64,000 nt of DNA from Sulfitobacter sp. 20_GPM-1509m (GTDB lineage Bacteria; Pseudomonadota; Alphaproteobacteria; Rhodobacterales; Rhodobacteraceae). The notes beneath the pieces were generated by a model that did not search any database, was not told the origin of the DNA, and saw only the letters and a program-made list of their open reading frames with translations. Location of the stretch: contig NZ_JIBC01000006.1 of assembly GCF_000620505.1 (NCBI RefSeq), forward strand, positions 310,001 through 374,000. Direction: 5' to 3'. Shown piece by piece: positions 1 through 64,000 of the stretch (its first letter is position 1; every line of letters begins with the position of its first letter). A program made the translations under genes and the position numbers.

Positions 1-1
1 C

Positions 2-544
2 GGCGCGCGCGTCCCGTTCGAGCGGCGCTATCCCCAGGGTCAGCATCGCGGCGACTGGGAGGATCCGCGCTATATGGATGCGCAAAGTTGTCTGCGGCTT
101 GCAGGCCGCGCCGTGGTGCTGGTTGATCCCTATCACGCCGCTGACATGGCCCATGTGGCGCGTCTGCCCGACACACGGCTGACGGTGCTGCGCTGTCCGT
201 TCATGGGCCACCGCATTCCGCATCATCTGGCGGCGCTGGGGGGCTTTGGCGGGCTGATGCGGGGGCTGTTGGAGGGGCAGGGACATGACGGCTTTGCCGC
301 GCACCTGAGGCGGCGCAAGGGGTCGGTCAGCTATCACAAGGGGCTGGTCAAGGCGGCGCTGGCGCGCGGGCATCCGGGGCTGGCGGGGCAGGTGCTGAAC
401 CACTACGGCAGGCTGCCTGATGCACCGCCAGTGCCGCAACTGGCGGCCCGTGTGGCCCGCCAGTTGCGCGTGACAGAAGATGCGCCGCCTCAGCGTCCGC
501 GAATGCGCGGATCCAGCGCGTCGCGCAGGCCGTCACCCAGGTAG
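2..544 (+). CDS. C-terminal part of an unidentified protein (5' end outside window)
   Basis: The frame is open from the first bases of the window to a TAG at 542-544, so the start lies upstream; the first internal ATG (74) is probably not the true start. I do not recognise the family. The visible part has a segment reading VVLVDPYHAADMAHVARL followed by a conserved-looking GHRIPHHLAALGG stretch, then a basic region. An acidic residue followed by a late Gly-His is reminiscent of the end of an alpha/beta-hydrolase fold, but that is speculation. Its last 55 bases overlap the end of the convergent permease gene at 490. The final 20 or so residues (rich in Arg, Ser and Pro) come from the overlap and look unconserved, so the stop may have drifted. 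Confidence 0.55.
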   Translation, partial: GARVPFERRYPQGQHRGDWEDPRYMDAQSCLRLAGRAVVLVDPYHAADMAHVARLPDTRLTVLRCPFMGHRIPHHLAALGGFGGLMRGLLEGQGHDGFAAHLRRRKGSVSYHKGLVKAALARGHPGLAGQVLNHYGRLPDAPPVPQLAARVARQLRVTEDAPPQRPRMRGSSASRRPSPR

Positions 545-1491
545 TTCACCGACAGAACCGTCAGCGAAATCGCGATGCCCGGCAGCAGCACACGCTCGGG
601 GAACTGCTCCATCCGTTGCACCGCATCCGCCAGCAGCTTGCCCCACGTGGGGAAGTCCGAGGGAAAGCCGACGCCCAGGAACGACAGCGCGCTTTCGGTG
701 ATGATCGCGGTGGCCAGACCCAGCGTCGCCGACACGGTGATCGGCGAGATCACGTTGGGCAGCAGGTGGCGGCGGATGATCTTGGAGTTCTTGGTGCCGA
801 TGGAGCGCGCCGCCAGAATGAACTCGCGTTCCTTCAGCGCCAGAATGTCGCCGCGCACGATCCGGGCCGTCTGCATCCACGAGGTGATGCCGACCACGCC
901 CACGATCAGGATGAACATGCCTGTCTCGGGTCCAAAGTTGGCGCGCAACGGCTGGCGGAACAGGGTCACGGCGACCAGCAACAGCGGCAGTATCGGCAGG
1001 CTTAGCACCAGATCGGTAAAGCGCATCAGCCAGAAATCGGCGCGGCGGAAGTAGCCTGCGACAACACCGACAAAGGTGCCGATGACCAGCGCCAGGATCA
1101 TCGCGGCCCAGCCAACGGCCATCGACGCGCGACCGCCCTTGATCAGGTTGGCCAGCAGGTCACGGCCCAGCTGGTCGGTGCCAAAGGGATGCGCCCAGGC
1201 GGCCTTGGCCTCGCTGTCCCAGATCAGGGTCCAGATCGGACGCATGTCCTTGGCGCGGATGTCCAGCTTTTGTGCGTCCAGCGTCCAGATATAGGGGCCG
1301 ATCAGCACGAACAGGGTGATGAAGATCAGGAAAAACCCGCCGAACATCGCGCCCTTGTGGTGCTTGAACTGGTTCCAGACGTCATACCATTGGCTGCGGG
1401 GCGGGGCGATGGGGCCCTTGTCCTGCAATGCGCCGTAGGCTTGTTCGTCAATCTCGGGGTCGGGACCGGACACGAGGGGTTGGTCAGTCAT
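490..1491 (-). CDS. Peptide-type ABC transporter permease (DppC/OppC family)
   Basis: Inner-membrane permease of a dipeptide/oligopeptide-type ABC importer, 333 aa. An N-terminal cytoplasmic stretch is followed by a first membrane helix (about residues 50-70), an extracytoplasmic loop, and the BPD_transp_1 core with several helices. The EAA loop is visible around ILAARSIGTKNSKIIRRHLLPN, where the ATPase docks. The C-terminal DALDPRIRGR is the usual end of DppC-like proteins, which supports the stop. The start overlaps the end of the DppB-like gene by 8 bp, so the two permeases are translationally coupled and should form a heterodimer. The substrate (dipeptide, oligopeptide, opine or N-acyl compound) cannot be told from sequence. 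Confidence 0.93.
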   Translation of the reverse strand: MTDQPLVSGPDPEIDEQAYGALQDKGPIAPPRSQWYDVWNQFKHHKGAMFGGFFLIFITLFVLIGPYIWTLDAQKLDIRAKDMRPIWTLIWDSEAKAAWAHPFGTDQLGRDLLANLIKGGRASMAVGWAAMILALVIGTFVGVVAGYFRRADFWLMRFTDLVLSLPILPLLLVAVTLFRQPLRANFGPETGMFILIVGVVGITSWMQTARIVRGDILALKEREFILAARSIGTKNSKIIRRHLLPNVISPITVSATLGLATAIITESALSFLGVGFPSDFPTWGKLLADAVQRMEQFPERVLLPGIAISLTVLSVNYLGDGLRDALDPRIRGR

Positions 1492-2521
1492 AGCGGATCC
1501 TCGGGTCGAGCACGCCGTAGAGCACGTCGGCGATCAGGTTGAACAGAACGATCAGGATGGCAAAGATAAAGGTCAGCGTCATCACCGTCGGGATGTCATT
1601 GGCAAAGAGCGCGATCAGCAACTGGTAGCCAATGCCGTTCACGCCAAAGACGTTCTCGGTGATGATCGCCCCGCCAAAGATCGCGGGGATGCCCAGTGCG
1701 ATCACGGTGACCACCGGGATCATCGAATTGCGCAACACGTGGACCATGACCACAACGCCTTCGCGCAGGCCCTTGGCGCGGGCGGTGCGCACATAGTCCT
1801 GGCCCAGGTTGTCCAGCATGGCCGACCGCATGTAGCGGCTGATCTGCGCCGTGGTTTGCAGCGCCAGCACCATCACCGGCAGCACCATCTGCTTGAGCTG
1901 GTAGACGAACGTGTCCCAGTTGGTGACCTCGTGCACCGTGTTATAGTTCGACGGCAACCAGCCCAGCTGCACCGCAAAGATCACGATCAGCAGCGGACCG
2001 GTGAAAAACGGCGGGATCGAAAAGCCGATCATGGTGATGAATGTGCCGGTCTGATCAAAGACCGAATAGTGGCGATAGGCCGAATAGATGCCGATGGGCA
2101 GCGCGATCAGCACCCCCACGACATAGGCCATGCCCACGACCCAGATCGTCTGGGGCATGGATTGCACCACCAGATCCATCACCGGGCCGCGTGTCTGCCA
2201 GGACAACATGCGCAGGCGGCCATCGTAAAAGGATGTGTCGGGCAGCCAGCCCAGCAGGGTGCTGTCACGGGTCAGCCAGTCTATAAAGACCATCGGCTCG
2301 ACCCAGAAAAACTGAACCATCCATTTCCAGTATTGAACGTAAAGCGGTTCACCAAGCCCAAGTGCGATGCGCATCTTTTCTTTGACTTCCGGCGGCACCG
2401 TCAGGGGCACCTGCGCCATCGGGTCACCGGGGGCGAGTTGCAGCAGAAGGAAGATCACGAGGCTGATGAACAAAAGCGTCGGGATCGACAGGATCAACCG
2501 GCGGATTGCGAAGGTTATCAT
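1484..2521 (-). CDS. Peptide-type ABC transporter permease (DppB/OppB family)
   Basis: Partner inner-membrane permease, about 345 aa. The start is placed at the ATG at 2521 (MITFAIRRLILSIPTLL), preceded by AAAGGCG; an upstream in-frame TTG at 2545 adds only eight residues and has no better ribosome site. The N-terminal helix followed by APGDP is the classic DppB/OppB opening. The docking loop DYVRTARAKGLREGVVVMVH is seen before the last helices, and the ending LDPRIRYD is typical. The protein is longer than E. coli DppB because of an insertion after the first helix (about residues 60-110), common in the branch annotated as peptide transporters in Rhodobacterales. It sits downstream of the binding-protein gene, separated by two hairpins. 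Confidence 0.93.
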   Translation of the reverse strand: MITFAIRRLILSIPTLLFISLVIFLLLQLAPGDPMAQVPLTVPPEVKEKMRIALGLGEPLYVQYWKWMVQFFWVEPMVFIDWLTRDSTLLGWLPDTSFYDGRLRMLSWQTRGPVMDLVVQSMPQTIWVVGMAYVVGVLIALPIGIYSAYRHYSVFDQTGTFITMIGFSIPPFFTGPLLIVIFAVQLGWLPSNYNTVHEVTNWDTFVYQLKQMVLPVMVLALQTTAQISRYMRSAMLDNLGQDYVRTARAKGLREGVVVMVHVLRNSMIPVVTVIALGIPAIFGGAIITENVFGVNGIGYQLLIALFANDIPTVMTLTFIFAILIVLFNLIADVLYGVLDPRIRYD

Positions 2522-2557
2522 GTGTGTGGCGCCTTTATGCGTCAATCTTGATTATTG

Positions 2558-2610
2558 CGACCCTGTCCCAAGGGTCGAAAGGCTGTGCCCCCTTCCAAAG
2601 AAGGGGACAC
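2558..2610 (-). promoter_or_regulatory. Two tandem hairpins between binding-protein and permease genes
   Basis: Two inverted repeats lie in the intergenic gap of this leftward operon. The first is CGACCCT / AGGGTCG (2558-2564, 2571-2577, 6-nt loop). The second is an 11-bp stem (2585-2595 with 2600-2610, loop CAAA, one mismatch) with core CCCCTTC / GAAGGGG. No long T-run follows, so full termination is not indicated. In peptide-type transporters such hairpins after the binding-protein gene commonly protect the upstream mRNA or attenuate the downstream permease message. That role here is inferred. Confidence 0.6.
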
Positions 2611-2624
2611 AACAACTTTATGCA

Positions 2625-4346
2625 TTATTCCTTGATGCGATACCAGTCGCCGACATTCCACAGCTCGGAATCCCAGACGTTCAGCACGACACCGCCCAAG
2701 GAATTGGCATGTGCCGAGACGCGCGCACGGTTGACCAGCGGCACGATGGTGTACGTGTCCTTGGTCAGCATGTCGTTCATCTTCTTGGCCAGCGCACTGC
2801 GCGCATCCAGATCACCGGTGCGGGCCAGTTCGTCGATCATGGCGTCATAGGCCGGATCGCAGAAGCGGTTGATGTTCTCACCCTGCCATTGGCTGGACGG
2901 CTTCGGCTCGCCGCCGCAACGGTAGGCCGCCAGATATTGCTGGGGGTCTGTGCCGTTGAAGGTGTTGGCGTACATTTCGACGTCCGCATAGAACTTCTGG
3001 AAGGTGTCGGGCGAACCGGGGTCACCACCAAAGAACACCGAGCCATCCAGGTTGCGCAGTTCGGTTTCAACACCGATCTGTTCCCACCAATCCTTGATCA
3101 GCGCCTGGAAATCCTGACGGACGGCGTTGGTCGATGTCTGGTACAGCAGCGACAGCTTCATGCCGTCCTTTTCACGCACGCCGTCACCATTGCTGTCGGT
3201 CCAGCCGGCTTCTTCCAGCAACGCCTTGGCGCCTTCGAGGTCCTGCACCAGGCAGTCGGTGTTGTCCGAGGCATAGATCGCAGGTGCGGGCACCAGGTTA
3301 CAGGTCGGCGCACCGGCCTTGCCATATCCCACTTCGGTCAGCAGTTCACGGTCGATGGCCATCGACAGCGCCTTGCGGACCTTCACGTCGCTCAGGATCG
3401 GGTGGGGTTCGGCCACGGTCGACCGCGTTTCCGGCGGCAGATCGGGGGACGGGTTGGTCAGGTTCATCTCGATCCGCTCAAGCAGCGGACCAAAGCCGTT
3501 GATGGCCTTGCCGTAACCGGCGGCTTCCATCTTGGCGATCACGTCGGGCGCCAGTTGCAGGTTCCAGGCATAGTCGAATTCGCCTGTTTCCAGAACCGCA
3601 CGACCGGCCGAGTTCGCGTCGCCGCCACCCTTGAGGGTGACCTTGGCAAAGGCGGGTTTGCCTTCTTCGCGGTAGTTTTCGTTGGCTTCGAACTGGATCA
3701 CGTCGTTCGGTTTGAAGTCTGCGACGGTGAACGGACCGGTGCCGATGGGGTTATAGTTGGCTTCGGTGCACTCGGGCGCCTTGGCACCCAGGCAGTCGGC
3801 GAACTGTGCGGCCTGAATGATCGGGGACTGACCGCCGACAAAGGGGCCATAGGGGTTCGGTTTGGGCTGGTTGAACGTGACCTTGACGGTCAGATCGTCC
3901 ACGGCCTCGACGTTTTCGACACCGTCAAAGAACGCACCCTGCGCACAGCCGCCTTCGGGGTGCATACAGTATTCAGCAGTGAATTTCACGTCGGCCGAGG
4001 TGACGGGCGTGCCGTCGGACCACTTCAGGCCTTCCTTGATTTTCCAGGTGATGGTGGTCAGGTCCTCGGACACGCCGCCATTGGCAACCGTGGGGACTTC
4101 GACCGCGAGGAAGGGCACCATTTCGCCGGTTTCATTGTAACGGGCCAGCGGTTCCAGAACCAGCGAAGACGCTTCGATGTCCTTGGTGCCGCCCGACAGG
4201 AACGGGTTCAGGATCGACGGCGCTTGCCAATAGAGGATCTTCACCTCGCCATCGCGGCCGCGTTCGCCTTCGTGGCCGGCAGCCATTGCCATCGGAGCGA
4301 GGGCAACGCTGGCAGCCGCGCCAAGCAATAGGGTCTTGAGTTTCAT
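2625..4346 (-). CDS. Periplasmic substrate-binding protein of peptide-type ABC transporter (SBP_bac_5)
   Basis: Periplasmic receptor of the importer, 573 aa. The start at the ATG at 4346 is chosen because AAGGAG lies 7 nt upstream and the first 22 residues form a clean signal peptide (MKLKTLLLGAAASVALAPMA, cleaved after AMA). There is no lipobox, so it should be soluble in the periplasm. The SBP_bac_5 fold is recognisable from the LVLEPLARYN opening, the WSDGTPVTSADVKFT motif and the DVKVRKALSMAIDRELL motif. A charged GHEGERGRDGE segment follows the cleavage site. It is the first gene of the leftward operon (binding protein, hairpins, DppB-like, DppC-like) and is divergent from the ATPase gene. 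The ligand cannot be deduced. Confidence 0.93.
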   Translation of the reverse strand: MKLKTLLLGAAASVALAPMAMAAGHEGERGRDGEVKILYWQAPSILNPFLSGGTKDIEASSLVLEPLARYNETGEMVPFLAVEVPTVANGGVSEDLTTITWKIKEGLKWSDGTPVTSADVKFTAEYCMHPEGGCAQGAFFDGVENVEAVDDLTVKVTFNQPKPNPYGPFVGGQSPIIQAAQFADCLGAKAPECTEANYNPIGTGPFTVADFKPNDVIQFEANENYREEGKPAFAKVTLKGGGDANSAGRAVLETGEFDYAWNLQLAPDVIAKMEAAGYGKAINGFGPLLERIEMNLTNPSPDLPPETRSTVAEPHPILSDVKVRKALSMAIDRELLTEVGYGKAGAPTCNLVPAPAIYASDNTDCLVQDLEGAKALLEEAGWTDSNGDGVREKDGMKLSLLYQTSTNAVRQDFQALIKDWWEQIGVETELRNLDGSVFFGGDPGSPDTFQKFYADVEMYANTFNGTDPQQYLAAYRCGGEPKPSSQWQGENINRFCDPAYDAMIDELARTGDLDARSALAKKMNDMLTKDTYTIVPLVNRARVSAHANSLGGVVLNVWDSELWNVGDWYRIKE

Positions 4347-4438
4347 AACGTACTCCTTGTTGGACACATGTTTGTGCCTTTGGCACGCCCCGTTTGCGGG
4401 TGCGCGCAGTGTCGCGTCGGCGGGAGTTATTAATTTCC

Positions 4439-4464
4439 CTAACGTAACCAACCGATTACGTCAG
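4439..4464. promoter_or_regulatory. Candidate operator dyad in the divergent transporter promoter region
   Basis: ACGTAA (4442-4447) and TTACGT (4456-4461) form a perfect inverted repeat with an 8-bp spacer. Extending outward gives 9-bp arms with a single mismatch (CTAACGTAA / TTACGTCAG). It lies about 92 bp upstream of the binding-protein start and 158 bp upstream of the ATPase start, so a dimeric regulator bound here could control both directions. No regulator gene is adjacent in the window. The function is inferred from symmetry and position only. Confidence 0.45.
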
Positions 4465-4566
4465 TTTTTCTAGCGCATCCCCCAGACGAATGACCACATC
4501 GAAACAGACTTGGCGGAAAAAGCAACCCTCGTGATGCTCGATAATTGTGCATTCGTCGGGATAGGT

Positions 4567-4596
4567 TTGACAGTGCCCGAACAATGGCCGTAGCGT
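4567..4596 (+). promoter_or_regulatory. Weak sigma70-like promoter candidate for the ATPase gene
   Basis: TTGACA at 4567-4572 is a perfect -35 hexamer. At 18 bp spacing the -10 would be TAGCGT, a poor match. The site is about 30 bp upstream of the chosen ATG (4623). The call rests mainly on the -35 box and on position in the divergent gap 4347-4622, where nothing else coding is seen. Confidence 0.25.
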
Positions 4597-4622
4597 TCCT
4601 GTCAAAACAGCCGGGGAAACAT

Positions 4623-6458
4623 ATGCTGGACCATGGGGCCGAAGGGCCGATTGCCGATATCCGCGAACTGCGCGTCGAATTCCAGACCAAGGACGGTCCG
4701 GTTCTGGGCGTCGAGGATGTCTCGTTTTCGATCAACGCGGGCGAAACCGTCTGTGTGGTGGGCGAATCGGGGTCGGGCAAATCGGTGTCTTCGCTGTCCC
4801 TGATGCGCCTTGTGGAGTTCGGCGGCGGCAGGATCGCGGGCGGGCAGTTGATGTTCGACCGCAAGGATCACGCCCATGTCGATCTGGCGCAGGCCGACCA
4901 AAGCCTGATGCGAACGATTCGCGGCAACGAGATCGGGATGATCTTTCAGGAACCGATGACGGCGCTGAACCCGGTGTTCACCGTGGGCCGCCAGCTGACC
5001 GAAGGACTGCGCCTGCACAAGGGAATGACCAAAAAACAGGCATCCGCCCGCGCGCTGGAGCTTTTGCGTCAGGTCCGCATCCCCGAACCCGAACGCCGAC
5101 TGCAACAATACCCGCACGAACTGTCCGGCGGGATGCGGCAGCGCGTGGTGATCGCCATGGCACTGGCCTGCGAGCCGCGCCTGCTGATCGCGGATGAACC
5201 GACGACGGCGCTGGACGTGACCATTCAGGCCGAGATCCTGGCGCTGATGGACCGGCTGAAACGCGAAACCGGCACTGCCGTGATGTTCATCACGCATGAC
5301 ATGGCGGTTGTGGCACAAATGGCCGACCGCGTCGTCGTCATGTTCCGCGGCAAGAAGGTCGAGGAAGGCCCGGTCGCCGACATCTTCGAGGCGCCGCAAC
5401 ACCCCTACACCAAGGCGCTGCTGGCCGCCGTGCCCAAGCTGGGCGAGATGACGGGCAAGCAATATCCCGAACCGATGAAGCTGCTGGGCCGCAGTCAGGG
5501 CGAGATCAAGCCGATTGTCGGCGAAGAGAACGAAGTGCTGCTCGAGGTGCGCAACCTGACCACGCGGTTTGCGGTCAAGGGCGGGCTGCTGCGGCGCACG
5601 GTGGCCAATGTCCATGCCGTCGAGGATCTGTCGTTCACCATCAACAAGGGCCAGACGCTCAGCCTTGTGGGCGAATCCGGTTGCGGCAAATCCACCGCAG
5701 GCCGTTCGATCCTGCGTCTGGTCGAGCCGCTCTCGGGTGAGGTCCGGCTGGCAGGCAAGGACATCATCGCCCTGAACCAGCGTGATCTGCGCACCGCGCG
5801 GCTGGACATGCAGATGATCTTTCAGGACCCGTTCGCGTCGCTGAACCCGCAGATGCAGCTTTCGGACCAGGTGGCCGAGCCGATGCAGAACTATGGCATG
5901 TTCAAGGGCGACGAGGGCCGCAAACGTATCGAAATGCTGTTCGACCGCGTCGAGCTGCCGCGCAGTTTCATGCGCCGCTATCCGCACGAACTGTCCGGCG
6001 GGCAACGCCAACGGGTCGCCATCGCGCGCGCCCTTGCGTTGAACCCCAAGCTGATCATCGCGGACGAGGCGGTCAGCGCGCTGGACGTGTCGGTGCAGGC
6101 ACAGGTGCTGAACCTGATGATGGAACTGCAGGAAGAAATGGACCTGTCGTTCCTGTTCATCAGCCACGACATGGCCGTGGTCGAACGGGTCAGCCACCAC
6201 GTCGGCGTGATGTATTTGGGCCGTATCGTGGAAATGGGGCCGCGCAGTGCCGTGTTCGAAAACCCGCAACATCCCTATACCCAAGCGTTGATGAAGGCGG
6301 TGCCCATCGCTGACCCGCGCCAGCGCAAGGACGAAAAAGACTTGAATTTCAAGCCAATCCCGTCGCCCATTCACCCGGTCGATTACGTTGCAGCCCCGTC
6401 GGAATACCGCGAGATTTCGCCCGGCCACAAAATCCTGATCACCGACAGCGGATACTGA
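4623..6458 (+). CDS. Double ATP-binding protein of peptide-type ABC transporter (DppD-DppF fusion)
   Basis: Cytoplasmic ATPase with both nucleotide-binding domains in one chain (611 aa), as in GsiA and YejF. Domain 1 has Walker A GESGSGKS, signature LSGGMRQRV, Walker B LLIADEP and the H-loop ITHDMAV. Domain 2 has [25 protein letters not shown] and ISHDMAV. Each domain ends with the oligo_HPY-type C-terminal extension ([15 protein letters not shown] and [12 protein letters not shown]). The start is placed at the ATG 4623 ([20 protein letters not shown]), with GGGGAA about 9 nt upstream; an in-frame ATG at 4584 lacks a ribosome site. It is divergent from the binding-protein operon and followed one base later by the M20 deacylase gene, suggesting co-transcription. 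Confidence 0.93.
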
Positions 6459-6459
6459 T

Positions 6460-7623
6460 ATGCCCGAACGCCTTACGCCCTTGCAGCTGATGACCAAGCT
6501 CATCAGCTTCCCCACTGTGTCGCGCGACACCAACCTGCCGCTGATCGACTGGGTCGAGGACTATCTGGGGTCTCATGGCATCACCGCCCACCGCTGGCCC
6601 GACCCGGACCAGCCACACAAGGCGGCGCTGTTTGCCCATGTGGGGCCATGGGAGGAAGGCGCCGTCGTGTTGTCGGGCCACACCGACGTGGTGCCGGTTG
6701 ACGGTCAGCCGTGGGAAAGCGACCCGTGGACCGTGACCGAACGCGACGGCAAATATTACGGGCGCGGCACCTGTGACATGAAAGGCTTTGACGCGCTGGC
6801 GATTTGGGCGCTGGTCGAGGCACACTACGCCGACGTGAAACGCCCCCTGCAACTGGCGCTGAGCTTTGACGAAGAGGTCGGCTGTACCGGTGCGCCACCG
6901 ATGATCGAGGCGATGCAGCCGGTACTGCCCAAGGGCGAACTGGTGATCGTGGGCGAGCCGTCGATGCTGCAAGCGGTGACGGGCCACAAGGGCGGGCAGG
7001 GGTTTGACACCCATGTGATCGGCTTCGAGGTGCATTCGTCGATCCTGCACACCGGCGTCTCTGCGATCCTTGAGGGCGCGAAAATCATCGACTTTGCCAA
7101 CCAACGCAACGCCGAGAACTTTGCCAACCCGCCCACGGCCCTGGGGGCCATGTTCGATCCGCCAGTGACCACCTGGCACGTGGGCCAGATCAGCGGCGGC
7201 ACGGCGCACAACATCACCGCCAAGGATTGCCGGTTCTCGATGGATTTCCGTGCGGTGCCGGGGGATGACCCTGTGGCGCTGAAAGAAAGCTATCTGGACC
7301 ACGTCCGCACCATCGAGGCACGGATGCAGACCGTGCACCCCGACGCGCGGGTCGAGATCAGCGAACGTTTTGCCGTGCCACCGCTAAAGCCGGAAGAAAA
7401 CGGCGCCGCCGAAATGATGGTGCGCCAGATCACCGGCGACAACGGCGGCCATGTGGTCAGCTACGGCACCGAGGCCGGGCAGTTTCAGGCGGCGGGTTAT
7501 TCGGCCGTGGTTTGCGGCCCCGGCGACATCGCACAGGCGCACCAGCCCAACGAGTTCATCACCGTGGCGCAGTTCGAACTGGGCCACCAATTCATGCGCG
7601 ATCTGGTGGCGCGGCTGGGGTAG
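6460..7623 (+). CDS. argE: M20 family deacylase, acetylornithine deacetylase (ArgE)-like
   Basis: Zinc-dependent M20 metallohydrolase, 387 aa, closest in appearance to acetylornithine deacetylase: SGHTDVVPVDGQ (metal-binding His and Asp), GRGTCDMKG (bridging Asp), DEEVGCTGAPP (general-base and metal Glu) and GEPSMLQAVTGHKGG (metal ligand region). The dimerisation insert is between about residues 180 and 290. It starts one base after the ATPase stop, so it probably belongs to the transporter operon. This context suggests it removes the acyl group from, or hydrolyses, an imported N-acyl amino acid or small peptide rather than serving only arginine synthesis. The argE symbol is by family resemblance; the substrate is unproven. 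Confidence 0.82.
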   Translation: MPERLTPLQLMTKLISFPTVSRDTNLPLIDWVEDYLGSHGITAHRWPDPDQPHKAALFAHVGPWEEGAVVLSGHTDVVPVDGQPWESDPWTVTERDGKYYGRGTCDMKGFDALAIWALVEAHYADVKRPLQLALSFDEEVGCTGAPPMIEAMQPVLPKGELVIVGEPSMLQAVTGHKGGQGFDTHVIGFEVHSSILHTGVSAILEGAKIIDFANQRNAENFANPPTALGAMFDPPVTTWHVGQISGGTAHNITAKDCRFSMDFRAVPGDDPVALKESYLDHVRTIEARMQTVHPDARVEISERFAVPPLKPEENGAAEMMVRQITGDNGGHVVSYGTEAGQFQAAGYSAVVCGPGDIAQAHQPNEFITVAQFELGHQFMRDLVARLG

Positions 7624-7706
7624 GGGGCGGTTGCCAAGCAAAACCGACTTTTGTGACAGGTTGCTGATCCAGAGCGCGGCGCTGCGTCCGCAGGGTGAGA
7701 GCCGAG

Positions 7707-7747
7707 CGGCCCTTCGTGAAAATTGCGGCGAACGGCGGGTTTGAGCC
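7707..7747. repeat. Dispersed intergenic repeat, copy 1
   Basis: A 41-bp unit with the layout CGGCC-C-TTCGTG, 9 bp, GCGAACGGCGGG, then TTTGAGCC. The same layout with identical spacing occurs at 25816-25856, differing in the first block (C/G), the 9-bp spacer and two bases before TGAGCC. The arms GCCCTTCG and CGAACGGC form an imperfect hairpin here. Similar sequences are, to my recollection, scattered through intergenic DNA of many marine alphaproteobacteria; copy number in this genome cannot be seen from one window. Confidence 0.6.
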
Positions 7748-7847
7748 TTTTCCGTATTCCCCCGCGCGGATTCGAGGCCGCAGGCCGCCGCGCATCGCCG
7801 GGCCGTCCCCCGGCACGGCGATTTGGCTGCTGTTGCGCAAGACGGAT

Positions 7848-8110
7848 ATGTCGGATGTGCTTGGCTGCCATAAAGTGCCAGTCGCAGAGGTCGCATCGCC
7901 GCACCACGGCCCGACGATGCGCGGCTTCGCGAATGGCAGCTAAGTCCCGCTCACCAGACACTGACTCAGATTGGGCCGAAAGTCCGGTTTGGGTCAGACA
8001 TGCTTGGCAACTGGGTCAGCTTTGCTCGGCACGGATCACCGACACGACCCGGAAGGCCTGTCGCGCGGAGCAGGATTTGCATGACATTCGACTACAGGGC
8101 CGGCCCCGCT
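7848..8110 (+). pseudogene. Possible remnant of a type-B carboxylesterase
   Basis: In the + frame from about 7952 to 8110 the translation includes MLGNWVSFARHGSP followed about 15 residues later by RICMTFDYRAG. Carboxylesterases end with a W-x2-FAR-x-G-x-P motif and then an R-x-TM-x-FD motif, so the order and spacing fit. Upstream in another frame (7848-7880) MSDVLGCHKVPVA resembles the region of the catalytic His in that family. No start, no alpha/beta-hydrolase core and no nucleophile elbow are present, so at most this is a frameshifted, truncated relic. Chance similarity is possible. Confidence 0.35.
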
Positions 8111-8180
8111 ATGGCCAACCGTGTCAAAGACCAACTTGCGACACAGTGCAAAGGCGCTGCGAGGCAGGCCCCCCCAGCAA

Positions 8181-10472
8181 TCAGTCGGCTGCCACACAGT
8201 CTGCGTAATACTGGATCTGGTTGTTCTCATCCAGTTCCTGAACCAGCCCGTGAATGTCCGTCTCGAACCCCGGGCATTCGCGCGCGAAGGTTCTGTTAAA
8301 CTTCAGATATTCGACGATATTCTTGTTAAACACCTCTCCGGGGATCAACAGCGGGATGCCCGGCGGATAAGGCGTGACCAATCCGGTGGTGATACGTCCC
8401 TCCAGATCATCAATCGGCACCCGTTGCGTCGTCCGCGCAGCGATATGCGAAAACGCGTCGGTCGGCTTCATCGCGGGCACCAGATCGCTCAGGTACATCT
8501 CGGTCGACAGAACGGCGACATCAAATTTGGCATAGAGCGAATGCACGTGCTGGCACATATCGCCCAGCCCCATCTTTTCGTAACGCGGCTGTTTTGCGCA
8601 GAACTTGGGCATGCACCGCCACATGGGCACGTTCTTGTCGTAGTCATCCTTGAACTGCTGCAATTCGGTCAAAAGCGAATTCCAGCGCCCTTTGGTGATG
8701 CCGATCGTGAACATGATGAAAAAGCTGTAAAGGCCGGTTTTCTCGACGACCACGCCATGTTCCGCCAGATATTTGGTCACGATAGACGCAGGAATGCCGG
8801 ACATATCGAATTTGCCGTCCAGGTTCAGGCCCGGCGTGATGATGGTGGCCTTGATCGGGTCCAGCATGTTGAACCCGGGGGCCATGTCGCCAAAGGCGTG
8901 CCAGGATTCTTCGCCATCGGATGGCTGCACACCTTCGGCGTCGGTCTTTTTCAGCACCCAGTTGTCGGCACTGTCGATGCCTTCTTCGTCCAACTCTTCG
9001 GGGCCCCAAACCTGGAACCACCAGTCGTTGCCATATTCTTCGTCGACCTTGCGCATCGCGCGGCGGAAATCCAGCGATTCAAGCAGGCTTTCCTCGACCA
9101 GCGCACGCCCGCCGGGGGGCTCCATCATCGCGGCGGCCACGTCGCAGCTGGCGATGATGCTGTATTGCGGGCTGGTCGAGCTGTGCATCAGATACGCTTC
9201 GTTAAACAGGTGGCGGTCCAGCTTGGTGTTCTTGCTGTCCTGCACAAGGACCTGGCTGGCCTGCGAAATACCCGCCAGAAGTTTGTGGATCGACTGCGTG
9301 GAATATGTCACCGACTGGCTTGGCCGCTCGCGTTTGCGGCCCATCGCGTGAAAGGTGCGGTAGAACGGGTGGAACGCGGCGTGCGGCAACCATGCCTCGT
9401 CAAAGTGCAGGTTCTCCACGTAGCCGTCCAACATGCCCTTGATTGTCTCGGTGTTGTACAAAACCCCGTCATAGGTCGATTGCGTCAGCGTCATGATGCG
9501 CGGCTTGACCGTGTCCGCATCCAGATGCGCCAACAGCGGGTTGGCACGGATTTTCTCCTTGATCGCCTCGATCTGGAACTCGGATTTCTGGATGGGCCCG
9601 ATGATGCCGTAATGGTTGCGTGTCGGCTTCATAAAGACGGGAATGGCGCCCGTCATGATGATGCTGTGCAGAATGGATTTGTGACAGTTGCGGTCCACCA
9701 CGACCACGTCACCGGGGGCAACGGTGTGGTGCCAGACCATCTTGTTCGATGTGCTGGTGCCGTTGGTGACGAAAAAGCAGTGATCCGCGTTGAAGATGCG
9801 TGCAGCATTGCGCTCGGACGCGCCGATGGCGCCGTTGTGATCCAGCAATTGGCCAAGCTCTTCGACCGAATTGCACACATCCGCCCGCAGCATGTTTTCG
9901 CCGTAGAACTGGTGGTACATTTGCCCGATGGGACTTTTCAAAAAGGCGACCCCGCCCGAGTGCCCGGGGCAGTGCCACGAGTATGATCCATCTTCGGCGT
10001 AATCCAGCAGCGCCTTGAAAAACGGCGGCTGGATGCCTTCGAGGTAGGTCTTGGCGTCACGGACGATATGGCGCGCGACAAATTCGGGCGTGTCTTCGAA
10101 GGTGTGAATGAACCCGTGCAGTTCGCGCAGGATGTCATTGGGCAAATGGCGGCTGGTCTTGGTTTCGCCGTAGACATAGATCGGCACGTCGTTGTTCTTC
10201 CAGCGCACTTCTTCGATGAAGGACCGCAGGTTCAAAACGGCCGGATCAAGATCGGGGCCGGGCGTGAATTCCTCGTCGTCAATCGACAACACAAAGGCAC
10301 TTGCGCGCGATTGTTGCTGGGCAAATTTCGACAGATCGCCATAGCTGGTCGTGCCCAGCACCTCGAACCCTTCGTTCTCGATCGCCTCGGCGATTGCACG
10401 GATGCCCAGACCGGACGAATTGTCCGAACGAAAGTCCTCGTCAATGATGACGATTGGAAAGCGAAATTTCAT
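8181..10472 (-). CDS. Orn/Lys/Arg decarboxylase (PLP fold type I, large inducible class)
   Basis: PLP-dependent decarboxylase of ornithine, lysine or arginine, 763 aa, similar in size to E. coli AdiA and LdcI. An N-terminal receiver-like wing domain (FPIVIIDEDFRSDNSSG, residues 1-130) is followed by the aminotransferase-fold core. The Schiff-base lysine is K397 in STQSIHKLLAGISQ, and the conserved FVTNGTSTSNKMVWH, LTQSTYDGVLYN and HFDEAWLPHAAFHP segments are present. The C-terminal domain is complete. The ATG at 10472 has GGAG 9 nt upstream. The product would be putrescine, cadaverine or agmatine. The acid-induced homologues form decamers; whether this one is acid-linked or part of polyamine synthesis is not shown. 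Substrate choice cannot be made from sequence alone. Confidence 0.9.
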   Translation of the reverse strand: MKFRFPIVIIDEDFRSDNSSGLGIRAIAEAIENEGFEVLGTTSYGDLSKFAQQQSRASAFVLSIDDEEFTPGPDLDPAVLNLRSFIEEVRWKNNDVPIYVYGETKTSRHLPNDILRELHGFIHTFEDTPEFVARHIVRDAKTYLEGIQPPFFKALLDYAEDGSYSWHCPGHSGGVAFLKSPIGQMYHQFYGENMLRADVCNSVEELGQLLDHNGAIGASERNAARIFNADHCFFVTNGTSTSNKMVWHHTVAPGDVVVVDRNCHKSILHSIIMTGAIPVFMKPTRNHYGIIGPIQKSEFQIEAIKEKIRANPLLAHLDADTVKPRIMTLTQSTYDGVLYNTETIKGMLDGYVENLHFDEAWLPHAAFHPFYRTFHAMGRKRERPSQSVTYSTQSIHKLLAGISQASQVLVQDSKNTKLDRHLFNEAYLMHSSTSPQYSIIASCDVAAAMMEPPGGRALVEESLLESLDFRRAMRKVDEEYGNDWWFQVWGPEELDEEGIDSADNWVLKKTDAEGVQPSDGEESWHAFGDMAPGFNMLDPIKATIITPGLNLDGKFDMSGIPASIVTKYLAEHGVVVEKTGLYSFFIMFTIGITKGRWNSLLTELQQFKDDYDKNVPMWRCMPKFCAKQPRYEKMGLGDMCQHVHSLYAKFDVAVLSTEMYLSDLVPAMKPTDAFSHIAARTTQRVPIDDLEGRITTGLVTPYPPGIPLLIPGEVFNKNIVEYLKFNRTFARECPGFETDIHGLVQELDENNQIQYYADCVAAD

Positions 10473-10826
10473 GAGAAAGCTCCAACAGGGCAACTTGAGG
10501 CGATGTTTTCGGTCTGGCGATGGGCGTTTCTTGTGCCCATTCCAAGCGAAAACTTTGGAGCAATGTTTCGTTTGATAGGATTGGCGTCAAGGCGAAAGCG
10601 CGTGTTGATTTCCTCCTGACTTCGGAAATGGCGCGGGCTTGCCCCTTGTGGGGTCGGCAATCGGCGGATTTCTTCCACAGGGTGGATCAGCGCCCGGCGG
10701 GGCGCGTTGGATTTGCGCATCTGTCGCCGCGTCACTTGCTGAAAAACATGCCATTTTTCAACCTGAGTTCCCTTTGTGATTTCGCCGCACCTTGCACCCG
10801 CCAATCCAAGGCGTAGGGTGCGGCGC
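10473..10826. other. 354-bp divergent intergenic region
   Basis: This is the gap between the leftward decarboxylase and the rightward FAD oxidoreductase. No gene is supported on either strand. A dyad at 10740-10760 is listed separately. Neither side shows a clear pair of -35 and -10 boxes. A short run GGTGCGGCGC just before the oxidoreductase ATG is the only ribosome-site-like sequence on that side. Confidence 0.6.
10740..10760. promoter_or_regulatory. Candidate operator: TGAAAAA-N7-TTTTTCA
   Basis: A perfect 7-bp inverted repeat with a 7-bp spacer sits 67 bp upstream of the FAD oxidoreductase ATG. It is the only clear AT-rich symmetry in an otherwise GC-rich gap. Position and symmetry suggest a dimeric repressor or activator site; the regulator is unknown. 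Confidence 0.35.
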
Positions 10827-12170
10827 ATGAGCTTTCCCACCTTTATGGATTCACCCGCACAATGGCCCGGACCCGCCCCCCACGAGGCGGATGTCGTGGT
10901 CATCGGCGGCGGAGTGATCGGCGTCTGCACGGCCCTGTTTCTGGCCCGCGCGGGCCAACGTGTCGTCTTGTTGGAAAAGGGCCGCATCGCCGCCGAACAG
11001 TCCAGCCGCAACTGGGGCTGGATCAGGGTGCAGGGGCGCGACCCCGACGAGATCCCCATCGTGCTCGAGGCGGCGGACCACTGGCGCGCGCTGGCGCAAC
11101 AGACCAACGTGGACATCGGTCTGCGGCAAGAGGGCGTGACCTATCTGGCTGAATCCGAAAAGGATTTTGCCAAATACGAGGCATGGCTGGAACTTGCGCG
11201 CAGCTATAGGCTGGACAGCAAGATGCTGAGCAGCGCCGAGACGGCCAAGCTGATCCCGAACCTGTCGCGCCGCTATTCCGGTTCCATCTACACCGCGCAG
11301 GACATGCGTGCCGAACCCTGGGTTGCGGTGCCGGCCCTTGCGGGCATTGCCGTGCGTGAAGGGGCCACTTTGGTCGAAAACTGCGCCGTGCGCGGGCTGG
11401 ACATCGAAGGCGGCAGGGTCGCCGGTGTCATCACCGAAACGGGCCGCATCAAGGCACCGCAAGTGGTGCTCGCGGGCGGTGCCTGGTCCTCGCTGTTCCT
11501 GCAACGGCACGGCGTTTTCGTCCCGCAACTCAGCGTGCGGGCAACCGTGGTCGCGACACAGCCGATGGATGCCGTTTACGAAGGCGGGGCAACCGACAGC
11601 AGCGTCGCCTTCCGGCACCGCGCCGATGGGGGCTATTCGCTGGCGCAGGGCGGGTTCTCCGAACTGTTCGTTGGCCCGCAAGCCTTTCGCAGCCTGCGCC
11701 ACTATGCAACGCAATTGCGTGCCGATCCGTTCGGTGTGCGACTGCTGCCGCGTGCGCCCGCAGGCTATCCCGACGCATGGGGCACGCCGCGCCGCTGGGC
11801 GGATGACGATGTCAGCCCGTTCGAGAAGATGCGCGTGCTGAACCCCACGCCGAACCACCGTAAGGCCGCCAAGCTGCTGCGCCAGTTCGCCGCCATGATG
11901 CCCGGACTGGGCGAGGTGCGCCAGGCCAGGACCTGGGCCGGCATGATCGACACCATGCCCGACATCGTGCCCGTGGTGGATCGCGTGGCCGCCATTCCCG
12001 GCCTGACCGTGGGCACCGGCATGAGCGGCCACGGCTTTGGCATCGGACCCGGCATGGGGCGGGTGTTGGCGGCGCTGGTCACGGGCGACAAGGTGGGGCA
12101 TGATCTGCATCGTTTCCGCCTGTCACGCTTCAGCGACGGCTCGGCCATGAACCTTGGCCCCGGAATTTAG
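10827..12170 (+). CDS. FAD-dependent amino acid/amine oxidoreductase (DAO family)
   Basis: Flavoprotein of the D-amino-acid oxidase/DadA type, 447 aa. The N-terminal Rossmann motif DVVVIGGGVIGVCTALFLAR binds the FAD ADP moiety, with the second-strand acidic end LLEKGRIA. The segment SSRNWGWIRVQGRD and a C-terminal GLTVGTGMSGHGFGIGPGMG, which closes the FAD site, are characteristic. It should oxidise a D-amino acid, an N-methyl amino acid or an amine to an imino acid. The ATG at 10827 is chosen because it leaves a normal short leader before the dinucleotide fold. It is followed 31 bp later by two M20 amidohydrolase genes on the same strand, so it probably handles an amino acid they release. 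The substrate is not identifiable. Confidence 0.88.
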   Translation: MSFPTFMDSPAQWPGPAPHEADVVVIGGGVIGVCTALFLARAGQRVVLLEKGRIAAEQSSRNWGWIRVQGRDPDEIPIVLEAADHWRALAQQTNVDIGLRQEGVTYLAESEKDFAKYEAWLELARSYRLDSKMLSSAETAKLIPNLSRRYSGSIYTAQDMRAEPWVAVPALAGIAVREGATLVENCAVRGLDIEGGRVAGVITETGRIKAPQVVLAGGAWSSLFLQRHGVFVPQLSVRATVVATQPMDAVYEGGATDSSVAFRHRADGGYSLAQGGFSELFVGPQAFRSLRHYATQLRADPFGVRLLPRAPAGYPDAWGTPRRWADDDVSPFEKMRVLNPTPNHRKAAKLLRQFAAMMPGLGEVRQARTWAGMIDTMPDIVPVVDRVAAIPGLTVGTGMSGHGFGIGPGMGRVLAALVTGDKVGHDLHRFRLSRFSDGSAMNLGPGI

Positions 12171-12201
12171 ACCTGACCCAGACCCCGAAGGAGACCGCAA
12201 G

Positions 12202-13365
12202 ATGCCGATCAAGAACCGTTTTGCCGAGATGCACAGTGACATCACCGCGTGGCGCCGCCATCTGCACGCGCACCCCGAATTGATGTTCGATGTGCACGAG
12301 ACGGCCAAGTTCGTCGAAGACAAGCTGCGGTCGTTCGGCGTTGACGAGATCACCACCGGCATCGGCAAGACCGGCGTGGTTGGCGTGATCAAGGGACGCG
12401 GCAGCAGCGACCGCGTGATCGGCCTGCGCGCCGACATGGACGCGCTGCCGATCATTGAGGCGACGGGGCTGGACTATGCGTCGACCGTGCCGGGCAAGAT
12501 GCACGCCTGTGGCCACGATGGCCACACCGCGATGCTGCTGGGCGCGGCGCAATATCTGGCTGAGACGCGGAATTTCGACGGCACCGTGGTGCTGATATTC
12601 CAACCCGCCGAAGAGGGCGGCGGCGGTGGCCGCGAGATGGTCAAGGACGGGCTGATGGACCGCTGGAATATCCAGGAAGTCTACGGGATGCACAACATGC
12701 CCGGCTTTCCCACAGGCACGTTCGCCATCCGCCCCGGCCCGCTGCTGGCCAGCGCCGATGAATTCACCATTCGCGTGGTGGGCAAGGGCGGCCATGCCGC
12801 CAACCCGCACGAGGCCATCGACCCCAACCTTGCCGCCGCCCATGTGATCGTGGCGCTGCAGAGCATCGCCAGCCGCAACGCCAACCCGCTGTCGTCCGTG
12901 GTGGTGACCGTTGGTGCGCTGCATTCCGACAGCCACGTCAGCAACGTGATCCCGCAGGCGACCACGATGAAGGGCACCGTGCGCGCGTTGGACGAAGACG
13001 TGCGCGCGATGGCGCAAAAGCGGGTGCAGGAGATCGCGACCGCCACGGCACAGGCCTACGGCTGCGTGGCCGAGGTCGACTATGTCGTGGGCTATCCGGT
13101 CACCGTGAATGCCGACGCCAACACCGAATACGCCATCGCCGCCGCCCGCGCCGTGGCGGGGGACGTGGCCGAAAACATTCCGCCGGTGATGGCTGCCGAG
13201 GACTTTGCCTTTATGCTCAACGCGCGGCCCGGTGCCTATATCCTTGTGGGCAACGGCGACGGCGCGATGGTGCACCACCCCGAATACAATTTCGACGACG
13301 AGGCGATCCCCGCAGGGTGCAGCTGGTTCGCCGAGATTGTCGAACAACGGCTGGCGCAGGCCTAA
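12202..13365 (+). CDS. M20 amidohydrolase (hippurate hydrolase/aminoacylase type), paralog 1
   Basis: Metallo-amidohydrolase of 387 aa in the HipO/AbgB/IAA-amino-acid hydrolase branch. Key motifs are GLRADMDALPI, ACGHDGHTAMLLGAA (metal His and Asp), QPAEEGGGGGREM (Glu pair), YGMHN and HHPEYNFDDEAI. It has no signal peptide and should be cytoplasmic. It hydrolyses an N-acyl or N-aroyl amino acid to the free amino acid and a carboxylate. The ATG at 12202 has AAGGAG about 8 nt upstream. It is followed 42 bp later by a close paralog with near-identical motifs, an old tandem duplication. The nearby FAD oxidoreductase could take the released amino acid. Confidence 0.9.
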   Translation: MPIKNRFAEMHSDITAWRRHLHAHPELMFDVHETAKFVEDKLRSFGVDEITTGIGKTGVVGVIKGRGSSDRVIGLRADMDALPIIEATGLDYASTVPGKMHACGHDGHTAMLLGAAQYLAETRNFDGTVVLIFQPAEEGGGGGREMVKDGLMDRWNIQEVYGMHNMPGFPTGTFAIRPGPLLASADEFTIRVVGKGGHAANPHEAIDPNLAAAHVIVALQSIASRNANPLSSVVVTVGALHSDSHVSNVIPQATTMKGTVRALDEDVRAMAQKRVQEIATATAQAYGCVAEVDYVVGYPVTVNADANTEYAIAAARAVAGDVAENIPPVMAAEDFAFMLNARPGAYILVGNGDGAMVHHPEYNFDDEAIPAGCSWFAEIVEQRLAQA

Positions 13366-13407
13366 GCACCTGACGCCCCACATTTATACCAAGAAGGAAG
13401 ACAGACC

Positions 13408-14571
13408 ATGCCCGTCAAGAACCGCTTTGCAGAACTGCACGCCGACATCACCGCCTGGCGCCGCGACCTGCACGAAAACCCCGAGATCCTGTTCGACACC
13501 CACCGCACCAGCGCGCTGGTGGCCGACAAGCTGAAAGATTTTGGCTGCGACGAGATCGTCACCGGCATCGGCCGCACCGGCGTCGTCGGCATCATCAAGG
13601 GCAAGACGGACACATCGGGCAAGGTCATCGGCCTGCGCGCCGATATGGACGCGCTGCCGATCCACGAGCAGACCGGGCTGGCCTATGCGTCCAAGACCGA
13701 TGGCGCGATGCACGCCTGTGGCCACGACGGCCACACCGCGATGCTGCTGGGTGCGGCGCAATACCTGGCAGAGACCCGCAATTTCGACGGCACCGTCGTG
13801 CTGATCTTCCAACCCGCCGAAGAAGGCGGCGGCGGCGGTCGCGAAATGTGCGAAGACGGCCTGATGGAACGCTGGGGCGTGCAGGAAGTGTACGGCATGC
13901 ACAACTGGCCCGGCCTGCCCGCAGGGCAGTTCGCGATCCGCACGGGCCCGTTCTTTGCCGCCACCGACCAGTTCGACATCTACGTCGAGGGCAAGGGCGG
14001 CCACGCCGCGAAACCGCATGAAACCGTCGACACCACCGTGATGTCCGCGCAACTGGTGTTGGCGCTGCAAACCATCGCCAGCCGCAACGCCGATCCGGTG
14101 GATCAGGTTGTTGTGTCGGTCACTTCGTTCGAAACCTCGTCCAAGGCGTTCAACGTGATCCCGCAACGGGTGCACCTGAAGGGCACCGTGCGCACCATGA
14201 GCGCCGAGATGCGCGATCTTGCCGAGGCGCGGATCAGCGCGATCGCTTCCGGAATCGCGGCCACCTTTGGCGGTGTGGCAGATGTGGATTACCACCGTGG
14301 CTATCCGGTCATGGCCAACCACGACGCCCAAACCGAATTCGCAGCCGACGTGGCGCGCTCGGTTTCGGGCAACTGCGATGATGCGCCGCTGGTCATGGGC
14401 GGTGAGGACTTTGCCTTTATGCTCGAAGAGCGTCCGGGCGCCTATATTCTGGTCGGCAACGGCGAAGGCGCGTCGGTGCACCACCCCGAGTACAACTTTA
14501 ACGACGAAGCCATTCCGGCCGGCTGTTCCTGGTGGGCGGGCATCGTCGAACAGCGGATGCCTGCGGCGTGA
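13408..14571 (+). CDS. M20 amidohydrolase (hippurate hydrolase/aminoacylase type), paralog 2
   Basis: Second tandem M20 amidohydrolase, also 387 aa and alignable to its upstream neighbour with almost no gaps. The block from ACGHDGHT to GREM (about 45 residues) is identical apart from none or very few positions, while substrate-facing stretches such as GLPAGQFAIRTGPFFAATDQFD versus FPTGTFAIRPGPLLASADEFT differ. The pattern suggests duplication followed by divergence of specificity with the catalytic core held. The ATG at 13408 follows GGAAG. The gene ends just before a hairpin repeat that separates it from a convergent glycosyltransferase gene. The enzyme should cleave an N-acyl amino acid; the exact acyl group is unknown. 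Confidence 0.9.
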   Translation: MPVKNRFAELHADITAWRRDLHENPEILFDTHRTSALVADKLKDFGCDEIVTGIGRTGVVGIIKGKTDTSGKVIGLRADMDALPIHEQTGLAYASKTDGAMHACGHDGHTAMLLGAAQYLAETRNFDGTVVLIFQPAEEGGGGGREMCEDGLMERWGVQEVYGMHNWPGLPAGQFAIRTGPFFAATDQFDIYVEGKGGHAAKPHETVDTTVMSAQLVLALQTIASRNADPVDQVVVSVTSFETSSKAFNVIPQRVHLKGTVRTMSAEMRDLAEARISAIASGIAATFGGVADVDYHRGYPVMANHDAQTEFAADVARSVSGNCDDAPLVMGGEDFAFMLEERPGAYILVGNGEGASVHHPEYNFNDEAIPAGCSWWAGIVEQRMPAA

Positions 14572-14585
14572 TGTAAACGTCGGGT

Positions 14586-14641
14586 CGGGGGCGCTGCCCC
14601 CGGCCTGCGGCCTCCCCCGGGATATTTTTGGCCAAAAGAAA
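14586..14641. terminator. Hairpin plus GGCC-palindrome repeat, copy 1 (bidirectional terminator)
   Basis: CGGGGGC / GCCCCCG (14586-14592, 14596-14602, loop GCT) is followed by a 28-bp core (14614-14641) containing CCCCCGGGATATTTTTGG and the 12-bp palindrome TTTTGGCCAAAA (14626-14637). The identical 28-bp core recurs at 33535-33562 behind another G/C hairpin. Placement between two convergent genes and T-rich tracts on both strands fit a bidirectional terminator. The core touches the glycosyltransferase stop codon. Confidence 0.7.
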
Positions 14642-14643
14642 GG

Positions 14644-15645
14644 TCAGAGGCTTTCGTAGACCTTTGCGATGCCGTCGGCTTCTGCTTGGGCAGAGAATTG
14701 GGTGCAGGCGGTATCGCGGGCCGCTTGGGCCATTTTGTCGAAATCACCTGTCAGGATCGTGCGGGCTGCGGCGGCTGCGGTGTCCGGCGTGGCGATCAGG
14801 CCGGCGGTTCCCGCGTTGGTGAATGCTTTGTAATAGCCCGCGTCGGTGCCCACAAAAGGCACGCCGCTGGCCATGCCTTCCAGCGGAACCATTCCATAGC
14901 CTTCGTAGCGGGGCAGTTGCACCACAAGGCTGAGCGCGCGCATCAGGGCGGGCAGGTCGGCGGCGGCGACTTCTCCGGGGAACAGGATGCGGTCGCCAAG
15001 GCCTGCGGCGGCGATCCGGCATTTCAGGTCATTCAGAAAGCTTTGATGCGATTTTGCAGCGCGCCCGATGACCAGCGCCGTGGCGCCGGGCAGGGTTGGC
15101 AGCAGGTCGATCATGGCGGCGACGAAATGGTCTGTGCCTTTTTCAGGGCGGATGCGGCCCACCGTGGCAATGCCACGCGTGCCGCCGTACCCCAGCGCCA
15201 CCCATGCGGCCGCGCGGTCGGGGGCGGGGCAGAAGAGGTCGGTGTCGACGCCGTGCGGCACGGTCGCGCGCACATGGGGCACAAAGGTCGCAGCGTTGTC
15301 CGTGGTGGCAATCACCGCATCCATGCGGCTGATCAACCAGCGCGGAAAGGCCGAGTGCCGGCGCTGTGCGGCAGATGTGAACACGATCCTGACCGGCAGG
15401 CGCAGCACGTCACGCGCCCAGAGTGCGGCGCGCATCTCGGTGTTGCGGCGCACATGCCAGATGCATGGTTCCCGTGACAGCGCGCGCGCTTGTTTCAGGG
15501 TGATCGGCGCGGGGCAGCCGGGCAGGGGCTGGCCCACCAGATAGAGCTCGTACCGCCCGAGCTGCTGGCGCACCACATTCGCGGCGGTGGCAGAAACGCC
15601 AGTAAAGTTGCGGTTGAAGTTGGTGACAAAAACGCGACGGGTCAT
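14644..15645 (-). CDS. GT4-family glycosyltransferase, probable LPS core enzyme (LpcC-like)
   Basis: Retaining GT-B glycosyltransferase of 333 aa. The N-terminal acceptor domain is followed by the donor domain with GRIRPEKGTDHFV, VIGRA and the EX7E-type motif PRYEGYGMVPLEGMASGVPFVGTDAG, typical of family 4. Its start overlaps the end of waaA by 4 bp (ATGA), so translation is coupled to KDO transferase. That context points to adding a sugar, possibly mannose as in rhizobial LpcC, to the lipopolysaccharide inner core at the cytoplasmic face. The donor and acceptor are inferred from the neighbour only. Confidence 0.82.
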   Translation of the reverse strand: MTRRVFVTNFNRNFTGVSATAANVVRQQLGRYELYLVGQPLPGCPAPITLKQARALSREPCIWHVRRNTEMRAALWARDVLRLPVRIVFTSAAQRRHSAFPRWLISRMDAVIATTDNAATFVPHVRATVPHGVDTDLFCPAPDRAAAWVALGYGGTRGIATVGRIRPEKGTDHFVAAMIDLLPTLPGATALVIGRAAKSHQSFLNDLKCRIAAAGLGDRILFPGEVAAADLPALMRALSLVVQLPRYEGYGMVPLEGMASGVPFVGTDAGYYKAFTNAGTAGLIATPDTAAAAARTILTGDFDKMAQAARDTACTQFSAQAEADGIAKVYESL

Positions 15646-16922
15646 GGGCCAATGTCCAGAACCGCGATCAGCCGGTCGGCGATATGTGCGGCATCGGTGT
15701 CACCCTTGGCAACAAAGTCGGCGGCGGCCTGCTGCGCCACCCGCAGGGCCTGTGGCGTGTCGAACCAGTGCAGCGCGCGTTCGCCCATGTCCTGCCCGTC
15801 GGCCACGATGCGCACGGCGCCGCAGGCTTCCAGCGGGGCAAAGGTTTCGGCAAAATTCGACAGATGCGGCCCGGTCAGGATCGCGGCACCGGCCTGTGCC
15901 ACCTCATAGGGGTTGTGCCCGCCATGCGGTTGCAGCGATCCGCCCAGAAAGACGAAGGGTGCCAGCGCATACCACAGCCCCATCTCGCCCAGCGTATCGG
16001 CCAGATAGACCTGTGCGTCGGGCGCGTGGCCGTCGGTGCGACGGGTGTGGCTGAGCCCCATGTTCTCGATCAGCGCGGCCACTTCGTCGCCCCGGTCCGG
16101 GTGACGCGGGGCCAGGATCAGCAGCGCATCGGGGTGGGTTTTCAGCACATGGGCATGGGCCAGCAGCGCATCGGCCTCTTCGCCCGGATGGGTCGAGGCG
16201 GCAACCCACGTGGGCCGCTCTGCGATGGTATCGGCCAGTTCGGCATGGGCCGCCCCGTGGACCGGCAGGGCAGGCGACAGGCTTTTGAGGTTAAAGCCGG
16301 TTTCGACGGTCGTGTGCGGCGGAGCCATATCACCAAGCGCTTTGGCCATTTCGGCGTTCTGGGTCAGGATCAGGCGGAACTGCCCCAGAATGAACGCTGC
16401 CGTCCGCGGGAATTTGGCCCAGCGGTTCAGCGACCGCAGCGACATGCGCGCGCCCACCAGCGCCAGCGGGACATTGGCACGGCGCGCCCGCACCAGGATC
16501 TGTGGCCACAGTTCGGATTCGACAAAGATCGCCGCATCGGGCCGCCAGCGTTTTAGGAACCGTTTGACCGGCCCCGCGGCATCCAGCGGGGCGTATTGAT
16601 GCACACAGCGTGGCGGCATCCGTGCGGCAATCATGGCCGCCGACGTGGGCGTGGCGGATGTGATCAGGAACCGCGCCTCGGGCAATTGCCGCCCCAACGC
16701 GGCGATCAGCGGCAGCACCGACAGGCTTTCGCCGACAGAGGCCGCGTGAAACCACACCAGCAGCCCGCCGGGGCGCTGTTCGGTGGTGTTGCCCAGGATT
16801 TCATGGGCACGGTGCGCGGCAACCCCGTCACGCCGCAAACGCCGGATACGGGCGTGGGCGGCAAAGGGCACCACCAACGCGGCGGCGGCCACGTAGGCGC
16901 GGTAAAGGGCGGTCGGGCGCAT
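15642..16922 (-). CDS. waaA: 3-deoxy-D-manno-octulosonic acid (KDO) transferase
   Basis: Transfers KDO from CMP-KDO to lipid A at the inner membrane, the first step of LPS core assembly. The protein is 426 aa, the usual length. An N-terminal hydrophobic anchor (YVAAAALVVPFAAHA) precedes the WFHAASVGESLSVLPLI motif, whose Glu is the catalytic base, and FVESELWPQIL. The C-terminal half is a GT-B donor domain with FLGGSLQPHGGHNPYEVA and an A-x-LTGPH segment. The gene starts directly after the moaA stop and overlaps the following glycosyltransferase, so moaA, waaA and that enzyme form one leftward unit. Confidence 0.95.
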   Translation of the reverse strand: MRPTALYRAYVAAAALVVPFAAHARIRRLRRDGVAAHRAHEILGNTTEQRPGGLLVWFHAASVGESLSVLPLIAALGRQLPEARFLITSATPTSAAMIAARMPPRCVHQYAPLDAAGPVKRFLKRWRPDAAIFVESELWPQILVRARRANVPLALVGARMSLRSLNRWAKFPRTAAFILGQFRLILTQNAEMAKALGDMAPPHTTVETGFNLKSLSPALPVHGAAHAELADTIAERPTWVAASTHPGEEADALLAHAHVLKTHPDALLILAPRHPDRGDEVAALIENMGLSHTRRTDGHAPDAQVYLADTLGEMGLWYALAPFVFLGGSLQPHGGHNPYEVAQAGAAILTGPHLSNFAETFAPLEACGAVRIVADGQDMGERALHWFDTPQALRVAQQAAADFVAKGDTDAAHIADRLIAVLDIGP

Positions 16923-17930
16923 TCAGCCGCCGGTGTGGCTCATGTGACGGGGCATTTGCCCGTCGGCCTTCTGCCGGGAATAGTCGAAATCATGGCCCTT
17001 GGGCTTGATCCCGATCGCGGCGCGGATGGCATCGTGCAGGGGGGCGTTGTCATCGGGATGCGCCCGCAGCGGTGCGCGCAGGTCCATCATGTCCTCTTGC
17101 CCCAGACACAGGTAAATCTCGCCCGTGCAGGTCAGGCGCACGCGGTTGCAGCTTTCGCAGAAATTATGGCTCAGCGGGGTGATGAAACCGATCTTCTGCC
17201 CGGTCTCTTCCAGCCGCACATAACGCGCAGGCCCGCCCGTGCGCTCGGCCAGATCGGTGATGGTATAGTGCTCTGCATAGCGCGCGCGCACGTCCTTCAG
17301 CGACCAGTATTGGCCCAGCCGGTCCTCGTTGCCCAGATCGCCCATCGGCATGACCTCGATCCAGGTCAGGTCCATGCCACGTTCGGCACACCATTGCGTG
17401 ATCGTGGGCAATTCGTCCTCGTTAAAGCCTTTCAGCGCCACAGCGTTGATCTTCACATGCAGACCCGCAGCCAGCGCTGCATCGACACCGCGCAGCACCT
17501 GGGGCAAGCGGCCCCAGCGGGTGATGTCGGCAAACTTCTGTTCGTCCAGCGTGTCCAGCGAGATGTTCACGCGGCGCACGCCTGCGGCATAGAGATCCTT
17601 GGCAAAACGTTCCAACTGGCTGCCGTTGGTCGTCAGTGTCAGCTCTTTCAGCGTGCCTGCGTCCAGATGGCGGGCCATGCTGTTGAAAAACGTCATGATC
17701 TCGCGGCGCACCAGCGGCTCGCCCCCGGTGATCCGCAGCTTTTCCACGCCCAGATCGACAAAGGCCGAGCACATGCGGTCCAGCTCTTCCAGCGTCAGCA
17801 ATTCTTTCTTGGGCAGAAAGGTCATGTTCTCGGACATGCAATAGACACAACGAAAGTCGCATCTGTCAGTGACAGAGACGCGCAAGTAGGTGATCGCGCG
17901 GGCGAAGGGATCAATCAACGGTGCATTCAT
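16923..17930 (-). CDS. moaA: GTP 3',8-cyclase, molybdenum cofactor biosynthesis (MoaA)
   Basis: Radical SAM enzyme for the first step of molybdopterin synthesis, converting GTP to 3',8-cyclo-7,8-dihydro-GTP. The start at ATG 17930 gives 335 aa, the usual size; a GTG at 17978 would add 16 residues without family support. The SAM cluster cysteines are C24, C28 and C31 (CDFRCVYC). TGGEPLVRR is the SAM-binding GGE motif. The second cluster is in [20 protein letters not shown]. The chain ends in Gly-Gly, which is required in MoaA for GTP cyclisation. It is the first gene of the leftward unit with waaA; the two pathways are unrelated, so co-location is probably incidental. Confidence 0.96.
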
Positions 17931-18015
17931 GGGACTATAGGTAAGGGCGGCGGGAAAGCGCAGCAAGGGGGAATGCACGTTGATGCGGTTTGCGGCCTGT
18001 GCTTATCTGGCGCTT

Positions 18016-18513
18016 ATGAAAACGATATCCCTGATCCTGATTTGCGCCTGCACCCTAACGGGATGTTCGCGTTTGCCCGCCTTCCTGCAACCGCGCCCGG
18101 ACGTGGCCGAAAGCCGCACCGACGGGGTCAGCACCGACGTGCGCCCCAAAGAGCGTCCCGCAGCCGCCGTGCCCGCCACGGGCGCACGCACGGTGGCCGA
18201 TTTTGACACCCTCAGCGCCGAGGAAAAGGCAGCCGCCACCGCAGCACCCGCCAAGGCTGGCGGGCGTCTGGGCGTGACCGTGGCATCGCTGGGCAGCCCG
18301 TCCGAGCCGGGGCTGTGGTTGAAGACACCGCTGGTCACAAGCGAACAGCCTGGGCGCGTGGTCTTTGCCGGGTCGGGCAAGTCTGTGGCGGTGACGCTGA
18401 TCCCGATTGACGGGCCTGCCACGGGCGGCAGCCGCATGTCGCTGTCGGCCTTCCAGACGCTGGAGGCACCGCTGACGGGTCTGCCCCAGATCGAGGTGTT
18501 CACGGCGTCGTAA
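18016..18513 (+). CDS. Outer-envelope lipoprotein of unknown function (often mislabelled D-galactarate dehydratase)
   Basis: Small lipoprotein of 165 aa. The start at ATG 18016 gives a short signal sequence (MKTISLILICACTLTGC) with lipobox LTGC at residues 14-17, so Cys17 would be lipidated. A low-complexity Pro/Ala region is followed by a compact conserved domain with GVTVASLGSPSEPGLWLKTP and IPIDGPATGGSRMSLSAFQ. Proteins like this are widespread in Rhodobacterales and, from memory, carry the name D-galactarate dehydratase through annotation error; nothing here resembles the 500-residue dehydratase. It is divergent from moaA with an 85-bp gap. The function is unknown. Confidence 0.75.
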   Translation: MKTISLILICACTLTGCSRLPAFLQPRPDVAESRTDGVSTDVRPKERPAAAVPATGARTVADFDTLSAEEKAAATAAPAKAGGRLGVTVASLGSPSEPGLWLKTPLVTSEQPGRVVFAGSGKSVAVTLIPIDGPATGGSRMSLSAFQTLEAPLTGLPQIEVFTAS

Positions 18514-18613
18514 GCGGGGCGCGGTGCCGACAGTGCGGGAGCCTGCGGCGCGCGTTTACAACTGCGGTTCTCGGGCTACGTGGTGAGCATAACCAAGCCG
18601 AGGAAATGCCCGG

Positions 18614-19258
18614 ATGCCGCCGACCGCCGAAACCGACCATCAGATGCCTGCCGAAATCGCCGAGCAACCGCTCCTGCTGAGGTTCCTCAGCCTGCTTGCC
18701 GTTCTGGGCTGCATCGCGCTCGCAAGTTCCATTTTTATTGCGGATTTCGTGGTGCCCGATCATGACTGGATTGCCGATACCATCAGCGATCTGGGGGCCG
18801 GACGCTATGAATTCATTGTCGATATCGGGCTTTACGCCTTTTCCGCCGCTTTGATCGGTCTCGCCCTGTCGGTAGCCCATGTCCATCTCGGCGGATGGGA
18901 CTGGAGCGTCGGAATCATCGCGCTCGTCGTGTTTGGACTTTTGGTGTTTCTCATCGGGGCCCGAAACGAATACGGCGACAATGACAGCGACGGCTGGGTG
19001 ATCCACATATATCTGGTCTATGGACTGGGTGTCATGATGACCGTCGCCTGTTTTGCCATGGCACGCGGCGCAGCACGGGCCAGTCCCCGCTACCACAATA
19101 TCTTGATCGGCATTGGCATCGTTTGGGTTGTCTCGGCGCCCGTCTTCTTTTTTCTTCCCACGGACATCGACGGCATTTACGAACGCTACCTGGGCGCGGT
19201 GTCCTTCGCGCTGGTCCTGTCGCTTGCACACCTCTTCTACCAACGCGCCAAGCGGTAG
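18614..19258 (+). CDS. DUF998-type six-helix membrane protein
   Basis: Integral membrane protein of 214 aa with about six hydrophobic segments (residues 22-45, 70-90, 97-117, 131-151, 165-184, 190-208). The first loop contains PDHDWIADTISDLGAGRYEFIVDIG, and the D-x-IS-x-LG pattern is characteristic of the DUF998 group. GAGG precedes the ATG by 11 nt. No catalytic residues are evident and no function is known for most of the family. It stands alone between the lipoprotein gene and a hairpin, facing the convergent repair gene. Confidence 0.75.
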   Translation: MPPTAETDHQMPAEIAEQPLLLRFLSLLAVLGCIALASSIFIADFVVPDHDWIADTISDLGAGRYEFIVDIGLYAFSAALIGLALSVAHVHLGGWDWSVGIIALVVFGLLVFLIGARNEYGDNDSDGWVIHIYLVYGLGVMMTVACFAMARGAARASPRYHNILIGIGIVWVVSAPVFFFLPTDIDGIYERYLGAVSFALVLSLAHLFYQRAKR

Positions 19259-19300
19259 AATAACAGAGGATCTTCACGGACAGCCGACAATCACGAAGCG

Positions 19301-19325
19301 CCGCACCGCCTGCGTCGCGGTGCGG
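19301..19325. terminator. GC-rich hairpin between convergent genes
   Basis: CCGCACCGC (19301-19309) and GCGGTGCGG (19317-19325) form a perfect 9-bp stem with a 7-nt loop. It lies between the ends of two convergent genes (19258 and 19373). No T-run follows on either strand, so it may be a weak or factor-assisted terminator. Confidence 0.5.
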
Positions 19326-19372
19326 CCCATGCCGAGGGGGCGGCGGTTGTTGGACCACCACCCGTCACATTT

Positions 19373-20047
19373 TTACAGAAACTTCGCCGCATCCTTGCGG
19401 GCAAAGGCCTTCATCGTGTCGCCGTGTTCGGCCAGAAAGGCACGGGTGCGGTCGGGGTCGTGTTTGCTGAGATCGCGCAGCCACCACGAGATTGCCTTCT
19501 GGATGAACCAGCGGCCATCGGGCGCATAGCTGGCGGCCCAGCCCAGAATGCGGTCGCGGGCTTCGGCCTCTTGCGGCTTGGGGTGGTTCTGTTTGGTCCA
19601 GGGCAGGGTGATGACCAGCGCGGCACGTTTGGTCCACATGTGATCTGAGGTGGTCCAGGCCTCGATCTCATCCAGCCGTGATGGATCGGCGATCAGACGT
19701 TTCTGGCCTGCCATGCAGGCGTGATCGGCAATGGCCCAACTGTCGAAATCGGGCGCCCAGGACTTGATCAACGCCCAGACCTCGGCATCGGGGTCCATGC
19801 GGGCCTGTGTCAGCAGCTTGGCGGCGGCGATGCGGGCCTCGAAAGTATCCGTCTTCCACAGACCGTCGGCCAGTGCGACGCGGGTGTCTATGTCCAGCTC
19901 TTGCCGCCATGTCTTTGTCAGGTCGTTCAACACCGGATTGGGCACGCCCAGATAGGTGCGGTCGGCCTTGTGATAGGCTTGCGCGCCTGTCGCCCGTTCG
20001 GGATCGGCGTGTTCGTTGATTTCGGCCAGGGCCGCTTCGGGTGTCAT
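19373..20047 (-). CDS. DNA alkylation repair protein (AlkD-like HEAT-repeat fold)
   Basis: 224-aa all-helical protein resembling the DNA alkylation repair (PF08713-like) family, which includes AlkC/AlkD 3-methyladenine glycosylases. Visible are an N-terminal QAYHKADRTYLGVPNPVLNDLTK segment and repeated helical pairs with W and R residues (WALIKSWAPDFDSWAIADH, KRAALVITLPWTK, WFIQKAISWWLRDL). The start at ATG 20047 overlaps the previous gene's stop by 4 bp, so it is translated as the last gene of the glmU-glmS-flavin-protein unit. The role is by family resemblance; glycosylase activity is not proven. Confidence 0.8.
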   Translation of the reverse strand: MTPEAALAEINEHADPERATGAQAYHKADRTYLGVPNPVLNDLTKTWRQELDIDTRVALADGLWKTDTFEARIAAAKLLTQARMDPDAEVWALIKSWAPDFDSWAIADHACMAGQKRLIADPSRLDEIEAWTTSDHMWTKRAALVITLPWTKQNHPKPQEAEARDRILGWAASYAPDGRWFIQKAISWWLRDLSKHDPDRTRAFLAEHGDTMKAFARKDAAKFL

Positions 20048-20595
20048 GTGTTGGTGTCCAATATATGTGTAGGCAGACCGTCGATGCTGGTCTGGTTGCG
20101 GTCGGCCCAATAGGTCGCCACACCCTCGGGACCTTTGGTGTCGGCCCATTTTTGCAAGGTGTCGCGGGGACCTGCGTGGTCAAAGTAGGGGACCGCATAG
20201 CCACAGGAGGTTTGCAGCATGTCCACCGTCACGTCATAGATCTGCCGCGCGCCGGGCGAGGGTTCGAACATGGCATCCAGTTCGGCGAATTCTGCATCGC
20301 GCGGGTGCAGGGTGCGGGCGGTGCCATAGGCGCGCATGATCATCGGGCGTTTTTCAAACCCGCACCACATCAGCGTGATGCGGTTGTGCAGCGCCAGATG
20401 GGCGGCGGTTTCGTTGCCCGATCCGGTCAGGTTGCGCCAGACGATGCGGTTTGGCCCCATCACGCGCAAGGCATCCATCCCCTTGGGGCTGATGTTCACA
20501 CGGCCCGTTTCCGCCGCACTGCCCACGAAAAACATGTGCTGTTGGGCGATGAAATTGGCGTGGTCTTCTTCGATGCTGTCGAATTGCTTGCCCAT
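20044..20595 (-). CDS. Pyridoxamine 5'-phosphate oxidase-like FMN-binding protein
   Basis: 183-aa split-barrel flavin-binding protein of the PNPOx-like superfamily. The N-terminal segment FIAQQHMFFVGSAAETGRVNISPKGMDALRVMGPNRIVWRNLTGSGNETAAHL fits the FMN-binding strands (shortened here: AAETGRVNISPKGMD and LTGSGNETAAHL are the clearest blocks). Proteins of this type are mostly of unknown substrate. Its ATG overlaps the glmS TAA by one base (TAATG), and its own stop overlaps the AlkD-like start, so it sits inside a tightly coupled four-gene unit. Confidence 0.82.
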   Translation of the reverse strand: MGKQFDSIEEDHANFIAQQHMFFVGSAAETGRVNISPKGMDALRVMGPNRIVWRNLTGSGNETAAHLALHNRITLMWCGFEKRPMIMRAYGTARTLHPRDAEFAELDAMFEPSPGARQIYDVTVDMLQTSCGYAVPYFDHAGPRDTLQKWADTKGPEGVATYWADRNQTSIDGLPTHILDTNT

Positions 20596-22415
20596 TATTC
20601 CACAGTTACCGATTTCGCCAGATTGCGCGGCTGGTCCACATCCGTGCCCTTGGCGACGGCCGTGTGATAGGCCAGTAGTTGCGCCGGCAGCGCATAGAGG
20701 ATCGGGGCCACGGCGTTGTGCACCGTCGGCATGCAGATCGACGCCCAGACCCCTTCATTGGCCTCTTCCAGCCCTGCGGCATCCGAGATCAGCACGACCT
20801 TGCCCTTGCGCGCCATCACCTCTTGCATGTTGCTGACGGTCTTGTCGAACAGCGTGTCACGGGGGGCCATGACCACCACCGGCACGTGTTTGTCGATCAA
20901 TGCAATGGGGCCGTGTTTCAGCTCGCCTGACGCATAAGCTTCGGCGTGGATATAGCTGATTTCCTTCAGCTTCAACGCGCCCTCGAGCGCCAGCGGATAC
21001 ATCAGACCACGCCCCAGGAACAGCACGTCGCGCGCCTCGGACAGGCGGCGGGCGGTGTTCTGCATCGCCGTGTTCTGCTCCAGCGCCGTGGTCATCAGCG
21101 CAGGCAGGCTGCGCAGGGCCGACACATGATCGGCCAGCGCCTCCTCGGACAACGTACCCCGGTCCGACGCCGCCTTCAGCGCCAGCATCAGCAGCACGGT
21201 CAACTGGCAGGTGAACGCCTTGGTCGAGGCGACGCCCACTTCGATGCCCGCATGGATCGGCAGCGCCAGATCGCTTTCGCGCGCGATCGAGCTTTCGGGG
21301 ACGTTGACCACCGACAGGATGCGCGCGGCCTTGCCCTCGCAATAGCGCAGGGCGGCCAGCGTGTCGGCGGTTTCGCCCGATTGCGACACAAACAGCGCCA
21401 GTGTGCGGTCGGGGATCGGCGGCTCGCGATAGCGGAACTCGGACGCCACATCGACCTCGACCGGGATGCGGGCGATCTGTTCAAACCAGTATTTCGCGGT
21501 CAGACAGGCGTAATAGGCGGTGCCGCAAGCCACCAGCGTCAGCCGGTCGATGGCGGTGAAATCCACACCGGGGTCGGGCAGGGCGATGTGCCCGTCAGCG
21601 GTCAGGTAGTTGGCCAGCGCATTGCCGATCACCGTGGGCTGTTCCGCGATTTCCTTGGCCATGAAATGCTTGTGCCCGGCCTTGTCCACGCGTGCAGAAT
21701 CAATCTGGATGGTCTTGATGGCGCGGTTGGCCAAATTGCCGTTGGCATCATGGATTTCCAGCGAGGTGCGTGTCAGCACCGCGCGGTCGCCTTCTTCCAG
21801 ATAGGTGATGCGGTCGGTCAGCGGGGCCAGTGCAATCGCGTCCGAGCCTACGAACATTTCACCATCCCCGTGGCCGATGGCCAGCGGAGAGCCCTTGCGC
21901 GCGGCGACAATCAGGTCGTCTTCGCCCTGAAACAGAAAGGCCAGCGCAAAGGCACCATGCAGACGATCCAGCGTCTGGTTCGCGGCCTCGACCGGACCTG
22001 CGCCCGCGTTCATGTACATTTGCGTCAGCAGGGCGACGGTTTCGGTGTCGGTCTCGGTCACAAACTGGAAACCGGCCTCGGCCAGTTCGGCGCGCAGCTC
22101 GCGAAAGTTCTCGATGATGCCGTTGTGCACCACGGCGACGGGGCCCGCCAGATGCGGGTGGGCGTTGGTGACCGAAGGCGCGCCGTGCGTGGCCCAGCGG
22201 GTGTGCCCGATGCCGGATTTGCCGGCCAGCGGCTCGTGCACCAGCAGGTCGCTCAGGTTCACCAGCTTGCCCACCGCGCGACGGCGGTCCAGCGTGCCGT
22301 TGTTCACGGTCGCGATGCCCGCGCTGTCATAACCGCGATATTCCAGACGCTTGAGCGCCTCGACCAGAATGGGGGCCACTTCATGGCTGCCCAGAACGCC
22401 AACGATTCCGCACAT
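20595..22415 (-). CDS. glmS: Glutamine-fructose-6-phosphate aminotransferase (isomerizing)
   Basis: Makes glucosamine-6-phosphate from fructose-6-phosphate and glutamine, the entry to peptidoglycan and LPS amino sugars. The protein is 606 aa, normal length. Cys2 in MCGIVGVLG is the glutaminase nucleophile; GHTRWATHG and NGIIENFRELR complete that domain. Two SIS domains follow (ACGTAYYACL, VSQSGETADTLAAL, GRGLMYPLALEGALKLKEISY). The C-terminus ends in DQPRNLAKSVTVE, the conserved tail. It lies 1 bp after glmU, the usual partner. No riboswitch or ribozyme-like region can be placed upstream, since glmU abuts it. Confidence 0.97.
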   Translation of the reverse strand: MCGIVGVLGSHEVAPILVEALKRLEYRGYDSAGIATVNNGTLDRRRAVGKLVNLSDLLVHEPLAGKSGIGHTRWATHGAPSVTNAHPHLAGPVAVVHNGIIENFRELRAELAEAGFQFVTETDTETVALLTQMYMNAGAGPVEAANQTLDRLHGAFALAFLFQGEDDLIVAARKGSPLAIGHGDGEMFVGSDAIALAPLTDRITYLEEGDRAVLTRTSLEIHDANGNLANRAIKTIQIDSARVDKAGHKHFMAKEIAEQPTVIGNALANYLTADGHIALPDPGVDFTAIDRLTLVACGTAYYACLTAKYWFEQIARIPVEVDVASEFRYREPPIPDRTLALFVSQSGETADTLAALRYCEGKAARILSVVNVPESSIARESDLALPIHAGIEVGVASTKAFTCQLTVLLMLALKAASDRGTLSEEALADHVSALRSLPALMTTALEQNTAMQNTARRLSEARDVLFLGRGLMYPLALEGALKLKEISYIHAEAYASGELKHGPIALIDKHVPVVVMAPRDTLFDKTVSNMQEVMARKGKVVLISDAAGLEEANEGVWASICMPTVHNAVAPILYALPAQLLAYHTAVAKGTDVDQPRNLAKSVTVE

Positions 22416-22416
22416 A

Positions 22417-23769
22417 TCAGTTGCCCCTTGTTTGTCTGGCCTTTTTGGCCCGCAGCATTTGCATCAGCTTGCGCGCCATGCCTGGCTTTTCGACCTGGTG
22501 GGCGCGGGCAATGGCCAGCGCGCCGTCCTCGACGTCGGATGTGATCACCGATCCCGAGGCTGTCATGGCTTCGTTGCCCACGGAAACGGGTGCCACCAGC
22601 ATGGTGTTCGACCCGATAAAGGCGCGCGCGCCGATGTGGGTGTGATGTTTCAGCACGCCGTCATAGTTGCAGGTGATGGTGCCGGCACCGATGTTGGCAC
22701 TCGCACCCACAAAAGCATCGCCGATATAGCTCAGGTGGTTGACCTTGGCGCCGGCATCGATGGTGGCATTCTTGATCTCGACAAAGTTGCCGACCCGTAC
22801 ATCCTCGGCCAGTTCCGCACCGGGGCGCAGACGGGCATAAGGGCCGATGACCCCGCCGCGCGCCACGTGGCACCCTTCCAGATGCGAGAACGCACGGATG
22901 CGGGCACCGGATTCAACGGTCACTTCGGGGCCGAAGAACACATGCGGCTCGACCACCGTGTCCCGCCCGATGAAGGTGTCATAGGAGAAATAGATGCTGG
23001 ACGGGTCCAGCAGCGTCACGCCGTCCTCCATCGCAGCCGCCCGCGCGGTCTGTTGGAACAGCGCATCGGCGGCGGCCAGTTCGGCGCGCGAGTTGATGCC
23101 CAGCGTTTCCGCCTCGGGGCAGGTGACGACGCCTGCACTCAGACCACGCGCGCGGGCGAGGCCGATGATGTCGGGCAGGTAATATTCGCCCGCGGCATTG
23201 TCGTTGGTGACCGCGTCCAGCAGCGAAAACAGCGTGGTGGCGTCACAGGCCACAACGCCCGAATTGCACAGGGTAATCGCGCGCTCGGCCTCGGTGGCGT
23301 CCTTGAATTCCACAATGGCCTCAAGCACATCGCCCGCCATCTTCAGGCGGCCATAGCGGCCTGGATCAGCGGCTTCGAACCCCAGCACAACCACATCCTG
23401 CGCCTCACGTGCCGCAATCATCGCTTCCAGCGTCTCGGGGCGCACGAAGGGCGTGTCGCCATAAAGGACGATCACCGTGCCGTCGAACCCCTCCAGCGCT
23501 GCACGCGCCTGTTGCACCGCGTGGCCGGTGCCCAGTTGTTCCTCTTGCACGACGACCTGCACGTCCTCGTCATAGCCATGCACCGCCTGGGTCACCGCCT
23601 CGGCACCATGGCCTGCGACGACCACCATGCGCTCGGGCTCCTGCGACCGTGCCGCTTGCAGGGCGTGCACCAGCATGGGCGCGCCTGCGATGGGATGAAG
23701 GACCTTGGGGATGTCCGAATTCATCCGTGTGCCTTTGCCTGCGGCAAGGATGACCGTCGCGATGCTCAT
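22417..23769 (-). CDS. glmU: Bifunctional N-acetylglucosamine-1-phosphate uridyltransferase / glucosamine-1-phosphate acetyltransferase
   Basis: Makes UDP-GlcNAc for peptidoglycan and lipid A. It has 450 aa. The N-terminal pyrophosphorylase domain shows ILAAGKGTRMNSDIPKVLHPIAG and VLYGDTPFV. The C-terminal left-handed beta-helix with hexapeptide repeats carries the acetyltransferase (GPYARLRPGAELAEDVRVGNFVEIKNA and KVNHLSYIGDA). It is the first gene of the leftward unit glmU-glmS-flavin protein-AlkD and is divergent from gph; the shared gap 23770-23909 presumably holds both promoters, though no strong boxes stand out. Confidence 0.97.
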   Translation of the reverse strand: MSIATVILAAGKGTRMNSDIPKVLHPIAGAPMLVHALQAARSQEPERMVVVAGHGAEAVTQAVHGYDEDVQVVVQEEQLGTGHAVQQARAALEGFDGTVIVLYGDTPFVRPETLEAMIAAREAQDVVVLGFEAADPGRYGRLKMAGDVLEAIVEFKDATEAERAITLCNSGVVACDATTLFSLLDAVTNDNAAGEYYLPDIIGLARARGLSAGVVTCPEAETLGINSRAELAAADALFQQTARAAAMEDGVTLLDPSSIYFSYDTFIGRDTVVEPHVFFGPEVTVESGARIRAFSHLEGCHVARGGVIGPYARLRPGAELAEDVRVGNFVEIKNATIDAGAKVNHLSYIGDAFVGASANIGAGTITCNYDGVLKHHTHIGARAFIGSNTMLVAPVSVGNEAMTASGSVITSDVEDGALAIARAHQVEKPGMARKLMQMLRAKKARQTRGN

Positions 23770-23909
23770 GCCAAATCTCTTTGTGTTCTTGGTGTGACCG
23801 TTTTATCCATCTTGCCATGCGGCGCAACCGTTGGCCCCATCAAACAAGATTGCTGGCCGTAACACGAACAATGACAGGACGGCAATGATCCGCCCATCAG
23901 GAGACAGGC

Positions 23910-24581
23910 ATGACATCGGTAATCTTTGATCTGGACGGCACTTTGGCAGACACCAGCGGCGATCTGCTGGCCGCCGCGAACGCCTGTTTTCGCGATATGG
24001 GCGCGGGCGATGTGCTGACGGTGGCCGATGCGGGCGCGGCGCTGCGCGGCGGGCGGTCGATGCTGACGCTTGGCCTGCACCGCATCGGACGGTTCGACGA
24101 GGCGCTGGTCACCAAATATTACCCCGTGCTGCTCGAGGCCTATGACGGCGCGATTGACCATCACACGGTGATGTACCCCGGCGCGATGGAGGCCGTGGCC
24201 GCGATCAAGGCTGACGGCATCGCCGTGGGCATCTGCACCAACAAACCTGCCGGGCTGGCCGAGAAGCTGTTGCAATCGCTGGGTGTGCGTGATGCCTTTG
24301 CCTCGATGATCGGGGCTGACACATTGGCGGTGCGCAAACCCGATCCCGCACCGCTGTTCGCCGCCGCGCGACAGGCGGGCGGGTCCGATCACTGCATCCT
24401 GATCGGGGACAGCGACACCGACCGCAATACGGCACGGGCGGCGGGGGTGCCCTCGGTTCTGGTCACTTTTGGCCCCTCGGGCGAGGATATGGCGGCATTG
24501 AACCCCGAGGCTTTGTTGAACGATTACGCCGACTTGCCCGCCCTGGCGCGGCAGTTGCTGCGTGGCGAGGCCGCCGCATGA
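23910..24581 (+). CDS. gph: HAD-superfamily phosphatase, phosphoglycolate phosphatase-like
   Basis: 223-aa HAD hydrolase of the Gph type. Motif I is FDLDGTLADT (nucleophile Asp and acid/base Asp), motif II is ICTNKPAG, motif III lysine is in VRKPDPAPL, and motif IV is LIGDSDTD. A four-helix cap lies between motifs I and II. It would dephosphorylate 2-phosphoglycolate arising from DNA repair or oxygenase activity, though HAD substrate assignment from sequence is never certain. AGGAGA lies 7 nt before the ATG. The stop overlaps the start of the aminotransferase gene by 4 bp. Confidence 0.85.
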   Translation: MTSVIFDLDGTLADTSGDLLAAANACFRDMGAGDVLTVADAGAALRGGRSMLTLGLHRIGRFDEALVTKYYPVLLEAYDGAIDHHTVMYPGAMEAVAAIKADGIAVGICTNKPAGLAEKLLQSLGVRDAFASMIGADTLAVRKPDPAPLFAAARQAGGSDHCILIGDSDTDRNTARAAGVPSVLVTFGPSGEDMAALNPEALLNDYADLPALARQLLRGEAAA

Positions 24582-25777
24582 CCGAGGTGTTCAGGGGCAG
24601 CTTTACCCAGCAGGAACCGATCCCCGAGGCCGGCATCGAGGCCGCGGTACGCGTGATGCGCCACGGGCGTCTGCACCGCTACAACACCGTGGGCGAGGAA
24701 GTGGCCGAGGCCGCGATGCTGGAACAGGAGTTTGCCGCACTGGTCGGCGCGCAATATTGTCTGGCGGTGGCCTCGGGCGGCTATGCCATGGCCACGGCGC
24801 TGCGGGCAGTGGGGGTGAAACCGGGCGACCGCGTGCTCTCCAACGCCTTTACGCTGGCCCCTGTGCCGGGGGCGATTGCCTCGCTGGGCGCGGTGCCGGT
24901 CTTTGTCGGCGTGACCGAAGACCTGACAATTGATCTGGAGGATCTGGACGCCAAGGGCGACACCGCCGACGTCCTGCTGCTTAGCCACATGCGCGGGCAT
25001 ATCTGTGACATGGACCGGCTGATGCAGATTTGCGACCGCCACGGCATTCAGGTGGTCGAGGATTGCGCCCACACCATGGGGGCCGCGTGGAACGGCGTGC
25101 CCTCGGGGCGGCACGGTGTGGTGGGCTGTTATTCCTGCCAGACCTACAAACATGTGAACGCGGGCGAGGGCGGTCTGCTGGTGACCGACAACCCCGAGAT
25201 CGCGGCGCGCGCGGTGATGCTGTCGGGCAGCTATATGCTCTACGAACGCCATCTGGCGGCACCGGACGCCGAAGTGTTCGCGGACCTGCGCTATACCACG
25301 CCCAATATCTCGGGCCGTATGGACAACCTGCGCGCCGCCATCCTGCGCCCGCAACTGGCCAATCTGGACACGCAATGCGCCCGCTGGAATGACCGTTACA
25401 AGGTGCTCGAAGACGGTGTGCGCGGCACGCCGGGGCTTAAAATCGTTGAACGGGCAGCGGTCGAGCGCATTGTCGGCTCGTCCTTCCAGTTCCTGCTGCT
25501 GGACTGGAAGGCAGACGACATTCTGGCGGTTCTGAAACGCTGTGCTGCGCGCGGGGTTGAGCTGAAGTGGTTCGGAGCGCCCGAACCCATGGCGTTCACG
25601 TCGAAATACGACAGCTGGCGCTATGCTGCCGCCGAGGCAATGCCCGCCACGGACAGGGTGCTGGCGGGTATCGTTGACATGCGCGTGCCGCTGACCTTCT
25701 CGCTGGACGATTGCGCGCTGATTGCGCGGATCATCCGAAGCGAAGTGTCAGCGGTGTTTCAGGCGGCCAGCGCCTAG
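24578..25777 (+). CDS. DegT/DnrJ/EryC1/StrS-family PLP aminotransferase
   Basis: 399-aa PLP enzyme of the sugar-aminotransferase family. The internal-aldimine lysine is K191 in CYSCQTYKHVNAGEGG; VVEDCAHTMGAAWNG supplies the PLP-pyridine Asp; the early YNTVGEEVAEAAMLEQEFAAL and VASGGYAMATALRA blocks also fit. Members aminate keto-sugars for surface polysaccharides or antibiotics, but here there are no sugar-nucleotide genes alongside, only the coupled phosphatase gph. The substrate may therefore be something else. The gene is followed by an intergenic repeat. Confidence 0.87.
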   Translation: MTEVFRGSFTQQEPIPEAGIEAAVRVMRHGRLHRYNTVGEEVAEAAMLEQEFAALVGAQYCLAVASGGYAMATALRAVGVKPGDRVLSNAFTLAPVPGAIASLGAVPVFVGVTEDLTIDLEDLDAKGDTADVLLLSHMRGHICDMDRLMQICDRHGIQVVEDCAHTMGAAWNGVPSGRHGVVGCYSCQTYKHVNAGEGGLLVTDNPEIAARAVMLSGSYMLYERHLAAPDAEVFADLRYTTPNISGRMDNLRAAILRPQLANLDTQCARWNDRYKVLEDGVRGTPGLKIVERAAVERIVGSSFQFLLLDWKADDILAVLKRCAARGVELKWFGAPEPMAFTSKYDSWRYAAAEAMPATDRVLAGIVDMRVPLTFSLDDCALIARIIRSEVSAVFQAASA

Positions 25778-25815
25778 CCTTCTGGCTGTCCCAAGTCGCA
25801 TGCGGGAAGGGGACG

Positions 25816-25856
25816 CGGCCGTTCGTGTCTGGCGCAGCGAACGGCGGGAATGAGCC
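25816..25856. repeat. Dispersed intergenic repeat, copy 2
   Basis: Same 41-bp layout as at 7707-7747: CGGCCGTTCGTG, 9 bp, GCGAACGGCGGG, AATGAGCC. Here the arms GCCGTTCG (25818-25825) and CGAACGGC (25838-25845) are a perfect 8-bp inverted repeat with a 12-nt loop, so the unit can fold. It lies 40 bp after the aminotransferase stop and 85 bp before the AT-richer orphan gene. The rest of the gap 25778-25940 shows no gene. Confidence 0.65.
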
Positions 25857-25940
25857 CAGAGTTACCGGGGATGCATGATGTTTGAATGTCTGCTATCGGT
25901 GTGGACTATTAGGATTTCGGATATCACAGGCTAGCACTAG

Positions 25941-26678
25941 ATGAGCATTGGCAAGAAAATTCTGGCATTATTGGTTCTGTTTAGCACCGTGGTCGTGATG
26001 CTCGTCTTGTTCATCATCGGCGGTACGAAAGTAGTATCAACGGGTTCATATGGACCCTTCACAATTGGCGAAGAAAAGTCTCGATCGGCCTCCACGCTTG
26101 AGCGCCTGGGTGTGTGGCCACCACAGCCAGTGCCATTTCACAATACGCTATTGGAAGCGCCAACTATCGCTGAGCTTCAACGTATTTTCTCAGAGGACAA
26201 CGGTATTGTTGTCTGGTTTGGTCAGTCAGCTGGAGTGCCAATGCGTTTGGAGTTTGCAGGCGATACCCTTGATAGAATGTGGCCAACCTTTGAACCTAGA
26301 AGGGGGTCAAATCCAAACCCGGGCTACGACGCTATTGATGATGCGATGCTGTCTTTCCAAAATCAGATCGCCATCGGCATATCCCGTAATGACGTGTTTG
26401 AGCGGATTGCCTCGCAGGATACGGGGCTAACGGCGTACGTCTCGACCCATGTTGTCCGCGAGGACACCTTCGACGACTTATCGTACGAACAAGCCCAGGT
26501 TGATCCGTCTTATTCAGGATTCATTTACGAGCAACGTGGCTGGCGCTTTACCGGTCTAGATCATCTCCTTTGGTACAGTGGTTTTGCCACACCGCACTAC
26601 AGTCGCGTCAGCCTATTCTTTGATCGCGAGAAACTAGCAAGAATAGAGCATTCTCACGGTCCAATCGAGTTACCGTAA
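25941..26678 (+). CDS. Orphan membrane-anchored protein, AT-richer than surroundings
   Basis: I do not recognise this 245-aa protein. It begins with a hydrophobic helix (MSIGKKILALLVLFSTVVVM to about residue 28), so it is probably anchored in the inner membrane with the rest in the periplasm. The soluble part has many aromatic residues and a VWFGQSAGVPMRLEFAGD segment, with no known motif. Base composition is visibly lower in GC than its neighbours, with codons such as TTA, GTA, AGA and CTA that are rare nearby. No clear ribosome site precedes the ATG. Repeat-like DNA lies on both sides. Together these point to horizontally acquired DNA. Confidence 0.65.
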   Translation: MSIGKKILALLVLFSTVVVMLVLFIIGGTKVVSTGSYGPFTIGEEKSRSASTLERLGVWPPQPVPFHNTLLEAPTIAELQRIFSEDNGIVVWFGQSAGVPMRLEFAGDTLDRMWPTFEPRRGSNPNPGYDAIDDAMLSFQNQIAIGISRNDVFERIASQDTGLTAYVSTHVVREDTFDDLSYEQAQVDPSYSGFIYEQRGWRFTGLDHLLWYSGFATPHYSRVSLFFDREKLARIEHSHGPIELP

Positions 26679-26699
26679 GGCCCATACAATAGTGAGAGC

Positions 26700-26845
26700 T
26701 ATTGCTTTCAAATCACGACCAACCGAAAGCGGCTATTGGCGTAGCCGCCGCGAACGGTCACTTCGTCCCGCACTCTCGGCCTTGGGGCATCCCGTTCCCA
26801 ACGTCCGCTGTTGGGTCGTAAATGCTCGGCATCCGACGCCCGCCA
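26700..26845. repeat. Repeat-like intergenic sequence, diverged relative of the dispersed family
   Basis: The gap after the orphan gene contains GCGAACGG (26750-26757), which matches the core of the two clear repeat copies, and two similar units, AAAGCGGCTATTGG near 26726 and AACGTCCGCTGTTGG near 26799. Sequences of this kind are, from memory, common intergenic filler in Roseobacter genomes. The match to the 41-bp unit is partial, so membership of the same family is tentative. Confidence 0.4.
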
Positions 26846-27304
26846 TCAATCAGCCCCGTACAGCGGCACCGTGGACATGCTGACCTTGGCGCTGCCCTCG
26901 GTCAGTTCGCGGGCGTGGGCGACGTAGATAAGTGTCTGGTTCGCCTCGTCAAAAATCCGCTTCACCCGCAGCGATTTGAACACGATGGACCGCGAGGTGC
27001 GAAACACGTCCTCGCCTTCCTCGCTGCGGTCGATGTCACCGATCTTGATCGGGCCGGTCTGCCGACAGGAAATCGACGAATTCGACGGGTCCTCGAACCA
27101 GTTGCCATTGGCCAGCCGATCGATCAGCCCCCGGTCGAAATAGGCGATGTGACAGGTCACACCGCTAACCTCGGGATCGGGGATTGCCTCGATCACGATG
27201 TCATTGCCCGCCCAGTCGACGCCAATCTCGCCCACTTGTTCAGCCTGCGCCGCAGCGCCAATTCCCAGCGCCGCGACGGTGATCCATGTGCCCAGACGCT
27301 TCAA
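26846..27304 (-). CDS. creA: CreA family periplasmic protein
   Basis: 152-aa secreted protein of the CreA family, whose molecular function is unknown. The start is placed at a TTG (27304) that overlaps the stop of the upstream gene (TTGA), giving a clean signal peptide [22 protein letters not shown]. Longer frames upstream run through the neighbour and lack a signal. Family features are the QVGEIGVDWAGNDIVIEAIPDPEVSGVTC block (only part quoted in other words: the Val-Glu-Ala-x2-Asp-Pro-x-Val-x-Gly-Val-Thr-Cys motif), ISCRQTGPI and FKSLRVKRIFDE. The two Cys (VTC and ISC) are conserved. It is the second gene of a leftward pair. Confidence 0.8.
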   Translation of the reverse strand: MKRLGTWITVAALGIGAAAQAEQVGEIGVDWAGNDIVIEAIPDPEVSGVTCHIAYFDRGLIDRLANGNWFEDPSNSSISCRQTGPIKIGDIDRSEEGEDVFRTSRSIVFKSLRVKRIFDEANQTLIYVAHARELTEGSAKVSMSTVPLYGAD

Positions 27305-27789
27305 AACGTAAGAACCCCGTGATCGCCCATGTCGGGCTTGGCGTCGGTCAGGTTGGCCTTGGCGATCTCGAACAGGAATTTCGCGCCGCCATCGGTGGCC
27401 CAAACCTCGGCCTTGGACAGCTTCATCCGCACCAGGCAGACATCGGGGTCCTTTTGCCCCCCTTCAAACCAAGCATCGGCCACGGGAGACCACAAGTCAT
27501 CCAGCACCTTGGGGTCGGTCACGACGTCCAGCGCGCCCTCGACCGTGGCATAGAGTTTGTTGTGCTGGCAGGCGACCAGATAGGTGGCAGCGCTGGCTTT
27601 TTTCGCGGCATCGGCAATGTCGGTGCCATGAGCCGTGATGAACCACAGCGCGGTGCGGTCGTCGTCATGCAGCGTGTGCGACATGGGGCGGGCGCGGTCC
27701 GTCGGCGTGGCCAGCATACCGGCATTGATGTCGCCGATGCGGTCCCAGAATGTGTCGTTCAGTTCGGATTGGGTGGCATGATCTTTCAT
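27301..27789 (-). CDS. General stress protein 26-type PNPOx-like flavin protein
   Basis: 162-aa split-barrel protein resembling the bacterial general-stress-protein subgroup of pyridoxamine 5'-phosphate oxidase-like proteins. Marks are [15 protein letters not shown], the [19 protein letters not shown] strand pair and [15 protein letters not shown]. The start at ATG 27789 has AGGAGA 7 nt upstream. It overlaps creA by 4 bases at a TTGA junction. It is divergent from the ivd-led cluster. FMN or FAD binding is likely from the family; the substrate is unknown. Confidence 0.82.
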
Positions 27790-27901
27790 GGCGGTCTCCT
27801 GTTTCCTCAAGTGTCGGCAGACCAACGCCCGATCACAAAGCTTGTTCCATGTCTGCGATAGTGATCAGACTTGACCAGACAGGGGGCGGGGATGTAAGTA
27901 A

Positions 27902-27915
27902 TGAACAAGCGTTCA
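27902..27915. promoter_or_regulatory. Candidate TetR-type operator upstream of ivd
   Basis: TGAAC-AAGC-GTTCA is a perfect 5-bp-arm dyad with a 4-bp centre, ending 20 bp before the ivd ATG. TetR-family regulators of acyl-CoA and leucine catabolism often bind such compact dyads just upstream of the first gene. No TetR gene lies in the window, so the regulator is unassigned. Confidence 0.45.
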
Positions 27916-27935
27916 ATAACGGGAGGGATGCGCCA

Positions 27936-29099
27936 ATGTTTACCCATTCAATGACCTTCGATCTGGGCGAGGATGCCAATAGCCTGCGCGAGATGGTGCA
28001 CCGCTGGGCGCAAGAGCGCGTGCGCCCTATGGCGCAAGAGATCGACCAGACCAATGAATTCCCCCCCGCTTTGTGGACAGAGATGGGCGAACTGGGCCTG
28101 CTGGGCATCACCGTTGAGGAAGAATTCGGCGGCTCTGGCATGTCCTATCTGGCGCACACCGTCGCGGTTGAAGAAATCGCGCGCGCCTCGGCCTCGGTCT
28201 CGCTGTCCTACGGCGCGCATTCGAACCTGTGCGTCAACCAGATCAAACTGAACGGCACGCCCGAGCAAAAGGCAAAATACCTGCCCGGTCTGGTCAGCGG
28301 CAAACACGTGGGCGCACTGGCGATGTCCGAACCGGGGGCGGGCAGCGACGTGGTCAGCATGAAACTGCGCGCCGAAAAGCGGAACGATCACTTTCGCCTC
28401 AGCGGCAACAAATATTGGATCACCAACGGCCCCGACGCCGACACGCTGGTGGTCTATGCCAAGACAGACCCCGATGCAGGCAGCCGTGGCATCACCGCCT
28501 TCCTGATCGAAAAGGATATGGTGGGTTTTTCAACTTCGCCGCATTTCGACAAACTGGGGATGCGCGGCAGCAACACCGCCGAGCTGATCTTTGACGGTGT
28601 CGAAGTGCCGTTTGAAAACATCCTTGGCGAAGAGGGCAAAGGCGTTGCCGTTCTGATGTCGGGTCTGGATTACGAACGTGTCGTGCTGGCGGGCATTGGC
28701 CTTGGCATCATGGCCGCCTGCCTGGACGAGGTCATGCCCTATGTGTCCGAGCGCAAGCAATTCGGCCAGCCCATCGGGAACTTCCAGCTGATGCAGGGCA
28801 AGATCGCCGATATGTACACCGCGATGAACAGCGCACGGGCCTATGTCTACGAGGTGGCGCGCGCCTGCGACCGTGGCACCGTGACGCGGCAGGACGCGGC
28901 GGCGTGCTGTCTCTATGCCTCCGAACAGGCGATGGTGCAGGCGCATCAGGCGGTGCAGGCGCTGGGCGGGGCAGGGTTTTTGTCCGACAGCCCCGTCAGC
29001 CGTATTTTCCGCGATGCCAAGCTGATGGAAATCGGCGCCGGCACCTCGGAAATTCGCCGGATGCTGATCGGACGCGAGTTGATGGGGGCGATGGCCTGA
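27936..29099 (+). CDS. ivd: Isovaleryl-CoA dehydrogenase
   Basis: FAD flavoenzyme of leucine breakdown that oxidises isovaleryl-CoA to 3-methylcrotonyl-CoA and passes electrons to ETF; 387 aa. The catalytic Glu is E247 in [13 protein letters not shown], the helix-G position typical of isovaleryl-CoA dehydrogenase rather than the C-terminal position of most acyl-CoA dehydrogenases. Other marks are [37 protein letters not shown] and [28 protein letters not shown] lies 8 nt before the ATG. It heads the liu cluster, which continues with acyl-CoA synthetase, both MCC subunits, HMG-CoA lyase and the hydratase. Confidence 0.95.
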
Positions 29100-29124
29100 C
29101 ACGGCACTCGGGGAGGAGGCGGAG

Positions 29125-29532
29125 ATGGACCGGCTGTTGGACCTTGGGACGAAAGAGACGGTGCTGCACGCCAGCCTGCCTGTGCTGGTCGAGGTTCTGG
29201 AATGGATCGCGGCGGGCATTGACTTGTTTGCGATCCTGCTGCTGGTCATCGGTGCTGCGCGTTTCATGGCCGGGTTCATCCGCGCCGAGCTGCGCCGAGA
29301 CAGCGGGCAGCGGTTGCGCACCTCGAACCGTGCGCGGCTGGAACTGGGCAACTACATCCTCGCAGGGCTGGAGCTGTTCATCGTCTCGGACGTGATCCAC
29401 ACCGCGCTCAGCCTTGCCGCAACCGACCTGATCTTTTTGCTGCTTCTGGTGATCATCCGCTCGATCACCTCGTATTTTCTGGACCGCGAGCTGTCGGAAC
29501 TGCGCCGCGAACTGGGCGATGATCCGCGCTAG
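29125..29532 (+). CDS. DUF1622-type small membrane protein
   Basis: 135-aa membrane protein with three hydrophobic segments (about residues 22-52, 74-97 and 100-120) and charged connecting regions, matching the DUF1622 pattern LELGNYILAGLELFIVSDVI. It begins 25 bp after ivd with GGAGGAGGC upstream, and its end overlaps the next small gene by 14 bp. No function is known. Its position inside the leucine cluster suggests co-transcription rather than a role in the pathway. Confidence 0.78.
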   Translation: MDRLLDLGTKETVLHASLPVLVEVLEWIAAGIDLFAILLLVIGAARFMAGFIRAELRRDSGQRLRTSNRARLELGNYILAGLELFIVSDVIHTALSLAATDLIFLLLLVIIRSITSYFLDRELSELRRELGDDPR

Positions 29533-29860
29533 GCCCGCCTCCGCACGGCCGTACTGGCTGTATTGGATGCCACTGGCGGTGGTGACGATCTGCGCGGCGC
29601 TCTGGCTGTTCCGGCTGGGCTGGATCGCGGCGCATGTGGATGAAAGCGCGCTGCTGGACCACTACGCGCGGCTTTACGTGGCCGAAACCGGCGCAAGCGC
29701 GCGGCTGAGCGATTGCGTGGGGCGACCGGGGCAGGGTGACGGTGTGCGGCTGGTGATCAGCTGTGCGGCACCGGACGGCGGCAAACGGGTCTATGCGATT
29801 GGCCGCTTTGGCGGGCTGCTGGAACAGATTCCTGCGCCGGGGGATGCGTCGAAAACCTGA
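29519..29860 (+). CDS. Small single-helix anchored hypothetical protein
   Basis: 113 aa, unrecognised. One hydrophobic helix (YWLYWMPLAVVTICAALWLF, residues 12-31) is followed by a short periplasmic domain with two cysteines (LSDCVGRPG and VISCAAPDG) that could form a disulfide. The start overlaps the end of the DUF1622-type gene by 14 bp, consistent with coupled translation. The frame is intact and the codon use is like its neighbours, which supports a real gene. Confidence 0.6.
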   Translation: MIRARPASARPYWLYWMPLAVVTICAALWLFRLGWIAAHVDESALLDHYARLYVAETGASARLSDCVGRPGQGDGVRLVISCAAPDGGKRVYAIGRFGGLLEQIPAPGDASKT

Positions 29861-29901
29861 GCGGCCGCGTTAAGCCGTCAGACGACAACAAAGGATTGAA
29901 A

Positions 29902-30396
29902 ATGCTTCTGAAACGAACCTTGATCGCGGCCATTCTGGCCAGCCCTGTAACCCCGCTGGCGGCGCAGGACCTGACGTTCAGCACAGACATCACGGCATCG
30001 TGCCTGGCGCATACCCCCGATATGGCAGGGCAGATGGCGTGCATCGGCGAATCCGCCAATGCCTGCATGGAGGACACGCCGGGTGGATCGTCCACCGCAG
30101 CGATGTCGGGCTGTCTGGACCGCGAGTTGCAGTATTGGGATGCCAAGCTGAACGAAAACTATGGTGCAGCCCTCAAACGGGCGCGTGAGGCGGACGAATA
30201 TGTCGACGGCACGCCCTCTGCAACGGCGCTGCGTGACATGCAGCGGGCGTGGATACCTTTCCGCGATGCGACTTGCGATTACGAGCGGTCGCATTGGGGC
30301 GGTGGCACTGGGGGCGGTCCCGCCACCTATAGCTGCCTGATGCGGCTGACCGGACAGCAGGCGCTGTATCTGGCCAACAGCGGGATTGGTGAGTGA
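29902..30396 (+). CDS. Secreted LprI/DUF1311-type protein
   Basis: 164-aa exported protein. The signal peptide is MLLKRTLIAAILASPVTPLAAQ, cleaved near AAQ; AAAGGA is 8 nt upstream of the ATG. The mature part has six or more cysteines and the LDRELQYWDAKLNENYGAALK plus LRDMQRAWIPFRDATCDYE pattern of the lysozyme-inhibitor LprI N-terminal (DUF1311) family. Inhibitor function has been shown for few members and is not shown here. The TGA overlaps the GTG of the following acyl-CoA synthetase. Confidence 0.78.
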   Translation: MLLKRTLIAAILASPVTPLAAQDLTFSTDITASCLAHTPDMAGQMACIGESANACMEDTPGGSSTAAMSGCLDRELQYWDAKLNENYGAALKRAREADEYVDGTPSATALRDMQRAWIPFRDATCDYERSHWGGGTGGGPATYSCLMRLTGQQALYLANSGIGE

Positions 30397-31895
30397 ACAC
30401 ACATCCCAAAATAATGGGGCCCAACATAGCGCGGACCTGTCTGGACCATGACCCGCAGGCGGTGGCGATCATCGACCTGTCGGACGGGCCGCGCCGTGAT
30501 GTGCGCTATGGCGACCTGTCCGATAGGGTCGACGGCATCGCGCGCTATCTGGCACAGCACGTTCAGGCGGGCGACCGCGTGGGCGTGCTGCTCAGCCAGA
30601 CGCCATGGTGTGCAGCGGCCCATCTGGCGATCTGGAAGATCGGCGCGATCTCGGTGCCGCTGTTCAAACTGTTCCAGCGCGATGCGCTGGCGGCGCGGGT
30701 GGGCGATGCCGGTGCTGCTCTGGTGCTGACCGATGCCGAAGGGGCGGACTTGCTGGGCGATCTGGCAACCCCGGTGATCGCCGCGACCTGCGGTGTTGCG
30801 GGCGGACCGGTGGACTATGCGCCGGGCGGGGCCGATGTGCCCTGTGTGCTGATCTATACCTCGGGCACCACGGGCACGCCCAAGGGGGCGTTGCACGGGC
30901 ACGGCGTGCTTGAGGGGCATCTGGCGGGCGTCAGCGCCAGCCATGACCATCTGGGCGAGCCGGGCGATTGCCTGTGGACCCCCGCCGACTGGGCGTGGAT
31001 TGGCGGGCTGTTCGATGTGCTGATGCCGGGGCTGCGGTTGGGCGTGCCGGTGGTGGCGGCGCGGATGCCCAAATTCGACGTGGACCGCTGCGCGCAGATC
31101 GTGGCCGAAGGCCACGTGCGCAACGTGTTTTTCCCGCCCACCGCTTTGCGCATGCTCAAGGCGGCAGGGGCGCAACTGCCCGGCCTGCGCACCGTTGCCA
31201 GCGGGGGCGAGCCGCTGGGCGCTGAGATGCTGGCCTGGGGGCGGGATGCATTTGGCGTGCAGATCAACGAATTTTACGGGCAGACCGAATGCAACATGGT
31301 CGCCAGCAGCTGCGCCGCCGATTTCCCGCCGCGCCCGGGATGCATCGGCAAACCGGTGCCCGGCTTTGACATCGCGGTGATCGACGACGCGGGCCAGCCC
31401 ACCGACGCAGAGGGCGACATCGCCATCCGCCGCGGCGCGCCCAGCATGATGCTGCGCTATTGGCAGCGGCCCGAAGCAACGGCGGAAAAGTTTCGCGGCG
31501 ACTGGATGCTGACCGGTGACCGTGGCCTGTGGGAAGGCGACTATCTGCGGTTCAAAGGCCGCGAGGATGACGTGATCACCTCGTCCGGCTACCGCATCGG
31601 CCCCGCCGAGATCGAGGATTGCCTGATGACCCATAGGGATGTGGCGACCGTCGGCGTTGTCGGCAAACCCGACCCGATGCGCACCGAGATCGTCAAGGCC
31701 TATGTGGTGCTGAAAGAGGGGGCCACGGTGACGGAAGTGGACCTGCAAGACTACGTCAAAGCGCGTCTGGCGCAATATTCATACCCGCGCGAAATCGCAT
31801 TCGTCGATGCGCTTCCGATGACGGTGACGGGCAAAGTGATCCGCAAGGCGCTGCGTGCGCAAGCGGTGGCAGAAACTGGGAAAGGGACGGCATGA
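30393..31895 (+). CDS. AMP-forming acyl-CoA synthetase
   Basis: 500-aa ANL-superfamily ligase activating a carboxylic acid to its CoA thioester through an acyl-AMP. Visible are the P-loop [17 protein letters not shown], the [11 protein letters not shown] adenine/Mg motif, the hinge [12 protein letters not shown] and the catalytic lysine region [12 protein letters not shown]. The GTG at 30393 overlaps the LprI-like stop (GTGA); an ATG at 30414 is an alternative start. The stop overlaps mccB. In a leucine cluster the likely substrates are isovalerate, methylcrotonate or acetoacetate-type acids, but none can be picked. The general look is of acetyl-/medium-chain synthetases. Confidence 0.88.
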
Positions 31896-33499
31896 AACTG
31901 ACGTCACAGATTTTGACTTCTTCGGCTGATTTCAAAGCCAACCAACAGGCGCACGAGGCAGCCTTGCAGCAAATCCAGGAGGCGGCGCAGGCAGCCACGC
32001 TGGGCGGCGGCGAACGGTCGCGGGAGCGGCATGTGAAACGCGGCAAGATGCTGCCGCGCGAGCGGGTGGCGAACCTGCTGGACCCCGGCAGCCCGTTTTT
32101 GGAGGTCGGCGCCACAGCCGCCCACGGCATGTACGGTGGCGATGCCCCCGGTGCGGGCGTGATCACCGGCATTGGCCGCGTCATGGGCCGCGACGTGATG
32201 GTCGTGTGCAACGACGCCACGGTGAAGGGCGGCACCTATTACCCGATGACGGTCAAGAAACACCTGCGCGCGCAGGAGATTGCCGAGGCGAACCATTTGC
32301 CCTGCATCTATCTGGTGGACAGCGGCGGCGCGAACCTGCCCAATCAGGATGAGGTTTTTCCCGACCGCGACCACTTTGGCCGTATCTTTTTCAATCAGGC
32401 GCAGATGAGCGCAAAAGGTATCCCGCAGATTGCCGTGGTGATGGGATCATGTACGGCCGGCGGGGCTTATGTGCCTGCCATGTCCGACGTGACGATCATC
32501 GTGCGCGATCAGGGCACGATCTTTCTGGCCGGCCCCCCGCTGGTCAAGGCCGCCACGGGCGAGGTGGTCAGCGCCGAGGATCTGGGCGGCGGCGATGTGC
32601 ACACGCGCCTGTCGGGCGTGGCGGACTATCTGGCCGAGGATGACACACATGCGCTGGCTTTGGCCCGCCGCGCGGTGGGATCGCTGGAAGGTGCAGCCTC
32701 GCGTCTGACGGCGTGGGCGGTCAGCTATGACGAGCCTGCCTATGATCCGGCGGAACTGCTGGGGGTGGTGCCTGCGGATGCGCGCACGCCCTATGACATC
32801 CGCGAGGTGATCATGCGGCTGGTCGATGGCAGCGTGTTCGACGAGTTCAAATCCCGTTTCGGCGAAACGCTGGTCTGCGGCTTTGCCCATGTCAAAGGCA
32901 CGCCTGTCGGCATCATCGCCAACAACGGCGTGCTGTTTTCCGAAGCCGCGCAAAAGGGCGCGCATTTTGTTGAGCTGTGTTCGCAGCGCAAAATCCCGCT
33001 GGTGTTCCTGCAAAACATCACCGGCTTCATGGTGGGGCGCAAATACGAAAACGAAGGCATCGCGCGCCACGGCGCCAAGATGGTGACGGCGGTGGCGACC
33101 ACGTCGGTGCCGAAAATCACCATGCTGGTCGGCGGATCGTTCGGGGCGGGCAACTATGGCATGGCGGGGCGCGCCTATTCCCCGCGTTTCTTGTGGACCT
33201 GGCCCAACAGTCGCATCAGCGTCATGGGTGGCGCACAGGCGGCAGGCGTGCTGGCCACGGTCAAACGCGACGGCATGGAAGCGCGCGGCGAGACATGGAG
33301 CGCCGAGGACGAACAGGCGTTCAAACAGCCCACGATTGATATGTTCGAGGAACAGTCCCACCCGCTTTATGCCAGCGCGCGGCTGTGGGACGACGGGGTG
33401 ATCGACCCGCGCAAAAGCCGCGACGTTCTGGACCTGAGCCTGCGCGCCAGCCTGAATGCGCCGATCGCTGATACGCGCTTTGGTCTGTTCCGGATGTGA
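31892..33499 (+). CDS. mccB: 3-methylcrotonyl-CoA carboxylase, carboxyltransferase (beta) subunit
   Basis: Carboxyltransferase half of methylcrotonyl-CoA carboxylase, 535 aa, which moves CO2 from biotin to methylcrotonyl-CoA. The MCC-beta signatures include [60 protein letters not shown] and [22 protein letters not shown]. These separate it from propionyl-CoA carboxylase beta. The start overlaps the acyl-CoA synthetase stop by 4 bp. It is followed by a hairpin repeat before mccA. It corresponds to liuB. Confidence 0.95.
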
Positions 33500-33517
33500 G
33501 TTTTGCCGGCGGTGGAC

Positions 33518-33562
33518 GGGGGCCAGCCCCCGGACCCCCGGGATATTTTTGGCCAAAAGAAA
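33518..33562. repeat. Hairpin plus GGCC-palindrome repeat, copy 2, inside the mcc operon
   Basis: A GGGGG-CCAG-CCCCC hairpin (33518-33531) is followed by the same 28-bp core as at 14614-14641, here 33535-33562, with the TTTTGGCCAAAA palindrome. Unlike copy 1 it lies between two genes read in the same direction (mccB and mccA). It could lower read-through to mccA or only stabilise the upstream mRNA; either is inference. Confidence 0.7.
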
Positions 33563-33591
33563 TGGCCCAGTGAAAGATTTAGAGGACGGGA

Positions 33592-35529
33592 ATGATGTTT
33601 GACACGATCCTGATTGCGAACCGCGGCGAGATTGCCTGTCGGGTGATGGAAACGGCGCAGGCCATGGGTGTTGCCTGTGTGGCGGTCTACTCGGATGCGG
33701 ATGCGGGGGCCAAGCATGTGGCGATGGCTGACCGCGCCGTGCACATTGGCGGGTCGGCCCCGTCGGAAAGCTATTTGCGCGGCGAAGTGATCATTCGCGC
33801 GGCTTTGGAGACGGGCGCGCAGGCGATCCATCCCGGCTATGGGTTCCTGTCCGAGAACCCCGATTTCGTCGAGGCGGTGGAGGCGGCGGGGCTGGTGTTC
33901 ATCGGCCCGTCGGCCAGTGCGATCCGCGCGATGGGGCTGAAAGACGCGGCCAAGGCGCTGATGGTTGAGGCAGGCGTGCCCGTGGTGCCCGGCTATCACG
34001 GGGCGGACCAGTCGGATGATCTGCTGGCGGCAGAGGCCGAGAAGATCGGCTATCCGGTGCTGATCAAGGCCGTCGCGGGCGGCGGCGGCAAGGGGATGCG
34101 TCAGGTCGACACGGCAGCGGGCTTTCACGAGGCGCTGGCCTCGGCGCGGTCCGAAGCCAAGACCGCCTTTGGCAATGCCGATGTGCTGGTCGAGAAATTT
34201 GTCAGTAAGCCGCGCCATATTGAGGTGCAGGTCTTTGGCGACGGCAGCCACGCGGTGCATTTGTTCGAACGCGATTGTTCGTTGCAGCGCCGTCACCAGA
34301 AGGTGATCGAAGAGGCACCGGCCCCCGACATGACGCCCGAGATACGCGCCGCCATGGGGGCGGCCGCTGTGCGTGCGGCCGAGGCCATCGGTTACGCGGG
34401 CGCGGGCACGGTCGAATTCATCGTGGACGGCTCGGACGGGCTGAACGCTGACGGGTTTTTCTTCATGGAGATGAACACGCGGTTGCAGGTGGAACACCCC
34501 GTAACCGAGGCGATCACCGGCGTTGATCTTGTGGAATGGCAACTGCGCGTCGCGGCGGGCGAGGCGCTGCCTGCGGCGCAAGAGGAGCTGGGCATCAGCG
34601 GCCACGCTTTCGAGGCGCGGCTTTATGCAGAGGATGTGCCCAAGGGGTTCCTGCCCGCGACCGGCACGCTGACGCATCTGCAGTTCCCCGACGGGTGCCG
34701 CGCGGACAGCGGTGTGCGGGCGGGCGATGTGATCAGCCCGTTTTACGATCCGATGATTGCCAAGGTGATCGTGCACGGCCCCACCCGCGACGTCGCACTG
34801 GCGCGCCTGCGGGCGGCGCTGGCAGGCACGCAGGTGGGGGGCACGGTGACCAACCTTGCGTTTCTGGGCGCGCTGGCCGGGCACAAGGGCTTTGGCCGGG
34901 GCGAGGTCGACACCGGCCTGATCGCGCGTGATCTGGACGATCTGGTGGCGGCTCCGCAGGCCGCGCCGCGTCATGCAGTGGCGGCGGGGATGGTGGCGCT
35001 GGGGCTGGACCGGCCTGATACGGACGCGGGCTTTGCCCTGTGGGCACCGCTGCGGCGCAGCCTGACGCTGGTGCATGACGGCGCGGACGTTGCCCTGACG
35101 GTGGATGTGTCGGGGCCGGCGGCGCAGGACTGGACGGTGGACGGCACAGCGGTTTCAGTGCGCCGCGTCGGTGCCTTCTGGCAGATCGACGGGCAGGCGG
35201 CACCGGATGTGGCGCAGGCAGGCGCGCAGGTCACCGTCTTTGACGGCTATGGACTTGCCTATACCGTTGTTGACCCGTTGGAGCGCGCCAGTGCCGCAGG
35301 CGGCGATGGCAACCTGATCGAAGCGCCGATGCCGGGGCTGGTGCGGGCGCTGTTCGCCAAGGCAGGGCAGGCGGTCAAGGCGGGTGAACGGCTGGCCGTG
35401 CTTGAGGCGATGAAGATGGAGCACAGCCTGCTGGCCATCCGCGATGGCGTGGTGGCCGAGGTGCTGGTGGAAGAGGGCGCGCAGGTCGAGGCCGGCGCGG
35501 CACTGGTGCAATTGGAACCGGAAGCCTAG
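33592..35529 (+). CDS. mccA: 3-methylcrotonyl-CoA carboxylase, biotin-containing (alpha) subunit
   Basis: ATP-dependent biotin carboxylase with a C-terminal biotin carrier domain, 645 aa. Domains in order: biotin carboxylase (ILIANRGEIACRVMETAQ; ATP-grasp GGGGKGMRQV; EMNTRLQVEHPVTE), a linker of about 130 residues, and the biotinyl domain with K608 in EAMKMEH. GAGGACGGGA precedes ATG-ATG. It pairs with mccB to carboxylate 3-methylcrotonyl-CoA to 3-methylglutaconyl-CoA. The biotin must be attached by a biotin ligase such as birA at 56823. It corresponds to liuD. Confidence 0.95.
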   Translation: MMFDTILIANRGEIACRVMETAQAMGVACVAVYSDADAGAKHVAMADRAVHIGGSAPSESYLRGEVIIRAALETGAQAIHPGYGFLSENPDFVEAVEAAGLVFIGPSASAIRAMGLKDAAKALMVEAGVPVVPGYHGADQSDDLLAAEAEKIGYPVLIKAVAGGGGKGMRQVDTAAGFHEALASARSEAKTAFGNADVLVEKFVSKPRHIEVQVFGDGSHAVHLFERDCSLQRRHQKVIEEAPAPDMTPEIRAAMGAAAVRAAEAIGYAGAGTVEFIVDGSDGLNADGFFFMEMNTRLQVEHPVTEAITGVDLVEWQLRVAAGEALPAAQEELGISGHAFEARLYAEDVPKGFLPATGTLTHLQFPDGCRADSGVRAGDVISPFYDPMIAKVIVHGPTRDVALARLRAALAGTQVGGTVTNLAFLGALAGHKGFGRGEVDTGLIARDLDDLVAAPQAAPRHAVAAGMVALGLDRPDTDAGFALWAPLRRSLTLVHDGADVALTVDVSGPAAQDWTVDGTAVSVRRVGAFWQIDGQAAPDVAQAGAQVTVFDGYGLAYTVVDPLERASAAGGDGNLIEAPMPGLVRALFAKAGQAVKAGERLAVLEAMKMEHSLLAIRDGVVAEVLVEEGAQVEAGAALVQLEPEA

Positions 35530-35556
35530 GCTGGTTTCAGCAAGGGAGGAATTGCC

Positions 35557-36411
35557 ATGAGTCTGGGTGCCTGTGAGATTTTCGAAGTCGGTCCACGTGA
35601 CGGATTGCAGAACGAAGCCAAAGAGATTTCGGTGGCCGACAAGGTCAAGCTGGTCGATATGCTCAGCCGCGCCGGTTTCAGCCGCATCGAATGCGCGTCA
35701 TTCGTCAGCCCCAAGTGGGTGCCGCAGATGGCGGGCAGCGCCGAGGTTTTGGCGGGAATCACCCGTGGGGACGGCATCCGCTATGCGGCGCTGACCCCCA
35801 ACATGCGCGGGTTCGAGGATGCGCAGGCGGCGGGCGCGGACGAGATTGCGGTTTTTGCTTCGGCCTCGGAAGGGTTCTCCAAGGCCAACATCAACGCGAC
35901 CATCGCGGAATCGCTGGAACGGTTCGCCCCGATGATCGAGGCCGCGCGCCATATTGATCTGCCGGTGCGGGGCTATGTGTCCTGCGTGGTGGAATGTCCC
36001 TATGACGGCCCCGTCGCGCCGCAGGCGGTGGCCGATGTGGCCGACAAGCTGTTCGGCATGGGCTGTTACGAGATCAGCCTGGGCGACACCATTGGCAAGG
36101 GCACACCCGATGCGGTGGCGCGGATGCTGCTGGCGGTGCGCGATGTGGTGCCTGCGGGACGGCTGGCCGGGCATTTCCATGACACCAACGGGCGCGCGAT
36201 GGACAACATCGACGCGGCTCTGGCGATGGGCCTGCGGGTGTTCGACGCGGCGGTGGGTGGTTTGGGCGGTTGTCCCTATGCGCCCGGCGCGTCCGGCAAC
36301 GTGGCGACCGAAGCGGTGGCGGCGCATCTGAAACGGTTGGGCTATCAGACCGGGCTGGATGCGGATGTGATCGCCGAGGCGGCGGCCTTTGCCAAGAGCC
36401 TGCGCAGCTAA
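35557..36411 (+). CDS. hmgL: Hydroxymethylglutaryl-CoA lyase
   Basis: Last enzyme of leucine breakdown, splitting HMG-CoA to acetyl-CoA and acetoacetate; 284 aa TIM-barrel. Marks are VGPRDGLQNE (metal and substrate binding), SFVSPKWVPQMA, the metal His pair in GHFHDTNG, and the signature GLGGCPYAPGASGNVATE, whose Cys is catalytic. GGGAGGA lies 8 nt before the ATG, 27 bp after mccA. It corresponds to liuE. Confidence 0.95.
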   Translation: MSLGACEIFEVGPRDGLQNEAKEISVADKVKLVDMLSRAGFSRIECASFVSPKWVPQMAGSAEVLAGITRGDGIRYAALTPNMRGFEDAQAAGADEIAVFASASEGFSKANINATIAESLERFAPMIEAARHIDLPVRGYVSCVVECPYDGPVAPQAVADVADKLFGMGCYEISLGDTIGKGTPDAVARMLLAVRDVVPAGRLAGHFHDTNGRAMDNIDAALAMGLRVFDAAVGGLGGCPYAPGASGNVATEAVAAHLKRLGYQTGLDADVIAEAAAFAKSLRS

Positions 36412-36434
36412 AGACGTACGAAAAGGACGGGAAT

Positions 36435-37217
36435 ATGTACAAGACGATTTCGATCGACGTGGACGCACGCGGTGTGGCCACGCTGACGCTGGACCGCGCG
36501 GAGAAGCACAACGCGATGTCGGCGCAGATGCTGGCCGACCTGACAGACGCGGCGGCGGCGCTGGGCGCGGATGATGCGGTGCGCGTGGTGGTGCTGACCG
36601 GTGCGGGCAAATCGTTCTGTGCGGGCGGCGATCTGGACTGGATGCGCGAACAGATGGCCGCCGATCCCGAGACACGGGCGCGCGAGGCAGGGAAGCTCGC
36701 GCATATGTTGCAGGCGCTGAACACAATGCCCAAGCCGCTGATCGGCATGGTGCAGGGCAATGCATTCGGCGGTGGCGTCGGCATGGCGTCGGTCTGTGAC
36801 ATCGCGCTGGGTGCGGATCACCTGAAGATGGGCCTGACCGAAGTACGTCTGGGCATTATTCCCGCCACCATCGGCCCCTATGTGATCGCCCGCATGGGCG
36901 AAGGGCGCGCGCGGCGGGTGTTCTTTTCGGGGCGTCTGTTCGATGCGTCCGAAGCGGTCGATCTGGGCCTGCTGGCGCGGGTGGTGCCCGCCGGTGATCT
37001 GGCCGCTGCGGTCGAGGCGGAGGTGCTGCCCTATCTCAGCACCGCGCCGGGGGCCGTCGCCTCGGCCAAGGCGCTGGCACGGTCCCTTGGGCCGCGCATT
37101 GATGCGGGAACCATCGACATGACCATTCAGGCGCTGAAAGACCGCTGGGAAACCGACGAGGCCGCTGAAGGCATCGGCGCGTTTTTCGACAAGCGCAAGG
37201 CGGCGTGGATGGGGTGA
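36435..37217 (+). CDS. liuC: Methylglutaconyl-CoA hydratase (enoyl-CoA hydratase family)
   Basis: Crotonase-fold enzyme of 260 aa. The start at ATG 36435 has AAAAGGA 9 nt upstream; the frame is open further up but overlaps hmgL. Oxyanion-hole segments are GKSFCAGGDLDWMRE and GNAFGGGVGMASVCD; the second catalytic Glu is in LTEVRLGIIPATIGPYV. By position after hmgL and by the DLDWMRE signature it should hydrate 3-methylglutaconyl-CoA to HMG-CoA. A general enoyl-CoA hydratase is the alternative. It ends the leucine cluster. Confidence 0.9.
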   Translation: MYKTISIDVDARGVATLTLDRAEKHNAMSAQMLADLTDAAAALGADDAVRVVVLTGAGKSFCAGGDLDWMREQMAADPETRAREAGKLAHMLQALNTMPKPLIGMVQGNAFGGGVGMASVCDIALGADHLKMGLTEVRLGIIPATIGPYVIARMGEGRARRVFFSGRLFDASEAVDLGLLARVVPAGDLAAAVEAEVLPYLSTAPGAVASAKALARSLGPRIDAGTIDMTIQALKDRWETDEAAEGIGAFFDKRKAAWMG

Positions 37218-37320
37218 GGGGCTGCGGCCATCATCCGGGGCAGGGACTTGCGGGCAGGGCGCGGGCTGCACCTTGTGGCACGCGGCATCAATATCCCTTG
37301 CTTGATCTCTCCTGCTTCGT

Positions 37321-37363
37321 TTGACAAACGTCCCGTACGAGCCATCTGGTTGCAGTAACCAGA
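37321..37363 (+). promoter_or_regulatory. Promoter with overlapping operator dyad upstream of the nuo locus
   Basis: TTGACA (37321-37326) is a perfect -35 box. Where the -10 should be (about 37344-37350) there is a 19-bp dyad, TCTGGTT-GCAGT-AACCAGA (37345-37363), with perfect 7-bp arms. No good -10 match is visible, which fits an activator-dependent or tightly repressed promoter. It lies 82 bp upstream of the 87-aa gene that precedes nuoA. The surrounding gap 37218-37444 holds no gene. Confidence 0.45.
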
Positions 37364-37444
37364 ACACATCCCAAAGCGGACGGGTCCGGCTGCCTGTCGG
37401 GCAATGGACCCCGCTGACCCATCCACATAGCAAAGGAGCGCTTT

Positions 37445-37708
37445 ATGGCACTTCACTGGATCGCACTCATGATCATCCTGCCCTTCGCGGGGGCGTTTAT
37501 CTACGCGGGCATCCATGAATATCTGCGCTACAATTCCCAAGGCAAAGCAAGTTACGGGCTGGTCTACAACGAAGAGACCGGAACCACCCACGTCACCGGC
37601 ATTGCCGAGGACGAAGAGGCCTATGATCCCGAGGACTTTGACCCCAACGACTATACCAATCCCGAGGCCAGGGGCGGCCCCGAGGATGCGGACAGGGACA
37701 AATCCTGA
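37445..37708 (+). CDS. 87-aa single-helix membrane protein with acidic tail, upstream of nuoA
   Basis: Unrecognised small protein. An N-terminal hydrophobic helix (LHWIALMIILPFAGAFIYAGI, residues 3-23) is followed by a Tyr-rich stretch and a strongly acidic C-terminal tail (EDEEAYDPEDFDPNDY). AAAGGAG lies 8 nt before the ATG, a strong site. It is the first gene after the candidate promoter and precedes nuoA by 137 bp. Its placement at the head of the complex I locus and good translation signals support a real gene, possibly an assembly or accessory factor; that role is inferred only from position. Confidence 0.7.
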   Translation: MALHWIALMIILPFAGAFIYAGIHEYLRYNSQGKASYGLVYNEETGTTHVTGIAEDEEAYDPEDFDPNDYTNPEARGGPEDADRDKS

Positions 37709-37759
37709 GCCGCGCAGGGGACGGAGGGCTTTCGGGGACCCAAACTGCCCGCCTCTCGG

Positions 37760-37788
37760 TTGACCCCGCCGCACGCGCGGCGTAAACC
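37760..37788 (+). promoter_or_regulatory. Promoter candidate directly upstream of nuoA
   Basis: TTGACC (37760-37765), a 17-bp spacer and TAAACC (37783-37788). The -35 matches 5 of 6 and the -10 matches 3 of 6, within the range seen for alphaproteobacterial promoters. It ends 57 bp before the nuoA start codon, so it could give nuoA its own start of transcription. Confidence 0.35.
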
Positions 37789-37845
37789 TGCACCAATCTC
37801 CGGGGCCGCGCGATCTGATGCGCCGGCAAAGCAAAGGAACCACAC

Positions 37846-38211
37846 GTGGACGAGATGCTGCGCGAATACCTTCCGATTCTGGTGTTTCTGGCCGTTGCCA
37901 TTGCACTGGGCCTGATTCTGATCCTCGCCGCGCTGGTCATTGCCGTGCGCCGTCCCGACCCCGAAAAGGTCAGCGCCTATGAATGCGGGTTCAACGCATT
38001 CGACGATGCGCGGATGAAATTCGATGTGCGGTTCTACCTGGTGTCGATCCTGTTCATCATCTTCGATCTGGAAATCGCTTTCCTGTTTCCCTGGGCCGTC
38101 GCGTTCAAGGACATCAGCATGACAGGCTTCTGGTCGATGATGGTTTTCTTGGGCGTTCTGACCGCAGGATTTGCCTATGAGTGGAAAAAAGGCGCGCTTG
38201 AGTGGCAGTAA
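37846..38211 (+). CDS. nuoA: NADH-quinone oxidoreductase subunit A
   Basis: Membrane subunit of complex I at the junction of the peripheral and membrane arms, 121 aa with three transmembrane helices. The family mark [20 protein letters not shown] and the acidic [12 protein letters not shown] helix are present. The GTG at 37846 is chosen because AAAGGA lies 8 nt upstream; an ATG three codons on has no such site. A strong hairpin follows the gene and separates it from nuoB by 242 bp. Confidence 0.96.
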
Positions 38212-38222
38212 GCCACGGGTAA

Positions 38223-38987
<765 letters not shown>

Positions 38988-39072
38988 GCCGGACGGGGAT
39001 TGCTGTCCGCCACGGCGGCAGGGGGGCGGCAGGGTCCGCGCCAGACAGACAGACTTCGGGTAAGGATAACCG

Positions 39073-39702
39073 ATGAGCGATGCACTGAAAGAACTGGGAA
39101 CCTACATCGAGGCCAAGCGGCCGGGCTGCGTTCTGACCTGGGACGTCAGCCACGGCGAGCTGAACCTTGATATCACGCCCAACAACATCGTGGGGCTGGT
39201 CGAGTTCCTGAAAAACGACGCAACCTGCCGGTTCTCGTCGCTGGTCGACATCACGGCGGTGGACTACACGGGCCGCGCCAAGCGGTTCGATGTGGTCTAT
39301 CACTTCCTCAGCATGTACCAGAACCACCGCATCCGCCTGCGCGTGTCGGTGCGCGAGGATGCGATGGTGCCGTCGATCACATCCGTGCACCCGTCAGCCG
39401 ACTGGTTCGAGCGCGAGGTGTTCGACATGTTCGGCATCCTGTTCTCGGGCCACCCCGACCTGCGCCGCATCCTGACCGATTACGGCTTTCGCGGCTATCC
39501 GCTGCGCAAGGATTTCCCGACCACCGGCTACACCGAGGTCCGCTATGACGAGGCGCAAAAGCGCGTGGTCTACGAGCCCGTCAGCCTGGTGCAGGAATAC
39601 CGCCAGTTCGATTTCATGTCCCCCTGGGAGGGTGCCGAATACATCCTGCCCGGCGATGACAAGGTCGCGCCGGACGGTCACGTGAGCAAGGATGCCAAGT
39701 GA
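39073..39702 (+). CDS. nuoC: NADH-quinone oxidoreductase subunit C (30 kDa type)
   Basis: Peripheral-arm subunit of complex I, 209 aa, separate from NuoD (not fused as in E. coli). The signature [10 protein letters not shown] and [29 protein letters not shown] region is complete (DMFGI and [12 protein letters not shown] are the quoted cores). AAGGA lies 9 nt upstream. The stop overlaps by one base (TGATG) with a small membrane-protein gene. Confidence 0.96.
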
Positions 39703-39875
39703 TGGGCGGCGTTTGGTGGCTGATACTGTCGGCGCTGACGATCATTCCGATGATCAAGCTGCTGCCGTTCTTCGGCATCAATAAATACTGGTCTGCGGTC
39801 TGTCTGATCCCGTTCGGCACCATTGCGTTGCTGTGGTGGATCGGGCTGCGTCTGCAAGAGCTGGAGAAGCGCTGA
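39702..39875 (+). CDS. 57-aa two-helix membrane protein between nuoC and nuoD
   Basis: Short gene whose ATG overlaps the nuoC stop (TGATG) and whose stop overlaps the next small gene in the same way. The product has two hydrophobic helices (VWWLILSALTIIPMI, and AVCLIPFGTIALLWWIGL) and a charged C-terminus LQELEKR. The second helix resembles the second helix of the following 75-aa protein (W-x2-V-CL-I/V-P, then LLW), so the two may be paralogs. The function is unknown. Tight coupling inside nuo suggests an accessory membrane component or assembly factor. Confidence 0.65.
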   Translation: MGGVWWLILSALTIIPMIKLLPFFGINKYWSAVCLIPFGTIALLWWIGLRLQELEKR

Positions 39876-40102
39876 TGGGCGGCCAGTATTTTCAGGCGGA
39901 CTGGTACTATTCGACATCCGCTCTTTTTGCGATGTTGATTCTTCTGGGTCTGTTTGCGCTTCCCGCCCGCGTCATTCAGAAACGACATGGCTATCCGGTG
40001 TGGACGTTGGTGTTTTGCCTCGTTCCATATATGGGCCCCTACATACTGCTCTGGGCGTTTGCCACTTCCGAGCCGCGTAAGATTGAAGAGGATTTATCAT
40101 GA
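39875..40102 (+). CDS. 75-aa two-helix membrane protein between nuoC and nuoD
   Basis: Starts at the ATG overlapping the previous small gene's TGA and ends overlapping the nuoD start (ATGA). Two hydrophobic segments are [19 protein letters not shown] and [21 protein letters not shown], followed by a charged tail [10 protein letters not shown]. The second segment aligns with that of the 57-aa neighbour. No known motif. The unbroken coupling chain nuoC to 57-aa to 75-aa to nuoD means these are made whenever nuoD is. Confidence 0.68.
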
Positions 40103-41316
40103 TGGATGGCTCCAAAGGTTTCGAAGACGCCCTGACGGGCGAGCAGAAAATCCGCAACTTCAACATCAACTTCGGGCCTCAGCACCCGGCGGCACACGGC
40201 GTGTTGCGGCTGGTGCTGGAGCTGGATGGCGAGATTGTCGAACGCTGCGATCCGCACATCGGCCTGCTGCACCGTGGCACCGAAAAGCTGATGGAAAGCC
40301 GGACGTACCTGCAAAACCTGCCCTATTTCGACCGGCTGGATTACGTGGCCCCGATGAACCAGGAACACGCCTGGTGTCTGGCCATCGAAAAGCTGACCGG
40401 CGTCGAGGTGCCGCGCCGTGCCTCGCTGATCCGGGTGCTCTATTCCGAGATCGGGCGCGTGCTGAACCACCTGCTGAACGTGACCACGCAGGCGATGGAC
40501 GTCGGCGCGCTGACCCCGCCGCTGTGGGGCTTTGAAGAGCGCGAAAAGCTGATGATCTTTTACGAGCGGGCCTGTGGCGCACGTCTGCACGCGGCCTATT
40601 TCCGCCCCGGCGGTGTGCATCAGGATCTGCCCGACGCGCTGCTGGACGATATCGAACAGTGGGCGCATGAATTCCCCGCCGTTCTGGCCGACATCGACGG
40701 GCTGCTGACGGAAAACCGCATCTTCAAACAGCGCAACGCCGACATTGGCGTGGTGACCGAAGAGGACATTCTGGAATATGGCTTCTCTGGTGTGATGGTG
40801 CGCGGCTCTGGGCTGGCCTGGGATTTGCGCCGGTCGCAGCCCTATGAATGCTACGACGAGTTCGATTTCCAGATTCCCGTCGGCAAGAACGGCGACTGCT
40901 ACGACCGCTACCTTGTGCGCATGGAAGAGATGCGCCAGTCGGTCAGCATCATCAAACAGGCCATCGGCAAGCTGCGCGAAGCCACTGGCGACATTCTGGC
41001 GCGTGGCAAGATCACCCCGCCCAGCCGGACCGATATGAAAACCTCGATGGAAAGCCTGATCCACCACTTCAAACTTTATACCGAAGGGTTCCACGTGCCC
41101 GCAGGCGAAGTGTACTGCGCCGTCGAGGCCCCCAAGGGCGAATTCGGTGTCTATCTGGTGGCCGATGGCAGCAACAAACCTTACCGCGCCAAGATCCGCG
41201 CGCCCGGGTTCCTGCACTTGCAGGCGATGGACCATATTTCCAAAGGCCACCAGCTGGCAGATGTCGCCGCGATCATCGGCACCATGGATGTCGTGTTCGG
41301 AGAGATTGACCGGTGA
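40099..41316 (+). CDS. nuoD: NADH-quinone oxidoreductase subunit D (49 kDa type)
   Basis: Forms the quinone-binding cavity with NuoB; 405 aa. Marks are [22 protein letters not shown] (with the quinone-site His), [18 protein letters not shown], and the C-terminal [27 protein letters not shown]-type ending ([11 protein letters not shown] quoted) with DVVFGEIDR. The ATG at 40099 is followed by a second in-frame ATG; both are possible. Its stop overlaps a 30-codon micro-ORF. Confidence 0.97.
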
Positions 41317-41408
41317 TGTTCACTCCGGTCATCCCTGCACTTCATCTTGCCCGTAAAACTCCCGCCGGAGGCTCCCACCTCTGCCACGCGAACCGAAAGT
41401 CGAACTGA
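41316..41408 (+). CDS. 30-codon micro-ORF exactly bridging nuoD and nuoE
   Basis: An ATG overlaps the nuoD TGA (TGATG at 41314-41318) and the frame ends in a TGA that overlaps the nuoE ATG (TGATG at 41406-41410). The peptide would begin [19 protein letters not shown] and is not hydrophobic. nuoE has no clear ribosome site, so ribosomes may reach it by reading through this frame and restarting. It may be a translational relay rather than a functional protein. Confidence 0.45.
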
Positions 41409-42583
41409 TGCTCCGCCGCTTGCACCCTGACCAACCCGAAAGCTTTGCCTTCACCCCCGCCAACCAGGCCTGGGCCGAGGCACAGATCACCAAGTACCCC
41501 GAGGGCCGTCAGGCCAGCGCCATCATTGCGCTGCTGTGGCGCGCGCAAGAGCAAGAGGGCTGGCTGACACGCCCCGCAATTGAATCCGTCTGCGAGATGC
41601 TGGGCATGGCCTATATTCGCGGGCTGGAAGTGGCGTCGTTCTACTTCATGTTTCAGCTGCAACCGGTTGGTTCCGTGGCACATATCCAGGTCTGCGGCAC
41701 CACGTCCTGCATGATCTGCGGCGCCGAGGACCTGATGGCGGTCTGCAAGAAAAAGATCGCCGCGAAACCGCACGAGCTGTCTGCGGATGGCAAGTTTTCG
41801 TGGGAAGAGGTCGAATGCCTTGGCTCTTGCGCCAACGCACCCATGGCCCAGATCGGCAAGGATTATTACGAGGATCTGACAACCGACCGCATGGCCGAGA
41901 TCATCGACGAGTTGGCCGCAGGCCGCGTGCCCGTGCCCGGCCCGCAAAACGGGCGCTATGCGTCCGAGCCGCTCAGCGGTCTGACCTCGCTGACCGAATA
42001 CGACAGCGGCAAGACACAATATAACGCCAGCGCACAGCTTGCGACGGACATCGGCGACACCATCAAGCGTATTGACGGGACCGAAGTGCCGCTGACCGCA
42101 CCATGGCAGGGCAAGGCGGCCAATGCCTCCGGCAAACCGCCCGCCAAGCCCAAGACACGCACGGCCCCCTCTGCGCCCGTGACCGAAACCAAGGCCGAAG
42201 TGGCACCTGCGCCTGCGTCCGAAGCACAGTCCAAGGCCAAGCCGCCACGTACCGAAGCGGAGCCCACACCCGCAGCCGAGGCGGGTGCAGGCAAGAAGCC
42301 CCGCACCATGAAAGCGCCCCGCAAGGCCGGTGCCGACGATCTGAAGCTGATCAAGGGCGTCGGTCCCAAGCTGGAAGCGATGCTGAACGAGATGGGTTAT
42401 TTCCATTACGACCAGATCGCCAAATGGGGTCCTGCAGAAGTGGAATGGGCCGATCAGAACCTTGTCGGCTTCAAGGGGCGCGTCAGCCGGGACAACTGGG
42501 TCGAACAGGCGGGCAAGCTGGCCGCCGGTGAACAGACCGAATTTTCCAACCGTGCCAAAAAGGACGGTATCTATAATAAATAA
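41408..42583 (+). CDS. nuoE: NADH-quinone oxidoreductase subunit E with C-terminal helix-hairpin-helix extension
   Basis: Thioredoxin-fold subunit carrying the N1a [2Fe-2S] cluster, ligated by [11 protein letters not shown] and [10 protein letters not shown]. At 391 aa it is about 150 aa longer than a standard NuoE. After the core (to about residue 220) comes an Ala/Pro/Lys-rich linker (about 225-297). The C-terminal module (310-391) begins [20 protein letters not shown], a helix-hairpin-helix motif, then [16 protein letters not shown]. The same module ends the next gene product, with 57 identities in 80 ungapped columns. NuoE pairs with NuoF in the NADH-oxidising tip. Confidence 0.95.
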
Positions 42584-42606
42584 AAATTAATCAGGAGAGG
42601 GACCAA

Positions 42607-43485
42607 ATGAACGAGAACACACAAATGCAGGATTGCACACGCAAGTGTTGGATGCTGTCGGCGATCGCGGGGGTGGTGATTGCCATCCTGATGATCGCCT
42701 TTGCGGGCTGGACATTCTTCAGCTCGATCCTTGCGGGGATCGTGATTTTTGTTGTTGGTGGCTTTCTCCTGAAATCCATGCTCTGCGGTGCGCTGGCCGA
42801 TCAGGCGCAGGACACTGCGGCTCCGGCACAGGCTCCGGCACAGGCCGCAGCGGCACCCAAGCCTGCCGCTGACACGGCCCCCGTGGCGGATGCTGCCGCA
42901 CCAGAGGCTGAAAGCGTGGAACCGGCAGCGGTTGCTGCGGCACCTGCGCCCGCCGACAAGGTTCTGGTGAAACCCAGTGCCCGTCTGGCAGGTCAGGAAG
43001 AACTGGCCGCGCGCAAGGGCGACTGGAAATACGAAAAACCGGCAGAGGCGGCACCGGCCAAGGCGACCGCAAAGGCGGCACCCGCCAAAAAGGCACCGGC
43101 CAAGAAGGCTCCCGCAGCCAAAGCCCCCGCAGCCAAAGCAGCCGCAAACAAGGACGCAACCGCTGCCGCGACCACGACGCGCGCACCCGTGGCCGCCGAT
43201 GGCAAGCCCGAGATGCTGGACGCCCCGCGCGAGGGCGGGCCGGATGATCTGAAACAGATCAAGGGCGTCGGCCCCAAGCTGGAAGGGCTGCTGAACGAAA
43301 TGGGCATCTACCACTTTTCGCAGGTGGCCGGATGGCGCAAGAAAGAAGTCGAATGGGCCGATCAGAACCTTGTGGGGTTCAAAGGTCGGGTCAGCCGTGA
43401 TGAATGGGTCAAACAGGCCAAGGTGCTGGCCAAAGGTGGCAGCACGGAGTTTTCGAACAAGGTCAAGAAAGGCGGCGTTTACTAA
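42607..43485 (+). CDS. Membrane-anchored protein with the NuoE-type helix-hairpin-helix module
   Basis: 292 aa. The N-terminus is a short polar start, then a long hydrophobic region (about residues 15-57, WMLSAIAGVVIAILMIAFAG and FFSSILAGIVIFVVGG) likely forming two helices. A long Ala/Pro/Lys linker with PAKKAPAKKAP-type repeats (about 62-200) leads to the C-terminal module (213-292) beginning [20 protein letters not shown]. Strong site AGGAGAGGG precedes the ATG. The shared module with NuoE suggests it binds the same partner or that the two modules pair, tethering the peripheral arm to the membrane. Function is inferred, not known. Confidence 0.75.
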   Translation: MNENTQMQDCTRKCWMLSAIAGVVIAILMIAFAGWTFFSSILAGIVIFVVGGFLLKSMLCGALADQAQDTAAPAQAPAQAAAAPKPAADTAPVADAAAPEAESVEPAAVAAAPAPADKVLVKPSARLAGQEELAARKGDWKYEKPAEAAPAKATAKAAPAKKAPAKKAPAAKAPAAKAAANKDATAAATTTRAPVAADGKPEMLDAPREGGPDDLKQIKGVGPKLEGLLNEMGIYHFSQVAGWRKKEVEWADQNLVGFKGRVSRDEWVKQAKVLAKGGSTEFSNKVKKGGVY

Positions 43486-43500
43486 ACGCCGACAGATTTG

Positions 43501-43719
43501 ATGCAGGGTCAGGATAGCACAAACAAGACAGGGCAGCGTCTGGCGCTGTGGATTGTCGGCGTGGCGCTTTTCTGGCTTGGCACGACAATCGCAGGGGGCT
43601 ACCTCGGCTGGACCAGCCGGACGCAGGCTCTTTTTGACCTCGCAGCGCTTGCCGGTTTCGGCTGGGCGTTGTGGACAGGTTTCAACATCTGGCGTGCGCG
43701 CCGGCAAGACAAAGGCTGA
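43501..43719 (+). CDS. 72-aa two-helix membrane protein (DUF5337-like)
   Basis: Small membrane protein with helices LALWIVGVALFWLGTTIAGG and LFDLAALAGFGWALWTGFN and a basic C-terminus RARRQDKG. From memory, Rhodobacterales nuo operons carry a family of this size named DUF5337, and this fits, but no search was possible. The ATG at 43501 is preceded directly by a TTG; the ATG is preferred. It lies 15 bp after the helix-hairpin-helix gene and 6 bp before nuoF. Confidence 0.68.
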   Translation: MQGQDSTNKTGQRLALWIVGVALFWLGTTIAGGYLGWTSRTQALFDLAALAGFGWALWTGFNIWRARRQDKG

Positions 43720-43725
43720 ACGGAC

Positions 43726-45021
43726 ATGTTGCAGGACAAGGACCGGATCTTTACCAACCTCTACGGTATGCACGACCGCACGCTGAAAGGCGCGCAGGCG
43801 CGTGGCCATTGGGATGGTACGGGCGCGATCATCAAGAAGGGTCGTGACTGGATCATTTCCCAGATGAAAGACAGCGGCCTGCGCGGGCGCGGCGGTGCGG
43901 GTTTCCCGACCGGTCTGAAATGGTCGTTCATGCCCAAGGAAAGCGACGGTCGCCCGGCCTATCTGGTGGTGAACGCGGACGAATCCGAACCGGGCACATG
44001 CAAGGACCGCGAGATCATGCGCCACGATCCGCACACGCTGATCGAGGGGTGCCTGATCGCGTCCTTCGCGATGAACGCCAACGCTTGCTACATCTACATT
44101 CGCGGCGAATACATCCGCGAGCGCGAAGCCCTGCAAGCGGCGATCGACGAATGCTATGACGCGGGTCTGGTCGGCAAGAACGCCGCGAAATCCGGTTGGG
44201 ATTTCGACATTTACGTGGCCCACGGGGCCGGCGCCTATATCTGCGGCGAGGAAACCGCGCTGTTGGAAAGCCTTGAAGGCAAGAAGGGCATGCCCCGGAT
44301 GAAGCCGCCGTTCCCGGCGGGTGCGGGTCTGTACGGCTGCCCGACCACGGTGAACAACGTCGAATCCATCGCCGTGGTGCCGACGATCCTGCGCCGCGGG
44401 CCGGACTGGTTCTCGTCCTTTGGTCGCCCCAACAACGCGGGCACCAAGCTGTTTGCGATCAGCGGTCACGTGAACAACCCCTGCGTCGTCGAAGAGGCGA
44501 TGTCGATCACGTTCGAAGAGCTGATCGAAAAGCATTGCGGCGGCATTCGCGGCGGCTGGGACAATCTCAAGGCTGTGATCCCCGGCGGGTCATCGGTGCC
44601 CTGTATTCGCGGCGAGCATATGCGCGAGGCGATCATGGACTTTGACTATCTGCGCGAGCAGCGGTCCGGTCTGGGCACGGCGGCGGTGATCGTGATGGAC
44701 AAGGACACCGACATCATCAAGGCGATCTGGCGTCTGGCCAAGTTCTACAAGCACGAAAGCTGCGGCCAGTGCACGCCGTGCCGTGAAGGCACCGGCTGGA
44801 TGATGCGCGTGATGGACCGTCTGGTCAAAGGCGATGCCGAGGTCGAAGAGATCGACATGCTGCTGGACGTGACCAAACAGGTCGAGGGCCACACCATCTG
44901 CGCGCTTGGCGATGCGGCGGCCTGGCCTATTCAGGGTCTGATCCGCAACTTCCGCGACGAGATCGAGGACCGTATCAAACACAAACGCACAGGCCGCGTC
45001 AGTGCCGTGGCGGCGGAATAA
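43726..45021 (+). CDS. nuoF: NADH-quinone oxidoreductase subunit F (NADH-binding, 51 kDa type)
   Basis: Binds NADH, FMN and cluster N3; 431 aa. FMN/NADH-site motifs are [18 protein letters not shown] and [32 protein letters not shown] is also present. The [4Fe-4S] ligands are in [12 protein letters not shown] (about residues 344-355) and the fourth Cys in [13 protein letters not shown]. It works with NuoE at the tip of the peripheral arm. The start has only a weak ribosome site, 6 bp after the 72-aa gene, suggesting coupling. Confidence 0.97.
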
Positions 45022-45024
45022 ATC

Positions 45025-45429
45025 ATGGACATGATCCTTTATTCCCACGCCATCGTGTCGCTGGCCGGTTATGCGGTTCTGATGATCGTGCTGACCGGGC
45101 TGTCGGCTGCGGGGCGCACCGACGACGAGCGTGCCTTGTGCGGGCAGGTCATACGCGACTATGCCAACCCGACCTACCGCAAGGCGCGCGCCCATGCGAA
45201 TGCCGTTGAAAGCGCAGGACCGTTCATCGCCGCCGTGGTGGCTGCGATCATGATGGGGGCTGCGCCGATTTGGGTGAACCTGTTCGCGTCGGTCTTTCTG
45301 GTCGCGCGGATCGTGATGGCGTTTGTCCATATCGGCACCACCAACCAGCCGATGCGCAGCCTGTTCTGGTCGATCAGCATGCTTTGCGTGCTGGCGTTGG
45401 CCGTCATGGCAATCTGGAGGGCCTTTTGA
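45025..45429 (+). CDS. MAPEG-like four-helix membrane protein within nuo
   Basis: 134 aa with four hydrophobic segments. The central RKARAHANAVESAGPFIAAV matches the R-x2-A-x-N-x2-E pattern of the MAPEG (membrane-associated eicosanoid and glutathione metabolism) family, and the ARIVMAFVHIGTTNQPMRSL loop fits too. Bacterial members are mostly uncharacterised. It starts 3 bp after nuoF and ends in a one-base TGATG overlap with a lipoprotein gene. A glutathione-linked or structural role at complex I is only a suggestion. Confidence 0.72.
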   Translation: MDMILYSHAIVSLAGYAVLMIVLTGLSAAGRTDDERALCGQVIRDYANPTYRKARAHANAVESAGPFIAAVVAAIMMGAAPIWVNLFASVFLVARIVMAFVHIGTTNQPMRSLFWSISMLCVLALAVMAIWRAF

Positions 45430-45755
45430 TGCGTCTAATCTGTATCCTTGCGATGGCGCTGGCGGTCACAGGCTGTGCCAAGAGCGACAAGGGCATGGCC
45501 TTTGACGGGCACTACTATCGTGCGACGGCCAAGAAGGCGGGCGACGACCGCTCGTTCTTTCAGGTCGAGGTCCGGAAGGTCTCGCAAAGCCTTGAGGGTG
45601 CGCGCGAGGCGGGCCGTCATGCGGCGACCAAATACTGCGTCGATAATTTCGGCACGTCGAATATCGCCTGGACAAGCGGACCGGACCCCGAAAACGGCAC
45701 ATTGTCCGTGAGCAATGACAGGCTGTTGCTGCAAGGAAAATGCGAGTTCCTATGA
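45429..45755 (+). CDS. Small lipoprotein within nuo
   Basis: 108-aa lipoprotein: MRLICILAMALAVTGC gives lipobox VTGC with Cys16 as the lipidated residue. The mature part has two more Cys (KYCVDNFG and GKCEFL) that could form a disulfide. GGAGG lies about 10 nt upstream of the ATG, which itself overlaps the MAPEG-like stop. The family is unrecognised. It would sit on the periplasmic side, near the membrane arm of complex I. Confidence 0.68.
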   Translation: MRLICILAMALAVTGCAKSDKGMAFDGHYYRATAKKAGDDRSFFQVEVRKVSQSLEGAREAGRHAATKYCVDNFGTSNIAWTSGPDPENGTLSVSNDRLLLQGKCEFL

Positions 45756-45889
45756 CCCGCGTGGCGACATATCGCCCTGTTTCCCCGGTGGCGCGGCCTT
45801 GTTATTGCATATCAGGGCGCAGGTTTCCCATCTGTCGACGGGGGCTCGCGCGCGTGCGCGGCCCGTTTCGCAGCACAGGAGACTTGAAC

Positions 45890-46300
45890 ATGCGACTGAC
45901 AACACTGGTTCTGGGCGCCGCAATCGCCTTGTCGATGGCCACCACAACCGCCGCCGTGGCCAAACCGCATCTGCGGGACACACCGATCGACGACGGGCTG
46001 CTGGCCCTTGGGCTGGCCGACGAGATTCGCAGCGCTTGTCCGAATATCTCGGCGCGGATGATCCGTGCCCTTGGTTATCTCAACGGATTGAAGAGCCAGG
46101 CCCATGCTTTGGGCTATACGGACGCTGAAATCGACGCCTATCGGAAATCCGATACGGAAAAGGCGCGCCTGAAAAAGCGCGGCAAGGCATATTTGGCGGC
46201 CAATGGGGTTGTCGTCGGACAGCCAGAGACGTATTGCGCGCTTGGGCGCAACGAAATCGAAAAATCGAGCCAGATCGGTTCGTTACTCAGGGTGAATTGA
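45890..46300 (+). CDS. Secreted 136-aa protein within nuo (DUF5333-like)
   Basis: Begins with a signal peptide (MRLTTLVLGAAIALSMATTT, cleaved near AVA) and AGGAGA 8 nt before the ATG. The mature region has LRDTPIDDGLLALGLADEIR, MIRALGYLNGLKSQAHALGY and KARLKKRGKAYL, which to my recollection is the pattern of DUF5333 in Rhodobacterales. Two Cys (SACPN and ETYCALG) may pair. The frame is open back to an ATG at 45752 that overlaps the lipoprotein stop, but that N-terminus is basic and without a signal. Function unknown; expected in the periplasm. Confidence 0.7.
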   Translation: MRLTTLVLGAAIALSMATTTAAVAKPHLRDTPIDDGLLALGLADEIRSACPNISARMIRALGYLNGLKSQAHALGYTDAEIDAYRKSDTEKARLKKRGKAYLAANGVVVGQPETYCALGRNEIEKSSQIGSLLRVN

Positions 46301-46303
46301 CGC

Positions 46304-48322
46304 ATGAGCGACCTTCGCAAGATCATCATCGACGGCCACGAAATCGAAGTAGACGGGGCCATGACCCTGATCCAGGCCTGTGAACAGGCCGGGGTCGAGG
46401 TTCCGCGCTTTTGCTACCACGAGCGGCTGACGATCGCGGGCAACTGCCGGATGTGTCTGGTGGAGGTCGTTGGCGGCCCGCCCAAGCCTGCGGCGTCCTG
46501 TGCGATGCAGGTGCGCGATCTGCGTCCCGGTCCCGAAGGCCAACCGCCGGTGGTGAAAACCAACAGCCCGATGGTCAAGAAGGCCCGCGAGGGCGTGATG
46601 GAATTCCTGTTGATCAACCACCCGCTGGATTGCCCGATCTGCGACCAAGGCGGCGAATGCGACCTGCAGGATCAGGCGATGGCCTACGGCGTTGATTTCA
46701 GCCGTTTCCGCGAACCCAAGCGCGCGACCGAGGACCTGGATCTGGGGCCGCTGGTCGAAACCCACATGACGCGCTGCATTTCCTGCACCCGTTGTGTGCG
46801 CTTCACCACCGAAGTGGCGGGCATCACCCAGATGGGCCAGACCGGGCGCGGCGAAGATGCCGAGATTACGTCCTATCTGGGCGAAACGCTTGATTCGAAC
46901 CTTCAAGGCAACATCATCGACCTGTGCCCCGTGGGCGCGCTGGTGTCGAAACCCTATGCGTTCACCGCCCGCCCGTGGGAGCTGAGCAAGACCGAGAGCA
47001 TCGACGTGATGGACGCGCTTGGCTCGTCGATCCGCGTGGACACCAAGGGTCGCGAAGTGATGCGGTTCCTGCCGCTGAACCATGACGGCGTGAACGAGGA
47101 ATGGATTTCGGACAAGACCCGTTTTGTCTGGGACGGGCTGCGTCGCCAGCGTCTGGACACGCCTTACATCCGAGAGAACGGCAAGCTGCGCAAAGCCGAC
47201 TGGGGCGAGGCGCTGCAACTGACCGCGTCCAAGATCAAGGGTGCGGACAAGCTGGCCGGTCTGGTCGGTGATCTGGCCCCGGTCGAGGCGGTCTTTGCGT
47301 TGAAGCAGTTGATCGAAGGGCAGGGCGGCGTTGTCGAATGTCGCACCGATGGCGCCAAGCTTGAGGCGGGCAACCGGTCGTCCTATGCCGGCACCGCGCG
47401 GATCGAGGATATTGACAGCGCGAAGTTCATCCAGCTGATTGGCACCAACCCTCGCACCGAAGCCCCCGTGCTGAACGCGCGCATCCGCAAGGCGTGGACC
47501 GCTGGCGCGAATGTGGGTCTGGTGGGTGAAGCTGTTGATCTGACCTATGATTACGCCCACGTCGGCACCGACCGTGCCGCGCTGGACAGTCTGCTGGGCC
47601 GCGACTATGGCGACGTGCTGGACGCCTCTTCGATCGTGATCGTGGGTCAGGGCGCGCTGCAAGAAGCGGACGGTGCTGCCGTTCTGGCCGCCGCGATGAA
47701 ACTGGCCGAGGACACCAAATCGAAATTCATGGTCCTGCACACCGCCGCATCCCGCGTGGGTGCGATGGACGTGGGCGCGGTCAACGACCGTGGCATGGAC
47801 GCGGTGGCCGAGGCCGACGTGATCTATAACCTTGGCGCCGACGAGGTTGAAATCGCCGAAGGTGCGTTCGTGATCTATCAGGGCAGCCACGGCGACCGTG
47901 GTGCACACCGCGCCGACGTGATCCTGCCCGGTGCCGCCTATACCGAGGAAAGCGGCGTGTTCATCAACACCGAAGGCCGCCCGCAACTGGCCCAACGCGC
48001 CAGCTTTGCCCCCGGTATGGCCAAGGAAAACTGGGCCATCCTGCGCGCGCTGTCGGGCGAGCTGGAGGCAGTTCTGCCCTATGACAACCTGGCCACCCTG
48101 CGTTCGGCGCTGGTCGAGGCGGTGCCGCACATTGCCGATCTGGACGAAGTGCCGGAAAACGCATGGCAGCCTGTCGCCACGGGCAAGCTGGGCAAGGCCG
48201 CGTTCCGCAACGCGGTGTCCGATTTCTGGCTGACCAACCCGATTGCACGCTCCAGCCAGTTGATGGCCGAGCTGAGCGCCAACGCCAAGGCGCGCACGCA
48301 AGGGGCGATGGCCGCTGAATGA
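46304..48322 (+). CDS. nuoG: NADH-quinone oxidoreductase subunit G (75 kDa type)
   Basis: Largest peripheral-arm subunit, 672 aa. The N-terminal [2Fe-2S] ligands are [19 protein letters not shown] and SCAMQV; the His-x3-Cys [4Fe-4S] N5 motif is [20 protein letters not shown]; the N4 ligands are [10 protein letters not shown] and LCPVGAL. The C-terminal half is the molybdopterin-oxidoreductase-like domain without cofactor. The size and absence of the extra N7 cluster match the mitochondrial-type subunit. The stop overlaps the next lipoprotein gene (ATGA). Confidence 0.97.
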
Positions 48323-48702
48323 TCCGCATGGGCCTCATAGCCTTGGCGCCGCTGGCCGCCTGTTCCGAACCGGAAATCACGGCCGAGCGTCTGATTCCCG
48401 ATTATCGGGGCGTGCAGACGTCGTTGCTGGACAATGATCTGGTGCAGTTCGACGTGGAAATGACCAATGCGCTCAGCACGAAAGACGTGTCTGACTATGC
48501 GCAATGCGCCGCTGCTGGCTATACGCTGATCCGTGGATACGGATTTGCGCGCCATGTGCGGACAAATGTAAACGAAGAGGGTGGCGTGTGGCAGGCAGAT
48601 GCTGTTTACACCATCTCGCCATCCTTGCCGCGCGGATTGCGTACCATCGACGCCGAAGTCGAGGCTGCCAACTGTGCGGAAAAAGGGATACCGACGGTGT
48701 GA
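48319..48702 (+). CDS. Second small lipoprotein within nuo
   Basis: 127 aa, start overlapping the nuoG stop by 4 bp. [15 protein letters not shown] forms a very short lipoprotein signal with lipobox LAAC (Cys15). The mature part includes [16 protein letters not shown] and three further Cys-containing segments (QCAAAG, NCAEKG). It is unlike the first lipoprotein except in size and location. It ends 6 bp before nuoH. Unrecognised family; periplasmic location expected. Confidence 0.65.
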
Positions 48703-48708
48703 GGACCT

Positions 48709-49749
48709 ATGGCTGACTTTTTCATGAACCATCCGTTGGGCATTGCCCTGTTGATCATCGGGCAGATTTTCCTGCTGGTGATCCCGCTTCTGGTCGCTTT
48801 GGCGTTCCTGATGTACGCCGACCGCAAGATCTGGGCCGCCGTCCAGATGCGCCGGGGGCCGAACGTCGTGGGCGTCTTTGGCCTGCTGCAAAGTTTCGCG
48901 GACTTTGGCAAATATATCGTCAAAGAGGTCGTCGTGCCTGCGGGCGCCGACAAGTCGGTGTTCTTCATGGCGCCGATGGTCAGCCTGGTTATGGCGCTGA
49001 TCGCCTGGGCGGTGATCCCGTTCAATGACGGTTGGGTGTTGTCCAACATCAACGTCGCCATCCTGTACGTCTTTGCCGTCTCATCGCTTGAGGTGTACGG
49101 CGTGATCATGGGTGGCTGGGCGTCGAACTCGAAATACCCGTTCCTGGGGTCGTTGCGGTCCGCCGCGCAGATGATTTCGTACGAGGTCAGCATCGGTCTG
49201 ATCATCATCGGTGTGATCATCTCGTCGGGGTCGATGAACTTTGGCGACATCGTCCGGTCGCAGGACGGCGACTGGGGCGTGTTCAACTGGTACTGGTTGC
49301 CGCACTTCCCGATGCTGTTTTTGTTCCTGATCTCGGCACTGGCCGAAACCAACCGCCCGCCGTTCGATTTGCCCGAGGCGGAATCGGAACTGGTGGCCGG
49401 TTATCAGGTCGAATATTCGTCCACGCCCTTCCTTTTGTTCATGATCGGTGAACTGGTGGCCGTGGTTCTGATGTGCGCGCTGATCTCGCTGATGTTCTTC
49501 GGCGGCTGGCTGTCGCCGGTGCCGTTCCTGCCCGATGGCATCGTCTGGATGATCCTGAAAATGGGCTTTGTCTTTTTCATCTTCTCGATGGTCAAGGCAA
49601 TCACCCCGCGCTACCGCTATGACCAACTGATGCGTCTGGGCTGGAAAGTGTTCCTGCCGTTCAGCCTGGTTTGGGTGGTCTTCGTGGCATTCGCTGCAAA
49701 ATTTGAATGGTTCTGGGGCGTTTACGCGCGCTGGACCGTAGGGGGCTAA
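48709..49749 (+). CDS. nuoH: NADH-quinone oxidoreductase subunit H
   Basis: Membrane subunit joining the quinone cavity to the proton-pumping arm, 346 aa and eight helices. [20 protein letters not shown] and [20 protein letters not shown] are the conserved cytoplasmic loops that line the quinone entry. GAGG is close before the ATG. It starts 6 bp after the lipoprotein gene. Confidence 0.97.
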
Positions 49750-49751
49750 GC

Positions 49752-50246
49752 ATGACTCAGATCGACTATACCCGCGCGGCCAAATATTTCCTGCTTCAGG
49801 ATTTCTGGGGCGGCATGAAGCTGGGGATGAAATATTTCTTCCGGCCCAAGGCGACGCTGAACTATCCCCACGAAAAGGGGCCGCTTAGCCCTCGTTTCCG
49901 TGGCGAACACGCGCTGCGCCGCTATCCCAACGGCGAGGAACGCTGCATTGCGTGCAAACTGTGCGAGGCGATCTGCCCCGCGCAGGCGATCACCATCGAC
50001 GCGGAACCCCGCGAGGACGGCAGCCGCCGCACCACGCGCTATGACATCGACATGACCAAATGCATCTATTGCGGTTTCTGTCAGGAAGCCTGCCCGGTGG
50101 ATGCGATTGTCGAGGGGCCGAACTTTGAATTCTCGACCGAGACCCGCGAAGAGCTGTTCTATGACAAGACCAAGCTTCTGGAAAACGGTGACCGTTGGGA
50201 AGCCGAGATTGCCCGCAACCTGGAACTGGACGCACCGTACCGATGA
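49752..50246 (+). CDS. nuoI: NADH-quinone oxidoreductase subunit I (TYKY type)
   Basis: Ferredoxin-like subunit with clusters N6a and N6b, 164 aa. The ligands are C65, C68, C71, C75 ([12 protein letters not shown]) and C104, C107, C110, C114 ([12 protein letters not shown]). The N-terminal amphipathic part ([15 protein letters not shown]) lies on the membrane. The ATG follows the nuoH stop by 2 bp and the stop overlaps the next gene by 4 bp. Confidence 0.97.
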
Positions 50247-50641
50247 GTGATCCCACCAACCCCTTTGCCGCGATGATGGCCCAGATGCAGGAAATGGCGA
50301 AAACCTTTCCGGCGATGGAAGCCTTCGACATCCGCAAGTTCGAAGGCATGTTTCCAACCATGCCCAAGGACGTGATGGAAGCGATGTTCGGCAACGCCTT
50401 TAACGAGGGCGGACTGGACGCGCGCACGCGGTTGCTGTTGACGCTGGCCGGGTTGGTGATGCAGGGCGCACAGAATGAAATCGCGGTGCGCCAGACGGTG
50501 CGCCACGCGGTCGAGGCAGGCGCCACCGACCAGCATATCAGCGAAACGATAGCGATGATGTCGATGTTTGCAGGCATCCCCGCAACGACCAAGGCCATGG
50601 AACTGGCACAGGCCGTATTGAAAGAGGACAAAGAGACATGA
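50243..50641 (+). CDS. Cysteine-free carboxymuconolactone-decarboxylase-fold protein within nuo
   Basis: 132 aa. The segment [18 protein letters not shown] through [20 protein letters not shown] matches the CMD/AhpD helical fold. The redox CxxC of AhpD peroxidase reductases is absent; the protein has no Cys at all, so it cannot act as a thiol peroxidase partner. The N-terminus is Met-rich ([20 protein letters not shown]). It overlaps nuoI and nuoJ by 4 bp on each side, so it is fully embedded in the operon. The role is unknown. Confidence 0.75.
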
Positions 50642-51240
50642 GCGTTTTTGCCTTTTACCTGTTTGCGATCTCGGTGATCGCCGGTGGGCTGTTCACGGTC
50701 ATCAGCCGCAACCCCGTGCATTCGGTGCTGTGGCTGATCCTGTCGTTTCTGTCGGCTGCGGGTCTGTTCGTGCTGCTGGGCGCGGAATTCGTCGCCATGC
50801 TGCTGGTCATTGTCTATGTCGGCGCGGTCGCGGTTCTGTTCCTCTTCGTCGTCATGATGCTGGACATCGACTTTGCCGAACTCAAGGCCGAGATGGCGCG
50901 CTATATGCCGCTGGCCTTGCTGATCGGGCTGGTGATCCTGATGCAATTCGTCATGGCCTTTGGCGCATGGGAAGCCAACGCCGCCGCCGAAGGGCTGCGC
51001 GCACAGGCGATCCCGGTCGACCGGCACAACACCGAAGCATTGGGCATGATCCTCTATGACCAGTATTTCCTGCTGTTCCAGCTGGCCGGTCTGATCCTGC
51101 TGGTTGCGATGATCGGTGCCATCGTGCTGACGCTGCGCCACCGCAAGGATGTGAAACGTCAGGACGTGGTCGCACAGATGATGCGTGATCCGGCCAAGGC
51201 GATGGAACTGAAAGACGTGAAATCGGGGCAGGGGCTGTAA
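50638..51240 (+). CDS. nuoJ: NADH-quinone oxidoreductase subunit J
   Basis: Membrane subunit of complex I, 200 aa with five helices. The conserved core includes [40 protein letters not shown] and the pi-bulge helix [14 protein letters not shown]. The start overlaps the CMD-fold gene; the TAA overlaps the ATG of a 31-codon micro-ORF. Confidence 0.96.
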
Positions 51241-51335
51241 TGAACTTTGCGCTGACCGCCGATGGGGATCTTGCCGCGATGGCCGTGATCCTCACCGGAA
51301 CTGAAATACAACAAAAAGCCGAGGGACGAGAATGA
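51240..51335 (+). CDS. 31-codon micro-ORF exactly bridging nuoJ and nuoK
   Basis: The ATG shares one base with the nuoJ stop (TAATG at 51238-51242), and the TGA overlaps the nuoK ATG (ATGA at 51332-51335). The peptide would begin [20 protein letters not shown]. nuoK also has a GAGGGACGAGA site, so coupling is not its only route. This is the second such bridge in the locus, after nuoD-nuoE. Whether the peptide accumulates is unknown. Confidence 0.45.
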
Positions 51336-51637
51336 TCGGACTTGAACATTACCTGACGGTGGCAGCCACGCTGTTTGTCATCGGCATCTTCGGGCTTTTC
51401 CTGAACCGCAAGAACGTGATCATCCTGCTGATGAGCATCGAGTTGATGCTGCTGGCGGTGAACATCAACCTTGTGTCCTTTTCCAGTTTCCTGGGCGATC
51501 TCGTCGGGCAGGTGTTCACCCTGTTCGTGCTGACGGTCGCCGCCGCCGAGGCCGCGATCGGCCTTGCGATCCTTGTGTGTTTCTTCCGTAACCGTGGCAC
51601 CATCGCGGTTGAAGACGTCAACGTGATGAAGGGCTGA
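51332..51637 (+). CDS. nuoK: NADH-quinone oxidoreductase subunit K
   Basis: Three-helix membrane subunit of 101 aa. The conserved Glu residues needed for proton pumping are in [17 protein letters not shown] and the following [19 protein letters not shown] helix. GAGG lies 9 nt upstream. It is 4 bp before nuoL. Confidence 0.97.
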
Positions 51638-51641
51638 ATTC

Positions 51642-53762
51642 ATGGAACTGACTATCCTGTTTGCCCCTCTGGTCGGCGCGATCCTGTGCGGCTTTGGCTG
51701 GCGCGTCTTTGGCGAAACGGCGGCGATGTGCATTGCCACGGGGCTGTTGTTCCTGTCGGCACTGTTGTCTTGGGTCGTGTTCCTGTCCTTTGACGGCACC
51801 ACCGAGACCATCCAGATCCTGCGCTGGATCGAAAGCGGCTCGCTCAGCACCGATTGGGCGATCCGTCTGGACCGTCTGACGGCGATCATGCTGATCGTGA
51901 TCACCACGGTCTCCAGCCTCGTGCACCTGTATTCGTTCGGCTACATGGATCACGATCCGCAATGGAAGGGCGGCGAAAGCTACAAGCCACGCTTTTTCGC
52001 CTATCTGTCGTTCTTCACCTTTGCCATGCTGATGCTGGTGACCTCGAACAACCTGGTCCAGATGTTCTTTGGCTGGGAAGGTGTGGGCGTCGCCTCTTAT
52101 CTGCTGATCGGCTTTTACTATCGCAAACCTTCGGCCAACGCCGCCGCGATCAAGGCGTTCGTGGTCAACCGCGTGGGCGACTTCGGCTTTTCGCTGGGGA
52201 TCTTTGCGCTGTTCATGCTGACCGACAGCATCCGCTTTGACGACATCTTTGCCGCCGCACCCGGTCTGGCCGATACGCAATTGTCGTTCCTGTGGGGCGA
52301 ATGGAATGCGGCCAACTTGATTGCGATCCTGCTGTTCATCGGCGCGATGGGCAAATCGGCGCAGTTGCTGCTGCACACCTGGCTGCCTGACGCGATGGAA
52401 GGTCCGACGCCTGTTTCGGCGCTGATCCACGCGGCGACCATGGTGACCGCCGGTGTGTTCCTGATCTGCCGCATGTCGCCGATCATGGAGTTTGCCCCCG
52501 AGGCGACCATGTTCATCACCTTTATCGGTGCCACGACGGCCTTTTTTGCCGCGACCGTGGGTCTGGTTCAGACCGACATCAAGCGCGTGATTGCCTATTC
52601 GACCTGTTCGCAGCTGGGATATATGTTCGTGGCCGCAGGCGTTGGCATGTATTCGGCGGCGATGTTCCACCTGCTGACGCACGCGTTCTTCAAGGCGATG
52701 CTGTTTTTGGGCGCCGGTTCGGTCATTCACGCCATGCACCACGAGCAGGACATGACCAACTATGGCGGTCTGCGCAAAAAGATCCCCTATACTTTTGCGG
52801 CGATGATGATCGGCACGCTGGCCATCACCGGTGTCGGCATTCCGCTGACGCACATCGGTTTCGCGGGCTTCCTGTCCAAGGATGCGATCATCGAAAGCGC
52901 CTATGGTGCTGGGTCGATGTACGGGTTCTGGATGCTGGTGATTGCCGCGGCCTTTACCAGCTTTTACAGCTGGCGCCTGATCTTCCTGACCTTCTACGGC
53001 GAGGCCCGTGGCGACAAGCACACCCACGACCACGCGCACGAAAGCCCGATGGTCATGCTGATCCCGCTGGGCGTTCTGTCGCTGGGCGCAATCTTTGCCG
53101 GTATGGTCTGGTACAACAGCTTCTTTGGTCACGCCGACCAGGTGGGCAAGTTCTATGGCATTCCGGTGGCCGAAGCCGCGGCTGATGGTGCGGCCCATGT
53201 CGAGGGTGCCGCAGATAGCCATGGCGAAGCCGCGGCCACCGAAGAGCACGCGACAGCCGAAGGCGGTCATGGCGCCGCTGGCGAGCACCATCTGGCGTTC
53301 GCAGGCAAGCCGGGCGAGGGCGCGCTGTATATGGGGCCGGACAACCACGTTCTGGAAGACGCCCACGCAAGCCCCGTATGGGTCAAGGTATCGCCGTTCA
53401 TCGCGATGCTGGGTGGTTTCCTGATGGCGCTGTGGTTCTACATCTGGAACCCGACGCTGCCTGCGCGTCTGGCCGAAAACCAGCGTCCGCTCTACCTGTT
53501 CCTCAAGAACAAATGGTACTTTGACGAGCTGTATGACGTCGTCTTTGTGCGTCCGACCAAATGGATCGGCCGCCAGCTTTGGAAAAAAGGCGACGGCGAC
53601 GTGATTGACGGCACGCTGAACGGGGTGGCCTTGGGCATCGTGCCCTTCCTGACCCGTCTCGCCGGTCGTGCGCAGTCTGGCTATATCTTTACCTATGCCT
53701 TCGCGATGGTCATCGGGATTGCCGTACTTATCACCTGGATGACCCTCGGAGGAGCAAACTGA
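51642..53762 (+). CDS. nuoL: NADH-quinone oxidoreductase subunit L
   Basis: Distal antiporter-like proton-pumping subunit, 706 aa. Conserved parts are [20 protein letters not shown] (with the pump Glu), [22 protein letters not shown] (pump Lys) and [20 protein letters not shown]. Near residues 505-580 there is an Ala/His/Glu-rich insert ([20 protein letters not shown]) before the long lateral helix, which makes it about 90 aa longer than E. coli NuoL. The stop overlaps nuoM by one base. Confidence 0.97.
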
Positions 53763-55303
53763 TGGACAACCTGCTTTCCTTCACCACCTTTATCCCGGCT
53801 GTTGCGGCCCTGATCCTGGCGGTTTTCCTTCGGGGCAGTGACGCAGCATCCCAGCGCAACGCCAAGTGGGTGGCGATGTTCGCGACCACGGCCACCTTCC
53901 TTGTGTCGCTGTTCATCCTGTTTGAATTCGACCCCAGCAACACCGGGTTCCAGTTCGTAGAACAGGGCGAATGGCTGCTGGGTCTGCAATACAAGATGGG
54001 CGTTGACGGGATCAGCGTTCTGTTCGTGATGCTGACCACCTTCATGATGCCGCTGGTGATTGCCGCCAGCTGGAACGTGGAAACGCGGGTCAAGGAATAC
54101 ATGATCGCCTTCCTGCTGCTGGAAACGCTGATGCTGGGCGTGTTCATGGCGCTGGACCTGGTGTTGTTCTACCTGTTCTTCGAGGCCGGTCTGATCCCGA
54201 TGTTCCTGATCATCGGCATCTGGGGCGGGGCGAACCGCATCTATGCGAGCTTCAAGTTCTTCCTCTACACCTTCCTCGGCTCGGTGCTGATGCTGGTGGC
54301 GATGGTTGCCATGTTCTCGGACGCGGGCACCACCGACATCGTGCAATTGCTGAGCCACGAATTTGAATCGGACACCTTCAGCATTCTGGGCATCCAGATC
54401 GTTGGTGGTATGCAGACGATGATGTTCCTGGCGTTCTTTGCCAGCTTCGCGGTGAAAATGCCGATGTGGCCCGTGCACACCTGGTTGCCAGACGCCCACG
54501 TTCAGGCGCCGACGGCGGGCTCGGTGGTTCTGGCCGCGATCCTGTTGAAGATGGGCGGCTATGGCTTCCTGCGGTTCAGCCTGCCGATGTTCCCCGTGGG
54601 GGCAGAGGTGCTGACGCCGCTGGTGCTGTGGATGTCGGCGATTGCGATTGTCTACACGTCGCTGGTGGCGCTGGTGCAGGAAGACATGAAAAAGCTGATC
54701 GCCTATTCGTCGGTGGCACACATGGGCTTTGTCACAATGGGGATCTTTGCCGCCAACCAACAGGGCGTGGACGGTGCGATTTTCCAGATGATCAGCCACG
54801 GCTTTATCTCGGGCGCATTGTTCCTGTGCGTGGGCGTCATCTATGACCGTATGCACACCCGCGAGATCGACGCCTATGGCGGTCTGGTCAACCGGATGCC
54901 TGCTTATGCGATGATCTTCATGTTCTTCACCATGGCCAACGTCGGCCTGCCGGGCACATCGGGCTTTGTCGGGGAATTCCTGACGCTGATCGGCACGTTC
55001 CAGGTGAACACATGGGTGGCCGCAGTGGCAACCACGGGCGTGATCTTCTCGGCGGCCTATGCGCTGTGGCTGTACCGCCGCGTTGTCATGGGCGACCTGA
55101 TCAAGGAAAGCCTGAAATCCATCACCGACATGACCCGCCGCGAAAAGCTGATCTTTGCGCCGCTGGTGGCCATGACGCTGCTGCTGGGCATCTATCCTGC
55201 ACTTGTGCTGGACATCATCGGGCCATCGGTTACCGCACTGGTCAACAACTACGACACGGCCACGGCCGCGGCAGCCGCCGCGACCCCCATGGTCGGAAAC
55301 TGA
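53762..55303 (+). CDS. nuoM: NADH-quinone oxidoreductase subunit M
   Basis: Antiporter-like proton-pumping subunit, 513 aa, about 14 helices. The key Glu is in the helix after [40 protein letters not shown] carries the pump Lys neighbourhood; [19 protein letters not shown] is also typical. TGATG links it to nuoL. Confidence 0.97.
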
Positions 55304-55319
55304 TAAAGGAACGGGACCC

Positions 55320-56759
55320 ATGTCCGCTGATCTGACGCTTATTCTTCCCGAGATCGTTCTGGCCGTCTTTGCGATGCTGGGCCTTTTGGGTGCGGTCTAT
55401 ACCGGCAAGGACGCGCTGGCCCCAGCACTGGTCTGGGCCACCTCGGCGTTGTTGGTGCTGGTTGCTCTTTGGGTCGGTCTGGCCGCGCCCGAGACGCACA
55501 CCGGGTTCGGTGGCATGTTCATCGACGACGGGTTCTCGCGCTTTGCCAAGGTGACGCTGCTGCTGTCCGCTGCTGCCGTTCTGGCGATGTCCGAAGGGTA
55601 TATGTCCGCGCGCGGGCTGTTGCGGTTTGAATATCCCATCCTGATCACGCTGGCCGTGGTCGGCATGATGGTGATGGTCAGCGCAGGCGACCTGATGTCG
55701 CTTTACATGGGCCTCGAGCTGCAATCGCTGGCGCTTTACGTGGTGGCCTCGCTGCGCCGCGACTCGATCAAGTCGACCGAGGCTGGCCTGAAATACTTCG
55801 TGCTGGGCGCGCTCAGCTCGGGTCTGCTGCTCTACGGCGCATCGTTGATCTATGGCTATGCGGGCACCACGCTGTTTTCGGGCATCATCCAGACCGCGCA
55901 AACAGGCGACGTGTCGCTGGGGATGCTGTTTGGCCTGATTTTCGTGATCTCGGGTCTGGCGTTCAAGGTCTCTGCCGTGCCGTTCCACATGTGGACGCCG
56001 GATGTGTACGAGGGCGCGCCGACACCGATCACCGCCTTTTTCGCAACCGCGCCCAAGGTTGCTGCGATGGGCCTGTTTGCCCGCGTGATGCATGACGCCT
56101 TTGGCAATGCGGTGGGCGACTGGCAACAGGTGGTGGCGCTGATTTCGCTGCTGTCGATGTTCCTGGGTGCCATTGCCGCCATTGGCCAGACCAACATCAA
56201 ACGCCTGATGGCCTATTCGTCGATTGCCCATATGGGCTATGCGCTGATGGGGCTGGCGTCGGGCACGGTCTTTGGTGTGCAGGCGATGCTGGTGTACCTG
56301 GCGATCTATGTCACGATGAACGTGGGCACCTTTGCCTTTATCCTGATGATGGAGCGCGACGGCCAGCCAGTGGTCGATGTGGCCTCGCTGAACATGTATT
56401 CCAAACGTGAACCGGGCAAGGCGCTGGCGATGCTTGTGCTGTTGTTCAGCCTTGCCGGTGTGCCGCCGATGCTGGGTTTCTTCGGCAAGCTTTACGTGCT
56501 GCGCGCGGCCTATGAGGGCGGTCTGGCCTGGCTGGCGATTGCCGGTGTGGTCGCATCCGTCATCGGCGCGTTCTATTACCTGCGCATCGTGTTCTACATG
56601 TACTTTGGCGACGAGAACGCCGAGGGGCTGGATGGCGGCAAGTCGCCCGTGCTGTGGGGGTTCCTGATGGCCTCTGCCGTGGTGATGGTGCTGGGCATCA
56701 TCAACATGTTCGGTGTCGAGGGGGCGGCGGCTGCGGCGGCTGCGTCTCTTGTCAACTGA
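55320..56759 (+). CDS. nuoN: NADH-quinone oxidoreductase subunit N
   Basis: Third antiporter-like subunit, 479 aa. The start at ATG 55320 has AAAGGAACGGGA upstream and gives a normal N-terminal helix ([20 protein letters not shown]). [20 protein letters not shown] and [20 protein letters not shown] carry the pump Glu and Lys. It is the last complex I subunit gene; birA follows 63 bp later. Confidence 0.97.
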
Positions 56760-56822
56760 TCCGGTGGCGCTGGTGGCTGCCGCTGGCGCCTCCGGCGGTG
56801 ACTGTCCCGAACCAGAGAAGAC

Positions 56823-57572
56823 ATGACCGGCTGGCCTGACGGATACGGACGCCGCGTGCTGCAAAGCGTCGATTCGACGCTGTCCGAGGCGGCGCGCATG
56901 GCCTCCGATGCGTCGGGGCCGGTCTGGATCATGGCCGAACAGCAGACAGCGGCGCGGGGACGGCGCGGGCGACCCTGGGCCATGCCTGCGGGCAACTTTG
57001 CCGCCACGCTGTTGTTGCCGGTGTCCGAGGCACCGGGGCAGGCGGCCTTGCGGTCCTTCGTCGCTTCGCTGGCCTTGTACGAGGCGCTGGTGGCGGCAAC
57101 GGGCCGCGCTGACATATTCGCATTGAAATGGCCCAACGACGTGCTTTTGCGCGGGGGCAAGCTGGCGGGCATCCTGCTGGAAAGCGCGGGACAGGGTGCG
57201 CAACTGCGGCATCTGGCCATCGGCATCGGCGTGAACCTGGCCGCGGCCCCCGGCGCGGATGAGGTCGAGGCGGGGGCCGTGCGCCCCGTGTCACTCAAAG
57301 GCGAACTGGGCACCGTGATTGCGCCCGAGGAATTTCTGGACCTGCTGGCCGAGGCCTATGCCCGGTTCGAAACCCAATTCACCACATACGGCTTTGCGCC
57401 GATCCGCAGCGCTTGGTTGAACCACGCCGCCCGCTTGGGCGAAGTGATCACCGCGCGCACCACCCGCGACGAGACCACAGGCACCTTTGCCGATGTGGAC
57501 AGCGCGGGAAACCTGATACTGGAGACATCCAAAGGCCCCGTGCCGATTACGGCGGCCGAGGTCTTTTTCTAA
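56823..57572 (+). CDS. birA: Biotin-[acetyl-CoA-carboxylase] ligase
   Basis: Attaches biotin to carboxylase carrier lysines; 249 aa. The catalytic GRGRRGR-type motif (ARGRRGRPWAMPAGNF), KWPNDVLLRGGKLAGILLE and IGIGVNL are present. It lacks the N-terminal HTH of E. coli BirA, so it is ligase only and not a repressor. It is in the same direction as nuo and is followed 13 bp later by coaX. It would modify the MccA carrier domain (K608) encoded in this window and acetyl-CoA carboxylase elsewhere. Confidence 0.95.
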   Translation: MTGWPDGYGRRVLQSVDSTLSEAARMASDASGPVWIMAEQQTAARGRRGRPWAMPAGNFAATLLLPVSEAPGQAALRSFVASLALYEALVAATGRADIFALKWPNDVLLRGGKLAGILLESAGQGAQLRHLAIGIGVNLAAAPGADEVEAGAVRPVSLKGELGTVIAPEEFLDLLAEAYARFETQFTTYGFAPIRSAWLNHAARLGEVITARTTRDETTGTFADVDSAGNLILETSKGPVPITAAEVFF

Positions 57573-57584
57573 GGGGGAGCGCAT

Positions 57585-58358
57585 ATGCTTCTGGCCATCG
57601 ACTGCGGCAACACGAACACGGTTTTTTCGATCTGGGACGGTGAAAGCTTTATCGGAACCTGGCGCACCTCGACCGACTGGCAGCGCACGGCGGACCAATA
57701 CTACGTCTGGCTGTCGACGCTGATGAAATTCCAGAAGATCGATGTCGAGATCACCGATATGATCATCAGCTCGACCGTGCCGCGCGTGGTGTTCAACCTG
57801 CGTGTGCTGGCCGACCGATATTTCCACACGCGTCCCATCGTGGTGGGCAAACCCGACTGCCTGTTGCCCGTGGATGTGCGCGTGGACACGGGCACTGCCG
57901 TGGGGCCGGACCGGCTGGTCAATACGGTGGCCGGGCATGATCTGTACGGTGGCAACCTGATCGTCGTGGATTTCGGCACCGCCACGACCTTTGACGTGGT
58001 CAGCGAGGATGGCGCCTATATCGGCGGGGTGATTGCCCCCGGTGTGAACCTCAGCCTCGAGGCGCTGCACCATGCGGCGGCCGCCTTGCCCCATGTGGAC
58101 ATCGCCAAACCGCAGTCGGTGATCGGCACCAACACTGTTGCCTGTATGCAATCCGGCGTCTTTTGGGGTTACGTCGGGCTGGTGAAAGAGATATGTGCCC
58201 GGATCAAGGGCGAACGGGCGCGCGAGATGAAAATCATCTCGACCGGCGGACTGGCACCATTGTTCCAGCAGACTGAAGACCTGTTTGACGAATTTCATGA
58301 TGATTTGACGATGCACGGGCTGACCGTGATCCATCGATACAACAAGGAAAATAACTGA
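57585..58358 (+). CDS. coaX: Type III pantothenate kinase
   Basis: First enzyme of CoA synthesis, phosphorylating pantothenate; 257 aa, ASKHA fold. AIDCGNTNTVFSIWDG is the phosphate-1 loop, DTGTAVGPDRLVNTVAGHDLYGG carries substrate-binding residues (GPDRLVN quoted as the core), and VVDFGTATTFDVV and STGGLAPLF complete the ATP site. GGGGGAGCG precedes the ATG. birA-coaX-rnj is a common arrangement next to nuo in alphaproteobacteria. Confidence 0.95.
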   Translation: MLLAIDCGNTNTVFSIWDGESFIGTWRTSTDWQRTADQYYVWLSTLMKFQKIDVEITDMIISSTVPRVVFNLRVLADRYFHTRPIVVGKPDCLLPVDVRVDTGTAVGPDRLVNTVAGHDLYGGNLIVVDFGTATTFDVVSEDGAYIGGVIAPGVNLSLEALHHAAAALPHVDIAKPQSVIGTNTVACMQSGVFWGYVGLVKEICARIKGERAREMKIISTGGLAPLFQQTEDLFDEFHDDLTMHGLTVIHRYNKENN

Positions 58359-58361
58359 CTT

Positions 58362-60029
58362 ATGAGCAGTGAAAGATTGATCTACCTGCCCCTCGGTGGG
58401 GCGGGCGAAATTGGCATGAATTGCTATGTCTACGGTTACGGCAAGCCTGAAAAGGAACGTCTGATCGTCGTGGACATCGGCGTGGCCTTTCCCGACATGG
58501 ACAGCACGCCGGGGGTGGACCTGATCCTGCCCGACATCAGCTGGCTGGAAGAGCGGCGCGACCGCATCGAGGCGGTGTTCATCACCCACGCGCACGAGGA
58601 CCACATCGGTGCGATTGCCCACACCTATGGCCGGCTGGAAGCGCCGATTTTCGCGCGTGCCTTCACGGCCAACCATGCCAAGCGCAAGATGGCCGAAAAC
58701 GGCCACCCGGCCGATGCCGTCACCGTCGTCGAGGCCTGGCCCGATCAGGTCGAGGCCGGCCCGTTCAAGGTGGGCTTCCTGCCAATCTCGCATTCGATCC
58801 CCGAAAGCTCGGGTCTGGTCATCGACAGCCCCAAGGGCCGCGTGATCCACTCGGGCGATTTCAAGCTGGACCGCACACCGTTGGTGGGCGAGGCATGGGA
58901 CCCAGAGCTTTGGGGTGAAGTGTCCAAGGGCGGCGTCAAGGCGCTGGTCTGTGACAGCACCAACGTGTTTTCCCCTCACGCGGGCCGGTCAGAAGTGACC
59001 GTCGGTCCCGAGATCGAAAAGATGATGAATGCAGCCACGGGCATGGTCGTCGCCACCACCTTCGCCTCGAACGTGGCACGCGTGAAAACGCTGGCCGAGG
59101 CGGGCGAGCGGGCAGGGCGGTCGATCGTGCTGTTGGGCCGTGCGATGAAACGCATGGTCGAGGCGTCGATTGAATCCGGCGTCCTGACCGAGTTCCCGCA
59201 GGTCGTCGCCCCCGAGGATGCCCGCAGCATCCCGCGCGAGAACCTGTTGCTGCTGGTCACCGGCAGCCAGGGCGAGCGCCGTGCGGCCAGTGCGCAGCTG
59301 GCGCGTGGCAAATACATGGGGCTGGAGATGAAGAAGGGCGATACATTCCTGTTCTCGTCCAAGACCATCCCGGGCAACGAACGCGGCGTGATCCAGATCA
59401 TGAACGCGTTTTCGGAAATGGGCGTGGATATTGTCGACGACAACAGCGGCCACTACCACGTGAGCGGCCACGCCAACCGCCCCGACCTGGAAGAGATGCA
59501 CGCGATCGTCAAACCGCAGATTCTGGTGCCCATGCACGGCGAACACCGCCACCTGCGTGAACACACCAAGATCGCGGATGCCAAGGGGATGCAGGGCATT
59601 CTGGCCGTCAACGGCATGATGATCGACCTCAGCGGCAATGAACCGAAGGTCGCCGAATATGTCGAGACAGGCCGCACCTATCTGGACGGGTCGGTGCAGA
59701 TCGGCGCGCTGGACGGGGTCGTGCGCGACCGTATCCGCATGGCGCTGAACGGTCATGTGGTCGTGACGCTGATCATCGACGAACAGGACGAGCCGTTGGG
59801 CGATCCGTGGTGCGAAACCATGGGCATCGCGGAAACCGGCAGCAGCAATGCGCCGCTGGTGGAAATCCTGGAAGCGGACCTGAGCCAGTTTCTGGGCCGT
59901 GCAGACCCCAAAACCATGCGCGACGACGAAGCGCTGGAACAGGCGCTGCGCCGGACCGTGCGCAAGACCGCGCAGGACGAGATCGGCAAGAAACCCGAAG
60001 TGACGGTGATCATCAGCCGTCTGACCTGA
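58362..60029 (+). CDS. rnj: Ribonuclease J
   Basis: Metallo-beta-lactamase-fold RNase with 5'-exo and endonuclease activity, 555 aa. The metal-binding motif is HAHEDH at residues 76-81; the SHSIPESSGLVID and HSGDFKLD segments supply further ligands. The beta-CASP domain includes GRAMKRMVEASIESG, and the C-terminal part has HVSGHANRPDLEEM and PMHGEHRHLREH. RNase J is the usual mRNA-turnover enzyme in this group alongside RNase E. It starts 3 bp after coaX and is ended by a strong terminator. Confidence 0.95.
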   Translation: MSSERLIYLPLGGAGEIGMNCYVYGYGKPEKERLIVVDIGVAFPDMDSTPGVDLILPDISWLEERRDRIEAVFITHAHEDHIGAIAHTYGRLEAPIFARAFTANHAKRKMAENGHPADAVTVVEAWPDQVEAGPFKVGFLPISHSIPESSGLVIDSPKGRVIHSGDFKLDRTPLVGEAWDPELWGEVSKGGVKALVCDSTNVFSPHAGRSEVTVGPEIEKMMNAATGMVVATTFASNVARVKTLAEAGERAGRSIVLLGRAMKRMVEASIESGVLTEFPQVVAPEDARSIPRENLLLLVTGSQGERRAASAQLARGKYMGLEMKKGDTFLFSSKTIPGNERGVIQIMNAFSEMGVDIVDDNSGHYHVSGHANRPDLEEMHAIVKPQILVPMHGEHRHLREHTKIADAKGMQGILAVNGMMIDLSGNEPKVAEYVETGRTYLDGSVQIGALDGVVRDRIRMALNGHVVVTLIIDEQDEPLGDPWCETMGIAETGSSNAPLVEILEADLSQFLGRADPKTMRDDEALEQALRRTVRKTAQDEIGKKPEVTVIISRLT

Positions 60030-60069
60030 GGGGAACCAAACCGCTTCTCTTCGCGTTGAAAATATAACG

Positions 60070-60095
60070 GGGGCGCACGCTTTGCGCCCCTTTTT
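60070..60095 (+). terminator. Intrinsic terminator after rnj
   Basis: GGGGCGCA (60070-60077), loop CGCTT and TGCGCCCC (60083-60090) followed by five T. The perfect 8-bp GC stem plus T-run is a clear rho-independent terminator for the nuo-birA-coaX-rnj transcript. It ends 20 bp before the osmC-family start. Confidence 0.9.
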
Positions 60096-60115
60096 CACGC
60101 GCAAAGGAGTTTCCT

Positions 60116-60541
60116 ATGATTAAGAAAAGCGGTTCCGCAAAGTGGTCGGGCGATCTGAAGACCGGCAAAGGCTATGTTTCGACTGAGACCGGCGTGCTGA
60201 AAGACCAGCCATATGGCTTCAACACCCGTTTCGAAGACGGCAAGGGCACCAACCCCGAAGAGCTGATCGGTGCGGCCCACGCCAGCTGTTTCTCCATGGC
60301 GCTGAGCATGATCCTGGGCGAGAAGGGATTGCAGGCGGACAGCATCGAGACCAAGGCCACCGTGTCGCTTGAGAAAAAGGACGCGGGCTTTGAAGTGACC
60401 AAGGTGCACCTGGACCTCACGGCCAGCGTCCCCGGTGCCGACAAGGTGTCCTTCGACGAATGCGCCAAGACGGCCAAGGAAAACTGCCCGATCTCGAAGC
60501 TGTTGAACGCCGAGATTACGATGGATGCCAAGCTGGTCTGA
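60116..60541 (+). CDS. OsmC-family peroxiredoxin
   Basis: 141-aa OsmC-type thiol peroxidase that reduces organic hydroperoxides. The peroxidatic and resolving cysteines are C58 ([12 protein letters not shown]) and C124 ([10 protein letters not shown]). The fold is the OsmC alpha+beta type, and it is closer to OsmC than Ohr by the AHASCF motif. AAAGGAG lies 8 nt before the ATG. It is a single gene between two terminators. Confidence 0.92.
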
Positions 60542-60572
60542 ACCGGTTTTGACGCCATCGGTGTCTGGATAC

Positions 60573-60612
60573 AAAAAATGCGCGTCGGGCTGTGGCCTGA
60601 CGCGCATTTTTT
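60573..60612. terminator. Bidirectional intrinsic terminator between osmC-family gene and helicase
   Basis: AAAAAATGCGCGTC (60573-60586) pairs with GACGCGCATTTTTT (60599-60612); four more pairs (one G-U) extend the stem to 18 bp with a TGTG loop. A and T ends serve both strands. It separates convergent genes ending at 60541 and 60643. Confidence 0.92.
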
Positions 60613-60642
60613 AATTTTGGGGCAGGGGCTTAGCCCCGCCGC

Positions 60643-62205
60643 TTAGCCGTCGTAGCGTTCGGCAAAGCTTTTCTCGATAAAGGTGGGCGTGTGATCGCCC
60701 AGACCCATCACGCGGCCGCCTCGGTCATCGCGATTGCTGCGCGACCGGCTGGACGAACTGCGCTTGCTGTCGGAGCTGTCTTGACGGCTCTCGGTGCGCT
60801 GGTTGTCTCGTGGGGCGTTGGACGGCTCTGCGCGGGTCTCGGCAGGGGCCGCTTCGGGCTTTGGCGTCTCGGCGGGCTTGTCTGCCTGCGCGGGGGCCGC
60901 ATCGGCCTGCGTCTGCGGCGTGTTCTCTGCCGCGGTGTCGACCTTGGGCGTGTTGTCCGTCTTGCGGCTGCGCGACCGTGACCGCGAGCGGCTGGAGGTC
61001 GGTTTTTTCTCGGTGGTATCCTCGGGCGCATCGCCCTGCGCTTCGGCACCGATGTGTCCCAACGGGTTTTCAAGGCGCGGGATCTCACGCTGGATCAGAC
61101 GTTCGATGTCTTCAAAGTTCTTCTCGTCACGCGGCACGCAGATCATCACGGCCTTGCCGTCACGTCCGGCGCGGCCTGTGCGGCCAATGCGGTGCACATA
61201 GTCCTCGGCGTGGCTGGGCACGTCAAAGTTGAACACGTGGCTGACGCTGGGCACGTCCAGACCGCGGGCGGCCACATCCGAGGCCACCAGAAAGCGCAGG
61301 GTGCCGGCACGGAAGCCGTCCAGGGTGCGCGTGCGCTGGCTTTGGTCCAGGTCGCCATGGATCGGGGCCGCGTCATAGCCGTATTTGTTCAGCGACTTGG
61401 CAACGATGTCCACATCCGTCTTGCGGTTGCAGAAGATGATCGCGTTGGTGCACTTGTCACCCTCGGCGTCGATCAGCATGCGCAGAACCTTGCGCTTTTC
61501 CGATGCCTCACGATCCTTGCGGGATCCTTTGAACATCACCACGCCCTGTTCGATGGTCTCCGAGGCGCTGGCCTGACGGGCCACTTCGATGCGGGCGGGG
61601 TTGCTGAGGAATGTGTTGGTGATCCGTTCGATCTCGGGCGCCATGGTGGCCGAGAAGAACAGCGTCTGGCGGGTGAACGGTGTCAGGCCGAAGATGCGTT
61701 CGATATCGGGGATAAAGCCCATGTCCAGCATCCGGTCGGCTTCGTCCACGACCATGACCTTGACGTCCGACAGGATCAGCTTGCCACGTTCGAAATGGTC
61801 CAGCAGACGGCCCGGTGTGGCAATCAGCACGTCGACGCCCTTGTCGATCAGCGTGTCCTGTTCCTTGAACGACACGCCGCCGATCAGCAGCGCCTTGGTC
61901 AGTTTCAGGTGTTTGGTATAGGTGTCGAAGTTTTCGGCAACCTGTGCGGCCAGCTCGCGAGTGGGGCACAGCACCAGACTGCGCGGCATCCGGGCGCGGG
62001 CGCGTCCACGGGCCAGCAGGGTAATCATCGGCAGAACAAAGCCTGCGGTCTTGCCTGTGCCGGTCTGGGCAATGCCCAAAACGTCGCGGCCGTCCAGGGC
62101 GGGGGGAATCGCACCGGCCTGAATGGGGGTCGGCGTTTCGTATCCTGCTTCCTCGATGGCTTTCAGCACTTTGGGATTCAGGTTGAGATCTGAGAATTTT
62201 GTCAT
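60643..62205 (-). CDS. rhlE: DEAD-box RNA helicase (RhlE type) with Ser/Arg-rich tail
   Basis: 520-aa ATP-dependent RNA helicase. Motifs: Q motif PTPIQAGAIPP, I AQTGTGKT, Ia PTRELAAQV, Ib TPGRLLDH, II VVDEADRMLDMGF, III FFSATM, IV IIFCNRK, V ASDVAARGLD, VI YVHRIGRTGRAG. The ATG at 62205 is chosen over a longer frame that lacks family support. After about residue 395 the tail is low complexity: RSRSRSRSR, an Ala/Pro/Glu stretch, then SSSSRSRSNRDDRGGR. Such tails bind RNA or partners. It likely acts in ribosome assembly or mRNA decay. Confidence 0.92.
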   Translation of the reverse strand: MTKFSDLNLNPKVLKAIEEAGYETPTPIQAGAIPPALDGRDVLGIAQTGTGKTAGFVLPMITLLARGRARARMPRSLVLCPTRELAAQVAENFDTYTKHLKLTKALLIGGVSFKEQDTLIDKGVDVLIATPGRLLDHFERGKLILSDVKVMVVDEADRMLDMGFIPDIERIFGLTPFTRQTLFFSATMAPEIERITNTFLSNPARIEVARQASASETIEQGVVMFKGSRKDREASEKRKVLRMLIDAEGDKCTNAIIFCNRKTDVDIVAKSLNKYGYDAAPIHGDLDQSQRTRTLDGFRAGTLRFLVASDVAARGLDVPSVSHVFNFDVPSHAEDYVHRIGRTGRAGRDGKAVMICVPRDEKNFEDIERLIQREIPRLENPLGHIGAEAQGDAPEDTTEKKPTSSRSRSRSRSRKTDNTPKVDTAAENTPQTQADAAPAQADKPAETPKPEAAPAETRAEPSNAPRDNQRTESRQDSSDSKRSSSSRSRSNRDDRGGRVMGLGDHTPTFIEKSFAERYDG

Positions 62206-62334
62206 GTATGTCCGAAGTTTGCGGACACTGACTTGGCCCGCGGCAGCTTTGAAATGTCGGCCCGCATGGCCCAAAGGCAGCCCAAAGGCCGCGACATTGC
62301 TCTGCCCATACCAAAGCGCAGGGGCGGGGTCAAA

Positions 62335-63270
62335 TCATGTCGTGAAATCAGGGAAGTGGCGGGTCATTATTTCGTCAAGATTCAACGCATGCGTGCGTAA
62401 AAGCCCCTGCGCGTCCAGCCGCGCGCGCAAATCGGGACTGTCTTCGGCCACTTCGCGGTAAAAGGCGCGCAGGCCCTCTTCGCCACTGTCGGCTTCGATG
62501 AACCGGAACAGCTCGTGCAGGCTGAGCCCGCCCGCCTCGCGCGGCATGGCGGGGGCCAGTTCGGCGCGATACGATCCTTTTTCCAGCCGGTAGCGGTAGG
62601 CGGCCAGCCAGTCGTCCCAGGTCTTTGCATGGCAATGGGCCAGGTCGACCTTTTGCAGCTCGACCTCGGCGGGGTTCATCACCTCACCCTGAAAGACGTT
62701 GTGAATGCGCACGTCCAGTCCGTCCAGCCCCGTGCGCGCAAAAAGCTTGCCCGCCACGTGGGACAGGAACCCGCCTTTGATGTGGGGGCCATAGTTCGGG
62801 TACAGGCGGTTGACGATCTGCACGCGGTCCGGCCCGTTGGGCACGAAGGCTTTGAAGTGATGACCTTCGCCTGCAAGTTGTTCCATCGGGCGCACGCGGG
62901 CGGTCTGCACCGTGGCGGGCAGGGCGGCCAGCGCATCGGCGACCGGCGTGTCCGAGACAAGAAATTCGTCGGCGTCCATGTGGATCAGCCAATCAACCTC
63001 GGTACGGCGGGCATAGGCGTGGGTGGCATTGCGGCTTTGCCGGACCTGATGTTTCTCGGGCCGTTTGCCGCCCAGCTTTTGCCAGTGCTGCATGTCACAG
63101 CGGGTGACGCGAATTTTCGGATGTGCCTTGAGCGGTGCGAAGGCATCGCTGTCGGGATCGTCCAGATAGATATACAGCCGGTGTGCGCCGGCCTCGATGT
63201 GATAGGCGGCAAAGCGCAGGATGTCGCGCGCAGGCGCGAGGATGGTGGAGGACAGGCCCCAGGTGGTCAT
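62335..63270 (-). CDS. Family-2 glycosyltransferase-like protein, paralog 1
   Basis: 311-aa protein of the GT-A-like glycosyltransferase family 2 (Glyco_tranf_2_4 type). The N-terminal AYHIEAGAHRLYIYLDDPDSD and the metal-binding DWLIHMDADEFL (the DxD motif) are clear; RQSRNATHAY precedes it. There is no membrane segment. Its start overlaps the end of the next tandem paralog by 4 bp. The donor and acceptor are unknown; proteins of this group are usually linked to surface polysaccharide. Confidence 0.82.
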   Translation of the reverse strand: MTTWGLSSTILAPARDILRFAAYHIEAGAHRLYIYLDDPDSDAFAPLKAHPKIRVTRCDMQHWQKLGGKRPEKHQVRQSRNATHAYARRTEVDWLIHMDADEFLVSDTPVADALAALPATVQTARVRPMEQLAGEGHHFKAFVPNGPDRVQIVNRLYPNYGPHIKGGFLSHVAGKLFARTGLDGLDVRIHNVFQGEVMNPAEVELQKVDLAHCHAKTWDDWLAAYRYRLEKGSYRAELAPAMPREAGGLSLHELFRFIEADSGEEGLRAFYREVAEDSPDLRARLDAQGLLRTHALNLDEIMTRHFPDFTT

Positions 63271-64000
63271 GCGGTCAACCCCGGCGCAGGAAAGACCCGC
63301 GCGACCTTTTCATCCAGATCCAGTGATGCCGTGACCAGCATGTCATGTTTGCGCAGCAGGCCCACCCGTTCGGGTGTGGCGGTGCACATCTCGTCGTAGA
63401 AACGGCGCAGGCCGGTGTCGCCTTCTTCTTCAATCAAGACTTGAAGAACGTCGTTTAGTATCATGTTTCCGTTTGTTTTCTTCCGGTATGATCCGTGGGT
63501 CATGCGAAAGTCGAAATGGCGTTGAAAGGTGTCCCAATCGGGGGCATGGGCGTGACCGACATGCACCGTGTCCAGCACAGCGCCATTGGACACTTTGAAC
63601 CCTGCCTGCATCATCGCGTGGATGCCCAACCGGATGCGGCGAAAGCCGGTGCGCACGATGTTCTTGCCGCCGGTGTAACTGATGAACCCCTCGGGCACAT
63701 AGGCGCCGAAGGTGGGGTAAATCTCGATCAGGTCAGCGGTCTTGCGTTTCGCCGCCTTGCGGGTGCGTTTGAAATAGGCGGGGCCGCTCCACGGATCGTC
63801 CGAGGCCATCAGCTCCACGGGCTGCATCCGGGCAAAGGCCATGTCTGCGGGCACTGCGGCAAGGTGTTGCGCAAGCGGTTGATCCGTCAGGATATATTCA
63901 TCCACGTCGATATGCGCCAGCCAGTCCAGATCTGACGCCTTGTAGGCCTGTGTGGCATTGGACGCCTGCCGCAGCTGGTGGCTTTCTCGGGCCTTGTCCG
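63267..64000 (-). CDS. Family-2 glycosyltransferase-like protein, paralog 2 (5' end outside window)
   Basis: The frame is open to the right edge of the window, so the start and N-terminal third are missing. The visible part has RQASNATQAYKASDLDWLAHIDVDEYIL, the same block as the neighbour's RQSRNATHAY...DWLIHMDADEFL (residues quoted in two pieces here: RQASNATQAY and DWLAHIDVDEYIL). The downstream halves also align (YPTFGAYVPEGFISYTGGK against YPNYGPHIKGGFLSHVAGK). The overlap ATGA with paralog 1 shows they are coupled. A tandem duplication with some divergence is likely. Confidence 0.82.
   Translation of the reverse strand, partial: DKARESHQLRQASNATQAYKASDLDWLAHIDVDEYILTDQPLAQHLAAVPADMAFARMQPVELMASDDPWSGPAYFKRTRKAAKRKTADLIEIYPTFGAYVPEGFISYTGGKNIVRTGFRRIRLGIHAMMQAGFKVSNGAVLDTVHVGHAHAPDWDTFQRHFDFRMTHGSYRKKTNGNMILNDVLQVLIEEEGDTGLRRFYDEMCTATPERVGLLRKHDMLVTASLDLDEKVARVFPAPGLTA

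Follow-up and report, generated by a model that had tools for sequence, protein, structure and literature searches.

Protein-O at the complex I locus of a Sulfitobacter genome in which no reaction-centre gene was found

Why does NuoE, which belongs to the NADH tip of complex I, share its C-terminal tail with the product of the gene next door, and what is that neighbour? The question is raised by the nuo operon of Sulfitobacter sp. 20_GPM-1509m, a genome of 4.74 Mb in 23 contigs with an estimated completeness of 99.99%. The window, by which we mean the whole stretch of DNA that was analysed, comprises 64,000 nucleotides, and the features on which the argument turns are as follows, in window coordinates.

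41408..42583, + strand: nuoE, extended form, 391 aa (NCBIfam NF009040, 618.2 bits vs a cut-off of 514; Pfam PF01257)
42329..42574, + strand: C-terminal HhH-type module of NuoE, residues 308-389 (63/93 identity to the protein-O ortholog over a slightly longer stretch)
42607..43485, + strand: protein-O ortholog, 292 aa (phmmer match to 8yy9_O, E 7.6e-47)
42634..42813, + strand: transmembrane hairpin of the protein-O ortholog, residues 10-69, with Cys10, Cys14 and Cys60 (AF2 helices; superposition on 8yy9_O)
42970..43035, + strand: conserved linker motif of the protein-O ortholog, KPSARLAGQEELAARKGDWKYE (same motif form in other O1 and NuoE sequences and in 8yy9_O)
43234..43482, + strand: C-terminal HhH-type module of the protein-O ortholog, residues 210-292 (AF2 model of 43237-43482)
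43726..45021, + strand: nuoF, downstream of the protein-O gene (ORF, named from sequence)

The match of NuoE to NF009040 (PRK12373) spans residues 1-387 and lies above the curated cut-off; the window's NuoE is a member of this extended family and shows no difference from it that matters. The neighbouring ORF starts 23 nt past the nuoE stop, its ATG is preceded by AGGAG, and it lies between nuoE and nuoF, a position by which the protein-O family is recognized. The initial annotation had aligned the tails of the two proteins without gaps at 57 of 80 positions, a count that we reproduced by setting the neighbour's C-terminal 80 residues against NuoE up to residue 389, and the two sequence motifs it quoted are present. 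BLASTP extends the match to 63/93 identities with no gaps (E 2e-42), and the best of 2000 shuffled 80-residue tails, placed at every NuoE offset, reached 17 identities. The homologous module on NuoE and its neighbour is thus real, although the interval first given for it, 42500-43485, needs to be redrawn: the NuoE module begins earlier, at 42329, and ends at 42574, and that of the neighbour occupies 43234-43482.

When the PDB was searched with the whole neighbour using phmmer, the matches comprised 8yy9_O ('Reaction center protein O chain'; E-value as listed above), 9wqv_a (E 7e-32, to which little but the module end contributes) and 9lts_A ('Protein LRC', E 5e-4, over the hairpin part). The match to 8yy9_O includes a domain over protein-O residues 8-149 with an i-E of 1.3e-10. 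According to the structure titles, 9lts_A belongs to the RC-LH1 of D. shibae, 8yy9_O to that of a marine photoheterotroph, and 9wqv_a to the LH1-RC of Rhodovulum sulfidophilum; the photoheterotroph of 8yy9 is likewise D. shibae, according to the excerpts of PMC12079452. With the PufM of one surveyed genome, G035, as query, a reaction-centre M chain was found in 8yy9, 9lts and 9wqv alike. G035 appears to be D. shibae; it has an ORF that agrees with 8yy9_O wherever the alignments are comparable, and the alignment of its PufM with 8yy9_M covers the full 330 residues.

AF2 models the N-terminus of the neighbour as helices at residues 4-32 and 37-69, and the first three Foldseek matches to this model are again 9lts_A, 8yy9_O and 9wqv_a, all of them weak (E 0.1 to 0.5). 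Superposition on 8yy9_O is close (0.7 A over 52 columns, TMt 0.94, probability 1.00; Foldseek E 0.32), and that on 9wqv_a, a chain of 110 residues in the structure library, is poor (rmsd 14.9, probability 0.91). The hydrophobic anchor noticed earlier is thus supported as a membrane anchor, but is corrected to a transmembrane hairpin with two long predicted helices. The model of the whole protein gives the linker at low confidence and says nothing on docking. Sequence, hairpin fold and gene position together make the 292-aa neighbour a protein-O ortholog, and we class it as such and not as an RC-LH1 subunit.

Protein-O of D. shibae (8YY9, 8YZ2, 9JPB; PMC12079452, Adv Sci 2025) is described, in the excerpts of that paper, as a protein of 239 residues whose hairpin, residues 8-59, lies between RC and LH1 and carries a Cys10-Cys59 disulfide. 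The same excerpts liken its C-terminal domain to the C-termini of NuoE and other proteins, place its gene between nuoE and nuoF, and call its function unknown (section 2.3). The shared module and the nuoE-nuoF position are, on those excerpts, already in print for D. shibae; the text parts contain no statement on bacteria without a photosystem. The window's protein is like that of D. shibae in the transmembrane hairpin, the cysteine pair (10/60 vs 10/59), the flexible linker with the same motif, the C-terminal module and the gene position, but differs in that no RC-LH1 gene was found in its genome and in that the linker is unlike outside the module and the motif. The module is also homologous (E 2.3e-26) to that of 9WQV chain a, entitled 'NADH:ubiquinone oxidoreductase 41 kd complex I subunit', from Rhodovulum sulfidophilum; this protein differs in coming from a phototroph, and the likeness of its hairpin sequence is not significant (8.8 bits, i-E 13). 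Our search of the literature found no paper for 9WQV or 9LTS. Protein-U/Y of the Rba. sphaeroides RC-LH1 has a transmembrane hairpin in a similar RC-LH1 position, as described in the excerpts of PMC12079452, which also call its sequence quite distinct from that of protein-O. The excerpts of the P. denitrificans complex I paper (among PMC11522691 and PMC8115037) list no such subunit, and the 239-aa NuoE chain 8qby_E has no tail.

In the window's protein-O, Cys10 stands at one end of the hairpin and Cys60 at the other, a disulfide as such not being visible from sequence. Six of the 111 O1 sequences have no hairpin (single-TM proteins, one masked, two probably cut NuoE ends); among the remaining 105 hairpins, 76 have both end cysteines, 28 have neither and 1 has a single one. 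Non-phototrophs have both cysteines in 36 of 47 cases and phototrophs in 17 of 27, and the mean identity of the hairpin is 0.267 in non-phototrophs vs 0.275 in phototrophs, with no detectable difference (156/500 permutations).

Could the protein nevertheless serve a photosystem in this organism? The window's genome gave no match to PufL/M (PF00124), PuhA (PF03967) or BchY (TIGR02015), and two phototroph genomes run alongside in the PF03967 and TIGR02015 searches, G035 and that of locus L096, match both. As far as the assembly goes, a role in RC-LH1 is therefore closed to the window's protein-O, which probably has another, perhaps respiratory, partner. The best-matching of 80 loci is L096 from Pseudosulfitobacter koreensis, which has PF00124, PF03967 and BchY, so that the lineage of the window may have lost photosynthesis not long ago. 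A plasmid-borne photosynthesis cluster is a possibility in this group.

The family was surveyed in 61 genomes, each of a different genus and 23 of them with PF00124; the loci were 59 nuo loci around NuoE, one module locus from a genome without a good NuoE (G032) and the window. Scoring was possible in 58 genomes, G022, G028 and G032 being dropped because of a cut locus or a missing NuoE. Between nuoE and nuoF, 12 of the 21 phototroph genera and 21 of the 37 non-phototroph ones have an ORF with hairpin plus module (odds ratio 1.02, p 1.0, Fisher, ignoring kinship). A second set, which may overlap the first, consisted of 43 genomes, mostly isolates, out of the 80 loci, these being the best 80 of 562 by module similarity and, since they were picked in that way, leaning towards window-like modules; protein-O is present in 41 of the 43, and PF00124 is absent from 26 of these 41. 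This wider result is independent of the window's single genome. Phototrophy was rejected as the explanation of protein-O for the family, given the equal frequency in the first set and the 26 of 41 in the second, and a family kept without RC-LH1 must be more than a photosystem subunit. Fewer phototrophs than non-phototrophs have the NuoE tail (13/21 vs 32/37, p 0.049, Fisher, ignoring kinship), which does not favour a photosystem-centred role and proves no role in complex I.

In the 58 scored genomes, NuoE tail and O module occur together in 30, the NuoE tail alone in 15, the O module alone in 3 and neither in 10, a co-occurrence above chance (p 0.009, Fisher, ignoring kinship). The nuo loci of five of the 15 genomes with the tail and no O module (G005, G018, G038, G039, G056) have, by eye, a hairpin ORF without module beside the tailed NuoE. 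Small hydrophobic ORFs of 74-92 aa lie between nuoE and nuoF in G005, G014, G031, G038, G043, G044 and G045, and are conserved and alike in most of these seven genomes. Further ORFs that carry the module and lack a hairpin (O2) are found between protein-O and nuoF at L128 4336-5403 and L133 4290-4955, and also in G002, G020, G025, G047 and G053; several look phasin-like by eye, which Pfam did not confirm.

How the two modules are related was examined at the level of residues, codons and trees. Thirteen residues (D4, L6, G11, G13, P14, G24, H27, Q30, W34, R52, R55, W58 and Q61) are near-invariant in both, being conserved at 98-100% in 119 NuoE and 111 O sequences. In the window, 0.61 of the synonymous codons match vs 0.51 expected (z 1.5), and in most of 100 genomes (G011 and L133 being identical in sequence) synonymous matching stays close to what codon usage predicts, with a mean z of 0.68 and six genomes above z 3. 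Synonymous matching near expectation together with shared invariant residues points to long purifying selection on both modules, which are, as far as their sequences tell, old paralogs. A recent duplication was accordingly rejected for the window, where synonymous codons are near expectation. At locus L171, identity between the NuoE module and the O module is 99%, and 94% of the codons match vs 61% expected; this pair looks like a recent conversion or duplication, and like the only clearly recent case.

Modules from the same genome resemble each other slightly more than modules from different genomes (NuoE-O similarity 0.698 vs 0.668, 0/10000 permutations, 99 genomes), against a NuoE-NuoE similarity of 0.682 and an O-O similarity of 0.676. 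The excess is real but small, and the O module from its own genome ranks at a median of only 26th of 99 for a given NuoE tail. In a FastTree of 196 modules from 98 genomes, the E and O labels change 35 times, compared with a mean of 65.8 and a minimum of 54 in 100 shuffles, and the class signature separating E from O modules is 3.42 vs a null maximum of 2.23. (L133, identical to G011, was left out of the similarity test, and L145 additionally of the tree; L142 and L149, both without a NuoE core, were excluded too.) Going by these sequence comparisons, the E and O modules are not wholly alike, the tree separating them in part and some positions differing between the two classes; free exchange of the module between nuoE and the protein-O gene was rejected as the rule in view of the tree labels and the class signature. 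Coupling between E and O in two indel types is not significant (p 0.11).

The fold of the module was predicted for the O module alone, a check proposed in the initial annotation: the AF2 model of 43237-43482 is confident and all-helical, with six helices of at least 4 residues (mean pLDDT 94.0, pTM 0.83). A profile search of the module returned the RadA N-terminal domain (E 7.6e-4) and, below significance, eL32, Pol IV and the NusA acidic repeats; the RadA and NusA matches span about positions 2-42 of the 68 of the module. Neither window protein matches Pfam HHH_5 at E<=1 or reaches its gathering score, and a copy of the module on the ribosomal protein L21 of the window's genome passes it (29.3 vs 27). 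The RadA match and the L21 copy together support the HhH-type relationship proposed at the outset. Foldseek of the module gave no significant match (best E 0.35): the top match is a trypanosome mitoribosomal chain, ranks 1, 4 and 5 are mitoribosomal chains, RadA and NusA AR2 are in the top six, and Pol iota is also among the matches. RadA is thus a distant relative with significant profile likeness and weak fold likeness, and NusA a distant one in which the profile likeness is not significant and the fold likeness weak. The HhH-type repeats of NusA bind proteins. The title of 6ib8 names NusA AR2 complexed with protein SuhB.

A search for other proteins with the same tail, likewise proposed earlier, did find them. 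In the window's genome the module profile detects three good copies, on NuoE, on protein-O and, as the third and weaker copy, at the L21 C-terminus, along with two further matches at E >0.1. In L21 (L005 850-1695) the C-terminal module stands behind a Lys/Ala linker, and its presence there means that the module is not private to the NuoE/protein-O pair. In a survey of the class, the module is found at E 1e-8 or better in 10 of 115 genomes, including the window's own and one family mate; the hosts, read by eye from the ORFs with L187 kept out of the assignment, are NuoE, protein-O, L21, S2, apparent one-TM proteins and one multi-TM protein. NCBIfam confirms L21 for L005 and S2 for L195, so that HhH-tailed L21 and S2 (NF008915/NF008916 and NF008966) share the C-terminal module on ribosomal hosts. 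An apparent multi-TM protein at L185 carries two copies of the module. In genome G082 (L183 and L191), the NuoE and protein-O modules are, by eye, both L21-type-like and mutually alike, which suggests a joint replacement. No viral relatives were confirmed, with no match in PHROGs, and seven records of a plasmid collection (Sinorhizobium, Rhizobium, Shinella, Methylobacterium) showed module-level matches only. The net charge of the module over the matched stretch has a median of -3 in the 119 NuoE and 111 O1 sequences, none above +3, and the window's O module, counted to the C-terminus, has a net charge of +5.

The linker between hairpin and module is variable, apart from a short motif, G[QE]xEL..RKGxWxY, that is present in 30 of 111 O1 and 8 of 119 NuoE sequences; it is seen in the window's protein-O and in 8yy9_O. 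AF2 models the motif as a short helix with modest confidence. It leans to phototrophs without significance (12/27 vs 10/47, p 0.063, Fisher, ignoring kinship). We know of no description of this motif.

Our preferred explanation, which we put forward tentatively and at somewhat less than even chances, is that the neighbour is a protein-O of the complex I locus whose module binds, together with the NuoE tail, one shared partner, more likely a protein. The protein joins a hairpin in the membrane to an HhH-type module through a long flexible linker that bears a short conserved motif. The O module and the NuoE tail would bind the same partner, protein being likelier than nucleic acid, and what the tail secures at the NADH tip of complex I would be held at the membrane by the hairpin. 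The RC-LH1 ring is where this hairpin is located in at least some phototrophs; in the window its membrane partner would most likely be complex I or another respiratory complex. The orthology to protein-O, the genome without reaction-centre genes, the independence of phototrophy, the cysteine pairs, the near-invariant residues that both modules keep under long purifying selection, the co-occurrence of the modules and their slight excess of within-genome likeness support this explanation, and it is weakened by the 15 genomes with the NuoE tail alone, the module on L21 and S2, the P. denitrificans excerpts that list no such subunit, the tailless 8qby_E, the phototrophic P. koreensis, the E/O class signature, the charge of the window's O module and the leaning of the linker motif to phototrophs.

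Against the shared partner stands the earlier proposal that the modules bind each other and so tether complex I to the membrane protein, a tether that in phototrophs would extend to RC-LH1. Adjacent genes, the co-occurrence and the within-genome excess of similarity speak for mutual docking, as do the weak likeness to the NusA acidic repeats and the SuhB complex of 6ib8, but the near-invariant residues are common to both modules and not clearly complementary, either module can occur without the other, the own O module ranks poorly for its NuoE tail, and ribosomal proteins carry the module as well; we regard such docking as unlikely. The data lend no support to a strict docking pair of NuoE and O, or to the dedicated pair as originally formulated, given the 15/58 genomes with a tail and no O module, the 3/58 with the reverse, and the presence of the module on L21, S2 and other proteins. 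Partial separation, shared invariant residues and co-occurrence are more readily explained by one common partner than by an exclusive lock-and-key fit, without deciding the matter. The module's presence on L21 and S2 and the mitoribosomal chain at the top of the non-significant Foldseek matches may be a sign that the partner is a ribosome or RNA, in line with a second alternative, in which the module binds rRNA, mRNA or DNA as a common tail of NuoE, protein-O, L21 and S2, perhaps bringing ribosomes or the nucleoid near membrane complexes. This we consider rather unlikely: the GVGPK hairpin, the RadA match with the weaker ones to eL32 and Pol IV, and the +5 of the window's O module are consistent with it, but the negative median charge, the protein-binding repeats of NusA and the want of any significant Foldseek match argue otherwise. 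The earlier preference for protein over nucleic acid binding is accordingly favoured weakly by the charge of the family and runs against that of the window's own module.

A relic left by a recent loss of photosynthesis, or a photosynthesis cluster that escaped assembly, for example on a missing plasmid, would explain why the solved members of the family are RC-LH1 chains, and that the best-matching relative is a phototroph adds weight to the relic; yet protein-O is equally frequent in phototroph and non-phototroph genera, its hairpin is not detectably less conserved in the latter, and in the window the ORF is intact with AGGAG ahead of its start, so that we judge this improbable. What is new is that protein-O is kept at the complex I locus in genomes without a reaction-centre match, with its cysteines mostly kept.

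Protein-O has so far been described as a photosystem subunit of unknown function. Photosynthesis cannot be the whole of its general role, and its place in phototrophs may be the result of recruitment. A more far-reaching proposal, which we hold to be quite doubtful, is that protein-O is a two-partner membrane adaptor of the Rhodobacterales, engaging complex I through its module and, in phototrophs, the RC-LH1 ring through its hairpin, the respiratory link being the older and more general one. If that were true, complex I and the photosystem would be physically linked and have one local quinone pool in common. Non-phototrophs give a direct test of what the tail of NuoE and protein-O binds.
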